Shown in pieces: positions 1 to 45,055 of a stretch of DNA of 45,055 nucleotides. The stretch is from NCBI GenBank assembly GCA_025358085.1, contig JANYKT010000105.1, forward strand, positions 1 to 45,055, written 5' to 3'. The notes below the pieces were generated by a model. That model did not search any database. It saw only the letters and a program-made list of their open reading frames with translations, and was not told the origin of the DNA. The first letter of the stretch is position 1. The number at the start of each line of letters is the position of its first letter. Source of the stretch: Deltaproteobacteria bacterium (GTDB taxonomy: Bacteria; Myxococcota; Myxococcia; Myxococcales; 40CM-4-68-19). The position numbers were made by a program, and so were the translations under genes.

Positions 1-928
1 TCGACCGGACGTAGCCGAAGGTGGTGCCGTTCACATCGATCAAGTCCACCACCACCAACTTCGGGTCGAGCAACCTTGCGAGCGCGTGAGCGTCTTCCAC
101 CGAGTCATTGACGCCGCCGAGCAGCACGTATTCAACCAGCACCCGAGTGCGGCGGGCGCGCGCGTGGTCGTGGAGCGCGGCCACGACTTCCCCGGTCGAG
201 TGCACGCGCTCGATGGGCATCAGCGGCAGGCGCTTTGCCGGAGTGGCCTGGGTCAGCGACACCGCCAGGCGAAATTTGTGACGCTCGGACGTGAAGCGGC
301 GAATGGCCGGCGCGATGCCCGCGGTCGAAATGGTAATGGCCCGTGCGTCGATCTGCCCCCCCGCCGGATGGCAGAGGATGCGCGCGGCCGTGATGACGTT
401 GTCGTAATTCAGGAACGGCTCGCCCATGCCCATGAAGACCACGCCGCGCACCGGGCGGTCGGCCTCGCGGCGAATCGCGAGGACCTGCCCGACCATCTCG
501 TGCGGCTCGAGGTTGCGCCGGAAGCCGAGCGCGCCGGTCGCACAGAAGCTGCATGCGAGCGCGCAGCCCACCTGCGAGGAGACACAGACGATGTACTTCT
601 TTTCCTTGCCCTCGAAGGCGCTGAGGTCCGCGCCCGGCACCTCGCACGGCACCGGGATGCGCACCGACTCGACCTGCGCGCCGTCATCGAGTTCGAAGAG
701 CAGCTTGAGGAAGCCGTCGGCCGCCGGTTCGCGCGCGCCGATGCGCAGCGGCTCGGCGGTGCTGGCTGATTCGATTGCGCGCAAGACATCCTTGCGGACG
801 CCCTCGATGCCCGCCAGATCGCGCTCGCCCCGGCCCACCGCGGCCGCCAGTAGTTTTCGCCCGACGGTCTCGTTCACGCCGAAGACCCGCGCGGCGTCTT
901 CCGGCAGCAGCCCGCAGCGGTGGATCAC
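1..928 (-). CDS. rlmN: RlmN/Cfr-like radical SAM methyltransferase (3' end cut by window)
   Basis: This is a radical SAM enzyme of the RlmN/Cfr family, which methylate C2 or C8 of A2503 in 23S rRNA (RlmN also modifies tRNA). The frame is open to the window edge, so the C-terminus, including the methyl-carrying cysteine region, is missing. The SAM cluster motif CALACSFC (CxxxCxxC) follows VCVSSQVG; MGMGEPFLNYDNV, LMPIERV and a VEYVLLGGVNDS stretch are family hallmarks. I start it at GTG 928, which overlaps the stop of the upstream lipoprotein gene as GTGA, implying translational coupling. The N-terminal part before the SAM domain is unlike the usual RlmN accessory domain, so this may be a divergent paralogue rather than the housekeeping enzyme. 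Family assignment is firm; exact substrate is inferred. Confidence 0.85.
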   Translation of the reverse strand, partial: MIHRCGLLPEDAARVFGVNETVGRKLLAAAVGRGERDLAGIEGVRKDVLRAIESASTAEPLRIGAREPAADGFLKLLFELDDGAQVESVRIPVPCEVPGADLSAFEGKEKKYIVCVSSQVGCALACSFCATGALGFRRNLEPHEMVGQVLAIRREADRPVRGVVFMGMGEPFLNYDNVITAARILCHPAGGQIDARAITISTAGIAPAIRRFTSERHKFRLAVSLTQATPAKRLPLMPIERVHSTGEVVAALHDHARARRTRVLVEYVLLGGVNDSVEDAHALARLLDPKLVVVDLIDVNGTTFGYVRS

Positions 929-3471
929 TGCTCCACACAATACACGTAGGCACGCCCTATCGGCGTGGCGGCAGGGGAGTATGCGTCGCAGGTGACTTGA
1001 ACCCCGGACGCGTACCAGAGCTGCGAGGTCTGATTCGTAAACGCCAACGCCGGATAGACTTGCAAGGTGGAGAAGTCGTTCCAGTCGCTGCAGGTCTGTG
1101 CGACCGTGCCCGTCTGGCTGGGGGAGGGCGAGCCGGTGAACACAAGGCTGCCGCCGATGAACGCTCCGCTGGAGTTCTGCCACACGCCGGTGCTCCAGTG
1201 GCCCTGCCCCTGCGCGACATCAACTCCGAGGCCGATGAACTGTCCGCCCGGCGTCACGTAGGCCTGGCTGGAAGTGAGCGCGTGCTTGGCCGCGCTCTGG
1301 AGGGTGGTGGAGAGCAGCGCCAGGCTGTTGGGCGTGGTGGGCGATTGGCAGGCCTTGTCAAAGGTGGCGATGCTTGCGCCCGTCGACACCGAGATGGCGG
1401 GAGAGATGAAGATCATCTTCCCGAGCGTGACCTGGACCGTGATCGCTGTGGTCTTGTCCCTCTCGATACAGTCGATGCGATGCACGTTGCTGCAGTCGCT
1501 CTTTTCGAAGCCCGACCCGGACCCGAAGTTGGGCCCCTGGCTGACCTCGCCCAACAGGACGCCGCCGCCCGTGACGTTGGGACCGTTCGTGGTCCAGTTG
1601 GCGCAATTCTGCCCGGTGGCGCTCCTGCCGGTGCTGTCCCCGCCGCTCCAGGTGAAGACGCCGACGCCCGTGACGGCGGTGTTCGCGCCCGTCTCGTCGA
1701 AGAGGATGGGATAATAGATGGCGTTGTTGGTGGTGAGGTCCGCGACGGTGTTGCCGAAGGGCTGTCCGTCCATGCGCGAGAAGCCTTGCGCGGTAACGCC
1801 TAGCTGCGTGAACTGATCGACGGCGTTGGACTTGTCATCCGACAAGTACGCGAAGAAGGCGGTGCCGGCAGAGTCGTTGATGCCGGCCTTCGAAGCCAGC
1901 TTGTTGCACTCGCTGTCGTACGCGCGCGCGCCGCCCAGCGTCGAGGGGAACAGCGTCGAGGAGACGAAGATGGTGTTGTAAGGCTGCGGAACGAAGTTCG
2001 CGGTCACACTCATCTGCGGGCTGACAACCGGCGTGAAGGTGCAGTCGTTCTGCAGCGGCTTGCTCCCGGCGCAGGTGACATTCTGCCAGCCGCCGAAAAG
2101 CAGGTTGCTGCCGTTGAGAGGCCGCGCCTGCAGCGTGACGCTGGTGTTGGTGTCAACGGTGAAGGTGCTGCTGAGATTGCCAACACCGTTGACCTGCTTG
2201 CCGTCCGCGGTGCTCACCGTCGACTGGGAACCCGTTGCTGGGCTTGTTGACTTGTTGACTATGAACGAGACGGTGTTGATGAACGAGACCCCGACCGAAA
2301 TGTTGGTCGTCATGACGACGGTGCAGGAATTGCCCGAACTGGAGGTGCAGCCTGCCCACGAGACCCTCGTATTGGCGAGCGGCGCGGCGGTGACCGTGAC
2401 GCTGGCGCCGCTATCGAACGAGGCGGTGCAAGTGCCTCCGACCGAGCTGCAGTTCGTGATGCCGCCGGGCGCCGAAGCCGTGTTCTGCCCGCTGCCGTTG
2501 ACGGTGACTTGCAGAGGGAACTGGCGGACGAAAATCGCAGAGACGTTCTTCGCCGCGCTGAGTGGATTGAACGCGCAAACAGAGCCGGCGGCGGAGGCAC
2601 AGTCGCCGCCCCACGAGCCAAAGCGAGCGGTCGCGTCAGAGGTCGCGGCGAGCGTCACGTTGCTGCCGGTGTCGAAGCTCGCCGAGCACACACCGCCCGA
2701 GCTGGTGCAGCTGAGGCCGCCCGGCGAGGAAGTCACGGTACCGCCGCTGGTGGCCGGAGCTGTGACGGAAATGAGTGTTTGCGGTCGGGCAATGCCCGTG
2801 CCGGTGATGGCCACCACCCCGGTCCCGCCTGGGGTTCCGGTGACCGCGACAGTGGCCGCCACTGCGACGGCCGCCGTTGGGTGGAAGGTCACTGCGACCG
2901 AGCAGCTGGCCGAGGGCAGAAGCGTCTTGCCCGCGCAATCGTCGACGCCGGCGGAAAACGCCGAGGCGCCAGCGCCGCCGAGCACGGTCGTCAGCGGGCC
3001 GGTGGGCTTGTAGCCTGAGTTGATGAAGCTGAGGTTGACGGTCGCGCTCGTCTGGCCCAGTGAGACCTGGCCGAAGTCGTGACGGGCCTCGGCGGGTTGG
3101 AGGTTGGGCTTGCCTGCCATGGCCACTGCGACCTCGGTGATGGCGCCTGAGACCACCGTGGCAAAGTTGACCCCGCGGTCGAGTTCTCTTCCGTCCGCGG
3201 CGCGCGCAATGGCGGTGATGACCAATTGGCCTGCGCCGCTGCCGATCTGCAGCGTGGTGTCGGTCGGGAAGGCGATATCGGCGCCGCTGGATTCGCGCAG
3301 CGTGGTGCTGGCGCTCTGCCCGCCGAGCGTGAGCTGCAGCTCGATAGACTTGATTCCGCTCGGTTCTGTCAGGGCCGAAGTGAGCGTGACATGCACGAAG
3401 GTGCTCTTCGCCTTGCAGCCGAGGCCAGAGGCGACGGCGATCGCGAGCGCCATGATTTGAAGTTGCTTCAC
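925..3471 (-). CDS. Mosaic surface lipoprotein with bacterial repeats and DUF1554-like domains
   Basis: A large predicted lipoprotein (848 aa) of unknown role, probably exposed on the outer membrane. A signal peptide ends at a lipobox-like SGLGC (Cys19). In order I see an Ig-like segment (about 25-120), an ASH/HYDIN-like segment (about 125-228) with a VTFHPTA motif, three divergent InlB-type bacterial repeats (about 232-316, 317-400 and 401-496; each with cysteines and a G-W/SW turn), and two DUF1554-like lectin-fold segments (about 498-672 and 684-848). The GTG start is favoured by an AGGTGA ribosome site 5 nt upstream; an ATG six codons later would also leave the signal peptide. The stop overlaps the start of the RlmN-like gene. 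Domain names are from pattern memory; binding or adhesion is only a guess. Confidence 0.85.
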   Translation of the reverse strand: MKQLQIMALAIAVASGLGCKAKSTFVHVTLTSALTEPSGIKSIELQLTLGGQSASTTLRESSGADIAFPTDTTLQIGSGAGQLVITAIARAADGRELDRGVNFATVVSGAITEVAVAMAGKPNLQPAEARHDFGQVSLGQTSATVNLSFINSGYKPTGPLTTVLGGAGASAFSAGVDDCAGKTLLPSASCSVAVTFHPTAAVAVAATVAVTGTPGGTGVVAITGTGIARPQTLISVTAPATSGGTVTSSPGGLSCTSSGGVCSASFDTGSNVTLAATSDATARFGSWGGDCASAAGSVCAFNPLSAAKNVSAIFVRQFPLQVTVNGSGQNTASAPGGITNCSSVGGTCTASFDSGASVTVTAAPLANTRVSWAGCTSSSGNSCTVVMTTNISVGVSFINTVSFIVNKSTSPATGSQSTVSTADGKQVNGVGNLSSTFTVDTNTSVTLQARPLNGSNLLFGGWQNVTCAGSKPLQNDCTFTPVVSPQMSVTANFVPQPYNTIFVSSTLFPSTLGGARAYDSECNKLASKAGINDSAGTAFFAYLSDDKSNAVDQFTQLGVTAQGFSRMDGQPFGNTVADLTTNNAIYYPILFDETGANTAVTGVGVFTWSGGDSTGRSATGQNCANWTTNGPNVTGGGVLLGEVSQGPNFGSGSGFEKSDCSNVHRIDCIERDKTTAITVQVTLGKMIFISPAISVSTGASIATFDKACQSPTTPNSLALLSTTLQSAAKHALTSSQAYVTPGGQFIGLGVDVAQGQGHWSTGVWQNSSGAFIGGSLVFTGSPSPSQTGTVAQTCSDWNDFSTLQVYPALAFTNQTSQLWYASGVQVTCDAYSPAATPIGRAYVYCVEQ

Positions 3472-3537
3472 GGTTTCACCTGTTGCGTCCCGCTGTGCGG
3501 AGCGCCTCGAAGAGGTCGGCGGCGCCTTCTTCCGCGA

Positions 3538-4395
3538 TTACGGAAAGACCTTGCTGGTGCCGAAGTGCGAGCCGGGCGCGACATTGCCGCCCATGGTCAC
3601 GGCAGCCGCGCCTGCACCCACCGCGACCACGCCTACCGCGGTCCACAGCCACCATTTCTTGTAGAGCGGCGTTGACGCCTCGGCCCTGCCCCATGCCGCC
3701 GGAACCGACGCGCGCTGCGTGATCTCTGGCGGTGCGGCGGAGCTTTCCGCAGGCTGGGGTTTGACGGCGACCGAGACCGGACGCGCCTGCTCGGTCGAGA
3801 GCCTGGACGTCGCCGGCCGTGCGTTGCCTGACGTGCTGGATGCGGTCGCCGGGGCAGATGGCGAGGGCGACAGAGGCATCGCAGCTGGAGCGACCTGGGC
3901 CGACGCCGTCTGCGCCGGGCGCGCTGCAACGGAAGGCGCTTTTGAGGACTCCTGCACAGGCGGCGCGAGCTGGGCCGCCTCGGCGGTTCCGGTCGGCGGA
4001 ACTTCGCGGGCTCGTTTGTCCTTGGCCAGCAGCTCGTCGATCTCCTTGATGGCTTTTTCGATCGAAGGCTTGCTCTTCTGATCCGGGCTCTCGCGCAGGA
4101 AGCTCTTGTAGAACTGCTTCGCCTTCTCGTACTTCCCGGCCTGGCGATAGGCCTGCGCGATATTGAAGAGCAGCGCCGGCAGTGCCTTGATGCGATAGAC
4201 GAGCGTGTATTCCTCAGCTGCCTGCTCGTACTCGCCGAGATCGTAGTGGACCTTTGCCTTGCCGACGTGCGCGCGCGCATCCTCGAGCGCAGCGTCCTTG
4301 ACAGCGCCCTCCTGCCCGCGAGCAGTGCCGCCGAAGAGGAGCGAGACGGCGACAACCAGCGAGCCGAATCGCAAAAGCGCAGGCCGGGAAGCCAT
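3538..4395 (-). CDS. Signal-peptide TPR protein with C-terminal membrane segment
   Basis: A 285-aa envelope protein of unknown function. It has an N-terminal signal peptide (about 1-27, cleavage near ARG-QEG), a tetratricopeptide-like helical region (about 35-125; the GEYEQAAEEY and GKYEKAKQFY repeats mark two TPR units), a long Ala/Pro/Ser-rich linker, and one hydrophobic helix near the end (about 247-268, after LYKKWW). The topology suggests a periplasmic TPR domain tethered to the inner membrane. Its ATG shares one base with the kinase stop upstream (TAATG), so it is probably made together with that kinase and may scaffold or sense for it. That link is inferred from position only. Confidence 0.85.
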   Translation of the reverse strand: MASRPALLRFGSLVVAVSLLFGGTARGQEGAVKDAALEDARAHVGKAKVHYDLGEYEQAAEEYTLVYRIKALPALLFNIAQAYRQAGKYEKAKQFYKSFLRESPDQKSKPSIEKAIKEIDELLAKDKRAREVPPTGTAEAAQLAPPVQESSKAPSVAARPAQTASAQVAPAAMPLSPSPSAPATASSTSGNARPATSRLSTEQARPVSVAVKPQPAESSAAPPEITQRASVPAAWGRAEASTPLYKKWWLWTAVGVVAVGAGAAAVTMGGNVAPGSHFGTSKVFP

Positions 4396-6101
4396 TAGAA
4401 CTCCACCGGGATCGTCGAGTCGTTGGTGGGGTCGGCGATCTTGGCAGGCTTCGGACCCGGGGGCGCGCGCGCCGGACGTGGCGGGCGACCGATGCCCGAG
4501 CTCGCCATCCTGGGCTCAGCGGTCAGCGTCACTTTCACCACTTGCGCCGAGTCGGCGATCACGTCCTCCGCATAGGGGAGATATGCCGCCCTCGCGAAAG
4601 TGAAATGCACCTTGACGTTTTTCGGGACTTCCAGATCGAGCGGGGTCTCGCCAATCTTCTCTCCGCCCTTCCAGGTCGCGTCGACTTTCGCGCCCAGTGG
4701 ATCGGACACAACCGACAGAAACACGGGCGCCGAATCTCCCGCTTCCTTCTCGCGGCTCGCCGCGGCCTCGGATTGTTTCCGGGCGTCCTCAGCGGCGCGG
4801 GTTGCCGCCGCGTGCGAGCGCTCTGTCTGCTTCTGCGACTCACCCTGCTGCCAGACGACGAAGCCGACCACGCCGCCGACCAGCACCAGCGCGCCGGCCG
4901 AGATGCCGACGATCAAACCAAGGCTCGACCTCGGCGCCGCGGCCGCCATCTGCGTCTGAGCCTGGTGCCCTGACACCGGCCCGCGCGGCGGCGCGGTGAT
5001 CTTCTTCGGCAGCGCCGCGCGAGCTCCGGGCTTGCTCTTCCCCGGGCTCGACCTGGTCTTCTGGCCCTGGCTGCCGGCAGCGATTTCAGCGGCGTCGGCG
5101 AGAGGCAGTTCGCGCGTGATGCCGAGGGCGTCCATGCACGCCCCGATGGCATCGTGGAGCTCGCGCATGGTCTGGAAGCGCGCCTCCTGATCCTTTGCCA
5201 GGCACTTGAGGATGATGGCCTGGTACTCCTCGGGGATCGCTGGATTGATGGTGCGGGGCTCGGGCGGTGGCAGCTGCAGGTGGCCGATGAGCACCTCGCC
5301 GAAGCTCGACCCCGGGAAGGGGAGCTTGCCGGTGGCCATCTGGAACATCATGCAGCCCAGCGAGTAGATGTCGCTGCGGCCGTCGATGCGGCTGGTCATA
5401 CCGCCGGCCTGCTCCGGCGACATATAGGCTGGCGTGCCCATGACCATGCCGGTCTGGGTCTTGCCGGTGGACTGGCCCTCGTTGTCAGTGACCTTGGCGA
5501 TGCCGAAGTCCACCACCTTGACGTAGTTCTTTCGCCCCTTGTGGACGATGAGATAGACGTTGTCCGGCTTCAGATCGCGGTGGATGATCTTGTGATCGTG
5601 CGCAGCCTGCAGGGCCTCGCAGGTCTGCAGGAGGATGGGGCCTGTCTCTTCGAGCGGCAGGGGCACGTCGGGTTTGACGATGTCCTGCAGCGCCCGGCCG
5701 TAGAGGAACTCCATCACGAAGTAGTGACGGTTGTCCTCGGTGACGTTGAGGTCGAGGATCTTGAGGATGTTGTCGTGACCGATGATGTTGACCGCGCGCG
5801 CTTCCGCCAGGAACCGATCAACGATCTTCGGGTCGGTCGAATACTGCGGGTGCAGGAACTTGATTGCGACCTTGGAGCCAATCACCGGGTGCTCGGCCAT
5901 ATAGACCGCGCCCATCCCGCCCTTGCCCAGCGGCTTGACCACTCGATACGATCCGATGCTGCGGCCGATCAGCTCGTCATCCGGCTCGATGGTAGCGAGG
6001 TCCAGCCCGTCCTCCGGGCAGTGGAGCACTTCGTCTTCGTACTGGTTCTGGCAATCGGGGCAGGTACGTGACAAGGGTCTCTCCACGAAACGAATGAGCA
6101 C
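4395..6101 (-). CDS. Zinc-ribbon Ser/Thr protein kinase with PEGA-like tail (paralogue 1)
   Basis: A membrane Ser/Thr kinase of the bacterial Hanks type. Residues 14-32 form a small zinc ribbon (CPDC then CPEDG). The kinase domain covers about 47-320: glycine loop GKGGMGAVY, ATP lysine 81, catalytic HRDLKPDN (H174), DFG at 198-200, and GTPAYMSPEQ in the activation segment, so it looks active. One transmembrane helix (about 394-417) is followed by an acidic/alanine-rich stalk and a PEGA-like beta domain (about 460-530) outside the cytoplasm. It is a close paralogue of the kinase just upstream at 6245-8035. The start is uncertain: GTG 6101 has no ribosome site, while an in-frame TTG at 6074, directly before SRTCPDC, is preceded by GGAGAG. 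Confidence 0.93.
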   Translation of the reverse strand: MLIRFVERPLSRTCPDCQNQYEDEVLHCPEDGLDLATIEPDDELIGRSIGSYRVVKPLGKGGMGAVYMAEHPVIGSKVAIKFLHPQYSTDPKIVDRFLAEARAVNIIGHDNILKILDLNVTEDNRHYFVMEFLYGRALQDIVKPDVPLPLEETGPILLQTCEALQAAHDHKIIHRDLKPDNVYLIVHKGRKNYVKVVDFGIAKVTDNEGQSTGKTQTGMVMGTPAYMSPEQAGGMTSRIDGRSDIYSLGCMMFQMATGKLPFPGSSFGEVLIGHLQLPPPEPRTINPAIPEEYQAIILKCLAKDQEARFQTMRELHDAIGACMDALGITRELPLADAAEIAAGSQGQKTRSSPGKSKPGARAALPKKITAPPRGPVSGHQAQTQMAAAAPRSSLGLIVGISAGALVLVGGVVGFVVWQQGESQKQTERSHAAATRAAEDARKQSEAAASREKEAGDSAPVFLSVVSDPLGAKVDATWKGGEKIGETPLDLEVPKNVKVHFTFARAAYLPYAEDVIADSAQVVKVTLTAEPRMASSGIGRPPRPARAPPGPKPAKIADPTNDSTIPVEF

Positions 6102-6244
6102 CGGTGGTCTTTAGTGCGCGAAAGCAGCCAAGCCCCCGCGCGCCAGAAGTTCATCCGGCACGGCCCTCAGCAGTTGACTATCCGAGGGGTGGTGCTGTCA
6201 ATCATCTAAACGACTGGAACTCTTGGCCTTGATGGGGGCGCGGG
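6102..6244. other. Intergenic gap between the two paralogous kinases
   Basis: This 143-base gap lies between two leftward genes. No ORF, tRNA or intrinsic terminator is visible. Read leftward it contains a perfect -35-like TTGACA at 6201-6196, but no convincing -10 box at 16-18 bases, so an internal promoter for the kinase 1-TPR pair is possible but unproven. Confidence 0.3.
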
Positions 6245-8035
6245 CTACTTCAGCGCGTCGCTCAAGTCGATGACGGCGTCCCGCCCTACCGGTACCTCGT
6301 CCTTCTGGCTGGAACCTGGATGCTTGCGGTGGTGGCGCTGCGGCCGGTCGCTGGTGGCGGTGGGCGTCGGCGTCGGCGGCTCAACCTCAAGCTTTGCCGT
6401 CACGGTCTGATTCTGGTCGGCGATGACCTCTGTCACATACGGGAGGTAGTTTGCCTTCCTCAAGGCAAGGTGCACCTTTGCACTCCTCGGCACCTCGACC
6501 GCGAGTGGCGTGCTCCCGGACTGCTCGCCGCCTTTCCAGCTGGCCTGCACGTCCGCTTCCATTGGGTCGGAAATCACTGAGAGGAAAACGGGGCTGCTGT
6601 CACCCTCCGAGGCCTCCCGCCTGGCGGCGGCCTGCGTTGCTTTCTCCTCCTTGGCGGCGATGGCGCTCGCCTCGGTGACGGCCCGTTCGGCCTTGTCGTT
6701 TCCCAGCTTGATGCCGTAGCCGATTCCGCCGCCGATCAAAACCAGTGCCCCGATCACGCCGGCGACGATGGGCAGCTTGCCATGCGGTGCAGGCGGGGCC
6801 GGCCGTGTCGCGGGCGGGAGCGGGCGTCTCCCCGGCGGGTTCGACGGACCGGTGCCGGTTGCGGCGCGCGGGTCGGGACGCGCGCCCGGACTGGAGTTGC
6901 GCGGCGCGACCGGCTTCGTGGATCGGCCGGGCTTTGAGGGCGTGCGCAGCCCGGGGTTCGACCTGGCGCGCAGCTCGATTGGATTTAGCTCGGTCTCGGT
7001 CGAGTCGTCGTCCGGCAAATCGCGCGTCACACCGAGGTGGTCCATGCAGGCACCGATGGCCTCGCCGAGCTCTTCCATGCCCTGGAAGCGGTCCTCCTGC
7101 TTCTTCTCCAGGCACTTGAGGATGATCTGCTCGTACTCCTCCGGCGTCCCTGGCGCCAAATCGCGCGGCCGCGGCGGGGCCTGCTGCAGATGCGCGACCA
7201 GCATGGCGCCGAAGTCTTCGCCCTTGAACGGGAGCCGGCCGGTGGCGAGTTGAAACATGATCACGCCGAGCGAATAAACGTCGCTGCGGGCGTCGATGGC
7301 GTTGGTCTTCCCGCTGCCTTGCTCCGGGGACATGTACGCGGGCGTTCCCATCACCATGCCGGTCTGGGTGCTGCCGGTGGACGCGCCTTGGGCGTCGGTC
7401 AGCTTGGCGATGCCGAAGTCCACCACCTTGACGAAGTTCTTTTTGCCCTTGTGACTGATCAGGTAGAGGTTGTCGGGCTTCAGGTCGCGGTGGATGATGC
7501 CCTTGCGGTGCGCCGCATCGAGCGCCTCGCAGATCTGCAGCAGGATGGGCCCCGACACCCCGAGCGGGACCGGGACCTGGTGCTTGATCAGGTTCTGCAA
7601 CGCGCGGCCGAGCAGGTACTCCATGACGAAGTAGTGCCGATTGTCGTCCGTAACGTTGAGATCGATGATCTTGAGGATGTTGTCGTGCCCGATGACGTTG
7701 ACGGCGCGCGCCTCGTTGAAGAACCGGTCGACGATCTTCGCGTCGTGCGCGTACTCTGAATGCAAAAACTTGATCGCCACCTTCGAGCCGATGACCGGGT
7801 GCACGCCCAGGTAGACAGCGCCCATGCCGCCCTTGCCCAGCGGCCTGGTGACCGTGTACGAGCCGACGGTGCGGCCGATCAACTCGTCCACCACCGGCAA
7901 TGTCGACAGGTTGTGACCGTCCTCCGGACAATGGAGGATCTCGTCTTCATAACTGTTTTGACAATCGGGGCAGGTGCGGGACAAGGCGGAAGTCTCCAGC
8001 GCCGCAGTTGAATCGCCCGCGGTGTGTTTAGTCAA
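6245..8035 (-). CDS. Zinc-ribbon Ser/Thr protein kinase with PEGA-like tail (paralogue 2)
   Basis: Second member of the tandem kinase pair, 596 aa, same layout as its neighbour: zinc ribbon (about 22-40, CPDC and CPEDG), kinase domain (about 53-330) with GKGGMGAVY, lysine 89, HRDLKPDN (H182) and DFG (206-208), a basic Pro/Ser-rich linker (about 355-420), one membrane helix (about 421-443), and a PEGA-like domain (about 480-550). The kinase and zinc-ribbon parts are very alike in the two proteins while linkers differ, which points to tandem duplication followed by divergence of the juxtamembrane part. The longest frame starts with TTG 8035 without a ribosome site; a TTG immediately before SRTCPDC, with GGAG upstream, matches the possible start of the paralogue. 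It is divergent from dapF, with 50 bases between the two start codons. Confidence 0.93.
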   Translation of the reverse strand: MTKHTAGDSTAALETSALSRTCPDCQNSYEDEILHCPEDGHNLSTLPVVDELIGRTVGSYTVTRPLGKGGMGAVYLGVHPVIGSKVAIKFLHSEYAHDAKIVDRFFNEARAVNVIGHDNILKIIDLNVTDDNRHYFVMEYLLGRALQNLIKHQVPVPLGVSGPILLQICEALDAAHRKGIIHRDLKPDNLYLISHKGKKNFVKVVDFGIAKLTDAQGASTGSTQTGMVMGTPAYMSPEQGSGKTNAIDARSDVYSLGVIMFQLATGRLPFKGEDFGAMLVAHLQQAPPRPRDLAPGTPEEYEQIILKCLEKKQEDRFQGMEELGEAIGACMDHLGVTRDLPDDDSTETELNPIELRARSNPGLRTPSKPGRSTKPVAPRNSSPGARPDPRAATGTGPSNPPGRRPLPPATRPAPPAPHGKLPIVAGVIGALVLIGGGIGYGIKLGNDKAERAVTEASAIAAKEEKATQAAARREASEGDSSPVFLSVISDPMEADVQASWKGGEQSGSTPLAVEVPRSAKVHLALRKANYLPYVTEVIADQNQTVTAKLEVEPPTPTPTATSDRPQRHHRKHPGSSQKDEVPVGRDAVIDLSDALK

Positions 8036-8085
8036 GCATTTGCGAGCGGCACTTTTTTAGCGCCCGGGACTAGAATCGAAATCGC

Positions 8086-8880
8086 ATGCGCTTCGCAAAA
8101 ATGCACGGCCTCGGCAACGACTTCCTGCTCCTCGATTTGCGGGCTGGCGGTGAGCCACTCGAGGGGGCGCGCGCGCTGGCTCTGTGCGATCGGCACCGGA
8201 GCGTCGGCGGCGACGGTGTGCTCACTCTCCTGCCCTCGAGCGATGGCGACGCGCGCATGCTGATCCAGAACTCCGACGGCTCGGTGCCGGAGATGTGCGG
8301 CAACGGCGCGCGCTGCGCTGCCCTGTGGATTTCGACCGACGGCGGATCGAGCGCGAGCAGCCGCGAGATCCTGCTGCTGACCGAGGCAGGGCCGCGCCCA
8401 TGCAGTGTTCGCGCGCACTCGCCGGTCGCGGGCGAAGTCACCGTTGGAATGGGCGCGCCACGCTTCGAAGGCACACGGAGGCTCGAGGGGACCGACGGAA
8501 CGCTCGGCGACGCGCTCTGTGTCTCAATGGGCAATCCCCACCGCGTGCTCTTCACCGACGGCGACCCGCGTGAGTTGGCCTTGCGGTACGGGCGCGAGCT
8601 GTGTCTGGCCCAGGCCGCGAACATCGAATTCGTCAAGCGCCTCCGGCCGCGGCACTACCGCGCCGTGGTCTACGAGCGCGGCGCGGGCCTGACCGAGGCC
8701 TGCGGCACCGGGGCCTGCGCCGTAGCCGCGGCGGCCATCGCTCGCGGCGAGGCGAAGGCTGGCGAGGACCTGGTTATCGAATTGCCCGGCGGAATCTTAT
8801 CGATTCGACAAGATTCGACTACCGGAGAGTTGCACATGACCGGCCCCGCCGAGCTGGTGTTTATCGGCGAGCTTCCCTGA
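8086..8880 (+). CDS. dapF: Diaminopimelate epimerase
   Basis: DapF interconverts LL- and meso-diaminopimelate, giving the precursor of lysine and peptidoglycan, in the cytoplasm. The 264-aa length is normal. Both catalytic cysteines are in their motifs: EMCGNGARC (Cys71) and TEACGTGACA (Cys206), and the N-terminus MRFAKMHGLGNDF is typical. ATG 8086 has no clear ribosome site. A -10-like TAGAAT at 8071-8076 would put the transcript start within a few bases of the ATG, so the mRNA may be nearly leaderless. It stands alone between kinase genes; its 3' end meets a leftward kinase gene only 8 bases away. Another enzyme of the same pathway, asd, is at 19156-20199. Confidence 0.97.
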   Translation: MRFAKMHGLGNDFLLLDLRAGGEPLEGARALALCDRHRSVGGDGVLTLLPSSDGDARMLIQNSDGSVPEMCGNGARCAALWISTDGGSSASSREILLLTEAGPRPCSVRAHSPVAGEVTVGMGAPRFEGTRRLEGTDGTLGDALCVSMGNPHRVLFTDGDPRELALRYGRELCLAQAANIEFVKRLRPRHYRAVVYERGAGLTEACGTGACAVAAAAIARGEAKAGEDLVIELPGGILSIRQDSTTGELHMTGPAELVFIGELP

Positions 8881-8888
8881 CCTGCGTG

Positions 8889-10532
8889 CTACTCGTCGAG
8901 CATTTCCTTGAGAGTGGTTCGCTCGCCGGCCACGATGTGCACCGTTCGATTGATGTCCTTGCCCAGGTCTGGATTGATCAGCCGGACCTGGTGGTCGCCC
9001 GCCGCCAGCTGCACCGGGTCGGCCAGCGGCGTCACGCCGACTTCATTGCCGTCGATCGCAACCTTCGCCCACGGCCGGATGAGCAGCAGTAGCTCACCCT
9101 TCGCGATCACGGCCGGAGGGGCCGGCGGGGGCGGTTTCGGCGCTTCCCGGATCACCACCACTGGCGGCGGCGTGGGCTCCACAACCGCGACCATGCGGTG
9201 TGCGGGCCCGGCTTTGATGGGTTCCGATTTGACGGGCTCCTCGACCACCACCTTGATGCGCTCGGGCACCTCCGGCTGCAATTTCGGCGGCGCCTCCGGC
9301 TTCGGCTGCTCTCCGAGGCTCGCGCGCTCAACCGCGACCGGCACCGCCTGGTCGTCGCCCTGCTCCCTCAAAAAGAGCATCGCCCCGCCGCCACCCAGCA
9401 CGGCGATGAAGGCGAAGGCCGCGATGCCGTAGAGGAGCGCCCGGCTCCTGTGAGGAAGCACAACAGGCCCGTCCAGCAGCAGGGTGCCGGCCTCGCGCTC
9501 GGGCTGCGGCCGCCCCTGCGCGATCAGCTGCGGCGCGGCTCCGGTGCCGGCGAACGACTCTTCTTCAACCGCGCCGAGCGTCCTGTCGGTGACTTCCGTA
9601 GGCGGGGTGACCGTGACTTCCGGCGTATAGGCCTTGATGAAGTCGGCCACCCGCGCGGGCGTGATGGTTTGTCCCAGGTTGAGCAGCAGTTGCTCGAGGT
9701 CGTTCTGGAACTCGTGGCAGCTCTGGTAGCGCTGCTCCCGGTCTTTCGCGAGCGCGCGCTCGACGATGGCCAGCAGCTCCTCGGGCAGGTCGGGCCGCAC
9801 TTCAGCCAGGGGCGGCGCCTCTTCGGTCATGATCTTGCCGATCAGCGCGACCTCGGAGTCGGCATCCCACGGCCGCTTGCCGGCGAGCATCTCGTAGAGC
9901 ACCACGCCGAGGGCGAAGACGTCGGTGCGCCGGTCCAGCGTTGAACCGCGGAGTTGCTCCGGCGGCATGTACGCGACCTTGCCCTTGAGCGTGCCGGTGC
10001 GGGTGGCGCCCGAGCTGTTGGCCGCCTTGGCGATGCCGAAATCCACCACTTTCGCGGCGCCGTTGCGGTGCACCAGGATGTTGTCCGGTGAGATGTCGCG
10101 GTGGACGAGACCGAGCGGTCGGCCCTGCTCGTCGGTGAGGTCATGCGCGTACTGCAGGCCGGCCGCGGCCATCGAGATGATCTTGACCACCTCGGGGACC
10201 GGCAGGAGTTCGTTCAGCTCGGCAGCGCGCTTGCCCACGGCACGCAGGTTCGGGCCGTCGATGAACTCCATGGCGATGAAGTAGTTCCCGTTGGTCTCGC
10301 CGAGGTCGAAAATGGAGACGATGTTGGGATGGTCAAGCCGGGCCGCCAGCCGCGCCTCATTGAGGAACATTTCGACGAACTGCTTGTCGCGAGCGAGGTG
10401 CGGCAGGATGCGTTTGAGACAGACCAGCTTTTCGAAGCCCGCGGCGCCCGCCTGCTTGGCGAGATACACCTCGGCCATGCCGCCTGCGGCGATGAGCTTC
10501 ACGAGCTTGTACTTGCCGAGCGGCGTCGTCAT
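8889..10532 (-). CDS. Membrane Ser/Thr protein kinase with PEGA-like C-terminus
   Basis: A 547-aa Hanks-type kinase without zinc ribbon. The kinase domain covers about 6-290: AAGGMAEVY glycine loop, lysine 40 (VCLKRI), HRDISPDN catalytic loop (H144), DFG at 164-166 and a YMPPEQ activation segment. A single membrane helix lies at about 365-388; then comes a Pro/Glu/Lys-rich stalk and a small PEGA-like beta domain (about 478-547, VAIDGNEVGVTPL) that ends the protein. The HRDISPDN form is common in myxobacterial kinases. The ATG start directly precedes the kinase domain. Read leftward, a TATTAT -10-like box at 10595-10590 lies about 60 bases upstream. The signal it senses is unknown. Confidence 0.94.
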   Translation of the reverse strand: MTTPLGKYKLVKLIAAGGMAEVYLAKQAGAAGFEKLVCLKRILPHLARDKQFVEMFLNEARLAARLDHPNIVSIFDLGETNGNYFIAMEFIDGPNLRAVGKRAAELNELLPVPEVVKIISMAAAGLQYAHDLTDEQGRPLGLVHRDISPDNILVHRNGAAKVVDFGIAKAANSSGATRTGTLKGKVAYMPPEQLRGSTLDRRTDVFALGVVLYEMLAGKRPWDADSEVALIGKIMTEEAPPLAEVRPDLPEELLAIVERALAKDREQRYQSCHEFQNDLEQLLLNLGQTITPARVADFIKAYTPEVTVTPPTEVTDRTLGAVEEESFAGTGAAPQLIAQGRPQPEREAGTLLLDGPVVLPHRSRALLYGIAAFAFIAVLGGGGAMLFLREQGDDQAVPVAVERASLGEQPKPEAPPKLQPEVPERIKVVVEEPVKSEPIKAGPAHRMVAVVEPTPPPVVVIREAPKPPPPAPPAVIAKGELLLLIRPWAKVAIDGNEVGVTPLADPVQLAAGDHQVRLINPDLGKDINRTVHIVAGERTTLKEMLDE

Positions 10533-10800
10533 CGATGGGAGCTCTAGGCGAGGCCAAACGGCGCCTCATGGCGGGGTAATTGACCGGCGATAATAGCGCA
10601 GAGTTACTCCTCAAACAAAGAAACCAGGGCAAACAAGGTCAGCCAGCGAGTGCTCATGGGAGCGCTCTGCCGAACCGTCTTGACGCCGATGGCGACGCGA
10701 CCCGTCCGGCTAGCTGGCGTGGGTCAGGAGCCCATGACCGCGACGCGCTCACCCGGCTTCGGGTCTGCGTTGCGCAGGCCGCTCATGAGCGTGCGCCGCA
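10533..10800. other. Intergenic region upstream of the third kinase
   Basis: This stretch of 268 bases holds no coding frame I can support and no tRNA. The part nearest the kinase has an AT-richer patch with a leftward TATTAT (10595-10590) that could be its promoter -10 box. The far part lies downstream of the leftward gene at 10801-11607; I see only weak, imperfect inverted repeats (GGTCA/TGACC around 10723-10737) and no T-run that would make a terminator. Confidence 0.3.
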
Positions 10801-11607
10801 CTACTTGCGCGGCGGCAGAGGAGCCAGCGGCGCGTGCGCAGCTGCTGCGGGCGATGCTGGTGCGGGCGATACAGAAGCGGGTGAACCTGGTGCTGGTGCA
10901 GGTGCGGCTGGCGCGGGACTCACGGGGGGAGTCGTCGAGAGCCGGGACGGGGCCGGCACAGGCTTTCCGTCCGCGGCGGCGGCAAGCTGATCGACCACGA
11001 AACTCAACTCAGCAACGAGCTGCGCGGCCTCGAGAGCATGGTCGCTTGCGGCGTCGCGAACCAGCTCGAGCTTGCGTCGCGCGGACAGGACGAGCCTGGC
11101 CGCCTGCGCGAGCTCGCCGCGCGCCTGGCTATACGCGAGCTCGCCACGCAGCCCCGCGAGCTGGGCTTGCTGCTGCCCCGTGAGCCCGGACAAGAGCGCT
11201 GCGCGGTCGGCCAACGCCTGCGCCGCGGGAACGTCATTCTTCTTCGTCGCCTCACGCGCCCAGGGCAGGAGCTGCTCGAACAGCCCGCGGTCGAGCGCAG
11301 ACTGATCGTCATACTCGAACTCGGTGACCTTCGATCCCGGAGGCAGCTGCAGCGGCCCGTACGCCTTGCCGTACGTCGCGTCCTCGGCCGCGATGCGCGC
11401 GGTGCCGATGGGGAAGAAGCGTCCGTGCTCGACAACGAGCCAGCCGTTGTCCGCCGAAAGCCGGAAGTGGCGCTCGTTGCGCTCGGACGCCAGCCACCAG
11501 ACCACGCCCAGCAGGCAGAAAATCAGCAGCCACAGCACCAGCCGCTGGAAGCCTCCGCCGCTGGCTCGGACGGGCCGCGCGGGTGGGGCGGCGGTCTCAG
11601 GGCTCAC
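10801..11607 (-). CDS. Single-pass membrane protein of unknown function
   Basis: I do not recognise this 268-aa protein. It has a short basic N-terminus, one membrane helix (about 24-43, LVLWLLIFCLLGVVWWLAS) followed by SERNERHFRL, a globular part (about 48-105, containing GWLVVEHGRFFP), an alpha-helical alanine/leucine-rich part (about 115-225, coiled-coil or TPR-like) and a Pro/Ala-rich tail. The likely topology is a cytoplasmic N-terminus with the rest in the periplasm. GTG 11607 overlaps the hpt stop by 11 bases, so it is translated with the salvage genes, but nothing in the protein suggests a role in nucleotide metabolism. Confidence 0.75.
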   Translation of the reverse strand: MSPETAAPPARPVRASGGGFQRLVLWLLIFCLLGVVWWLASERNERHFRLSADNGWLVVEHGRFFPIGTARIAAEDATYGKAYGPLQLPPGSKVTEFEYDDQSALDRGLFEQLLPWAREATKKNDVPAAQALADRAALLSGLTGQQQAQLAGLRGELAYSQARGELAQAARLVLSARRKLELVRDAASDHALEAAQLVAELSFVVDQLAAAADGKPVPAPSRLSTTPPVSPAPAAPAPAPGSPASVSPAPASPAAAAHAPLAPLPPRK

Positions 11608-12154
11608 GCATCACGCCGATGAACGGAAGGTTGCGGTACTTCTCGGCCGCGTCCAGTCCGTAGCCGACCACGAACTTGTCCTCGATGGGAAAGCCCAGGT
11701 AGTCGATGGGGATCTTCGTTCGCGCGCGCGCCGGCTTGTGCAGCAGCCCGCAGATGCGGATGGACGCCGGATGCCGCGTTGCCAGGTTGTCGAGCAGGTA
11801 GCGCATGGTCAGGCCGGTGTCGATGATGTCCTCGACCACCAGTACATGCTTGCCTTCAATGGGCCGCGACAGGTCGCTCGTGATCTTGACCACCCCCGAG
11901 CTTTCGGTAGCCTCGCCGTAACTCGACAGCGCGACGAAATCGATGGTGAGCGGCAAGTCGATGGCCCGCGCCAGATCGCTGACGAAGACGAACGCGCCCT
12001 TGAGCACGCCGACCAGCACCAGCTCCTTGCCGGCGAAGTCGTGGGCGATCTGCGCGCCAAGCTCAGCCACGCGCGCGGCGATCTGCTCTTTCGAGATGAG
12101 CACGTCCATGTCCTGCCCCAGCTTCACTGTGTGCCTCCGAAACGTTCCAGCCAT
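11597..12154 (-). CDS. hpt: Hypoxanthine phosphoribosyltransferase
   Basis: Hpt makes IMP (and often GMP) from hypoxanthine or guanine and PRPP. The protein has the PRPP-binding signature VLVVEDIIDTGLT (acidic pair at 108-109), the LVGVLKGAFVF loop near residue 48 and the FALSSYG-like segment (VALSSYG) expected of HPRT. ATG 12154 adds about 15 residues before the usual MDVLISKEQ start; an ATG at 12109 would give the normal length, and neither has a strong ribosome site. It follows the upp gene after 28 bases and is part of a tdk-upp-hpt salvage set, with an unknown membrane protein overlapping its end. Confidence 0.94.
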   Translation of the reverse strand: MAGTFRRHTVKLGQDMDVLISKEQIAARVAELGAQIAHDFAGKELVLVGVLKGAFVFVSDLARAIDLPLTIDFVALSSYGEATESSGVVKITSDLSRPIEGKHVLVVEDIIDTGLTMRYLLDNLATRHPASIRICGLLHKPARARTKIPIDYLGFPIEDKFVVGYGLDAAEKYRNLPFIGVMREP

Positions 12155-12182
12155 TGCCGGCCGCGGGCTGCAGCCGCCGCGG

Positions 12183-12998
12183 CTACACGTACGCGTTGTT
12201 CATGATCTCGCCGAACCCGCCGCCGCCCGGCACGATGTACTGGCGGTCGTCGAGCCCGCGCTCTCTATCCCAATGCGTGCCGGGCACGGTGTCGAAAACG
12301 TCCGCCGGAGAGAGCCCGCGGTCGAGCCGCAGCGCATAGATGACGGTGCCCGGGTGCGCCGTGGAGACGCGCTTGAGGTACTCGGGCGTGACTATCAGGT
12401 GCACCGCGATGACCTTGCGCGGCGTGCCCATCACCCCGTTCTGGTAGGTGTCGAGCGCCTTGACGATGCTGCCGCCGGTCGCTCCCATCGGGTCGGGAAA
12501 GAGCAGCAGCGCGTCGTCGACATCGCCGCCGATCTTGCTGCCACTGATGGCCGAGCCGATCACCCGCTCGGCCGCGTCCAGCACGCGCGCCATCACGAAG
12601 TGGTCCTGCCGCACCAGCCGCGGATCGAGGATGGTGTTGAGGAAATCGTAGGTGATCTGCGAGGGCAGCGTTCCGGCGCGGGCGATGTTGACGGTGACCG
12701 CGCGTACCTCTGGATCAATGGTCTCGCCGTGCGCGACCGCGTGCGGGGTCGAGTCGATCATTCGCGTCGGCGTGGCCGAGGCGCGCCGCGGGAACTCGGC
12801 GTTGACCACCGTGCGCAGGAGCTGCCAGTAGAGCGCGACCACCAGCTGGTTGATTTGCGGCTGGTAGGTCCCCTTGGCGCAAAGCCGCGCCAGCTGGGTG
12901 AGCGCCAGCGGCTCGGCAAGGATATGGACCTCTGGCCCGTAGCGGTGCTGCAGCTCGGGGGTCCGGTAGTGCAGCTGGTCGTAGGCGTGGTCGTGCAA
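12183..12998 (-). CDS. upp: Long-form uracil phosphoribosyltransferase
   Basis: Upp makes UMP from uracil and PRPP. The PRPP loop FPDPMGATGGS (about 167-177), the ARAGTLPSQI region and a C-terminal GLDDRQYIVPGGGGFG resembling the uracil-binding end of UPRTs support this. At 271 aa it is longer than the usual ~208 aa, with extra sequence at the N-terminus and around residues 60-100. The GGGGFGE ending differs from the common LGDAGDR. The start is a TTG at 12998 directly after the tdk stop (TGATTG); no ATG or GTG gives a sensible N-terminus. It is probably co-translated with tdk. Specificity for uracil is inferred from the C-terminal motif. Confidence 0.88.
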   Translation of the reverse strand: MHDHAYDQLHYRTPELQHRYGPEVHILAEPLALTQLARLCAKGTYQPQINQLVVALYWQLLRTVVNAEFPRRASATPTRMIDSTPHAVAHGETIDPEVRAVTVNIARAGTLPSQITYDFLNTILDPRLVRQDHFVMARVLDAAERVIGSAISGSKIGGDVDDALLLFPDPMGATGGSIVKALDTYQNGVMGTPRKVIAVHLIVTPEYLKRVSTAHPGTVIYALRLDRGLSPADVFDTVPGTHWDRERGLDDRQYIVPGGGGFGEIMNNAYV

Positions 12999-13589
12999 TC
13001 AGGCTTTCACGAAGGAGAAAAGTTCTTGCTCGGGCGGCGTGGTCGGCTCCCTGGGCTCGGGGGAAAAACATTTCCGGCAGCGCGGCTCGTAGGCGTCGAG
13101 CGCGCCGACCAGCACGCGGCCCTGGGTGGCGATGGTTCGCTGCGAGCGGCCCGCCGGCTGGCCGCAGACCACGCAGATGGCGAGCTCCTTGGTGATGTAC
13201 TCAGCTTCGGCGAGGAGCGCCGGCATGGGGTCGAAGGCCTCTCCGCGGTAGTCCTGATCGAGTCCCGCCACCACCACGCGCAGCCCGCGGTTGGCGAGGT
13301 CCCGGCACACCTGCACCGCGCCGATGCCGAGAAATTGCACCTCGTCGATGCCGACGACTTCGACATCCTGGAGCAGGCGCTGCGGGATCTCGGCCGCGCT
13401 ATCGACGACGGTCGAGTGCATGCGCTGCTGCGAGTGGCTGACGACCGCGTTGTCGTCGTACCGCGTGTCGATGCGCGGCTTGAAGACCTGCACCTTGCGC
13501 CTCGCGATCACGGCGCGCCTGAGGCGGCGGATGAGCTCTTCGGTCTTGCCGGAAAACATGGGTCCGCAGATGACCTCGATGGTTCCCAT
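12999..13589 (-). CDS. tdk: Thymidine kinase (type II)
   Basis: Tdk phosphorylates thymidine to dTMP. The 196-aa protein shows the P-loop GPMFSGKT (8-15), the DEVQF motif with catalytic Glu83, and the structural zinc site made of two cysteine pairs (CVVC at 139-142 and CRKC at 171-174). The lasso/substrate loop RRTIA-type region is present as GRSQRTIAT. Its ATG shares a base with the stop of the PKD lipoprotein gene upstream (TAATG), and its stop abuts the TTG start of upp, so tdk sits in the middle of a tightly coupled leftward operon. Confidence 0.96.
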   Translation of the reverse strand: MGTIEVICGPMFSGKTEELIRRLRRAVIARRKVQVFKPRIDTRYDDNAVVSHSQQRMHSTVVDSAAEIPQRLLQDVEVVGIDEVQFLGIGAVQVCRDLANRGLRVVVAGLDQDYRGEAFDPMPALLAEAEYITKELAICVVCGQPAGRSQRTIATQGRVLVGALDAYEPRCRKCFSPEPREPTTPPEQELFSFVKA

Positions 13590-15490
13590 TACTTGAACCG
13601 GAGCCGCAGTTCGCCAAGGGCGCCCTCGTCGCCAGCGCGCAGTTCCAGCTGGGCGTCGCGCAGGCCCGCGGCGCGGTCAGCGAGGAGGCGCGCGCCGACC
13701 GATGCCATGCCGCCCTCTTTCTCCGCGGCGCTCTGCAGCGAGTACACCAGCCCCGCGATGTCGACCCAGAGATCCTGCGCCGACGCTTTGTCGAAGCCGG
13801 GCGCCCCGGACTTCTGCAAGGTCGCGCCCAGCGTGGCTGCCGCAGCGCCCGGCAGCAGCACGAGGCCCAGCGGTCCCAGCTGCGCAGCGGTCGGCGGCGG
13901 GGGTTTCTTCCGGCTGCTCTTCACGACCGGGGCGGGCGGTGCATCTTCCGACGGCTGCGCGGCCGGGCCGCCGAACGAGAGGTAGAAGAAGCCGTCCTTG
14001 ACCGCTGCCTGCGCGGCGTCGCCCAGCCGGTAGAAGACCCCGGACGGCACCGCCACGCGATCGCTCGCGGCGCGGGTGCGGGTCGCGCGATCGAGCGCGG
14101 CCTGCATCACCGCGGCCTTGCCTGCGTCCAGCTCTGCGGCAACCAGGAAACTGGAGCGATCGAAGCTGCCCACCTGCTCGCCCATCACCGCCTCGATCAG
14201 CGAGCCGGCGTCGAGGTAGACCCCGATACCGACGTTGCCGGTGAAGGCGGGCAGCAGGTCCTTCTCGACGTCGAGGCCCATCATTTCCTGGACGCGGTCG
14301 CGCAGGCGCGAGGCGTCGGCGCCCGAGGCACGCACCAGCTCTTGCCACAGCGCAGGAGGAGAGGCGGAGAGCTTCAAGTACGCGGCCGCCCCCGCGGGCA
14401 GCCGCGCCGCGAGATCGGGCGGGGGCCGCGACGGCGCGAGGTCTTTCGCCAGCTGCTGCGGGGTCACGTTCTTGAGCTGCCCGAAGAAGCGCACGCGGAA
14501 TTCGCCGTCGTTGTCGAAGATGGAAAAGGCGGACGAGCCGAGCTCGCTGCCGAGCCGTGAGCTGCCTTCCGCAAGCCCTGCGGGCGGTGAACCGCGCGAG
14601 AAGAACGAAGCGTCGCCGTCGCCGACATGCTTCATGGCCGCGAGCCAGGCCGGGTCCTGCGCGAGACCCTGGTCGGGCGGCAGTGCCAGCGCGCTCTTGA
14701 GCGCGAGTGCAGGGTCGCTCAGGCCCGCGGTGCGCACGTAGAGGTAGCCGTAGCGCTGCACCACGGCGACCTTCTCGCCCGAGGGCAGCTGGCCGGTGAG
14801 CGCTGGCGCGCCGTCGAGCTGCGTCTCGACGAGCGCGAACGCTCCGCCGGAGAAGCGGCCTGCGACGCGGTCGTGGCTGAGCATGCGCTTGACGGCCCCC
14901 AGCGCCTTGGCGTCGTCGGAGGTGCCGATGACCATCACCAGCGCTTCCGGATCCTGCGGCACGGTGTAGAGGGCGAGGCCTTCGTCGGGGTCGAAGCCGT
15001 TGGCGTCGGCTTGCTTCGGATCCAGTGCGTCGAAGCCCAGGCCCTCGCTCAAGGTCCGCACCACCTCATCATAGAAGGACCCCAGAGCGAGACGTTCGGC
15101 GGTGCGACGGTGCTGCGAGAGCCGCCCCCATGGTCGCGGAACCACCAGCGCGCCTCGCACGTCGGCGGGCACGGCCATGGCGACGGTGCGCGCTTTGACG
15201 GTGGCATGCGCGGTGGCAGTGCGCTTTTGTCCATCCCGGTCGCGGAGGGTCTGCGTGATGGTGAACGCGCCCGCATGCGGGAAGGCGTGGACCACCTCGG
15301 CGCCGGTGGCTTGCGGAGTGCCGTCCCCGAAATCCCAGAGGACCTGGGTGCCGTCGGGGAGAGCGCGTGGCTGGCCGAATGTGGCCGGGACGCCCGACGT
15401 GGTGACGCGATCGTCGATGGCGCCGGGTGCGACGCGTTTGATGCAGGAGGAGGCGAGGCAGAGAGCGGCGCAGAGGAGGAGGCGGCGCAT
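13589..15490 (-). CDS. PKD-domain lipoprotein of unknown function
   Basis: A 633-aa lipoprotein: signal peptide with lipobox ASSC (Cys16), then a PKD domain (about 28-102, with WDFGDGTPQA and the HAFPHAGAFTITQ strand). The large remainder (about 105-633) is a mixed alpha/beta region in which stretches such as SFYDEVVRTL, AFALVETQLDGAP and VAVVQRYGYLYV appear, with a Lys/Pro-rich linker near 525. This layout resembles lipid-cleft-like DUF3352-type proteins, but I would not assign a family. It faces the divergent polyprenyl synthase gene and its stop overlaps tdk, making it the first gene of the salvage operon, which is an odd partner for cytoplasmic enzymes. Confidence 0.82.
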   Translation of the reverse strand: MRRLLLCAALCLASSCIKRVAPGAIDDRVTTSGVPATFGQPRALPDGTQVLWDFGDGTPQATGAEVVHAFPHAGAFTITQTLRDRDGQKRTATAHATVKARTVAMAVPADVRGALVVPRPWGRLSQHRRTAERLALGSFYDEVVRTLSEGLGFDALDPKQADANGFDPDEGLALYTVPQDPEALVMVIGTSDDAKALGAVKRMLSHDRVAGRFSGGAFALVETQLDGAPALTGQLPSGEKVAVVQRYGYLYVRTAGLSDPALALKSALALPPDQGLAQDPAWLAAMKHVGDGDASFFSRGSPPAGLAEGSSRLGSELGSSAFSIFDNDGEFRVRFFGQLKNVTPQQLAKDLAPSRPPPDLAARLPAGAAAYLKLSASPPALWQELVRASGADASRLRDRVQEMMGLDVEKDLLPAFTGNVGIGVYLDAGSLIEAVMGEQVGSFDRSSFLVAAELDAGKAAVMQAALDRATRTRAASDRVAVPSGVFYRLGDAAQAAVKDGFFYLSFGGPAAQPSEDAPPAPVVKSSRKKPPPPTAAQLGPLGLVLLPGAAAATLGATLQKSGAPGFDKASAQDLWVDIAGLVYSLQSAAEKEGGMASVGARLLADRAAGLRDAQLELRAGDEGALGELRLRFK

Positions 15491-15578
15491 AAGGAGCGTC
15501 GTTTACCACAGTTGAAATTGTAGGGCGGGGCGGCTCGCGCGCAGGCTCCAGAGGACTGCGACGGGGGGCCGCAGGTGA

Positions 15579-15607
15579 TTGACAGGCCGCAGCGGCGCCG
15601 TTACTGC
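15579..15607 (+). promoter_or_regulatory. Sigma-70-type promoter of the polyprenyl synthase gene
   Basis: TTGACA at 15579-15584 is a perfect -35 box, followed at 17 bases by TACTGC (15602-15607), a weak -10. Transcription would start near 15614, about 25 bases before the GTG at 15640. The weak -10 and the palindrome overlapping it suggest a controlled promoter. Confidence 0.45.
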
Positions 15608-15626
15608 TTTCAAAGAATTTTGAAAG
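15607..15626. promoter_or_regulatory. Perfect 8+8 palindrome, candidate operator
   Basis: CTTTCAAA and TTTGAAAG form a perfect inverted repeat with a 4-base centre (GAAT). It covers the end of the predicted -10 box and the start point, the classical position for a repressor. The binding protein is unknown; the GbsR/MarR-type regulator encoded two genes along is one candidate. Confidence 0.5.
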
Positions 15627-15639
15627 TTCAGAGGTGAGC

Positions 15640-16704
15640 GTGGCTGCACTTCATTCCGCAGGGCTGATCGAGCTGCTCGACGCCGCGGCCAGTCCGCTTT
15701 CGCGACCTTCGGCGGCGCAGCTCTTGCCCGGCACCTCGGTGGCGGAAGGCATTCCCCGGCTCGAGCGTCTCCTTCTTGCTGCCGCCCTGGAAGCACCCCA
15801 CGATCTGGGGCCGGCCGCCGCCCAGCTGGTCCGCGCGGGCGGCAAGCGCGTGCGGCCTCTCCTCACCCTGCTCGCCGCGCGGGCTGCGGCGCCGGGCCTC
15901 CGGGCACGAGGCCGCGTGGCGTTGGCCCTGGTGTCCGAACTCGTCCACTCGGCCACGCTGCTCCACGACGACGTGATCGACGACGGCCTCACCCGGCGCG
16001 GCCTGCCTGCTCCCCGCGTCGCCTATGGAAACGGCGTCTCGGTGCTTGCGGGCGACTGGCTGCTCACTTCGTCGCTGGACCTGGCGCTGCGCTCGCGCGT
16101 GCCGGGCGCGGTCGAGGCGCTGGTGCGCACGCTGCGCAAGCTTGTCGAGGGCGAGGCTCGACAGCTCGCGCTGCGCGGCTCGGTGGCGTTCAGCGCCGAG
16201 GACGCGTTGCGGATCGCCGAGCTGAAGACTGGCGCTCTCTTCGCCTGGTGCGGCGAGGCTGGAGCGCTCGCGGCGCGCGCGCCAGTAGCCATCCGCGAGG
16301 CGCTGCGCGACTTCGGCCTGCACTGCGGCGTGGCCTTCCAGATCGCTGATGACCTGCTCGACTTCGAGGCAGACTCCGCCACGCTGGGCAAGGCGGTGCT
16401 GGCCGATGTGACCGAGGGAAAGCCATCGCTGCCGCTCGCCATCGCGCTCAAGCGCTTGCCCCCGCTGCGCGCTGACCTTGCGGCGCTGCTCGTCCTCGAC
16501 CTCGCCACACCGGAGCTCGAGGTGCGGTCGCGAACGCGCGCCTTCGCGGTCAAGCTCTCGCGCACCGGCGCGCTGGGAGCCGCGCGGCGCGTGGCCGAGA
16601 TGGAGCGCGACACAGCGCTGCAGGCCCTGGCTCGAATACCGGGGAGCCCGACGAGGGAGCTTTTGGAGCAGGTGACGCAGTCGCTCCTGGCGCGCCAAAG
16701 GTGA
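15640..16704 (+). CDS. Polyprenyl (all-trans) diphosphate synthase
   Basis: A trans-prenyltransferase that adds isopentenyl diphosphate units to an allylic primer, probably to make the side chain of menaquinone or another long-chain prenyl diphosphate. Both aspartate-rich motifs are present, HDDVIDD (about 109-115) and DDLLDFEAD (about 237-245), along with GGKRVRP near 67. I start at GTG 15640 because AGAGGTGA, a near-perfect ribosome site, lies just upstream; an in-frame GTG at 15634 overlaps that site. Length (354 aa) fits the IspB/HepT group. Product chain length cannot be read from the sequence with confidence. A hairpin and a regulator gene follow downstream. Confidence 0.92.
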   Translation: MAALHSAGLIELLDAAASPLSRPSAAQLLPGTSVAEGIPRLERLLLAAALEAPHDLGPAAAQLVRAGGKRVRPLLTLLAARAAAPGLRARGRVALALVSELVHSATLLHDDVIDDGLTRRGLPAPRVAYGNGVSVLAGDWLLTSSLDLALRSRVPGAVEALVRTLRKLVEGEARQLALRGSVAFSAEDALRIAELKTGALFAWCGEAGALAARAPVAIREALRDFGLHCGVAFQIADDLLDFEADSATLGKAVLADVTEGKPSLPLAIALKRLPPLRADLAALLVLDLATPELEVRSRTRAFAVKLSRTGALGAARRVAEMERDTALQALARIPGSPTRELLEQVTQSLLARQR

Positions 16705-16734
16705 AGCGCCGTGGTTCGCGGGCCATGGGAACAA

Positions 16735-16763
16735 AGCCCCTCTGCCGGGAAAGCCCAGGGGCT
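16735..16763. repeat. Stem-loop between prenyl synthase and regulator genes
   Basis: AGCCCCT (16735-16741) pairs with AGGGGCT (16757-16763) over a 15-base loop. There is no T-run after it, so it is not a standard terminator; it may partly end transcription or control the regulator mRNA. Confidence 0.4.
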
Positions 16764-16782
16764 GAGAATCGGAGGATGAACG

Positions 16783-17352
16783 ATGCTGCTTGATCCCGAC
16801 AGACAGGCCCCCGTGGCGACACCCGGGCAAGAGCAAGAGCTTCTGCAGGAGGTCGCCGAGGCCATCGGCGCGCTGATGGAGTTCTGGGGCTTCAAGCGCG
16901 TGATGGGCCGGCTCTGGACGCTGCTTTACCTGCGCGACGAGGCGCTGACCGCCGCCGAGCTTTGTGAGGAGCTCGCCATCTCCACCGGCGCGGCCTCGAT
17001 GACACTGGCCGAGCTCGAGCACTGGGGTGTGGTTCGCCGCTCGCGCAGGCCCGGCGACCGGCGCGAGTATTTTGAGGCGGAGACCGACATCTGGCGCATG
17101 GTCTCGCGCGTCCTCCGCGAGCGCGAGCTGGTGCAGGTGGAGCGCGCGCTGGAGGTCTTCGAGAGAGCGCGAACGCAGCTGCGGCAGAAGGTGCCACCCG
17201 GCGAGCACGCGCGCGTCGAGATGGTCAACGAGCGCATCGGCCGGCTCGCCGACCTGGCGCGGCTGGGTCGCGGACTGATCAGCGCGATCGTGAGCCAGGG
17301 CAAGGTCGACCTTGCGCCGCTGGTCCGCTTCGCGACGGCGCGACGGCGCTGA
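16783..17352 (+). CDS. GbsR/MarR-family transcriptional regulator
   Basis: A 189-aa winged-helix DNA-binding regulator. The central part (about 35-90) has the features of the GbsR branch of MarR proteins: the MEFWGFKRVMGRLWTLLYL helix, LTAAELCEELAISTGAASMTL as helix-turn-helix, and the RRPGDRREYFEAE wing. The C-terminal half is helical and probably dimerises. A GGAGG ribosome site (16771-16775) precedes ATG 16783. It follows the prenyl synthase gene after 78 bases and a hairpin, and may regulate that gene or itself. The effector is unknown; GbsR proteins elsewhere respond to choline, but nothing here shows choline metabolism. Confidence 0.9.
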   Translation: MLLDPDRQAPVATPGQEQELLQEVAEAIGALMEFWGFKRVMGRLWTLLYLRDEALTAAELCEELAISTGAASMTLAELEHWGVVRRSRRPGDRREYFEAETDIWRMVSRVLRERELVQVERALEVFERARTQLRQKVPPGEHARVEMVNERIGRLADLARLGRGLISAIVSQGKVDLAPLVRFATARRR

Positions 17353-17367
17353 TCAAACGAACTCGCT

Positions 17368-19041
17368 TCAGAATTCGACCGAGAGCCCGAAGCGCCAGGC
17401 TCTGTCGGTGAGGATGAGCGAGCCCTGCTTGTGGAAGTTGTCGAGCCGCGTCCAGCCGTACTCCGCGAAGATTGCGGTGCGCTGGATATACGTGTCCACG
17501 TAAGCCTCGCGCGCCACGGCTGGGTCGATGGCGTCCAGGTTCAGCGCTACGCCGACCGCGGTGGTGTACCCGAGGGTCCATCCCGAACCACGCCGGCGGT
17601 CCGTTTGCGTGCGAGAAACATCGCCGGTGCCGGAGAAGGAGGCCCAGAGCGCCTCGGTCAGACCCGCCTGGGCATAGGGAATGAACGGGAGCCAACGGTA
17701 GTGGTCGGCGAGCCAGTCAAATCGATAAGTGGCAACCAGGCCGAACGGAATGACGTCCAGGAGCGCAGTGTCCTGCGACGCGTGTTGCGTAGGAAGCCCG
17801 TCGTCGATCAGCCCCTTGCCGATGTTCTGCCAGTAGCCAATGGTGCCGCCCAGCATCAGCGCGCCGAAGGGGTGCAAAAACTCCCAGTCCGCCTCGAACT
17901 GGACCCGCGTCGGCTTGCGGTTGCCGAAGATGTCCGCGTAGGGCTGCTTGCCGCCGAGCCCGATTTCCGAGTCGACCTTGGGGTCATAGCGATCGAGCTT
18001 GAGTTCCACCAGCAGCCGGCGCGGGGGCTGATCGAACGGAGCTGCATGCGCGGCGCGCCCCGCAAGCGACAGCGCGAGCGCGAAGACGACCAGGGAGGCA
18101 GCGGCGGCGCGACGGCGGCGCGCCAGCAATGCCACGACAAAAGCCAGCCCGGCGATCCACGCGACTCCTCCGCTCGAATTACACCCGTGTCCGCCCAGCG
18201 CGCCTCCGCCGTCGTTGCGATAGTGGTCATAAAAGTCCGACACCTGTTGCGGATTGCCCTGCGAGCGCGGCGAGAGTTCCGAGGTGTTGCCGTAGGTGTC
18301 GTTCGCTACCACCGCGACGTCGTAGCCTCCATCATTTTGCAGCGGCTGCTGGTCGTCGGTTTTGGAGACGTCTGCATTGGTCTGCGCAGTGACTCGAATT
18401 GAGTACTTGGCCAGGTCGATGGGGGCCCCGATGGGCACCACATGCACATCGAAGGTGAGGATCTTGTCGGCCGGGTTGCCTTGCGCCCAGCCGACGCGAA
18501 GATGCGTGTCGCCCGAGCTGATTTGCGGCGCGGTGGGCGGGGAAGGAGGGACCGTGGCGAAGTTGACTGCGATCTCGGCTGAAGTGGTGGAGACGGTCAG
18601 CCCGCTCTGCTTGTACTGGATGCAGAGGTAATAAGTGGCTGGCGAAGCGGAGGTGTGGCCGACGTCGTTGCAGTTGAACGAGCCGCCGTCTGCGACGTCG
18701 AGAAAGAGCTCGGAGGGCGGCAGCTGCACCGACGCGGTGTCGGCGGCGAAGTTGACGTTCTCGGTCCTGTCGAGGTTCCCGCCGGAGCTGCAGTTGGAAT
18801 TGTCCGAGGCTCGCAACACGCCCAGCGAGGGAGTGCCGACAGGTTGCGCGCCCCCGAGTCCCAGATTGATGGCAAACGGAATCGGGGTGTTGTTGAGGCA
18901 GTCCGTCTTCCCGATCAGCACCACCGGCGGCGTGCCCGTACCCTTGGTGCTGGTGATCGCGATGTTGCTCGTCGTCTGGGCGAACCCGGCGAGGGGGAGG
19001 AGCGTGACGGCGAACAGAGCGGCGGCGCGGGCAGACTTCAT
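17368..19041 (-). CDS. Fused MYXO-CTERM surface protein and outer-membrane beta-barrel protein
   Basis: One 557-aa frame appears to hold two exported proteins. Part one: signal peptide (about 1-22), a cysteine-containing beta-rich domain (about 25-275), then a MYXO-CTERM-like sorting signal, GHGC (Cys287), a hydrophobic helix (about 293-307) and RRRR (308-311). Directly behind comes a second signal-peptide-like stretch (about 312-333, ending AHA-AP), then a barrel-type domain (about 335-557) with alternating aromatic strands, ending in the terminal Phe usual for outer-membrane proteins. From memory, Myxococcus has adjacent families named after MXAN_2561 (MYXO-CTERM anchored) and MXAN_2562 (barrel), which these parts resemble. 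GTG or TTG codons just before RRRR could start the second part separately. I take ATG 19041, nine codons into the longest frame, for a better signal peptide. Confidence 0.8.
   Translation of the reverse strand: MKSARAAALFAVTLLPLAGFAQTTSNIAITSTKGTGTPPVVLIGKTDCLNNTPIPFAINLGLGGAQPVGTPSLGVLRASDNSNCSSGGNLDRTENVNFAADTASVQLPPSELFLDVADGGSFNCNDVGHTSASPATYYLCIQYKQSGLTVSTTSAEIAVNFATVPPSPPTAPQISSGDTHLRVGWAQGNPADKILTFDVHVVPIGAPIDLAKYSIRVTAQTNADVSKTDDQQPLQNDGGYDVAVVANDTYGNTSELSPRSQGNPQQVSDFYDHYRNDGGGALGGHGCNSSGGVAWIAGLAFVVALLARRRRAAAASLVVFALALSLAGRAAHAAPFDQPPRRLLVELKLDRYDPKVDSEIGLGGKQPYADIFGNRKPTRVQFEADWEFLHPFGALMLGGTIGYWQNIGKGLIDDGLPTQHASQDTALLDVIPFGLVATYRFDWLADHYRWLPFIPYAQAGLTEALWASFSGTGDVSRTQTDRRRGSGWTLGYTTAVGVALNLDAIDPAVAREAYVDTYIQRTAIFAEYGWTRLDNFHKQGSLILTDRAWRFGLSVEF
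18043..18192 (-). other. Internal sorting signal followed by second signal peptide
   Basis: Positions 18192-18109 encode the GHGC motif, a hydrophobic helix and four arginines, the three parts of a MYXO-CTERM signal. Positions 18108-18043 encode a second hydrophobic segment ending in AHA-AP, like a signal peptidase I site. The frame is continuous through both. Confidence 0.65.
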
Positions 19042-19095
19042 GGCGGCAAGGACGATAGCAAGACGCACGCCAGCTCGCCTGCTTTCAAGGAAGCG

Positions 19096-19121
19096 GCGCC
19101 GGGGCCGCGCGGCCCCGGCGC
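19096..19121. terminator. Perfect 11-bp GC stem-loop after asd
   Basis: GCGCCGGGGCC and GGCCCCGGCGC form an 11-bp stem with a GCGC loop; the whole 26 bases read as one palindrome. It sits 35 bases beyond the asd stop (leftward) and before the fused outer-membrane gene. It is very stable but has no clear T-run, so it may end or attenuate the upstream operon, or be an unrelated structured element. Confidence 0.45.
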
Positions 19122-19155
19122 GAGGGACATTCTGTCAGGGCCGCACGTCATTCTG

Positions 19156-20199
19156 TCAGTGCATCCCGAGGGCGGAGGCGTGTTGTTGCAGCAGCGCTTC
19201 GGCGATCTGAACCGCATTGGTCGCCGCGCCCTTGCGCAGGTTGTCCGAGACGACGAAGAGCACCAGGCTGTTGGGCTGCGAAATGTCCGTCCGGATGCGG
19301 CCGACGTGCGTGTCGTTGTCGCCCACGGCCAGCATTGGCATTGGATAGATGTGCTGCGCGAGATCGTCCACCACCTTGACGCCCGGCGCAGCCTTGAGCA
19401 GCTCGCGCGCGCGCGCAGGCGTGAGCGGGTCCTTGAAGGTCAAGTTCGCCGCCTCGGAGTGACAGTAGAAAATGGGCACGCGGACGCAGGTGGCCGCTAC
19501 CGGCAGGTCCGGGAGACCGAGGATCTTGCGGGTCTCGTTGGTCATCTTCATCTCCTCCTCGGTGTAGCCGTTGGCTGTCGCGGGGCCGATCTCCGGGAGC
19601 AGATTGAAGGCGATGCGGTGGGCAAACTTGCTGGGCGTGATCTCACCCAGCGAGAAGAGGGCGCGCGACTGCGTCTCAAGCTCGTCGATGCCCTTCTGGC
19701 CGGCGCCCGAGACGGACTGGTAGGTGGACACGATGACGCGCGTGAGCGTGGCCGCGTCGTGCAGCGGCTTGAGCACCACCACCAGCTGGATGGTCGAGCA
19801 GTTCGGGTTGGCGACGATGCGGCGCCCGCCGGGCTTCACCGCGAGCAGCAGGTCGCCCGCGTTCACCTCAGGAACGACCAGCGGGCAGTCGGCCTCCATG
19901 CGAAAGGCGCTCGAGTTGTCGATCACCACCGCGCCCGCCCGCGCTGCGTGCGGCGCGAACTCGCGCGAGACGGTGGCGCCGGGCGAGAAGAGCGCGATCT
20001 CCACTCCTGCGAACGAGTCCGGCGTCAGGCGACGCACGGTGACATCCTCGCCGCGGAACTCGATCTTCTGGCCTTCGCTGCGCTCGGAGGCGAGCGGCAC
20101 CAGCTCGCCGACAGGGAACTCCCGCTCCTCGAGCACCTTGATCATTTCGCGTCCGACCACGCCGGTCGCGCCGACGATTGCCACCTTGAGCTTGCGCAT
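19156..20199 (-). CDS. asd: Aspartate-semialdehyde dehydrogenase
   Basis: Asd reduces aspartyl phosphate to aspartate semialdehyde, the branch point to lysine/diaminopimelate, threonine and methionine. The 347-aa protein has the NADP motif GATGVVG (10-16), the active-site cysteine in NPNCSTIQ (Cys134), the QSVSGAGQKG segment and the histidine-containing VPIFYCHSEA stretch. It lies 22 bases after tsaB at the end of an envelope-related leftward gene string (uppS-cdsA-rseP-tsaB-asd), which fits a role in peptidoglycan supply. A strong palindrome follows the gene. Confidence 0.97.
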   Translation of the reverse strand: MRKLKVAIVGATGVVGREMIKVLEEREFPVGELVPLASERSEGQKIEFRGEDVTVRRLTPDSFAGVEIALFSPGATVSREFAPHAARAGAVVIDNSSAFRMEADCPLVVPEVNAGDLLLAVKPGGRRIVANPNCSTIQLVVVLKPLHDAATLTRVIVSTYQSVSGAGQKGIDELETQSRALFSLGEITPSKFAHRIAFNLLPEIGPATANGYTEEEMKMTNETRKILGLPDLPVAATCVRVPIFYCHSEAANLTFKDPLTPARARELLKAAPGVKVVDDLAQHIYPMPMLAVGDNDTHVGRIRTDISQPNSLVLFVVSDNLRKGAATNAVQIAEALLQQHASALGMH

Positions 20200-20221
20200 A
20201 ACGCGGGACTCACCACGCCTT

Positions 20222-20923
20222 TCAGGCCCGCGTCAAGCCTCCAACACGGCCTTCGGCGAGCGCGACCTCGGCCAGGCTTTGCTGCAAATAGTTGGGAGCC
20301 AAGGCAAAGAGCGCGTCCGGGCTGTAGCGGGCGTCGCGCAGAGCAGGCAGGCAGAGCCGTCCGATCTGGCTCGCGGGCGGAGCGCGGAATGCATCGGAGA
20401 GGGTCAGGCCTTCAAACGCCGCGCGGTTCGCGAGCGCGCCCGGGCCTGCGAGGACCAGACCGTCCGGGTGGCCCAGGGCGCGCAGCTTTTCCGCCAGCAC
20501 CTCAGCGCGGTAGACCGCCTCGGGCCAGACCAGGTCCAGGCCGCGGTGGAGCGAAGCGTACACCTCGCCCCGGCGCGCCTCGATGGTGACGCAAACAAGC
20601 CGGGCGAATTGCGTGTCTGTCCCCAGCGCGCCTCGCGCTGCGGCCTCGGCGAGCGCGAGCGCGAGCAGCGACGACGCTCCGGCGATGGGCCAGCGCCGCG
20701 CGTACGCCAACGCCTTCGCCGCCGCGAGCGCGACGCGCAGGCCGGTGAACGAACCAGGCCCGAGCCCCACTGCAATACCCTGGACGCCGTCGAGCGGACC
20801 CAACACGCAGGGCAGCAGGTCGCCCGCCCTGGCGTCGTGCGTGGACTCGGAGAGGACGTGCCCGTCCTCCACGAGCGCTACGGACAGCACCGGCGAGGAG
20901 GCGTCAAGCGCGAGCAGCCGCAA
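20222..20923 (-). CDS. tsaB: tRNA threonylcarbamoyladenosine biosynthesis protein TsaB
   Basis: TsaB is the partner of TsaD in making t6A at position 37 of ANN-decoding tRNAs. The 233-aa length, the N-terminus LLALDASSPVLSVAL and the GLGPGSFTGLRVALAAAKAL motif are diagnostic. Its start is TTG 20923, placed directly after the rseP stop (TAGTTG), and no ATG or GTG gives the conserved first strand. The gene is therefore likely to be translated by ribosomes finishing rseP. As in other bacteria, it needs TsaD and TsaE, which are not in this window. Confidence 0.95.
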   Translation of the reverse strand: MRLLALDASSPVLSVALVEDGHVLSESTHDARAGDLLPCVLGPLDGVQGIAVGLGPGSFTGLRVALAAAKALAYARRWPIAGASSLLALALAEAAARGALGTDTQFARLVCVTIEARRGEVYASLHRGLDLVWPEAVYRAEVLAEKLRALGHPDGLVLAGPGALANRAAFEGLTLSDAFRAPPASQIGRLCLPALRDARYSPDALFALAPNYLQQSLAEVALAEGRVGGLTRA

Positions 20924-22582
20924 CTATCCGAACGCCATGCGGACGATGTCGTTCTTGAAAGCGAAGATCATCAGCGTCAGCAAGAGCGCGATGCCGACAA
21001 CATTGGCGACCTCGCGGAACCGCAGCGAGAGCGGCTTGCGGCGCACCGCCTCGATGCCGGCCGAGAGCACGTGGAAGCCATCGAGGACCGGCAGCGGAAT
21101 GAGGTTCATCACGCCCAACACCACGCTGATGGCGCCCATCATGTAGACGAATGCGCGCCAGCCTTCGTCGGCGGCGCGGCGGGCGACGTCGGCGATCATG
21201 ATCGGCCCGCCGATGGCCTCGCTGGAGATGTGCCCGGTGACGATGCGGGCGAGACCCAGCGCCTGCCCCCGGACCGCGCCAGACAGATCCATCACGCTGC
21301 GCCGCACGGCCTCGGGCACGCTCCAGCGAACCAGAACTCGCTCGGGCTCGACCGAGTAGACGGCGCTGTCGGGTGCTGCGCCGAGGTCGGGCGTGTCCAC
21401 GCGGACGCCTGCCTCATCGCGCGCCTTCTTCAGATGCTGGTTCACGGTGACCGCGACCTCCTTGCCCTCGCGGCGCACGGTAAAGGCGAGCGGCCGCGCC
21501 AGCGCTGCGTGACGGGCGGTCTCCACCTCGTCGTACCAGGTCAGGGCGGGCTTGCCGGCCACGCTGAGGACCCGGTCCCCGCGCTGCAGGCCGGCTTCCG
21601 CTGCCGCCGAGCCGGGCTGGACGGCGAAGAGAGTCAGATCGCTCGCCTCGATGCCGTAGGCCCCGGCGCTCGCGGGCGCCGGAATTTCCAGCGAGACGGG
21701 CTGCTCCGACCAGAGCGTGGCACCGGGCGCGTCGACCGGCTGGCGCCGCAGCACCTCCAGCTTGAGGGGCGCGGTGGCGGTCTCGAGCTTCCGCGCCAGG
21801 GCCTCATAGTTGGCGACCCGCTGGCCATCGAGCCGGGTAATCAGATCGAAGGTCCGCAGCCCGCCGCGCGAGGCAGGCGTTTCGGGTCCCGTGACCGTGA
21901 CCTCGGCCGCGCGGGCAGCCGCCGAGATGCCGATGCGGCCATGCTTCACGGTCTCGAGCGGATTGGTCTCCTCGTGCACCGCCGGGATGATGGTCACGTC
22001 CTGTTCGCGCCCGTCGCGTGAGACGTGCAGTTGGAGCGGCTGCCCCGGATGGTCCACTGAAGAACGGATCTTCTCCTGCAACGTGGTCCAGCCGGTGACC
22101 GGTTCACCATCGACCGTGAGGATGCGGTCACCCGCCCGCAGCCCACCCACCGCGGCTGGCGACTGCGGCTTGACAGTGCCCACCGTGGCCGCGAGGTCGT
22201 GGTGCGGCGCGGCGTTGATGATGAAGAAGAGCCCCAGCGCGGCGATGAAATTTGCCGCCGGGCCAGCGAAGGCGATGGCGGCCTTCTTCGCGGGGGGCTG
22301 CTCGAGGAACCCGCGACCGCGGTCCTCCGGCGGCAGCTCTTCCAAGGGATTGTCGCCGGCAAACTTCACGTAGCCGCCCAGCGGCAAGAGCGAGAAACGG
22401 TACTCGGTTTCGCCAACAGTGAAACCGAATAATTTAGGCCCGAACCCCAGGGAGAACCGCAGCGCCTTGACGCCCAGCAGCTTGCCCACGATGAGGTGAC
22501 CCATCTCGTGGAAGAAGACGATGGTGCTGATGAGGAGGGCAAAGGAAGCGAGCGTCTGCACGACCGATAGGACGGAGCTCAT
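20924..22582 (-). CDS. rseP: Site-2 zinc metalloprotease RseP with three apparent PDZ domains
   Basis: An inner-membrane protease of the RseP/SpoIVFB class that cuts transmembrane segments, usually of anti-sigma factors, after a first cut outside. HEMGH (25-29) in the first helix is the zinc site; the FAGPAANF helix (about 105-120) and NLIPLPVLDG (about 493-502) near the C-terminus complete the active site. Between them I see three PDZ-like repeats (about 131-200, 218-298 and 312-392), each with a GL...GD/FDxI core. Typical family members have one or two and about 450 aa; this one has 552. The motif LDGFH replaces the usual LDGGH. It follows cdsA after 46 bases and abuts tsaB. Confidence 0.95.
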   Translation of the reverse strand: MSSVLSVVQTLASFALLISTIVFFHEMGHLIVGKLLGVKALRFSLGFGPKLFGFTVGETEYRFSLLPLGGYVKFAGDNPLEELPPEDRGRGFLEQPPAKKAAIAFAGPAANFIAALGLFFIINAAPHHDLAATVGTVKPQSPAAVGGLRAGDRILTVDGEPVTGWTTLQEKIRSSVDHPGQPLQLHVSRDGREQDVTIIPAVHEETNPLETVKHGRIGISAAARAAEVTVTGPETPASRGGLRTFDLITRLDGQRVANYEALARKLETATAPLKLEVLRRQPVDAPGATLWSEQPVSLEIPAPASAGAYGIEASDLTLFAVQPGSAAAEAGLQRGDRVLSVAGKPALTWYDEVETARHAALARPLAFTVRREGKEVAVTVNQHLKKARDEAGVRVDTPDLGAAPDSAVYSVEPERVLVRWSVPEAVRRSVMDLSGAVRGQALGLARIVTGHISSEAIGGPIMIADVARRAADEGWRAFVYMMGAISVVLGVMNLIPLPVLDGFHVLSAGIEAVRRKPLSLRFREVANVVGIALLLTLMIFAFKNDIVRMAFG

Positions 22583-22628
22583 TGCATCATTGTAATGCCA
22601 CCGCCCGCCGAAATCAGGAGAAACCGGA

Positions 22629-23462
22629 TCATCCGCGGTCTACCAGCAGCCTCGCGCACAGGAGGACGAAGGGAGCAGTGAAGAGCAGCGCGTCGATGCG
22701 GTCGAGCATCCCGCCGTGCCCGGGCAAGAGCCTGCCGCTGTCCTTGGCACCGAAAGCGCGCTTGAGCATGGATTCGGACAGGTCGCCGAGCGGCCCCAAC
22801 ACCGACGCGCCCAGCGCAATCAGCGCCGCGGCCCAATAGGGAAGCTCCGGGATCCAGAAGTGTTTGACGAGAAGCGCGCCCACCGTCGCGAGGAAGAGGC
22901 CGCCCACTGCGCCCTCCCACGTTTTCTTCGGCGAGATGCGCTCAAAGAGCTTGTGCTTCCCGAAGGCGCGGCCGGCAAAGTAGCCGCCGGTGTCGTTCCA
23001 CCAGGTGACCACCAGCGTAAGGATGATCCACCACTCGGCGTGCCGCGGGAGCTGGCGGATGCGGATGAGCGCCGACATCATCAATCCCGGATAGACCGCG
23101 CCCAGCACTGCAAGGCTCACCCGCAGCGGAGCGCGCGCGACGTCGCGCTCGAAGAAAAGGGCGTCGGTGAAGGCAGCCACCACCACCACCGCCAGCACCA
23201 CTTTGAAGGAGAGGAAGGGGACCTGGATGACGTCCAGGAGCGGCAGCGCGAAAGCCGCGCCGATCGAGACTATGGCGCCGCCCGACAGCCCGCCGTCGGG
23301 CGCGGCCGCGGCGAAGGGCAGCTGGTTCAGCTCCAGTGAGCACAGCGCGGCCGCTCCGCCGACCAGCAGCGCGAACCAGATGTCGCCCAGCCAGATGAGC
23401 CAGATGACCAGCGGCAGGAGGACCAGCGCGGTGCCGACGCGGACGACGAGGTCGCGGTTCAT
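22629..23462 (-). CDS. cdsA: Phosphatidate cytidylyltransferase (CDP-diglyceride synthase)
   Basis: CdsA makes CDP-diacylglycerol from CTP and phosphatidate, the entry to phospholipid synthesis, at the inner membrane. The 277-aa protein is strongly hydrophobic with about seven or eight membrane helices and carries the family signature near its end (SMLKRAFGAKDSGRLLPGHG, then GMLDRIDALLF). I place the start at ATG 23462 (MNRDLVVRVG); it overlaps the uppS stop as ATGA, whereas the longer frame runs deep into uppS. The uppS-cdsA pairing is widespread. The dxr gene that often follows cdsA is absent here. Confidence 0.95.
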   Translation of the reverse strand: MNRDLVVRVGTALVLLPLVIWLIWLGDIWFALLVGGAAALCSLELNQLPFAAAAPDGGLSGGAIVSIGAAFALPLLDVIQVPFLSFKVVLAVVVVAAFTDALFFERDVARAPLRVSLAVLGAVYPGLMMSALIRIRQLPRHAEWWIILTLVVTWWNDTGGYFAGRAFGKHKLFERISPKKTWEGAVGGLFLATVGALLVKHFWIPELPYWAAALIALGASVLGPLGDLSESMLKRAFGAKDSGRLLPGHGGMLDRIDALLFTAPFVLLCARLLVDRG

Positions 23463-24202
23463 GCTTTCCTGATCTGGGCGGAGGTATGGCCGAACCTGCG
23501 CTCGCGCCGCTGGAAGTCGGCCAGCGCGAGCAGCAGGTCGCGCTCGCCGAAGTCGGGCCAGAGCGTCTCGGTGAGGTGGATCTCGGCGTACGCGAGCTGC
23601 CACAGAAGGAAGTTGGAGACGCGCACCTCGCCGCTGGTGCGGACCACCAATTCGAGCGGCGGCAGCCCGTGAGTCCAGAGGCGCGCCTCGATGGCGGCGG
23701 CGTCGACGTCCTCTGGCGCGAGCCGGTCCTCGGCAACTTTCTTCACCATCGCGATGATCTCCTCCCGGCCGCCGTAGCTGAGCGCGAGCGTCAAGATCAT
23801 CTTCGAGTTTCCGGCGCTTTCGGCACGGATGGCTTCCAGCGGATCGCGCACCCGCGCGGGCAGCCGGTCGAGGTCGCCGATGGCGTGGAGGCGGATGCCG
23901 TTGTCCATGATCTCCGCGCGCTCGCGTACGAGATAGTCGCGCAGCAGATCCATCAGCCCCTCGACTTCGCTCGGCGGCCGCTGCCAGTTCTGCGCGGAGA
24001 AGGCATAGAGCGTGATTGCCTCCAGACCAATGCGCCGCGCGGCCCGGGTCACCTCGCGTACGGAGTCGGAGCCCCGCCGGTGTCCCTCGAGCCGGACGAG
24101 TCCCCGGTCCAGCGCCCAGCGGCCATTGCCGTCCATGATGATACCGACATGCCGAGGCAGCGGCCGCTCGTGTACCTGCGCCTTGAGCTGGTCAAGTTCC
24201 AC
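23459..24202 (-). CDS. uppS: Undecaprenyl diphosphate synthase (cis-prenyltransferase)
   Basis: UppS extends farnesyl diphosphate to the C55 lipid carrier for cell-wall and surface polysaccharides. The 247-aa protein has HVGIIMDGNGRWA with the catalytic Asp24, LYAFSAQNWQRP, and the late substrate-binding segment RTSGEVRVSNFLLWQ followed by WPDF. The ATG start is the expected one. It is the first gene of the leftward uppS-cdsA-rseP-tsaB-asd string; its 92-base upstream region is shared with a divergent kinase gene and shows no strong promoter match. Confidence 0.97.
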   Translation of the reverse strand: MELDQLKAQVHERPLPRHVGIIMDGNGRWALDRGLVRLEGHRRGSDSVREVTRAARRIGLEAITLYAFSAQNWQRPPSEVEGLMDLLRDYLVRERAEIMDNGIRLHAIGDLDRLPARVRDPLEAIRAESAGNSKMILTLALSYGGREEIIAMVKKVAEDRLAPEDVDAAAIEARLWTHGLPPLELVVRTSGEVRVSNFLLWQLAYAEIHLTETLWPDFGERDLLLALADFQRRERRFGHTSAQIRKA

Positions 24203-24294
24203 CGGCGCGAGCTTAGCAGGGACGGTGCGGGGGTGAAGCGCAAAGCGCCGTGCATAATTGCTGCGTCGACCATCGTTGCGGTTAGTCTCGTTGA

Positions 24295-25302
24295 ATGCGC
24301 GGTTGGTTCGGTCCGTTTCGCATCGAGCGACAAGTCGGCCGCGGCGGGCTCGGACAGGTCTATCGCGCGGTCGACACCCGAAGCGGCGCCACCGTCGCGC
24401 TGAAGCTCATGCCGCCCAAGGCCGATCCGCTGGCGCTCACCCGCGTCCGGCGTGAGTTTGCGGCGCTGCGGCTGCTCCACCACCCCAACATCGTTCGCGT
24501 CCTCGACCTCGGCGAGGACGACGGCATCCCTTGGCTCGCCATGGAGTTTGTCGACGGCATGCTGCTGCGCGAGTGGCTGACCATCAGCTCGCTGCCGCAG
24601 CCGCTGGAGCCCGACTACCAGGAGACCTCGTCCGAGGGCGTGGATCTCGACGTGCTCTTCGACGAGCCCGACTCAGGCGCGCTGCTCTCGGCAGCGCGCG
24701 CGCGCGGGCTGAACTACAGCACCGGCATCGGGGCCAGGCTCACGCCCGAGGAGCAGGCCGAGGTCAGCTCTCCCGAGAGGCTGGGCGCGCTGTGCGGGTC
24801 GCTGGCGCAGATCTGCGACGGCCTCGCTTTCATCCACGCGCGCGGGCTGGTGCATCGCGACCTGAAGCCGTCCAACATACTGGTGACGGCCGACCGCCGT
24901 GCCATCCTGGTGGACTTCGGGCTGGTGAAGCTGTCGTTCGACGAGCGCATCACCGACCCGGGCCGGGTGGTCGGGACGTATCGATACATGGCTCCGGAGC
25001 AGGCGCGCGGCGAGCAGGTCGATGCGCGCAGCGACCTTTATTCTCTCGGCGCGACGCTCTATGAATTGCTCGCGGGCCGGCCGCCGTTCCCGCAGCAGGA
25101 CCAGCTGGAAATGCTGGACGCGGTGGTCTCGAAGGATCCTCCGAAGGTCCTGCTGATCAATCCAGCGGCACCTTCGGCGCTGGCCTCGCTCGCCGAGCAA
25201 CTGCTGGCCAAGCGACCCGAAGACCGGCCCGGCGACGCGGGCGAGGTGGCAATGATGCTGCGTGCGGTGGAGCGGAATCTGGCCGCGCGCGGGGCAGCTT
25301 GA
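24295..25302 (+). CDS. Soluble Ser/Thr protein kinase with an inserted loop
   Basis: A 335-aa Hanks-type kinase with no membrane helix, zinc ribbon or PEGA domain, so it should act in the cytoplasm. It has the glycine loop GRGGLGQVY (15-23), lysine 37 (VALKLM), HRDLKPSN (H187) and DFG (207-209), then GTYRYMAPEQ. Between the hinge and the catalytic loop lies an unusual insert of about 65 residues (about 97-160), acidic in its first half, where most kinases have about 20. Its stop overlaps the TTG start of a small TfoX-like protein gene (TTGA), so the two are likely a functional pair. Confidence 0.93.
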   Translation: MRGWFGPFRIERQVGRGGLGQVYRAVDTRSGATVALKLMPPKADPLALTRVRREFAALRLLHHPNIVRVLDLGEDDGIPWLAMEFVDGMLLREWLTISSLPQPLEPDYQETSSEGVDLDVLFDEPDSGALLSAARARGLNYSTGIGARLTPEEQAEVSSPERLGALCGSLAQICDGLAFIHARGLVHRDLKPSNILVTADRRAILVDFGLVKLSFDERITDPGRVVGTYRYMAPEQARGEQVDARSDLYSLGATLYELLAGRPPFPQQDQLEMLDAVVSKDPPKVLLINPAAPSALASLAEQLLAKRPEDRPGDAGEVAMMLRAVERNLAARGAA

Positions 25303-25682
25303 GCGCATCCGAAGGACTCTTTGCCCTGCTCACCGACGCGGTCGAAGGCCTGCGCGGCGTCTCCGACTTCAAGATGTTCGGCTGCCGCTGCCTGCGCGTC
25401 GACGAAAAGATCTTTGCGCTGATCTGGAAGGAGGGACGCATCGCTCTGAAGTTGCCGGGTTCGGCGCGCGAGCTCCTGGAGTTGTCCGGCGCGCGGCCGT
25501 GGACCATTGGCGCGAAGAAGATGGGCGCGTGGGTGCTGGTCCCGGAGAGCTTTCACGACGACCCCGCTGCACTTGCCAGCTGGTCGCGCCGGGCACACGA
25601 CGAAGTGATGACTTCGTCGACGGAGATCAAGCCACCGATCAAGCCACCTTCAAGAAAGCGCGCCGCCCCGAAGCGCGGCTGA
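25299..25682 (+). CDS. Small TfoX N-terminal-domain-like protein
   Basis: A 127-aa cytoplasmic protein. The segment around 22-50 (VSDFKMFGCRCLRV then KIFALIWKEGRIALKL) matches the beta-sheet pattern of the TfoX/Sxy N-terminal domain (MFGG...DGKMFALI...LYLK), and GAKKMGAWVLVPES continues it; MmcQ/YjbR-like proteins are an alternative. The C-terminal 30 residues are basic and Pro/Lys-rich. It starts with TTG 25299 inside the kinase stop. It could be a substrate or adaptor of the kinase; this is only positional inference. Confidence 0.72.
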   Translation: MSASEGLFALLTDAVEGLRGVSDFKMFGCRCLRVDEKIFALIWKEGRIALKLPGSARELLELSGARPWTIGAKKMGAWVLVPESFHDDPAALASWSRRAHDEVMTSSTEIKPPIKPPSRKRAAPKRG

Positions 25683-25707
25683 AATCTTCTGGCGCAGTCA
25701 AAACAAA

Positions 25708-26469
25708 TCAGCGCGCGGTTTCGCGGAGGCGGCGGCGGAGGTCTTTGATAAAGCCGCCCGAGAGCCATTGATGCTTCCAGGCTTTGATTGATAGCCAGAA
25801 CAGCACCACCCCGGCGGCGCACCAGAGATAAGGCGCCTTGCGCTCGTGATCGAGCGCGACGAAGAGGAGCGCGAGCAGCGCCCAGGCGGCAAAAGGGTTG
25901 TGCTCCTTCTTCAAGGCGCGGCGCCAGGAACAGGCGCGCGGGGCGGAGACGGAACGGGACCGCAGCGAGGGCCAGAAGCGCGGCACGCGAGCGCAGAACT
26001 CGTCATATGCGGCGCCGAAACGGGAGCGCAGGAAACCTTCTTCGGCGGCAATGATGGCTCGATATTGAATGCCAAAGAGCGCGCCGACTAAAACAAACAG
26101 CAGCAGCGAATGCGCGACCAGGCAGAGTCCCAGCGTCATCCCGAGATTGCCCAGGTAGAGCGGATTGCGCGTATGCGAATAAGGCCCTGAAATATTCAAT
26201 TCAGTCGCAATCAGCCGCTCGTTCTGCCCCGAGGTGCCGTCGGGCACCTGCCCCAGCACCCACGCGCGCAACGCCTGCCCAAGCGTGCAGAGTGCCAGTC
26301 CGGCGAGGACAGACAAAAGCCACGACGGTGCCGCGGTTCCCCGGTTCAGCCAGAGGAGCGGCACCGCCAGCAACACCACCGGAACGGGCGTGAAGGACCG
26401 CCAGCGAAAAAGGACACCGCCCGAGCGCTCGATGAAATTGTTCGCGGCTGCGCGCTCCACCTGTTTCAT
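25708..26469 (-). CDS. Isoprenylcysteine carboxyl methyltransferase-family membrane protein
   Basis: A 253-aa polytopic membrane protein of the ICMT/phospholipid methyltransferase superfamily. The hallmark is ISGPYSHTRNPLYLGNLG (about 91-109) followed by the conserved EEGFLRSRFGAAYDEFCARVPRFWP stretch in pieces: EEGFLRSRFG (about 143-152) and YDEFCARVPRFWP (154-166), which bind SAM. There are two or three N-terminal helices and an additional C-terminal pair (about 195-230) not usual in small members. The substrate may be a lipid or prenyl compound; it is not deducible. It is divergent from the MsbA-like gene with 33 bases between starts. Confidence 0.85.
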   Translation of the reverse strand: MKQVERAAANNFIERSGGVLFRWRSFTPVPVVLLAVPLLWLNRGTAAPSWLLSVLAGLALCTLGQALRAWVLGQVPDGTSGQNERLIATELNISGPYSHTRNPLYLGNLGMTLGLCLVAHSLLLFVLVGALFGIQYRAIIAAEEGFLRSRFGAAYDEFCARVPRFWPSLRSRSVSAPRACSWRRALKKEHNPFAAWALLALLFVALDHERKAPYLWCAAGVVLFWLSIKAWKHQWLSGGFIKDLRRRLRETAR

Positions 26470-26502
26470 CGCGGGCGACTGCTAACACGATATAAGCCGC
26501 GC

Positions 26503-28305
26503 GTGCTCGAGAACTACCAGCGGCTCGTCAAGGCCGTTCGCCCCCATCTGTCGCTCCTGGCCATCGCGGTGACCGCGATGGTGCTGCTCTCGCTCGCCAC
26601 CGGCGCTTTCTCGTGGCTGGTCGGCCCGATGTTCCAGTTCGTCTTCAAGGGCGGCGACCTCGCGCCCGCCGAGATCCACCGGACCGTGCCGTGGCTGGAC
26701 GTCAGCCACATCGATCGTGGCACCGTGCTCAAGGCCATGCCCGCGCTCATCCTCGCCATCGCGGTGCTGCGCGGCATCGCCTACTTCGGCCAGTTCTTCT
26801 GCATGGGCATGCTGGGCCAGAGCGTGGTCGCCGACCTGCGTCTCGCGCTGCACCGGAAGCTCCTCGCCCTGCCGCCCGCCTTCTTCGCGCGCTCCTCTTC
26901 GGGAGACCTGCTCAGCCGCTTCGCGAACGACGTTGCCGCCGTCGAGTTCGCGGTCACCTACGGCCTCGCCAGCTACCTGCGCGACGGGCTGCAAGTCGTG
27001 GTGCTGCTCGGCATCTCGCTTGCTCTCGACTGGCGGCTTTCACTGCTCGCCTTCGTGGCGGTGCCGCTCACCGTCGTCCCCATCGTGCGCTTCGCCAAGC
27101 GGCTCAAGCGCATCGCGACGAGAGGGCAGGAGCAGATCGCCAATCTTTACACTCTGCTCCACGAAGCCTTGCAGGGCGTGCGCATCGTCCAGGCTTTCGG
27201 AATGGAGCGCTACGAGGGCGAGAAATTCGACGCCGAGCAGCAGCGCTTCCTCGCCACCATGCGAAAGAGCTTCTTCGTGCGCGCCATCTTCACGCCCACC
27301 CTGGAGCTTATGGTCGCGGTCGGTCTCGCGGCCACGGTGGTCTTCGCGGCGCGGGCCATCGCCGCGGGGCAGCTGCAGCCCGAGCGGGTGATTTCATTCC
27401 TCGCCACAATCATCCTGCTCTATCAGCCATTAAAGAATCTGGGCGGCACCGGACAGGGAATCACGCAGGGGCTGGTGGGCGCGCAGCGGCTCTATGAGGT
27501 GCTCGACGAGCCGCTCGGCATTCCCGACGGGCCGGACGAACTCGAGAGCTTCAAAGGTGAGATCCGCTTCGAGAACGTCTCCTTCAGCTATCCCGCGCGC
27601 GATCCCGGCCCCCCCGCGCTGGTGCTGGACGGCATCGATCTCACCTTGCACCGCGGCGAGGTGGTCGCCCTGGTCGGTGCGTCTGGTGGGGGCAAGACCA
27701 CTTTATTGAACCTGCTCCCGCGCTTTGCCGATCCGGCGCTGGGCCGCATCACCATCGATGGTCGCGACGTGCGCAATTTCACCCTGCGCTCGCTGCGCGC
27801 GCAGATCGCGCTGGTGGCGCAGGAGACTTTCCTCTTCAATGACACCGTCCGCGCGAACATCGCTTATGGCCGGCCGGATATCGAACCGTCCGCGCTCGCT
27901 GCCGCCTCGCAGGCCGCCCGCGCCGACGGCTTCATCGCGGCTCTTCCCGCAGGCTACGAGACGGAGGTCGGCGAGCGCGGTGTCACGCTGTCGGGCGGGC
28001 AGCGGCAGCGGCTCGCCATCGCGCGCGCACTGCTGAAGGACGCGCCCATCCTGCTGCTCGACGAGGCCACCAGTGCTCTCGACACCGAGAGCGAGCGCGA
28101 GGTGCAGAAGGCTCTCGACCGGCTGATGGAGCAGCGGACCTGCCTCGTGATCGCGCACCGGCTCTCGACCATTCGCCACGCAAATCGCATCGCCGTCCTG
28201 AGGGAGGGCCGCATCGTAGAGCTCGGCACGCACGACGAGCTTCTGGCCAGCAAGGGCGGCGAGTACGCCCGGCTCTATGAGTTGCAGTTCGCGTCCCGTG
28301 CCTGA
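26503..28305 (+). CDS. msbA: MsbA-type lipid exporter (ABC transporter, fused permease and ATPase)
   Basis: A half-size ABC exporter of 600 aa, probably flipping lipid A-core or another lipid across the inner membrane as a homodimer. Six membrane helices lie in residues about 15-315. The ATPase part has Walker A GASGGGKTT (392-400), Q-loop VAQETFLF, signature LSGGQ (496-500), Walker B ILLLDE (516-521) and the switch His552. The start is GTG 26503; a TATAAG box lies about 10 bases upstream, so the leader would be very short. MsbA is the best match among similar exporters (it has the FFARSSSGDLLSR and AHRLSTI segments), but the cargo is inferred. Confidence 0.9.
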   Translation: MLENYQRLVKAVRPHLSLLAIAVTAMVLLSLATGAFSWLVGPMFQFVFKGGDLAPAEIHRTVPWLDVSHIDRGTVLKAMPALILAIAVLRGIAYFGQFFCMGMLGQSVVADLRLALHRKLLALPPAFFARSSSGDLLSRFANDVAAVEFAVTYGLASYLRDGLQVVVLLGISLALDWRLSLLAFVAVPLTVVPIVRFAKRLKRIATRGQEQIANLYTLLHEALQGVRIVQAFGMERYEGEKFDAEQQRFLATMRKSFFVRAIFTPTLELMVAVGLAATVVFAARAIAAGQLQPERVISFLATIILLYQPLKNLGGTGQGITQGLVGAQRLYEVLDEPLGIPDGPDELESFKGEIRFENVSFSYPARDPGPPALVLDGIDLTLHRGEVVALVGASGGGKTTLLNLLPRFADPALGRITIDGRDVRNFTLRSLRAQIALVAQETFLFNDTVRANIAYGRPDIEPSALAAASQAARADGFIAALPAGYETEVGERGVTLSGGQRQRLAIARALLKDAPILLLDEATSALDTESEREVQKALDRLMEQRTCLVIAHRLSTIRHANRIAVLREGRIVELGTHDELLASKGGEYARLYELQFASRA

Positions 28306-28380
28306 CCGCCGGACGAGCACGGCAGGGCCTCTGACGCCGCTTGCCGCGCGGCGCGGATGGCGGTACAGCCCATTGTAGCA

Positions 28381-28917
28381 ATGTCGAAGGCGCCCCCCAG
28401 CAAGAAGCAGACTCTGCTGCACTTCCTCGCCCGCGGCGTCGCGATGCTGCATGTCGATACGCGCCGGCCTGGCGTGTTGGTGCCGAAGCAGTTCGAGGGC
28501 GAAGCGCATCTGCGGCTCAACTTGAGCTACCGCTATTCGATCCCGGACTTGATCGTGGACGAGAAGCGCGTCCAGGCGACGCTGTCGTTCGGGGGCCGAT
28601 CGTTCCAGTGCCAGATGCCGTGGGAGGCCGTGTTCGGCATCACCAGCAGCGCCAGCGGCGACGGGCAAGTGTGGCCCGAGGATCTGCCCACTGAAGCGAT
28701 GCAGACGCTTGCCGAGCGCGAGCCCCCTGCGACGGGCAGTCCGCAGACCGCACCTGACGGCACCCCTCCCCGCGGCGCCCGGCCAGCGCTGGTGCCGGTC
28801 GATGGCGGGGTTGAGCGCGTCCAGGCCAAGGCCTCCGGCGAGGACCGCTCGCATTCGACGGAGGGCGAACCGCTCGAACCGGCACCCCCCCCCCGCCATC
28901 TGCGCCTCGTGCGCTGA
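28381..28917 (+). CDS. sspB: SspB-like ClpXP adaptor protein
   Basis: A 178-aa protein resembling stringent starvation protein B, which tethers ssrA-tagged and other substrates to the ClpXP protease. The N-terminal fold matches: KKQTLLHFLARGVAMLHVDTR in part, then GVLVPKQFEGEAHLRLNLSY and LIVDEKRVQATLSFGG, and MPWEAVFGI. A long flexible Pro/Ala-rich stretch leads to a final LRLVR, equivalent to the ClpX-binding XB tail (LRVIK-type) of known SspB. A run of ten C at 28885-28894 encodes three prolines just before this tail. I prefer ATG 28381; an upstream in-frame ATG 28357 would add eight residues. It follows the MsbA-like gene after 75 bases. Confidence 0.87.
   Translation: MSKAPPSKKQTLLHFLARGVAMLHVDTRRPGVLVPKQFEGEAHLRLNLSYRYSIPDLIVDEKRVQATLSFGGRSFQCQMPWEAVFGITSSASGDGQVWPEDLPTEAMQTLAEREPPATGSPQTAPDGTPPRGARPALVPVDGGVERVQAKASGEDRSHSTEGEPLEPAPPPRHLRLVR
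28885..28894 (+). repeat. C10 homopolymer inside sspB
   Basis: Ten consecutive C residues encode Pro-Pro-Pro plus the first base of Arg, seven codons before the stop. A one-base length change would replace the LRLVR tail with an unrelated extension. It could be a slippage site or a source of sequencing error. Confidence 0.9.
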
Positions 28918-28924
28918 AATTAAC

Positions 28925-28951
28925 ATTAGCACTCTTCGGGCTAGTGCTAAT
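28925..28951. promoter_or_regulatory. CIRCE-like inverted repeat before glnA
   Basis: ATTAGCACT and AGTGCTAAT form a perfect 9-bp inverted repeat around CTTCGGGCT. The left arm TTAGCACTC equals the CIRCE half-site bound by the heat-shock repressor HrcA; the right arm TAGTGCTAA differs at one base, and the spacer is 7 rather than 9 bases. It lies between the sspB stop and the glnA start and may alternatively be an RNA stem-loop. Confidence 0.5.
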
Positions 28952-29016
28952 CGCTTGCGCTTTATGCTTCGCGGTCGTAGATCAGGCGCGTTTAATCAAA
29001 CTGGAGGCTGGAACCA

Positions 29017-30453
29017 ATGGCTGACCTGCGATCCTTTCTGGAGATTCCTTACGACGAACTCGAGGAGCGCAATCTCGAGATCAAGAAGCAACACACGGAG
29101 CGCGGGTCGGCCGAGAAGGCGGCGGAGGCGCGCCGCAAGGAGTTGACCGGCGAGAAGAGCTTGAAGGCGGTCACGGTCTGCTTCACCGACCTGGAAGGCC
29201 GGCTGCACATGCTTGACTACGACAAGAAGTTCTTGCTCAAGAGCGAGGACAATCTCACTTTCGATGGGTCCTCCATCAAAGGGTTCTCACACCAGCACGA
29301 GTCGGACCTGCGGCTCGCCATCGACTGGACCTCATTCTACTGGATGCCCGCCGACGTCTTCGGCGCCGGCAAGGCGCTGGTGTTCAGCCTGGTGCTGAAC
29401 CGCGACGGCACGCCCTACTCGGCCGACTTCCGCTCGCGCCTCAAGGCTTTGTCCGACGAGATGTACGTCAAGGACAAGACCGTCTGTCATGTGGCCAATG
29501 AGATTGAAGGATTCCTTTTCCAGGGCCGCGACGCCGAGCGCCATTATCACGACACGCACAAGTTCGAGTTCATCTCGACTGGCGGCTATTATCATTCGCT
29601 CCCCAATGATCCGCTGCGCCAATTCATCGATCGCGCCGCCGAAGCACAGCGCGCCATGGGCTTCGCCAACGAGAAGGACCATCCCGAGGTGGCGCCCAGC
29701 CAGTTCGAGATGAACTACTCGTATACCGACGTGCTGCGCGGCGCCGACCAGATCCAGATCTACAAGCTGCTCTGCCGGCAGGTCGCGCAGAACATGGGAC
29801 TCACCGCGAGCTTCCTGCCCAAGCCGGTCACCGGCGTCAACGGCTCTGGCATGCACACCAACCTCTCGCTCAATCGAAATGGAAAGAACCTCTTTTATGA
29901 GAAGGCCGGCGAGGACGGCCTGTCGCAGCTGGGCTGGGACTTCGTCGACCGCATCCTGGTGAGTGCCAATGATATCTGCCTGACGCTGAATGCCAGCGTG
30001 AATGCCTATCGCCGGCTCGACCCGGCCTTCGAGGCGCCCAATCAAATCAAGGTATCAGCCATCAACCGCGGCGCCATGATTCGCATCCCGGTGGGCAACG
30101 AGCGCTCGACGCGCATCGAGGTCCGCTCGGTCGCCCCCGACGCCAATCCCTATCTCTCCATCTTCTCGATGTTGAAGACCGGCCTTGAGGGTCCGGCCAG
30201 CGACCCCAAGGAACGCGAGGGCAAGCGGGAGCGCACGCGCTTCCTGCCCGACAACATCCAGGACTCAATCAAGCAGTTCAAGGCCAGTCCGTTTATCGCC
30301 CAGCTGTTGGGCGAAGACGTGCAGACCCGATATGCCGACTTGAAGCAGGCCTCGGCCGATCGCTGCCCGCGTGCGCTCGGTTCGCAGGTCAAGGTGAGTG
30401 AGATCCAGTTCCATCACGAGGTCACGAACCAGCAGCTGTGGGCCATGTTCTAG
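29017..30453 (+). CDS. glnA: Glutamine synthetase (type I fold)
   Basis: GlnA joins ammonia to glutamate with ATP to give glutamine. The 478-aa protein has DGSSIKGF (83-90), the metal/glutamate region HKFEFIS and EVAPSQFEMNY, NGSGMHTNLS (275-284) and the arginine-containing RGAMIRIPVG and RIEVRSVAPDANPYL. Where GlnE-regulated enzymes have the adenylylated tyrosine (NLYDLP), this protein has PDNIQDS with Gln415, so adenylylation seems impossible. NGSGMHTN also differs from the usual SGMHCH/VH. A GGAGG ribosome site (29003-29007) precedes ATG 29017. A strong intrinsic terminator follows at 30481-30515. No ntrBC or glnB is present nearby. Confidence 0.95.
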   Translation: MADLRSFLEIPYDELEERNLEIKKQHTERGSAEKAAEARRKELTGEKSLKAVTVCFTDLEGRLHMLDYDKKFLLKSEDNLTFDGSSIKGFSHQHESDLRLAIDWTSFYWMPADVFGAGKALVFSLVLNRDGTPYSADFRSRLKALSDEMYVKDKTVCHVANEIEGFLFQGRDAERHYHDTHKFEFISTGGYYHSLPNDPLRQFIDRAAEAQRAMGFANEKDHPEVAPSQFEMNYSYTDVLRGADQIQIYKLLCRQVAQNMGLTASFLPKPVTGVNGSGMHTNLSLNRNGKNLFYEKAGEDGLSQLGWDFVDRILVSANDICLTLNASVNAYRRLDPAFEAPNQIKVSAINRGAMIRIPVGNERSTRIEVRSVAPDANPYLSIFSMLKTGLEGPASDPKEREGKRERTRFLPDNIQDSIKQFKASPFIAQLLGEDVQTRYADLKQASADRCPRALGSQVKVSEIQFHHEVTNQQLWAMF

Positions 30454-30480
30454 TTTTCAATCTGTTGTGGCAAACTTTTG

Positions 30481-30515
30481 AAGAGCCGGCTCCTCGCAGG
30501 GCCGGCTCTTTTTTT
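30481..30515 (+). terminator. Intrinsic terminator of glnA
   Basis: AAGAGCCGGC (30481-30490) pairs perfectly with GCCGGCTCTT (30501-30510) over a 10-base loop, directly followed by a run of T to 30515. This is the clearest rho-independent terminator in the window. Confidence 0.92.
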
Positions 30516-30528
30516 CCAGGAGCTTTTG

Positions 30529-30837
30529 ATGCCTCCCAAGACACTCTGCCCGATCTCGCGCAAAGACTTTCTCGCTCATGCAAACCCCATCACCATCGAC
30601 CTCGGCGGCCACCCGGTCACCGCGGAGCCGCGCGAGTTCTCCACCGGCAGCTTCGGCTGGTACGTGAATGCGAAGTCACCCATCGAGGTAGACGGCAAGA
30701 GGCTGTCGATACAGATCGGAATGAATCTGATCGTAGTGGGCAGCAAGGAGCTGCCGAAGACGCCCGCCTCCGCGGCAGTGGCTCCGGTAGCTGACGAAGC
30801 GGCCACTGAGCCCTCCTCCGACGACGCGCCGGAATAG
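30529..30837 (+). CDS. Small conserved-looking protein of unknown function
   Basis: A 102-aa soluble protein I do not recognise. The first 80 residues look well folded, with [17 protein letters not shown], a [13 protein letters not shown] segment and [15 protein letters not shown]; the tail is Ala/Glu/Asp-rich and probably disordered. I start it at ATG 30529 with AGGAG 8 bases upstream, because the longer frame from TTG 30478 would run through the glnA terminator. It is followed after 2 bases by gloA, so the two are probably one operon whose promoter must lie in the short stretch behind the terminator or depend on read-through. Confidence 0.75.
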
Positions 30838-30839
30838 CC

Positions 30840-31226
30840 GTGCGCATTCTCCACACCATGTTGCGCGTCGGCGACCTCGAGAAGTCGCTCGCTTTCTATA
30901 CCGATGTGCTCGGGATGAAGTTGCTGCGCCGGCGCGAATATCCCGAGGGCCGGTTCACGCTGGCCTTCGTCGGCTTCGGCCCCGAGTCGGAGCAGGCGGC
31001 GCTCGAGCTGACGCACAATTGGGATACGCCCCATTACGAGTTGGGCAACGCTTATGGGCATATCGCGCTCGAGGTCCCCGACGCGGGCGCTGCCTGCGCC
31101 GAGATCAAGCGCCGCGGCGGTGTGGTCTCGCGCGAGGCGGGACCGATGAAGCACGGCACCACTGTCATTGCGTTCGTGCAGGACCCGGACGGCTACAAGA
31201 TTGAATTGATTGAGCGCCGTACCTGA
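30840..31226 (+). CDS. gloA: Glyoxalase I (lactoylglutathione lyase)
   Basis: GloA isomerises the methylglyoxal-glutathione adduct to S-lactoylglutathione. The 128-aa size and sequence follow the bacterial Ni-type enzyme closely: metal ligands His5, Glu56, His74 and Glu122 are all at the standard positions ([28 protein letters not shown]). The start is GTG 30840, three bases after the stop of the small upstream gene. It converges on a leftward nucleotidyltransferase gene 22 bases away. A role in protecting against by-products of the nearby sugar pathway is plausible but inferred. Confidence 0.95.
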
Positions 31227-31248
31227 GATACTCCGGCGAGGAGCGACT

Positions 31249-31848
31249 TTAGCCGCGCTGCGGTGGACGCGCGGCGACCACGGCCGGGAGGTCGCGTAGC
31301 AAATCGCGCTCCTCCGCGGCCAGCGCAGACTCCAGCACGGGATGCCGATCCAGAATCGCCTCGATATCGGCGAGGTCCTGCAAGGCCTTTCGCTTCCGCC
31401 TGCGCGGTTCGGCGGCAGCGCGCAGTTTGGCGCGGAGAAGGTCGAGCGCCGTGATGACCCGAAGTTCGACCTCGCCGACCCGGAAGGTTTCGGCGCGCGA
31501 GATGGCTTCAGCCAGCGGCCGCTCATCGGAGAACTGCACGGGCACGCCGAACCCCTCAAAATTGTCGAAATAGAGAAAGCGGCCGGTCTCACGAAAACCT
31601 GCCTCGGCGAGAGCCTGCCGTGGCAGGAGTGACCGGGCCGGGACGGCGATATCGATGTCCTGCGTAAACCGCTGCTCCTCTACGTGCGCTTGGAGCGCCA
31701 TTCCGCCGATCAGCGCCCAGTCAAGGTGCTGCTCCTTGAAGATACGAGCGAGCGTCTCGAGTGCAGGCCGCTTGGTTTCGTCCATATCCCGCCCGCGCAG
31801 CCAAGCTGCGGTCCGGTCGAGTTCGAAGCTGCTCTCGATCCAGCCCAT
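31249..31848 (-). CDS. AbiEii/MenT-like nucleotidyltransferase-fold protein
   Basis: A 199-aa protein with the minimal nucleotidyltransferase signature: WALIGGMALQAHVEEQ (GG at 48-49) followed by TQDIDIAVP (Asp64 and Asp66), then LRVITALDLLRAKLRAA as in AbiEii-type and related domains. Such proteins are toxins in type IV systems or stand-alone enzymes. No AbiEi-like antitoxin gene is adjacent. I start at ATG 31848, preceded by AGAGGA; the longer frame from 31911 would overlap the pgl end. A later ATG at 31785 is possible. It trails the pentose phosphate operon by 37 bases and may be co-transcribed. Substrate unknown. Confidence 0.8.
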   Translation of the reverse strand: MGWIESSFELDRTAAWLRGRDMDETKRPALETLARIFKEQHLDWALIGGMALQAHVEEQRFTQDIDIAVPARSLLPRQALAEAGFRETGRFLYFDNFEGFGVPVQFSDERPLAEAISRAETFRVGEVELRVITALDLLRAKLRAAAEPRRRKRKALQDLADIEAILDRHPVLESALAAEERDLLRDLPAVVAARPPQRG

Positions 31849-31885
31849 GCTTCCTCTTATCAGACGCGCGACGAGCGAAACAGCT

Positions 31886-32620
31886 TTAGAGGCGCGACGC
31901 GGCGGCCTCATCGGCCACCACCACCACGCGGCCCGCGGCGTGGCGGAGCCATTGCGCGGGGCAGCCTTGCAGGTCCTCGGCGCCGCGCATCGCGCGCGAG
32001 AGAACGTCAGCCTTTTTCTCGCCCGTCACCTGCAGGACCACGGTGCGCGCGGTGACCACCAGGAATGGAGTCAGCGTCAGCCGCTCAAGGTGCGGCTCGA
32101 CGCTGAGCGGCGCGGCCACACGGCGGACCAACTCAGCATCTCCGCGGTCGGCCGAACTTGCCACCCCGGCGAAGAGGGACAAGATATGCCCGTCGGGGCC
32201 GAGACCCAGCAGCACCAGGTCCAGCCGTGGCGGCCCGCCCTTCTGGCCCGCGACCGTGCGCAGTTCGGCGGCCGCCCGCGCGGCTTCGGCGTCGAGATCG
32301 GCCGCATCCCCGCGCAGGGCGTGGATCTGCGCCGGCGCCAGCTGCACCCGCGAGAACAGCTCGCGCTGCGCGAGGCCGAAATTCGATAATGGATCGGCTA
32401 CCGAAACCGCGCGCTCGTCGGTAAAGAAGATTTGCAATCGGGCCCAGGGCAGCGGCCGGCGAACCAGGTCGTTGAACAAGGGCTTCGCCGTGGAGCCGCC
32501 GGTCAGCGCAATCAACGCCTTCCCGCGCGCCGCGACCGCGCCCGCGCACGCCTCCAGGCACAGCTCCCCCGCCGCCTGGGCGACTTCGGCTGCGTCGCGG
32601 ACGACGGCGACCTCGCTCAC
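31886..32620 (-). CDS. pgl: 6-Phosphogluconolactonase
   Basis: Pgl (DevB type) hydrolyses 6-phosphogluconolactone to 6-phosphogluconate, the second oxidative pentose phosphate step. The 244-aa protein shows LTGGSTAKPLF near residue 39, FFTDERAV, and GLGPDGHILSLF (about 137-148), all typical of the NagB-fold lactonase. It begins with GTG 32620 overlapping the opcA stop as GTGA, and is the last metabolic gene of the operon, directly downstream of zwf and opcA, whose product it uses. Confidence 0.96.
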   Translation of the reverse strand: MSEVAVVRDAAEVAQAAGELCLEACAGAVAARGKALIALTGGSTAKPLFNDLVRRPLPWARLQIFFTDERAVSVADPLSNFGLAQRELFSRVQLAPAQIHALRGDAADLDAEAARAAAELRTVAGQKGGPPRLDLVLLGLGPDGHILSLFAGVASSADRGDAELVRRVAAPLSVEPHLERLTLTPFLVVTARTVVLQVTGEKKADVLSRAMRGAEDLQGCPAQWLRHAAGRVVVVADEAAASRL

Positions 32621-33687
32621 TTGAGGCCTTCCAGCAGCCTCGCGCCGGCCTGCACCGCCTGCGCATAGAGGTCGTCGATACCGGCCAGGAGCTTGAGTTC
32701 CAACCCGAGCAGCCGCCCCGGCAGGTCGGGCGGCAGGCGCACGCGGTGCACCACTTCGCCGTCATCATCGCCCTGCACTTCAGCGAGAAGGAGACCCCGC
32801 TCGCGCCGGAAGCGGAAGGTGGCTGGCGGCGCGGTGAACTCGAAGCAGGCGATCTGCCCCAGCGTCATCGCCTCGAAATGCGACGGCTTGTCGGATGCGG
32901 GCTTTTCGGCCCGCCCCTCGGCGACGAGCTCGACCTTCAAGTTTGGCACCCGCGCCAGGAGCCAGCCCGCGAGCAGCGCACCCTCCGCGCCGGGGGCCTG
33001 CGCGCAGACGACCCGCGCGGACTTGATGTTCCCGCGGTGCTCCCGCAGGTTGGGCAGGTCGAGCACCTCGGCCGCGAGCCCCTGCCAGGGAAAGATGCGC
33101 GCCCAGGCCAGGTCGCCGATGGGCGCGCCCGAGGCCACCAGGCTCGCGGTCTCGGCCAGATAGGTCGGCGGCCGCGCGCCTGAATCAATGATGATCCGAT
33201 CGGCCTTTTCCATCGTGCGCTGGAGCAGATCGCCGTGCGGCCGTCCGCCCCAGACAACCACCATGGGCAGCTCGGGAAGGAGCAATCCCTCCATTGCCGA
33301 TTCGAGGTGTCGCACGGCATGGCCGGTCGCATTCAGGACCACGCGCTCCAGGGTAATGGCACCCGCCGAACGCACCACCGAGACCCGCGCGGTCGCCGAG
33401 CCTTGGGCGACCGACTCGTCGGCAATCAGCACCACCAGCCGGCACGGGTGCACGCTGCCGGCCACCTCCAGCGCGGGGCGGGCAGCTTCATATTGAGCCT
33501 GCGTGAAATAGATGGCGACGAGATTCAGGGTGCAGACCGTTTCCTGCGATTGCCCGCTGCGCTCGCGAGCCTGCTGCAGGAGGACGTTGATCTTGCCGAG
33601 GTCGATGGCGTCGTCGGACTTGAGCAAAAGCTCGTCTTGCGCCCGCGGAGCCTGCCCGCCAGCGATAGGCTCTCCGATGGAATTCAT
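32617..33687 (-). CDS. opcA: OpcA-type glucose-6-phosphate dehydrogenase assembly protein
   Basis: OpcA promotes assembly or redox activation of glucose-6-phosphate dehydrogenase in cyanobacteria and actinobacteria. The 356-aa protein has the family pattern: TVCTLNLVAIY near 55, HPCRLVVLIAD, LPMVVVWGG (about 140) and the DLAWARIFPWQG motif (about 190-202), followed by a C-terminal beta domain. I start it at ATG 33687 (MNSIGEP), which overlaps the zwf stop as ATGA and has GGAGG 7 bases upstream; the frame extends to a TTG at 33699 but that lies within the ribosome site region. Its position between zwf and pgl matches the actinobacterial order. Confidence 0.93.
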   Translation of the reverse strand: MNSIGEPIAGGQAPRAQDELLLKSDDAIDLGKINVLLQQARERSGQSQETVCTLNLVAIYFTQAQYEAARPALEVAGSVHPCRLVVLIADESVAQGSATARVSVVRSAGAITLERVVLNATGHAVRHLESAMEGLLLPELPMVVVWGGRPHGDLLQRTMEKADRIIIDSGARPPTYLAETASLVASGAPIGDLAWARIFPWQGLAAEVLDLPNLREHRGNIKSARVVCAQAPGAEGALLAGWLLARVPNLKVELVAEGRAEKPASDKPSHFEAMTLGQIACFEFTAPPATFRFRRERGLLLAEVQGDDDGEVVHRVRLPPDLPGRLLGLELKLLAGIDDLYAQAVQAGARLLEGLK

Positions 33688-35234
33688 AGCCGCCTCCAAT
33701 TACGACCGTCTTGTTCGAGCAATTGATCCGCTTGCGGCGGCCCCCAGGTTCCAGCCTCGTAAGCGAAGGGCGCCGGCGATTCCGGATTCTCGGTGACCTT
33801 GAGGATATTGCCGACGATCCTCCAGGCAGCCTCGACTTCGTCCTTGCGGGTGAAGAGGGTTTGATCGCCGCGCATGGCGTCGAGCAACAAGCGCTCATAA
33901 GCCTCGGGGCTGGTGGCCCCGAAGGTACTGCCATAGCGGAAGTCCATACTCACCGTGCGCGGCCGATACCGCTCGCCCGGAACCTTGGCATTGAAGCGGA
34001 GCGCGATGCCTTCCTGTGGTTGCACGCGAATGACCAGTACGTTGGGCTGGGTAGCGCCCGAACCGAAGAGCGAATGCGGCAGCGGCTTGAAGAAGACCGC
34101 GATTTCGGTCGCCCGCTTGGGCATGCGTTTGCCGGCGCGCAAATAGAAGGGTACGCCGCCCCATCGCCAGGAGTTGATATTGAATTTCAGGGCGACGAAA
34201 GTCGGCGTACGCGAGCCCTGGGCGACGTCTTTTTCCTGCTGGTATCCCGGCACGTCGGCGCCGGCGATCGAGCCTTCGGTGTATTGCCCGATCACCACAT
34301 TGCGGGCCACTTGCTCGGGCGTGTCCATGGTCTGGATGGCGCGCAGCACCTTGATCTTCTCGTCGCGCACCGCGTCCGCGTCGAAGGCGACCGGCGGCTC
34401 CATCGCAGTCAGACAAACCAGCTGCAGCACGTGATTCTGAATCATATCGCGCATGATTCCGGCTTCTTCGTAGTACCGGCCCCGCGCCTCGATACCCAAT
34501 TCCTCGCCGGCGGTGATCTCGACATGGTCGACGAACTGGCGATTCCAGATGGGCTCGAAAATAGAGTTGCCGAAACGAAACACCAATAGATTCTGGACCG
34601 TCTCCTTGCCCAGGTAATGGTCGATGCGGAAGATCTGCTTTTCATCCGCGACATCGAGCACCAGCTGGTTGAGCGCCCGCGCCGACGGTAGATCGCGACC
34701 GAACGGTTTTTCGATCACGATGCGCGTCGACTGCGTCTCGAGTGGCTTGTTGATCAGCTTCGCCGCCTTGAGCTGCTTGAGCAGCACCGGAAAGGTCGAT
34801 GGCGGCGTGGCGAAATAGAAGAGCCGGTTGCCGCGGGTACCGCGCATCTTGTCCAGTTCTTCCAGCTGCGCTTTCAATCGCTGGAAGGTGGCTGCGTCGT
34901 CGAACGGCCCCGCGCAGTAGCGCATCCCTTCGGCGAAGTCTTTCCAGACCTCTTCGTCAATGGGCTTGGTCCGCGAGAACCTGCCCACCGCCTCGCGCAT
35001 GTCCTTTTGAAATTGCTCATGCGAAAACGGACTCTTCGAGACCCCCACCAGCCCGAACGAGGCCGGCAGGCGTGCCGCGGCCGCGAGGTTGTAAAGGGCC
35101 GGAAGAAGCTTGCGGTGCGCGAGGTCTCCACTCGCCCCGAAGACTACGATGGCGCAGGGTTCGGGCGCCGGGTCTGCGCGCAGGCCTTTGCGCAGCGGGT
35201 TCGGGACCTCGTCATGCTCGGGGGCGTAGGGCAT
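33684..35234 (-). CDS. zwf: Glucose-6-phosphate dehydrogenase
   Basis: Zwf oxidises glucose-6-phosphate to the 6-phosphogluconolactone with NADP, opening the oxidative pentose phosphate pathway. In the 516-aa protein I see the nucleotide motif GASGDLA (33-39), EKPFGRD (175-181) and the active-site RIDHYLGKE (203-211), then WNRQFVDHVEIT and YYEEAGIMRDM. Length and N-terminal extension resemble actinobacterial/cyanobacterial enzymes that depend on OpcA, whose gene follows with an ATGA overlap. The gene starts three bases after the gnd stop. Confidence 0.97.
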   Translation of the reverse strand: MPYAPEHDEVPNPLRKGLRADPAPEPCAIVVFGASGDLAHRKLLPALYNLAAAARLPASFGLVGVSKSPFSHEQFQKDMREAVGRFSRTKPIDEEVWKDFAEGMRYCAGPFDDAATFQRLKAQLEELDKMRGTRGNRLFYFATPPSTFPVLLKQLKAAKLINKPLETQSTRIVIEKPFGRDLPSARALNQLVLDVADEKQIFRIDHYLGKETVQNLLVFRFGNSIFEPIWNRQFVDHVEITAGEELGIEARGRYYEEAGIMRDMIQNHVLQLVCLTAMEPPVAFDADAVRDEKIKVLRAIQTMDTPEQVARNVVIGQYTEGSIAGADVPGYQQEKDVAQGSRTPTFVALKFNINSWRWGGVPFYLRAGKRMPKRATEIAVFFKPLPHSLFGSGATQPNVLVIRVQPQEGIALRFNAKVPGERYRPRTVSMDFRYGSTFGATSPEAYERLLLDAMRGDQTLFTRKDEVEAAWRIVGNILKVTENPESPAPFAYEAGTWGPPQADQLLEQDGRNWRRL

Positions 35235-35237
35235 GGG

Positions 35238-36137
35238 CTAGCTCTTCTTCACTGCATGGCCACCGAACTCGTTGCGCAGCGCAGCCTGCACCTTGGCACT
35301 GAAGCTCTCGTCCTGCCGGGAAGCGATGCGCTGCAAGAGGGAAAGGGTAATGATTGGTGCAGGCACGTTCTGGTCGATGGCGGCCTGCACTGTCCAGCGG
35401 CCCTCACCGCTGTCCTCGACGAAGCCTTTGATTTGCTCGAGCTTCGGATCCTTTTCCAGCGCATCGACCAGCAATTCCAGCAGCCAGGAGCGAACCACCG
35501 ACCCATACCGCCAGATACCGGCGATCTTCGGCAGATCGAGATTGCCAAAGGGAGACGTCTTGAGAATTTCGAAGCCTTCAGCATAGGAGGCCATCAATCC
35601 GTACTCGATGCCATTGTGAACCATCTTGACGAAGTGGCCGCTCCCCGCGGGCCCGGTGTGGTGCAAACCATTTTCAGGGGCAAGTGTCTTCAGGGCCGGC
35701 TCGGCGATGGCATATCCCTCGTCCGAGCCGCCCACCATCAGGCAATAGCCGTTCTTCAGGCCCCAGACACCGCCGGAGGTGCCGGCGTCGAGAAAATGAA
35801 TGCCTTTGGATTCGCACTCCTTGCCGTGGCGGATGCTGTCGTGAAAGTTCGAATTGCCGCCGTCGATGATGACGTCGCCTTTCGACAGCTTGCCAATCAG
35901 CGAGGTAATCAAATCGTCGGTGATCTTGCCGGAAGGCACCATCGCCCAGACGGCGCGCGGGCCGGACAGCTTGCTCACCACCTCATCCAGGGTGGCGGCG
36001 GGCTCGGCTCCCTGGTGCGAAAGCTCGATGGCGCGCTTGGGGTCTACGTCATAGGCGACGACTTTGTGTCCTCCCTTGAGGAGGCGCTGCACCATGTTGC
36101 CGCCCATCTTGCCCAGGCCCAGCATTGCGATCTTCAT
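35238..36137 (-). CDS. gnd: 6-Phosphogluconate dehydrogenase, short form
   Basis: Gnd oxidatively decarboxylates 6-phosphogluconate to ribulose-5-phosphate. The protein has 299 aa, the short type rather than the ~470-aa enzyme; short forms often use NAD. Visible are GLGKMGGNM (7-15), DGGNSNFHDS (93-101), the GTSGGVWG loop and the catalytic lysine in GHFVKMVHNGIEYG (Lys171), with helices that complete the active site to the end. A strong AAAGGAG ribosome site lies upstream of ATG 36137. It separates the tal-pgi and zwf genes in the operon. NAD preference is an inference from the short form. Confidence 0.95.
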   Translation of the reverse strand: MKIAMLGLGKMGGNMVQRLLKGGHKVVAYDVDPKRAIELSHQGAEPAATLDEVVSKLSGPRAVWAMVPSGKITDDLITSLIGKLSKGDVIIDGGNSNFHDSIRHGKECESKGIHFLDAGTSGGVWGLKNGYCLMVGGSDEGYAIAEPALKTLAPENGLHHTGPAGSGHFVKMVHNGIEYGLMASYAEGFEILKTSPFGNLDLPKIAGIWRYGSVVRSWLLELLVDALEKDPKLEQIKGFVEDSGEGRWTVQAAIDQNVPAPIITLSLLQRIASRQDESFSAKVQAALRNEFGGHAVKKS

Positions 36138-36179
36138 TGAGGCTCCTTTGATTAGGAACAGGGCTATTTGAAACCCTAT

Positions 36180-39023
36180 TCAGCCCTTCAAGAGTTCGAT
36201 TGCCTGACTGAAGAGTGCGAGAAGCTGCTTCGCATCGCCGCTCTCGGAATGGACGCGCAGCGCGCGCCGGCCGTGCGCGAGCAGCACTTCGAGATCTCCG
36301 CGGGCCTGCGCCGCGAAGAGCGCGGCGAAGCCATACGGTTCCCCGGGAATCGGCAGGTCCGCCCCGCCCTCGCTGGTGGCTTGCAGGAAGATGCCGTTGT
36401 TGCTGCCGCCCTTGTGCAGCTGGCCAGTTGAATGGAGATAGCGCGGGCCGAAGCCGAAGGTGCAGGGCAAGCGGATTGCGTCGCGCACGCGGCCTTGCAG
36501 GGTGCGGAGCTCTTTCAACAGCTCGTCCGTCGGAGGCAGGTATGCGAGCAAGGCGGCGTAATCAGTGCCTGCGTCCCCGAGCGCCAGGTGAGCGGCAATC
36601 CAATGGGCTGGCGACTCGCCGCCTCCGGTGGTCGCGGCGGCCTTCTGCAAAAGCTGCGCGTGCCCGGGGCTGGTGAAAAGCGCAAATTGATCGGAGCGCA
36701 GCGCCGGTTCTGCACGAGGAAGATTGCCAGCCAGGAGCTCGCGCGTCTTCTCCTTGCTTTCGATGACGTTCGGCTCGTCGAACGGGTCCACCTCGAGCAC
36801 CGCGCCGGCGATGGCGGTGGCGATCTCCCAGCGGAGGAATTCGCCGGCGAGTGCGTGCTTGTCCGGGAGCTGCCATTGCACGAGCGGGTGGCCAGCCTCG
36901 GCCAGGAACGAGACGTCGTGCTTTTCGGTGGCCAAGCTCATTGAGATGAAGACGCGGTCGTTGCCATACGAAGCCGGGCTGCCCAGAGGCTCGCCGGCCA
37001 CCGGCACGATCCCCTCACCGCTCTTGCCGGTGCTTTCGGCAATGAGCTGCTCGAGCCAGCTGCCCAACGGCAGCAGCTCCGGAGAGAGCAAGAAGGTCAG
37101 CTTGTCCGCCCCCGCGCGCGCGCAGCCGCCAGCGATGGCGCCGAGCCGCACCGCCAGGTTTTCCTTGAGCGGGACCGACCCGCTCGAGGCGAGCGCCATC
37201 TGATCGACGACCTCAAGCAGGGTGCCGATATCGAGCCCGAGCAGCGCCGCGGGCACCAGGCCAAAGAAGGAGAGCGCGCTGTAGCGCCCGCCGATATCTT
37301 CCGGATTCACCCAGGTGCGCCAGAAGCCCTCGCGCTTCGCCAGCTGGTGCAAGGCCGAACCTTCGTCCGTGATGGCGACGAATTGAGATCCGTACGGTGT
37401 GCTCTTCGAAGCGTCCTGCTGCGGCGCCGCGCGATTGCCCGCTCCGGTCTTTTCGACCTCGCCGCGGAAGTACCGGTAGAACGCATTCACTTCCGTCGTA
37501 GTGCCGCTCTTGGAGCTGACGAGAAAAAGCGTCTTCGAAAGGTCGAAATCGCGCACGGCCGCCCGCACCGCGTCCGGCGCCGTCGAATCGAGCACGCGCA
37601 AATCAAGCCCGCCTTCGCGCTTGCCGAGCACGCGCACGAAGACGTCGGCGCACAGGGAAGAGCCGCCCATCCCGAGCAGGACACAATGCTTGAAGCGCTC
37701 CGAGGCCTCGCGCGCGAACGACGCCAATTCGGGCGCGTCGTGCCGCATCTGCTTCGCCACGTCCAGCCACCCCAGCCGGTTCTTCGCCACTGCCTGGTGC
37801 TTCGGATCATCCCCAAAGAGCGCAGCGTCGCGCGCCCACAGCCGCGAGCCCGCCTTCTTCCCGGTGACCAGCGCGAGACCGGCTTCAAATGCCGCCTTCT
37901 GCTTGCCCGGCTTTTCCAGCAGCCGCGCCGTGCGCGCCGCCTGCTGGGCCAGCGCGCGCCCCTCAATGGTCTTCAAGAGCGATAGGAGCGCATTGGCGAA
38001 GAGGTCGAGTCCCTCTTCGGTGAGCTGCAAACAAACCTTCTCCAGGTCAATACCGGCGGTCGCAAGGGCGGCGAGCTGCGCGCGCGCCTCGTCGACGCCC
38101 TGCGTGACCGTGCCGGCAACCTTCCCGTGATCGTTGAAGGCATTCAGGGTCGCAAGCGGAATGGTATTGACGGTATCCTTGCCAATCAATGTCTCGACAT
38201 AGAGCACGTCGCTATAGGCCTTGTTCTTGGTGCCGGTCGAGGCCCAGAGCGGCCGCTGCCGCGTCGCGCCTTTGGCCTCCAGCGCCTTCCAGCGCGCCCC
38301 GGCAATCGATTCGAGGAACAATTGATAGGCGAGTTTCGCATTGGCAACCGCGATCTTGCCGCGCAAAGCGCTGCCCTCGGGAAGCAGCTTGTCCACCGCA
38401 CTATCGACGCGGCTGACGAAGAAGCTCGCTACGGAATGAATCTGCGCGACCGGCAATCCCTTTGCCACCCGCTCTTCGAGCCCGCTGAGATACGCCTCAA
38501 TCACCTGCGCATAGACCGTGTTGGAGAATATCAGCGTGATGTTGACGCTGATACCAAGGGCCGTCGCCTGCCGGATAGCGTCGATCCCCTTTGGATTGGC
38601 AGGAATCTTGATGAACAGATTGGGGCGGTCTACCTCGGCCCAATACCTCTTCGCCTCGGCTACGGTCTTGTCCGTATCGCGCGCAATCGCCGGCGAGACC
38701 TCCAGGGAGACGAAGCCGTCGGCGCCGTGCACCCGGTCGAACAGCGGTCGCAGCGCATCGCAAGCGGTCTGCACGTCTCCGATGATCAGCGCGTCGTAGA
38801 TTTCGAGCGGCGTCTTCCCCCGTGCGATGAGCTGGCCGAGTTCTTCGTCGTATTCGTCCGACTCGGCGATGGCCTTTTCAAAGATGGCCGGGTTCGCGGT
38901 CACGCCGCGGATGCCGGCCTCGTCCACCATCTTGACGAGCCCGCCCGAGCGGATGAGCTTGCGTCCAATCAGGTCCAGCCAGGCGCTCTGTCCGAACTCA
39001 TTCAATTCCGCAGCCGGTATCAT
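36180..39023 (-). CDS. Bifunctional transaldolase / glucose-6-phosphate isomerase
   Basis: A 947-aa natural fusion of two enzymes. Residues 1 to about 365 are a transaldolase: SLEVSPAIARDT, the Schiff-base lysine 139 in LFIKIPAN, and SVNITLIFSN. After a linker, residues about 390-947 are phosphoglucose isomerase: a GMGGSSLCADVF SIS motif, SSKSGTTTEVNAFYRYF, the family signature DIGGRYSALS and a late GPRYLHSTGQLHKGG active-site segment. Such Tal-Pgi fusions are known from several phyla. The pair links the sugar-phosphate ring: isomerase returns fructose-6-phosphate from transaldolase to glucose-6-phosphate for another oxidative turn. It follows tkt after 12 bases. Confidence 0.96.
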   Translation of the reverse strand: MIPAAELNEFGQSAWLDLIGRKLIRSGGLVKMVDEAGIRGVTANPAIFEKAIAESDEYDEELGQLIARGKTPLEIYDALIIGDVQTACDALRPLFDRVHGADGFVSLEVSPAIARDTDKTVAEAKRYWAEVDRPNLFIKIPANPKGIDAIRQATALGISVNITLIFSNTVYAQVIEAYLSGLEERVAKGLPVAQIHSVASFFVSRVDSAVDKLLPEGSALRGKIAVANAKLAYQLFLESIAGARWKALEAKGATRQRPLWASTGTKNKAYSDVLYVETLIGKDTVNTIPLATLNAFNDHGKVAGTVTQGVDEARAQLAALATAGIDLEKVCLQLTEEGLDLFANALLSLLKTIEGRALAQQAARTARLLEKPGKQKAAFEAGLALVTGKKAGSRLWARDAALFGDDPKHQAVAKNRLGWLDVAKQMRHDAPELASFAREASERFKHCVLLGMGGSSLCADVFVRVLGKREGGLDLRVLDSTAPDAVRAAVRDFDLSKTLFLVSSKSGTTTEVNAFYRYFRGEVEKTGAGNRAAPQQDASKSTPYGSQFVAITDEGSALHQLAKREGFWRTWVNPEDIGGRYSALSFFGLVPAALLGLDIGTLLEVVDQMALASSGSVPLKENLAVRLGAIAGGCARAGADKLTFLLSPELLPLGSWLEQLIAESTGKSGEGIVPVAGEPLGSPASYGNDRVFISMSLATEKHDVSFLAEAGHPLVQWQLPDKHALAGEFLRWEIATAIAGAVLEVDPFDEPNVIESKEKTRELLAGNLPRAEPALRSDQFALFTSPGHAQLLQKAAATTGGGESPAHWIAAHLALGDAGTDYAALLAYLPPTDELLKELRTLQGRVRDAIRLPCTFGFGPRYLHSTGQLHKGGSNNGIFLQATSEGGADLPIPGEPYGFAALFAAQARGDLEVLLAHGRRALRVHSESGDAKQLLALFSQAIELLKG

Positions 39024-39035
39024 ATGAAACCCTTC

Positions 39036-41063
39036 CTACTTGGTGTTGGTGCGCGCGCCTTCGGAGAGCCACTTCGAGATCTTGCCTGCGAGCTTCTGCG
39101 GCGTCAGATCGAATGCATCGGCCAGAGCCTTTTCCGGCGCAGACGCGCCGAAGCGATCGATACCGCAAACCATTCCCGCGCCGACGATGCGATACCAGTC
39201 GAGCCCGCCTGCCGCCTCGACCGCCACCAGCTTCGTCCTGGTATCGTGCGGAATCAGCTTGCGCTGCTCTTCGCCGGGCCATTGCAGGAAGCGCTCGACG
39301 CAGGGCATGGAGACAAGCCTGACTTTCAATTGCTTGTCGAACAACGGCAGCGCGGCCTGCACGGCGCCAACTTCGCTGCCGGTGGCGATGATCACCACGT
39401 CCGGCTCGCCTTCGACGTCGTGCACGGCATAGGCCCCGCGCATGACCTCTCGCATCGTTGCAGGCCGCGTGCGGTCGAGCACCGGCAACTTCTGCCGCGA
39501 GAACGACATCACTGAGGGACCGTCCTTGCGCAAGAGGGCCGCCGCCCAGGCCGCCGCGGTCTCGAGCCCGTCAGCCGGGCGCCAGACCTGCAGGTTGGGA
39601 ATTGCGCGCAGCGATGCGAGTTGTTCGATCGGCTGGTGCGTGGGCCCGTCCTCACCGACGAAGATGGAATCGTGGGTAAAGACGAAGATGCTTTGAATCC
39701 TCGAGAGCGCGGCGAGGCGGATGGGGGGCCGCATGTAATCGCTGAAGATCATGAAAGTCGCAGTATAGGGAATGAAGAAGCCGTCATAGGCAAAGCCATT
39801 CGCGGCCGCGCCCATGGCGTGCTCGCGGACACCATAGTGGATGTTGCGGCCCGCGTAGTTCCCCGGCCCTATATCTCCCAGGTCTTTCAGATAGGTAAAA
39901 GTAGACGGATCGAGATCGGCCGAGCCGCCGGCGATGGAAGGCACCAGCGCCGCTGCCTTCTGGAGAACGGCCTGCCCCAGCTTGCGAGTTGACTCAGCAC
40001 CAGTGATTGAAAGAATGCTTGCCGCCAGCTGCTCGGGGAGGTCTTCGGGCACTTCGCGGTTGGCCAGCGCAATCCACAGCCTGGCCCGATCAACATTGAC
40101 CTTCTTCCATTCGCCGAACTTTTGCTGCCACTGCTCGTAACCCTTCTTCACCTCTCCGATTCGCCCGGCCCAGAAGGCGCGGACATCGTCAGGAACCAGG
40201 AAGGCGGGCTCGATCGGCCAGCCCAGGTTCTGCTTGGTCGCCTTGACCTCGTCCTTGCCCAGCGGGGACCCGTGCGCGTCGTGCGTGTTCTCTTTGTGTG
40301 GCGAGCCGAAGCCCAGCACCGTGCGCACCGAAATGAGCGAAGGCCGCAGATCGGCTTTGGCGGCGATGATGGCTTGATCGATGGCGTCGATATCATTGCC
40401 GTCGGCGACGTGCTGCACGTGCCAGCCATAGGCCTGGTAGCGCTGGTCCCGGTTTTCGGTAAAGGTGACATCGGTCTTGCCGGCCAGCGATACGTGGTTG
40501 TCGTCATACAGGAAGATGATGTTCCCGAGCTGCAAATGACCCGCCAGCGAAGCGGACTCGCCGGAGACGCCTTCCATCAGGTCGCCGTCGGAGCAGATGC
40601 CATAGATGAAGTTGTCGATCGGGAACTGCGCGCCGCCATTCATCCGCGCCGCCAGCATGCGCTGGGACAAGGCGAAACCCACTGCATTGGAGATGCCTTG
40701 TCCGAGTGGACCGGTGGTTGCCTCAACCCCCGGCGTATCGTGGAATTCGGGGTGACCGGGCGTCTTCGATTCCCATTGCCGGAAGGATTTCAGGTCCTCC
40801 ATGGTGACGTCATAGCCGCCCAGGTGCAGCAGCGCATACAGCAGCATCGAGCCGTGGCCGGCGCTCAGGATGAAACGGTCGCGGTTCGCCCAGCGGGGCT
40901 CATCCGGATTGAAGCGGAGGTGCCGGCTCCAGAGCGCGAACGCCATGGCTGCGGCCCCCATCGGCATGCCGGGGTGGCCACTGTTGGCTTTCTCCACCGC
41001 ATCGATCGCGAGAAAGCGAATGGTATCGACGCACTTCTTCTGCAGCTCAGGCGTTACATTCAT
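39036..41063 (-). CDS. tkt: Transketolase
   Basis: Tkt transfers two-carbon units between sugar phosphates using thiamine diphosphate. The 675-aa protein contains the N-terminal [11 protein letters not shown], the [18 protein letters not shown] segment, [12 protein letters not shown], the thiamine/Mg motif [12 protein letters not shown] to YDDN, and [14 protein letters not shown] in the pyrimidine-binding domain. Its ATG overlaps the glk stop (ATGA). In the operon it stands between glucokinase and the transaldolase-isomerase fusion. Confidence 0.98.
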
Positions 41064-42058
41064 GGATGGCTCGCGGCAAGCGACGCGGCGCCCAGCAGGC
41101 CCACGTCGGTATCAAGGATGATTTGAACGGGTATCTGTTCCAATAGGGCGCGCATCCGCCCTTTGGCGAGGAAGCCTTCGCGGAAGCGGCCGTCGCGCAT
41201 TGAATCAAGGATGCGCGGGGCAATCCCGCCCGCGACATAGACGCCGCCGGTCGGCAAGGTCTTGAGCGCGAGATTTCCCGCCTCGGCGCCATAGAGCGAA
41301 CAAAAAAGCTGCAGTGCCTTTCGGCACGTCGGGTCGCCGGCGGCGGCAGCGTCGGTGACCGCGGTGGGCGCGCTCTTGCGATCTTCGCGAGCCGCGTGGG
41401 CCACGGCCGGGGGGAGCGTGGCGCTTTGAATCTCCGCGAGCGCCTCGGCCAGGTTCACCAGGCCGTCGCCGGAAAGAACGCGCTCCCACGAAACGTGGTC
41501 GAAGCGTGTGGAGAGGAAGCGCAACACCGAGATCTCCAGCTCGCTGCGCGGCGCGAAGTCGGTGTGGCCGCCCTCGCTAGGGATCACCTGAAATCCATTG
41601 CCGGGACCTTGTAACGCAATGCACTCGCCGAGACCCGTGCCGGCTCCGATGATGGCGATGGGGCCTGAGGCGACGCGCACACCTTCATTGATAATGACCA
41701 AATCCTTCGGTTGCACCGCCGGGATGCCGAGGGCGAGAATGCCAAAGTCGTTGGCCAGCTTCACGCTTTCCAGTTGCAGCGTCCGCGCAAGCTCAGCCTG
41801 GTCGATCACCCACGCCAGGTTGGTCGCTTGCGAGCGGCCATTCAATACCGGACCCGCCACGCCGAAAGCAGCGCGTTTTGGCAGTGGGCCAGCTTCTGCC
41901 GCGAAGGCCTGGCAGACCGCGGCGAGGCCGGGATAGCTCTGGCTCTCGTAACGCCGGCTGGTCATCACCTTGACCCGGAGGACGCCCGCCTGCTCGCTCA
42001 CTTCGGCGACGGCAAGGAGCGTCTTTGTCCCTCCGATGTCACCGGCGAGGACCTGCAT
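41060..42058 (-). CDS. glk: Glucokinase
   Basis: Glk phosphorylates glucose to glucose-6-phosphate with ATP, feeding the operon that follows. The 332-aa protein starts [13 protein letters not shown], with phosphate-binding GDIGGTKT (6-13), [18 protein letters not shown] with the catalytic aspartate, IGAGTGLGE and the [11 protein letters not shown] motif of proteobacterial Glk. I take ATG 42058; the frame extends upstream but those residues are non-conserved. It is the first gene of the leftward pentose phosphate operon, divergent from an outer-membrane protein gene; inverted repeats lie in the space between. Confidence 0.96.
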
Positions 42059-42097
42059 GGCGCGGCACCCTATCCAACGGCGCGCCAAGATCAACCA

Positions 42098-42115
42098 TCG
42101 ATTTAAGTGAATCGA
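42098..42115. promoter_or_regulatory. Inverted repeat upstream of glk, candidate operator
   Basis: TCGATT and AATCGA flank TAAGTG. The repeat lies about 40-57 bases upstream of the glk start, on the side where a promoter for the pentose phosphate operon should be. The arms are short, so chance is not excluded. Confidence 0.35.
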
Positions 42116-42134
42116 CGCCTGCCTCCCTGCTTTG

Positions 42135-42175
42135 CGGCTGTGCGACAGCCGATCCGCGCCCCTTGCGTTGGGGCG
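42135..42175. repeat. Two adjacent stem-loops between glk and the outer-membrane gene
   Basis: CGGCTG/CAGCCG (42135-42151, 5-base loop) is followed by CGCCCC/GGGGCG (42157-42175, 7-base loop). If the rightward gene is transcribed from beyond them they would be part of its 5' leader. No T-run follows. Confidence 0.35.
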
Positions 42176-42243
42176 TCGGCCACCCAACATTTGCTAGCAG
42201 GCACATTTCTCGCGGCCATCGCCGCGGACAGGGGAGAACCAGC

Positions 42244-42927
42244 ATGCGATTATTGACGAAGGTGATGGGATTTGTGGCAGGGGCGGCATTGTTGTTCTCT
42301 GCCAATGCGCGGGCGCAGGCACTGGACACCATCGGGTCGGTCATTGGATCCAACGGGACCAATTGGAGCGCGACCGCGGGCCGGACCGTCGGCGTGAACA
42401 ACAGTGTGTTCCAGGCCGAGGCCGGCTGGCCGGGTATCGGGCTTACCTATCTGAAGGGCTATGACGATCAGACCGACTATGGATTTCACGTTGGCTTGAA
42501 CTATGGCTTCGAAGGCACCACCAACAGTGCCACCGGGCTCATCCTGGCCGTGCCGCTGCGGCGGAACATCCTGCCGGGCGAACGTCTGAATGTCGCGGTG
42601 CACGTGGACCCGGGCGTCTCCATCTACAGCAACAACGGCTCTGCGCTGGTGGGCGTCGGCGGACCGATCGGCGTGGTGGCCGGCTACAACGTCGACCCGC
42701 GGCTGACCGTCGACGCGGGCGTGGAGATCCCCATCCTGGTCTCCTTCGCCAACCCGACAGGGCTGCTCTTCGGGCCGCTCTTCGGCGGCGGCGCGGAGTA
42801 TCTGATCGACAGGGATCTCTCGATATCGGCAAAGGTCCGCGTCGGTCCGGAGTTCGCTCTGGCCACGACCTCCGGCTCGCAGGTTGCGTTCCAGACGCTG
42901 GTCGGCGTCGCTTACAACCTGCGCTGA
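42244..42927 (+). CDS. Small outer-membrane beta-barrel-like protein
   Basis: A 227-aa exported protein. Its signal peptide (about 1-26, MRLLTKVMGFVAGAALLFS, cleavage near ARA-QAL) precedes a region of alternating strands with glycine and aromatic residues (GLTYLKGY, YGFHVGLNYGF, VAVHVDPGVSIYS, FQTLVGVAYNLR), typical of an eight-stranded or similar barrel. I start at ATG 42244, preceded by GGGGAGAA; the open frame further upstream has no signal peptide at its start and reads across the intergenic hairpins. It is divergent from glk. Function unknown; a porin-like or structural role is possible. Confidence 0.85.
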   Translation: MRLLTKVMGFVAGAALLFSANARAQALDTIGSVIGSNGTNWSATAGRTVGVNNSVFQAEAGWPGIGLTYLKGYDDQTDYGFHVGLNYGFEGTTNSATGLILAVPLRRNILPGERLNVAVHVDPGVSIYSNNGSALVGVGGPIGVVAGYNVDPRLTVDAGVEIPILVSFANPTGLLFGPLFGGGAEYLIDRDLSISAKVRVGPEFALATTSGSQVAFQTLVGVAYNLR

Positions 42928-42955
42928 TCCGTCTTAGAGCTTCATTGAACTTCTC

Positions 42956-42987
42956 GCGGCGGGCAGCCTTGACCGGCTGTCCGCCGC
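42956..42987. terminator. Stem-loop between convergent genes
   Basis: GCGGCGGGCAGCC (42956-42968) pairs with GGCTGTCCGCCGC (42975-42987), 13 bp with one G-T pair and a 6-base loop. It lies between the ends of two convergent genes and is followed on the + strand by AAGCATTTTG, so it is probably a two-way terminator. Confidence 0.65.
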
Positions 42988-43012
42988 AAGCATTTTGCCC
43001 GAGCAACAAAGC

Positions 43013-44902
43013 TCACGGCGCGAACCGATCGAGCGCGGAAGCGAGTACGCGCAGAGGACGGTCGAGCGCCTCGATGTGCCCGGCCTGTCGCGCATCCAGG
43101 CCGGCCAGCGAGAGAGGCGCAAGCGCACCGGGCTTGCGGCTAGCGCCGGCGGCTCGCGCCAGCTCCTCAAGGGCAGCGGCCAGGGACTCCGCGTGCACCG
43201 GCAGCGGCTGTACGTCGTCGGCCGCAAAGGCAGCGAGTCTCGCGGTGAAGCGCCGCGAATAGGCGAGCAGGGCCATCAGCGGCTCGGCGCGCGCGGGGTC
43301 GTGCGGCTCGTCAAGAAACCGCTGCAGCGCGGCCTCGGCGTTGACTGCTTCGATGCCGGCTCCTCGTCGCGCAGCCGCCGTGTCTTGTTGCGACAGCGCC
43401 GCGCGCGCGAAGGCGCCGTCGCTGCGCAGGAGGGCTGCGAGCTGCAGTGGCATCCGCTCGCGCTCCCAGCTGGGCCAGAGGAGCCGCGAGGCCGCGAACG
43501 CGAGCAGCCCGCCGAGCAGGTTGTTGAAGATGCGCAGGGGGGCAAGGTGCCAGTCGCCTCCGGTTGATTCAGCCAGCAGGATGAACACCGGAGTCATCAG
43601 CATGGAGTAGAGCGCGTAGTTCAGCGGGCGGGCGGCGACCGCGGCCATCGAGAGAGGGAAGAGGAGGAGGCCGATGGCGAGCTGGCTGTGGATGAGCGCC
43701 GCCAGCACCGCGGCGACGATGGCGCCAAGCCCGGTGCCCGCGACGCGCTGGAGGGTCCGTCGCACCGTGGCGCCGGCGTAGGGCTGCAGCACCAGCACGA
43801 TGGCGACCGTGATCCAATGCGATCGGCTCAGGTGCAAGAGGTCCGCGAGCACCTGCGCGGTGGCGAGCGTGACTCCCAGCCGGAGCGCGTGGCGAAGGTG
43901 CAACGAGCGGGGGGAAAGAGCGTCGCGGAGCGGCTGCAGGAGCGGCCGGCGGCGGAGGTGAATGGGTCGCGGTGTTCGCGCGCCGCTCAAGCTCGCCGCC
44001 GCTTCCAGCGAGTGCCGGGCGCGCGTGATCACGCGGGCGGCGGCGGGACGGGCAGCGATGAGCTCCAGCTGCGGCGCCTCGAATCGCGTGTTCTCGCGGG
44101 GGACCGCAAAGGCAACGGTCAGGAACGCGGACGAGACCTGCAAGAGCGCATCGTCCGGTTGCAGCTCGGCGAGCGCGACCAGATCGCCCAGCGCCGCCTC
44201 GGCCAGCTCGAACAAGACCAACAGCTGGCTGCCGCGCGCCGTCTCGCCGAGCCGCGTGCTGCGCACCGCGGAAAGTGTCGCGCGCGCTTTCTCCAGCGCC
44301 TCGCGGACGCCCTTGCGCAGCGGCACAGTGGGGTCGCCATGACCCAGGGCGCGGGCCAGTTCGGCCAGCGCGCGGTAGCAGGCGGCGACCGCCTCGCGCG
44401 CCGGCGCATAGGGATGGACGGCCCAGAGCCCGAGCGCGAGAGCCATCGCGAGCAGGCCGCCCGCGGCCATCAGACCCGCGCGCGCATACGGCTCTGCCGA
44501 AGGAGTGCCGACGCCGATGCAAAACGAGACCAGGACCAGCACGCCGGCGGTGGCAGCCGCGTCGCCGTAGACGCGCACCATGCTGCAGACGAGCGCGGCC
44601 GCGAGCAGCAGGGCAGGCGCGGCTAAAGGGTGTCGGCCCGCGAGCGAGCCGAGCAAAAGCGCAGTGGGCCCGCCGATGACGAACAAGCTCATCGAGGTCG
44701 CGCGCGCGGGATAAGACCCGCCCGGGTCGGCGAACGAGGAGAGCCAGCCGCCGAGCCCCATCCAGATGAACTCGAGGTGGCCGGTCGCCTCGCCGTAGAG
44801 GAGCGGCAGGACCGTGACGGTGGCGGCGCGCAGGGCGGCGCCGTAAGCGGGGCTCGCCTCGGCGACTTCGCGCGCGTTCTTCCATTGACGGCTCCAGCTC
44901 AC
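43013..44902 (-). CDS. FUSC-family inner-membrane protein
   Basis: A polytopic protein related to YccS/YhfK and aromatic acid exporters (FUSC). It has two clusters of membrane helices, about 15-170 and 360-490 in this numbering, separated by a cytoplasmic alpha-helical region, plus a C-terminal helical domain. LRHALRLGVTLATAQVLADL, SHWITVAIVLVLQP and RTLQRVAGTGLGAIVAA are typical for the second FUSC half. I prefer GTG 44902 with an AGAAGAGAG ribosome site; the frame stays open to a TTG at 44983, adding an Arg-rich stretch that looks non-coding. Cargo unknown. It is divergent from the gene beginning at 45000. Confidence 0.85.
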   Translation of the reverse strand: MSWSRQWKNAREVAEASPAYGAALRAATVTVLPLLYGEATGHLEFIWMGLGGWLSSFADPGGSYPARATSMSLFVIGGPTALLLGSLAGRHPLAAPALLLAAALVCSMVRVYGDAAATAGVLVLVSFCIGVGTPSAEPYARAGLMAAGGLLAMALALGLWAVHPYAPAREAVAACYRALAELARALGHGDPTVPLRKGVREALEKARATLSAVRSTRLGETARGSQLLVLFELAEAALGDLVALAELQPDDALLQVSSAFLTVAFAVPRENTRFEAPQLELIAARPAAARVITRARHSLEAAASLSGARTPRPIHLRRRPLLQPLRDALSPRSLHLRHALRLGVTLATAQVLADLLHLSRSHWITVAIVLVLQPYAGATVRRTLQRVAGTGLGAIVAAVLAALIHSQLAIGLLLFPLSMAAVAARPLNYALYSMLMTPVFILLAESTGGDWHLAPLRIFNNLLGGLLAFAASRLLWPSWERERMPLQLAALLRSDGAFARAALSQQDTAAARRGAGIEAVNAEAALQRFLDEPHDPARAEPLMALLAYSRRFTARLAAFAADDVQPLPVHAESLAAALEELARAAGASRKPGALAPLSLAGLDARQAGHIEALDRPLRVLASALDRFAP

Positions 44903-44999
44903 GGACTCTCTTCTACGTGAAGCGAAGCGCAGGTGCCGCCACTCCTTGACGGCCGAATCGGAAGCGCGCCTAGTCTGGAGCAATCAAATCGGGGGGGCT

Positions 45000-45055
45000 G
45001 TGGCTGACAATTTATACGCGCTCTTGCAGCAAGCTCAGCAGATCGCCGCGGCTGG
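45000..45055 (+). CDS. Start of a gene cut by the window end
   Basis: GTG 45000 opens a frame (VADNLYALLQQAQQIAAAG) that runs to the window edge, with a G-rich ribosome site a few bases upstream. Nineteen codons are too few to identify it. It is divergent from the FUSC gene, sharing about 97 bases of upstream sequence if that gene starts at 44902. Confidence 0.5.
   Translation, partial: MADNLYALLQQAQQIAAA

Follow-up and report, generated by a model that had tools for sequence, protein, structure and literature searches.

Polyproteins are uncommon in bacteria, and sorting tags are usually treated as C-terminal elements. One bacterial precursor with an internal signal that is cut by signal peptidase is the cytochrome b/c1 protein encoded by Bradyrhizobium fbcH. 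For proteins carrying the MYXO-CTERM tag, the published model comprises Sec export, lipidation of the tag cysteine (proposed), cleavage by MrtX (shown) and type II secretion to the surface (PMC11980579). In M. xanthus, MYXO-CTERM is cleaved by MrtX, and processing has been proposed for an internal tag as well (PMC11980579). In MXAN_5598, a MYXO-CTERM tag lies internally, between an adhesin and a barrel with OmpA, an arrangement for which a gene fusion with processing of the N-terminal part has been proposed (PMC11980579). Another arrangement relevant to the locus described here is that of traA and traB, which overlap by four bases (PMC3325183).

The stretch of DNA analyzed here, hereafter the window, is 45,055 nucleotides long and represents one entire contig of a 5.4-Mb draft genome (G000) belonging to family f1. 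At 17368–19041 on the minus strand it contains a single ATG-started open frame of 557 aa in which a surface protein is fused to a barrel. In the translation of the window, no stop interrupts this frame from the ATG to the end, which verifies the original prediction, made without naming a strand, of one frame running through a sorting motif, a second signal and a barrel. The protein begins with an N-terminal signal peptide (aa 1–21, 18979–19041; this and all following gene parts are on the minus strand), whose cut between GFA and QT was placed by eye and not computed. The ectodomain (aa 22–285, 18187–18978) ends in DFYDHYRNDGGGALGGH and appears fibronectin-III-like, as judged by eye only. It lies within a match to NF045522, the NCBIfam equivalog profile of the MXAN_2561 family, which covers aa 8–311 and profile positions 5–304 of 304 and scores 92 bits, under the cut-off of 150 bits. 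Judged by this match, the ectodomain is a relative of the MXAN_2561 family and not a strict equivalog. The MYXO-CTERM tag (aa 286–311, 18109–18186) consists of a glycine followed by Cys287, a hydrophobic helix and RRRR, and is conserved in relatives. It matches TIGR03382 with 16.2 bits in the protein against a cut-off of 15.85, and with 22 bits in the genome scan. The tag is not C-terminal, since 246 further residues follow in the same frame. The second signal-peptide-like segment (aa 308–333, 18043–18120), recognized from its sequence and the conservation of its pattern, has a predicted cut between AHA and AP after aa 333. The outer-membrane β-barrel of the MXAN_2562 family (aa 334–557, 17371–18042) is assigned by NCBIfam NF040596, which matches aa 344–557 with 171 bits against a cut-off of 100; a structural model of modest quality and Foldseek suggest a barrel of about eight strands. 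Both profiles thus match the families to which the two halves had been assigned beforehand, the first of them below its cut-off. The fused protein was without a match in Pfam, among PDB sequences or on plasmids.

The draft genome consists of 217 contigs, and an error of sequencing or assembly might have joined two genes. We consider this extremely unlikely, since the frame is uninterrupted in independent assemblies of about 11 families. In nine other f1 genomes (G002–G010) the same frame runs through without a break at 43–53% identity, and in G001 each of the two parts lies at a contig end, one of which keeps the junction intact; no match to the fused gene was found in the f1 genome G011, which is 61% complete. 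The gene is also fused, in one frame, in f5 and f8. A search of 195 genomes of the phylum revealed barrel matches within long open frames in many further families, and individual reading of 20 of these loci identified fusions with MYXO-CTERM-like tags in f10 and f14. The fusion that the original prediction proposed to look for in relatives is therefore present in f1, f5, f8, f10, f14 and others, and stop loss, a missed stop or a frameshift is excluded as a general cause by the independent relatives that carry the uninterrupted frame. Relatives throughout the phylum also encode the two parts in one frame and retain the two cutting sites expected; the fused gene therefore encodes, with high probability, a true bacterial polyprotein and is not a product of faulty sequencing.

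The junction of the window's protein reads GGHGC-NSSGGVAWIAGLAFVVALLA-RRRR-AAAASLVVFALALSLAGRAAHA, followed across the predicted cut by APF, and RRRR both forms the tail of the MYXO-CTERM tag and provides the n-region for the second signal. A pattern describing this junction (Gly-Cys, hydrophobic, basic cluster, hydrophobic, A-x-A) matches once when all six frames of the window are scanned and never in 200 codon-shuffled windows. Since the pattern was devised after seeing the sequence, its independent conservation is the stronger test. All 13 fused sequences of f1, f5 and f8, including that of the window, keep the tag cysteine, the hydrophobic segment, the basic cluster, the second hydrophobic segment and a small-x-Ala site. 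In this set, 38–58 residues separate the tag cysteine from the predicted second cut, and the basic cluster has four to five basic residues in six. Such uniform retention of both signals at this level of protein divergence suggests that both are used. Moreover, an uncut barrel would stay tethered to the inner membrane, so that retention of the second site points to cutting. The retained cysteine tag and the retained second signal fit two-site processing.

The gene is real and conserved and, as far as its sequence can tell, is best explained as encoding a processed polyprotein: a single precursor from which a sorting protease and signal peptidase I would release a surface protein and the barrel that partners it; we assign this reading a probability of roughly 0.68. 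The first signal peptide of this precursor would direct the ectodomain through the inner membrane via Sec, until the MYXO-CTERM helix halts transfer, with RRRR left as a cytoplasmic loop. Transfer would resume at the second hydrophobic segment, which would serve as an internal signal and bring the barrel into the periplasm. A myxosortase-type sorting protease would cut at Cys287, which is probably lipidated, and release the surface protein, whereas signal peptidase I would cut between AHA and AP and free the barrel for outer-membrane insertion, with a short membrane hairpin remaining. The two products would be partners made together, comparable to TraA and TraB. We infer the topology, both cuts, the lipidation and the partnership of the products. 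Because the internal tag is conserved and a new export signal follows it, the action of a sorting protease in the middle of a chain can be tested directly.

Signal peptidase I is encoded in G000. MrtX-like proteins are present in f5, f8 and seven other f1 genomes (G001–G007). No MrtX was detected in G000, a draft with an estimated completeness of 98%, nor in G008, G009 and G010, the first two of which are less than 90% complete; the nearest candidates in G000 are generic CPBP proteins. The gene that neighbors mrtX in relatives was located on G000 contig C167, where unrelated sequence follows and the contig ends soon after. The MrtX of G000 may have diverged, be truly absent, or lie in a gap of the assembly. 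The genome has five MYXO-CTERM matches over the cut-off, yet no MrtX was found in it. The missing MrtX of G000 would speak for a permanent fusion, in which the protein would stay uncut, or be cut at one site only, and work as a single chain. We regard this as improbable, given that both signals are retained in every fused homologue of f1, f5 and f8, and that split relatives make two proteins from the same locus. In addition, the pair of inner-membrane helices would hold the barrel away from the outer membrane; as a principle of barrel assembly, anchoring in the inner membrane prevents placement in the outer membrane.

The processed precursor also has to be weighed against translation of the barrel, additionally or exclusively, from an in-frame GTG, TTG or ATG inside the MYXO-CTERM helix, in which case the frame would hide overlapping genes. 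In the window, a GTG at Cys+16 and a TTG at Cys+18, both in the first helix, could initiate a barrel whose complete signal peptide has RRRR as its n-region; similar codons occur in G002, G003 and G008, and the split relatives described below re-initiate at ATGA or GTGA. Start-like codons are, on the other hand, expected in helices rich in valine and leucine, and the position of the start codon is not conserved among the fused sequences. G010 and G004 have no ATG, GTG or TTG between the tag cysteine and the mature barrel, and in G007, G009 and G005 starts are found only inside or after the second hydrophobic segment, so that the basic n-region would be lost. Thus, in five of the 13 fused f1, f5 and f8 sequences, no start codon is placed so that the barrel would keep a full signal peptide, and no usable internal start exists in G150 and G149 either. 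The internal start raised in the original prediction is therefore disfavored as the main route and, as an explanation of the locus, unlikely. Some internal initiation may occur in the window's own gene, to judge from its codons.

The co-production of surface protein and barrel had led to the suggestion that the barrel exports its partner, in an autotransporter-like or two-partner-like manner. The structural comparison does not favor this. A barrel-only model (m05a0cb0f5126) has eight strands at a pLDDT of 63; the full-length AlphaFold model is poor (pLDDT 45). In Foldseek, the nearest structures to the barrel model are OmpA, Ail, NspA and OmpX, with E values down to 2e-6 (OmpA) and TM-scores of only about 0.33–0.57. 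We know of no small barrel of the OmpA, Ail or NspA kind that exports proteins. The literature model for MYXO-CTERM proteins, moreover, uses type II secretion (PMC11980579). Export of the surface protein through its own barrel is accordingly very doubtful, and the small size of the barrel, as predicted by a model of modest quality, fits a partner or an anchor better than an exporter.

The phylum search further uncovered a variant of the fusion in six families (f11, f12, f15, f17, f18 and f19; the loci are among L085–L097 and L100), in which the same N-terminal domain and barrel are joined through CFI-box-CTERM as the internal tag. In the three sequences scanned, from f18, f11 and f17, CFI_box_CTERM (NF041770) scores 71–90 bits against a cut-off of 40 and is flanked by the MXAN_2561 and MXAN_2562 matches; the remaining members were assigned by eye from the same recognizable stretch. 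Sequences of this type have a basic stretch, a hydrophobic segment and an A-x-A-like site ahead of the barrel. That one position can hold either MYXO-CTERM or CFI-box-CTERM points to a sorting or anchoring role for CFI-box as well.

The locus is marked by asd (aspartate-semialdehyde dehydrogenase; 19156–20199, minus strand, in the window), which adjoins the gene in f1, f4, f5, f6, f10, f11, f15, f18, f19 and f29, and was not seen in f8, f12 and f14 within the stretch examined around the locus. Its presence next to the gene in most families indicates one orthologous locus. The window's neighborhood (13589–22582) comprises rseP, tsaB, asd, the fused gene, a GbsR/MarR-like regulator, a polyprenyl synthase and a large unnamed protein, and is kept in f1 relatives; the unnamed protein (13589–15490) has no match in NCBIfam. 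In several families the two halves are adjacent separate genes, as the original prediction had it for Myxococcus. In f2, f3, f4 and f6, the barrel start and the surface-protein stop share four bases (ATGA or GTGA) in most loci that could be read automatically; the junctions of L017, L026, L027, L040, L041 and L043 were unresolved by automatic reading, and L042 and L044 differ. The f9 genome G028 has the same four-base overlap. In another f9 genome, G024, the TAG of the surface protein is immediately followed, in the same frame, by the GTG of the barrel (L046, near base 2096), and this junction is one substitution away from fusion. The four-base overlap, as reported for traA and traB, suggests joint production of the two proteins also where their genes are separate. 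The original prediction would have taken relatives in which an intact stop divides the pair into two distinct genes as evidence against the fusion; such relatives do exist in some families, and the fusion nevertheless stands because many others are fused.

In the order-level tree of barrels, f1, f5 and f8 form one fused clade (94/90) beside f6. A single fusion limited to these three families was considered and rejected when the phylum-wide search showed fusion in many more. In a tree of 54 sequences with the phylum added, in which deep branches are weak, the fused and split states require at least five changes. Either the fusion is ancestral with later splits, or it has arisen repeatedly. At this one locus, the pair is found split, overlapping or fused, a natural progression that leads from translational coupling to gene fusion and points to a close partnership of an unstudied surface protein with its barrel. 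The wider reading is that this is an ancient, phylum-wide polyprotein locus next to asd, from which two different proteases, a sorting protease and signal peptidase I, would release a surface protein and a barrel partner, with the tag swapped between MYXO-CTERM and CFI-box-CTERM and with some lineages holding the pair as overlapping genes; for this whole picture we see the odds as roughly even.

Among known systems, the fbcH precursor is without a sorting tag, and its proteins are unrelated to those of the window's gene. The MXAN_2561 and MXAN_2562 families provide both halves and, in f4 and f6, occupy the same asd-linked locus as separate adjacent genes; they are two genes, mostly with a four-base overlap, whereas the window has one frame without a stop or a conserved internal start. 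CFI-box-CTERM domain proteins (NF041770) of the six families named above share the N-terminal domain, second signal and barrel with the window's gene, and differ from it in having CFI-box-CTERM, not MYXO-CTERM, as the internal tag. TraA and TraB are likened to the locus by arrangement, as a MYXO-CTERM surface protein and an outer-membrane partner with a four-base gene overlap, but they are two separate genes. A second internal MYXO-CTERM is present in G000 itself, on contig C137 (L050, contig positions 28500–33000; tag at 30840–30926, minus strand). The order there is Ig-like repeats, tag, second signal-like segment, barrel-like region and OmpA domain, which resembles MXAN_5598; the OmpA domain matches TraB among many OmpA families, and an in-frame ATG about 41 residues after the tag cysteine could start the barrel separately. 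An internal MYXO-CTERM fusion has been noted before, in MXAN_5598, whereas the phylum-wide conservation and the tag swap appear to be undescribed in the literature searched. MXAN_5598 shares with the window's gene an internal MYXO-CTERM followed by a barrel; its adhesin and barrel are different, it includes OmpA, and it was reported as one atypical case (PMC11980579). Unlike MXAN_5598, the fusion of the window spans many families and two tag types.
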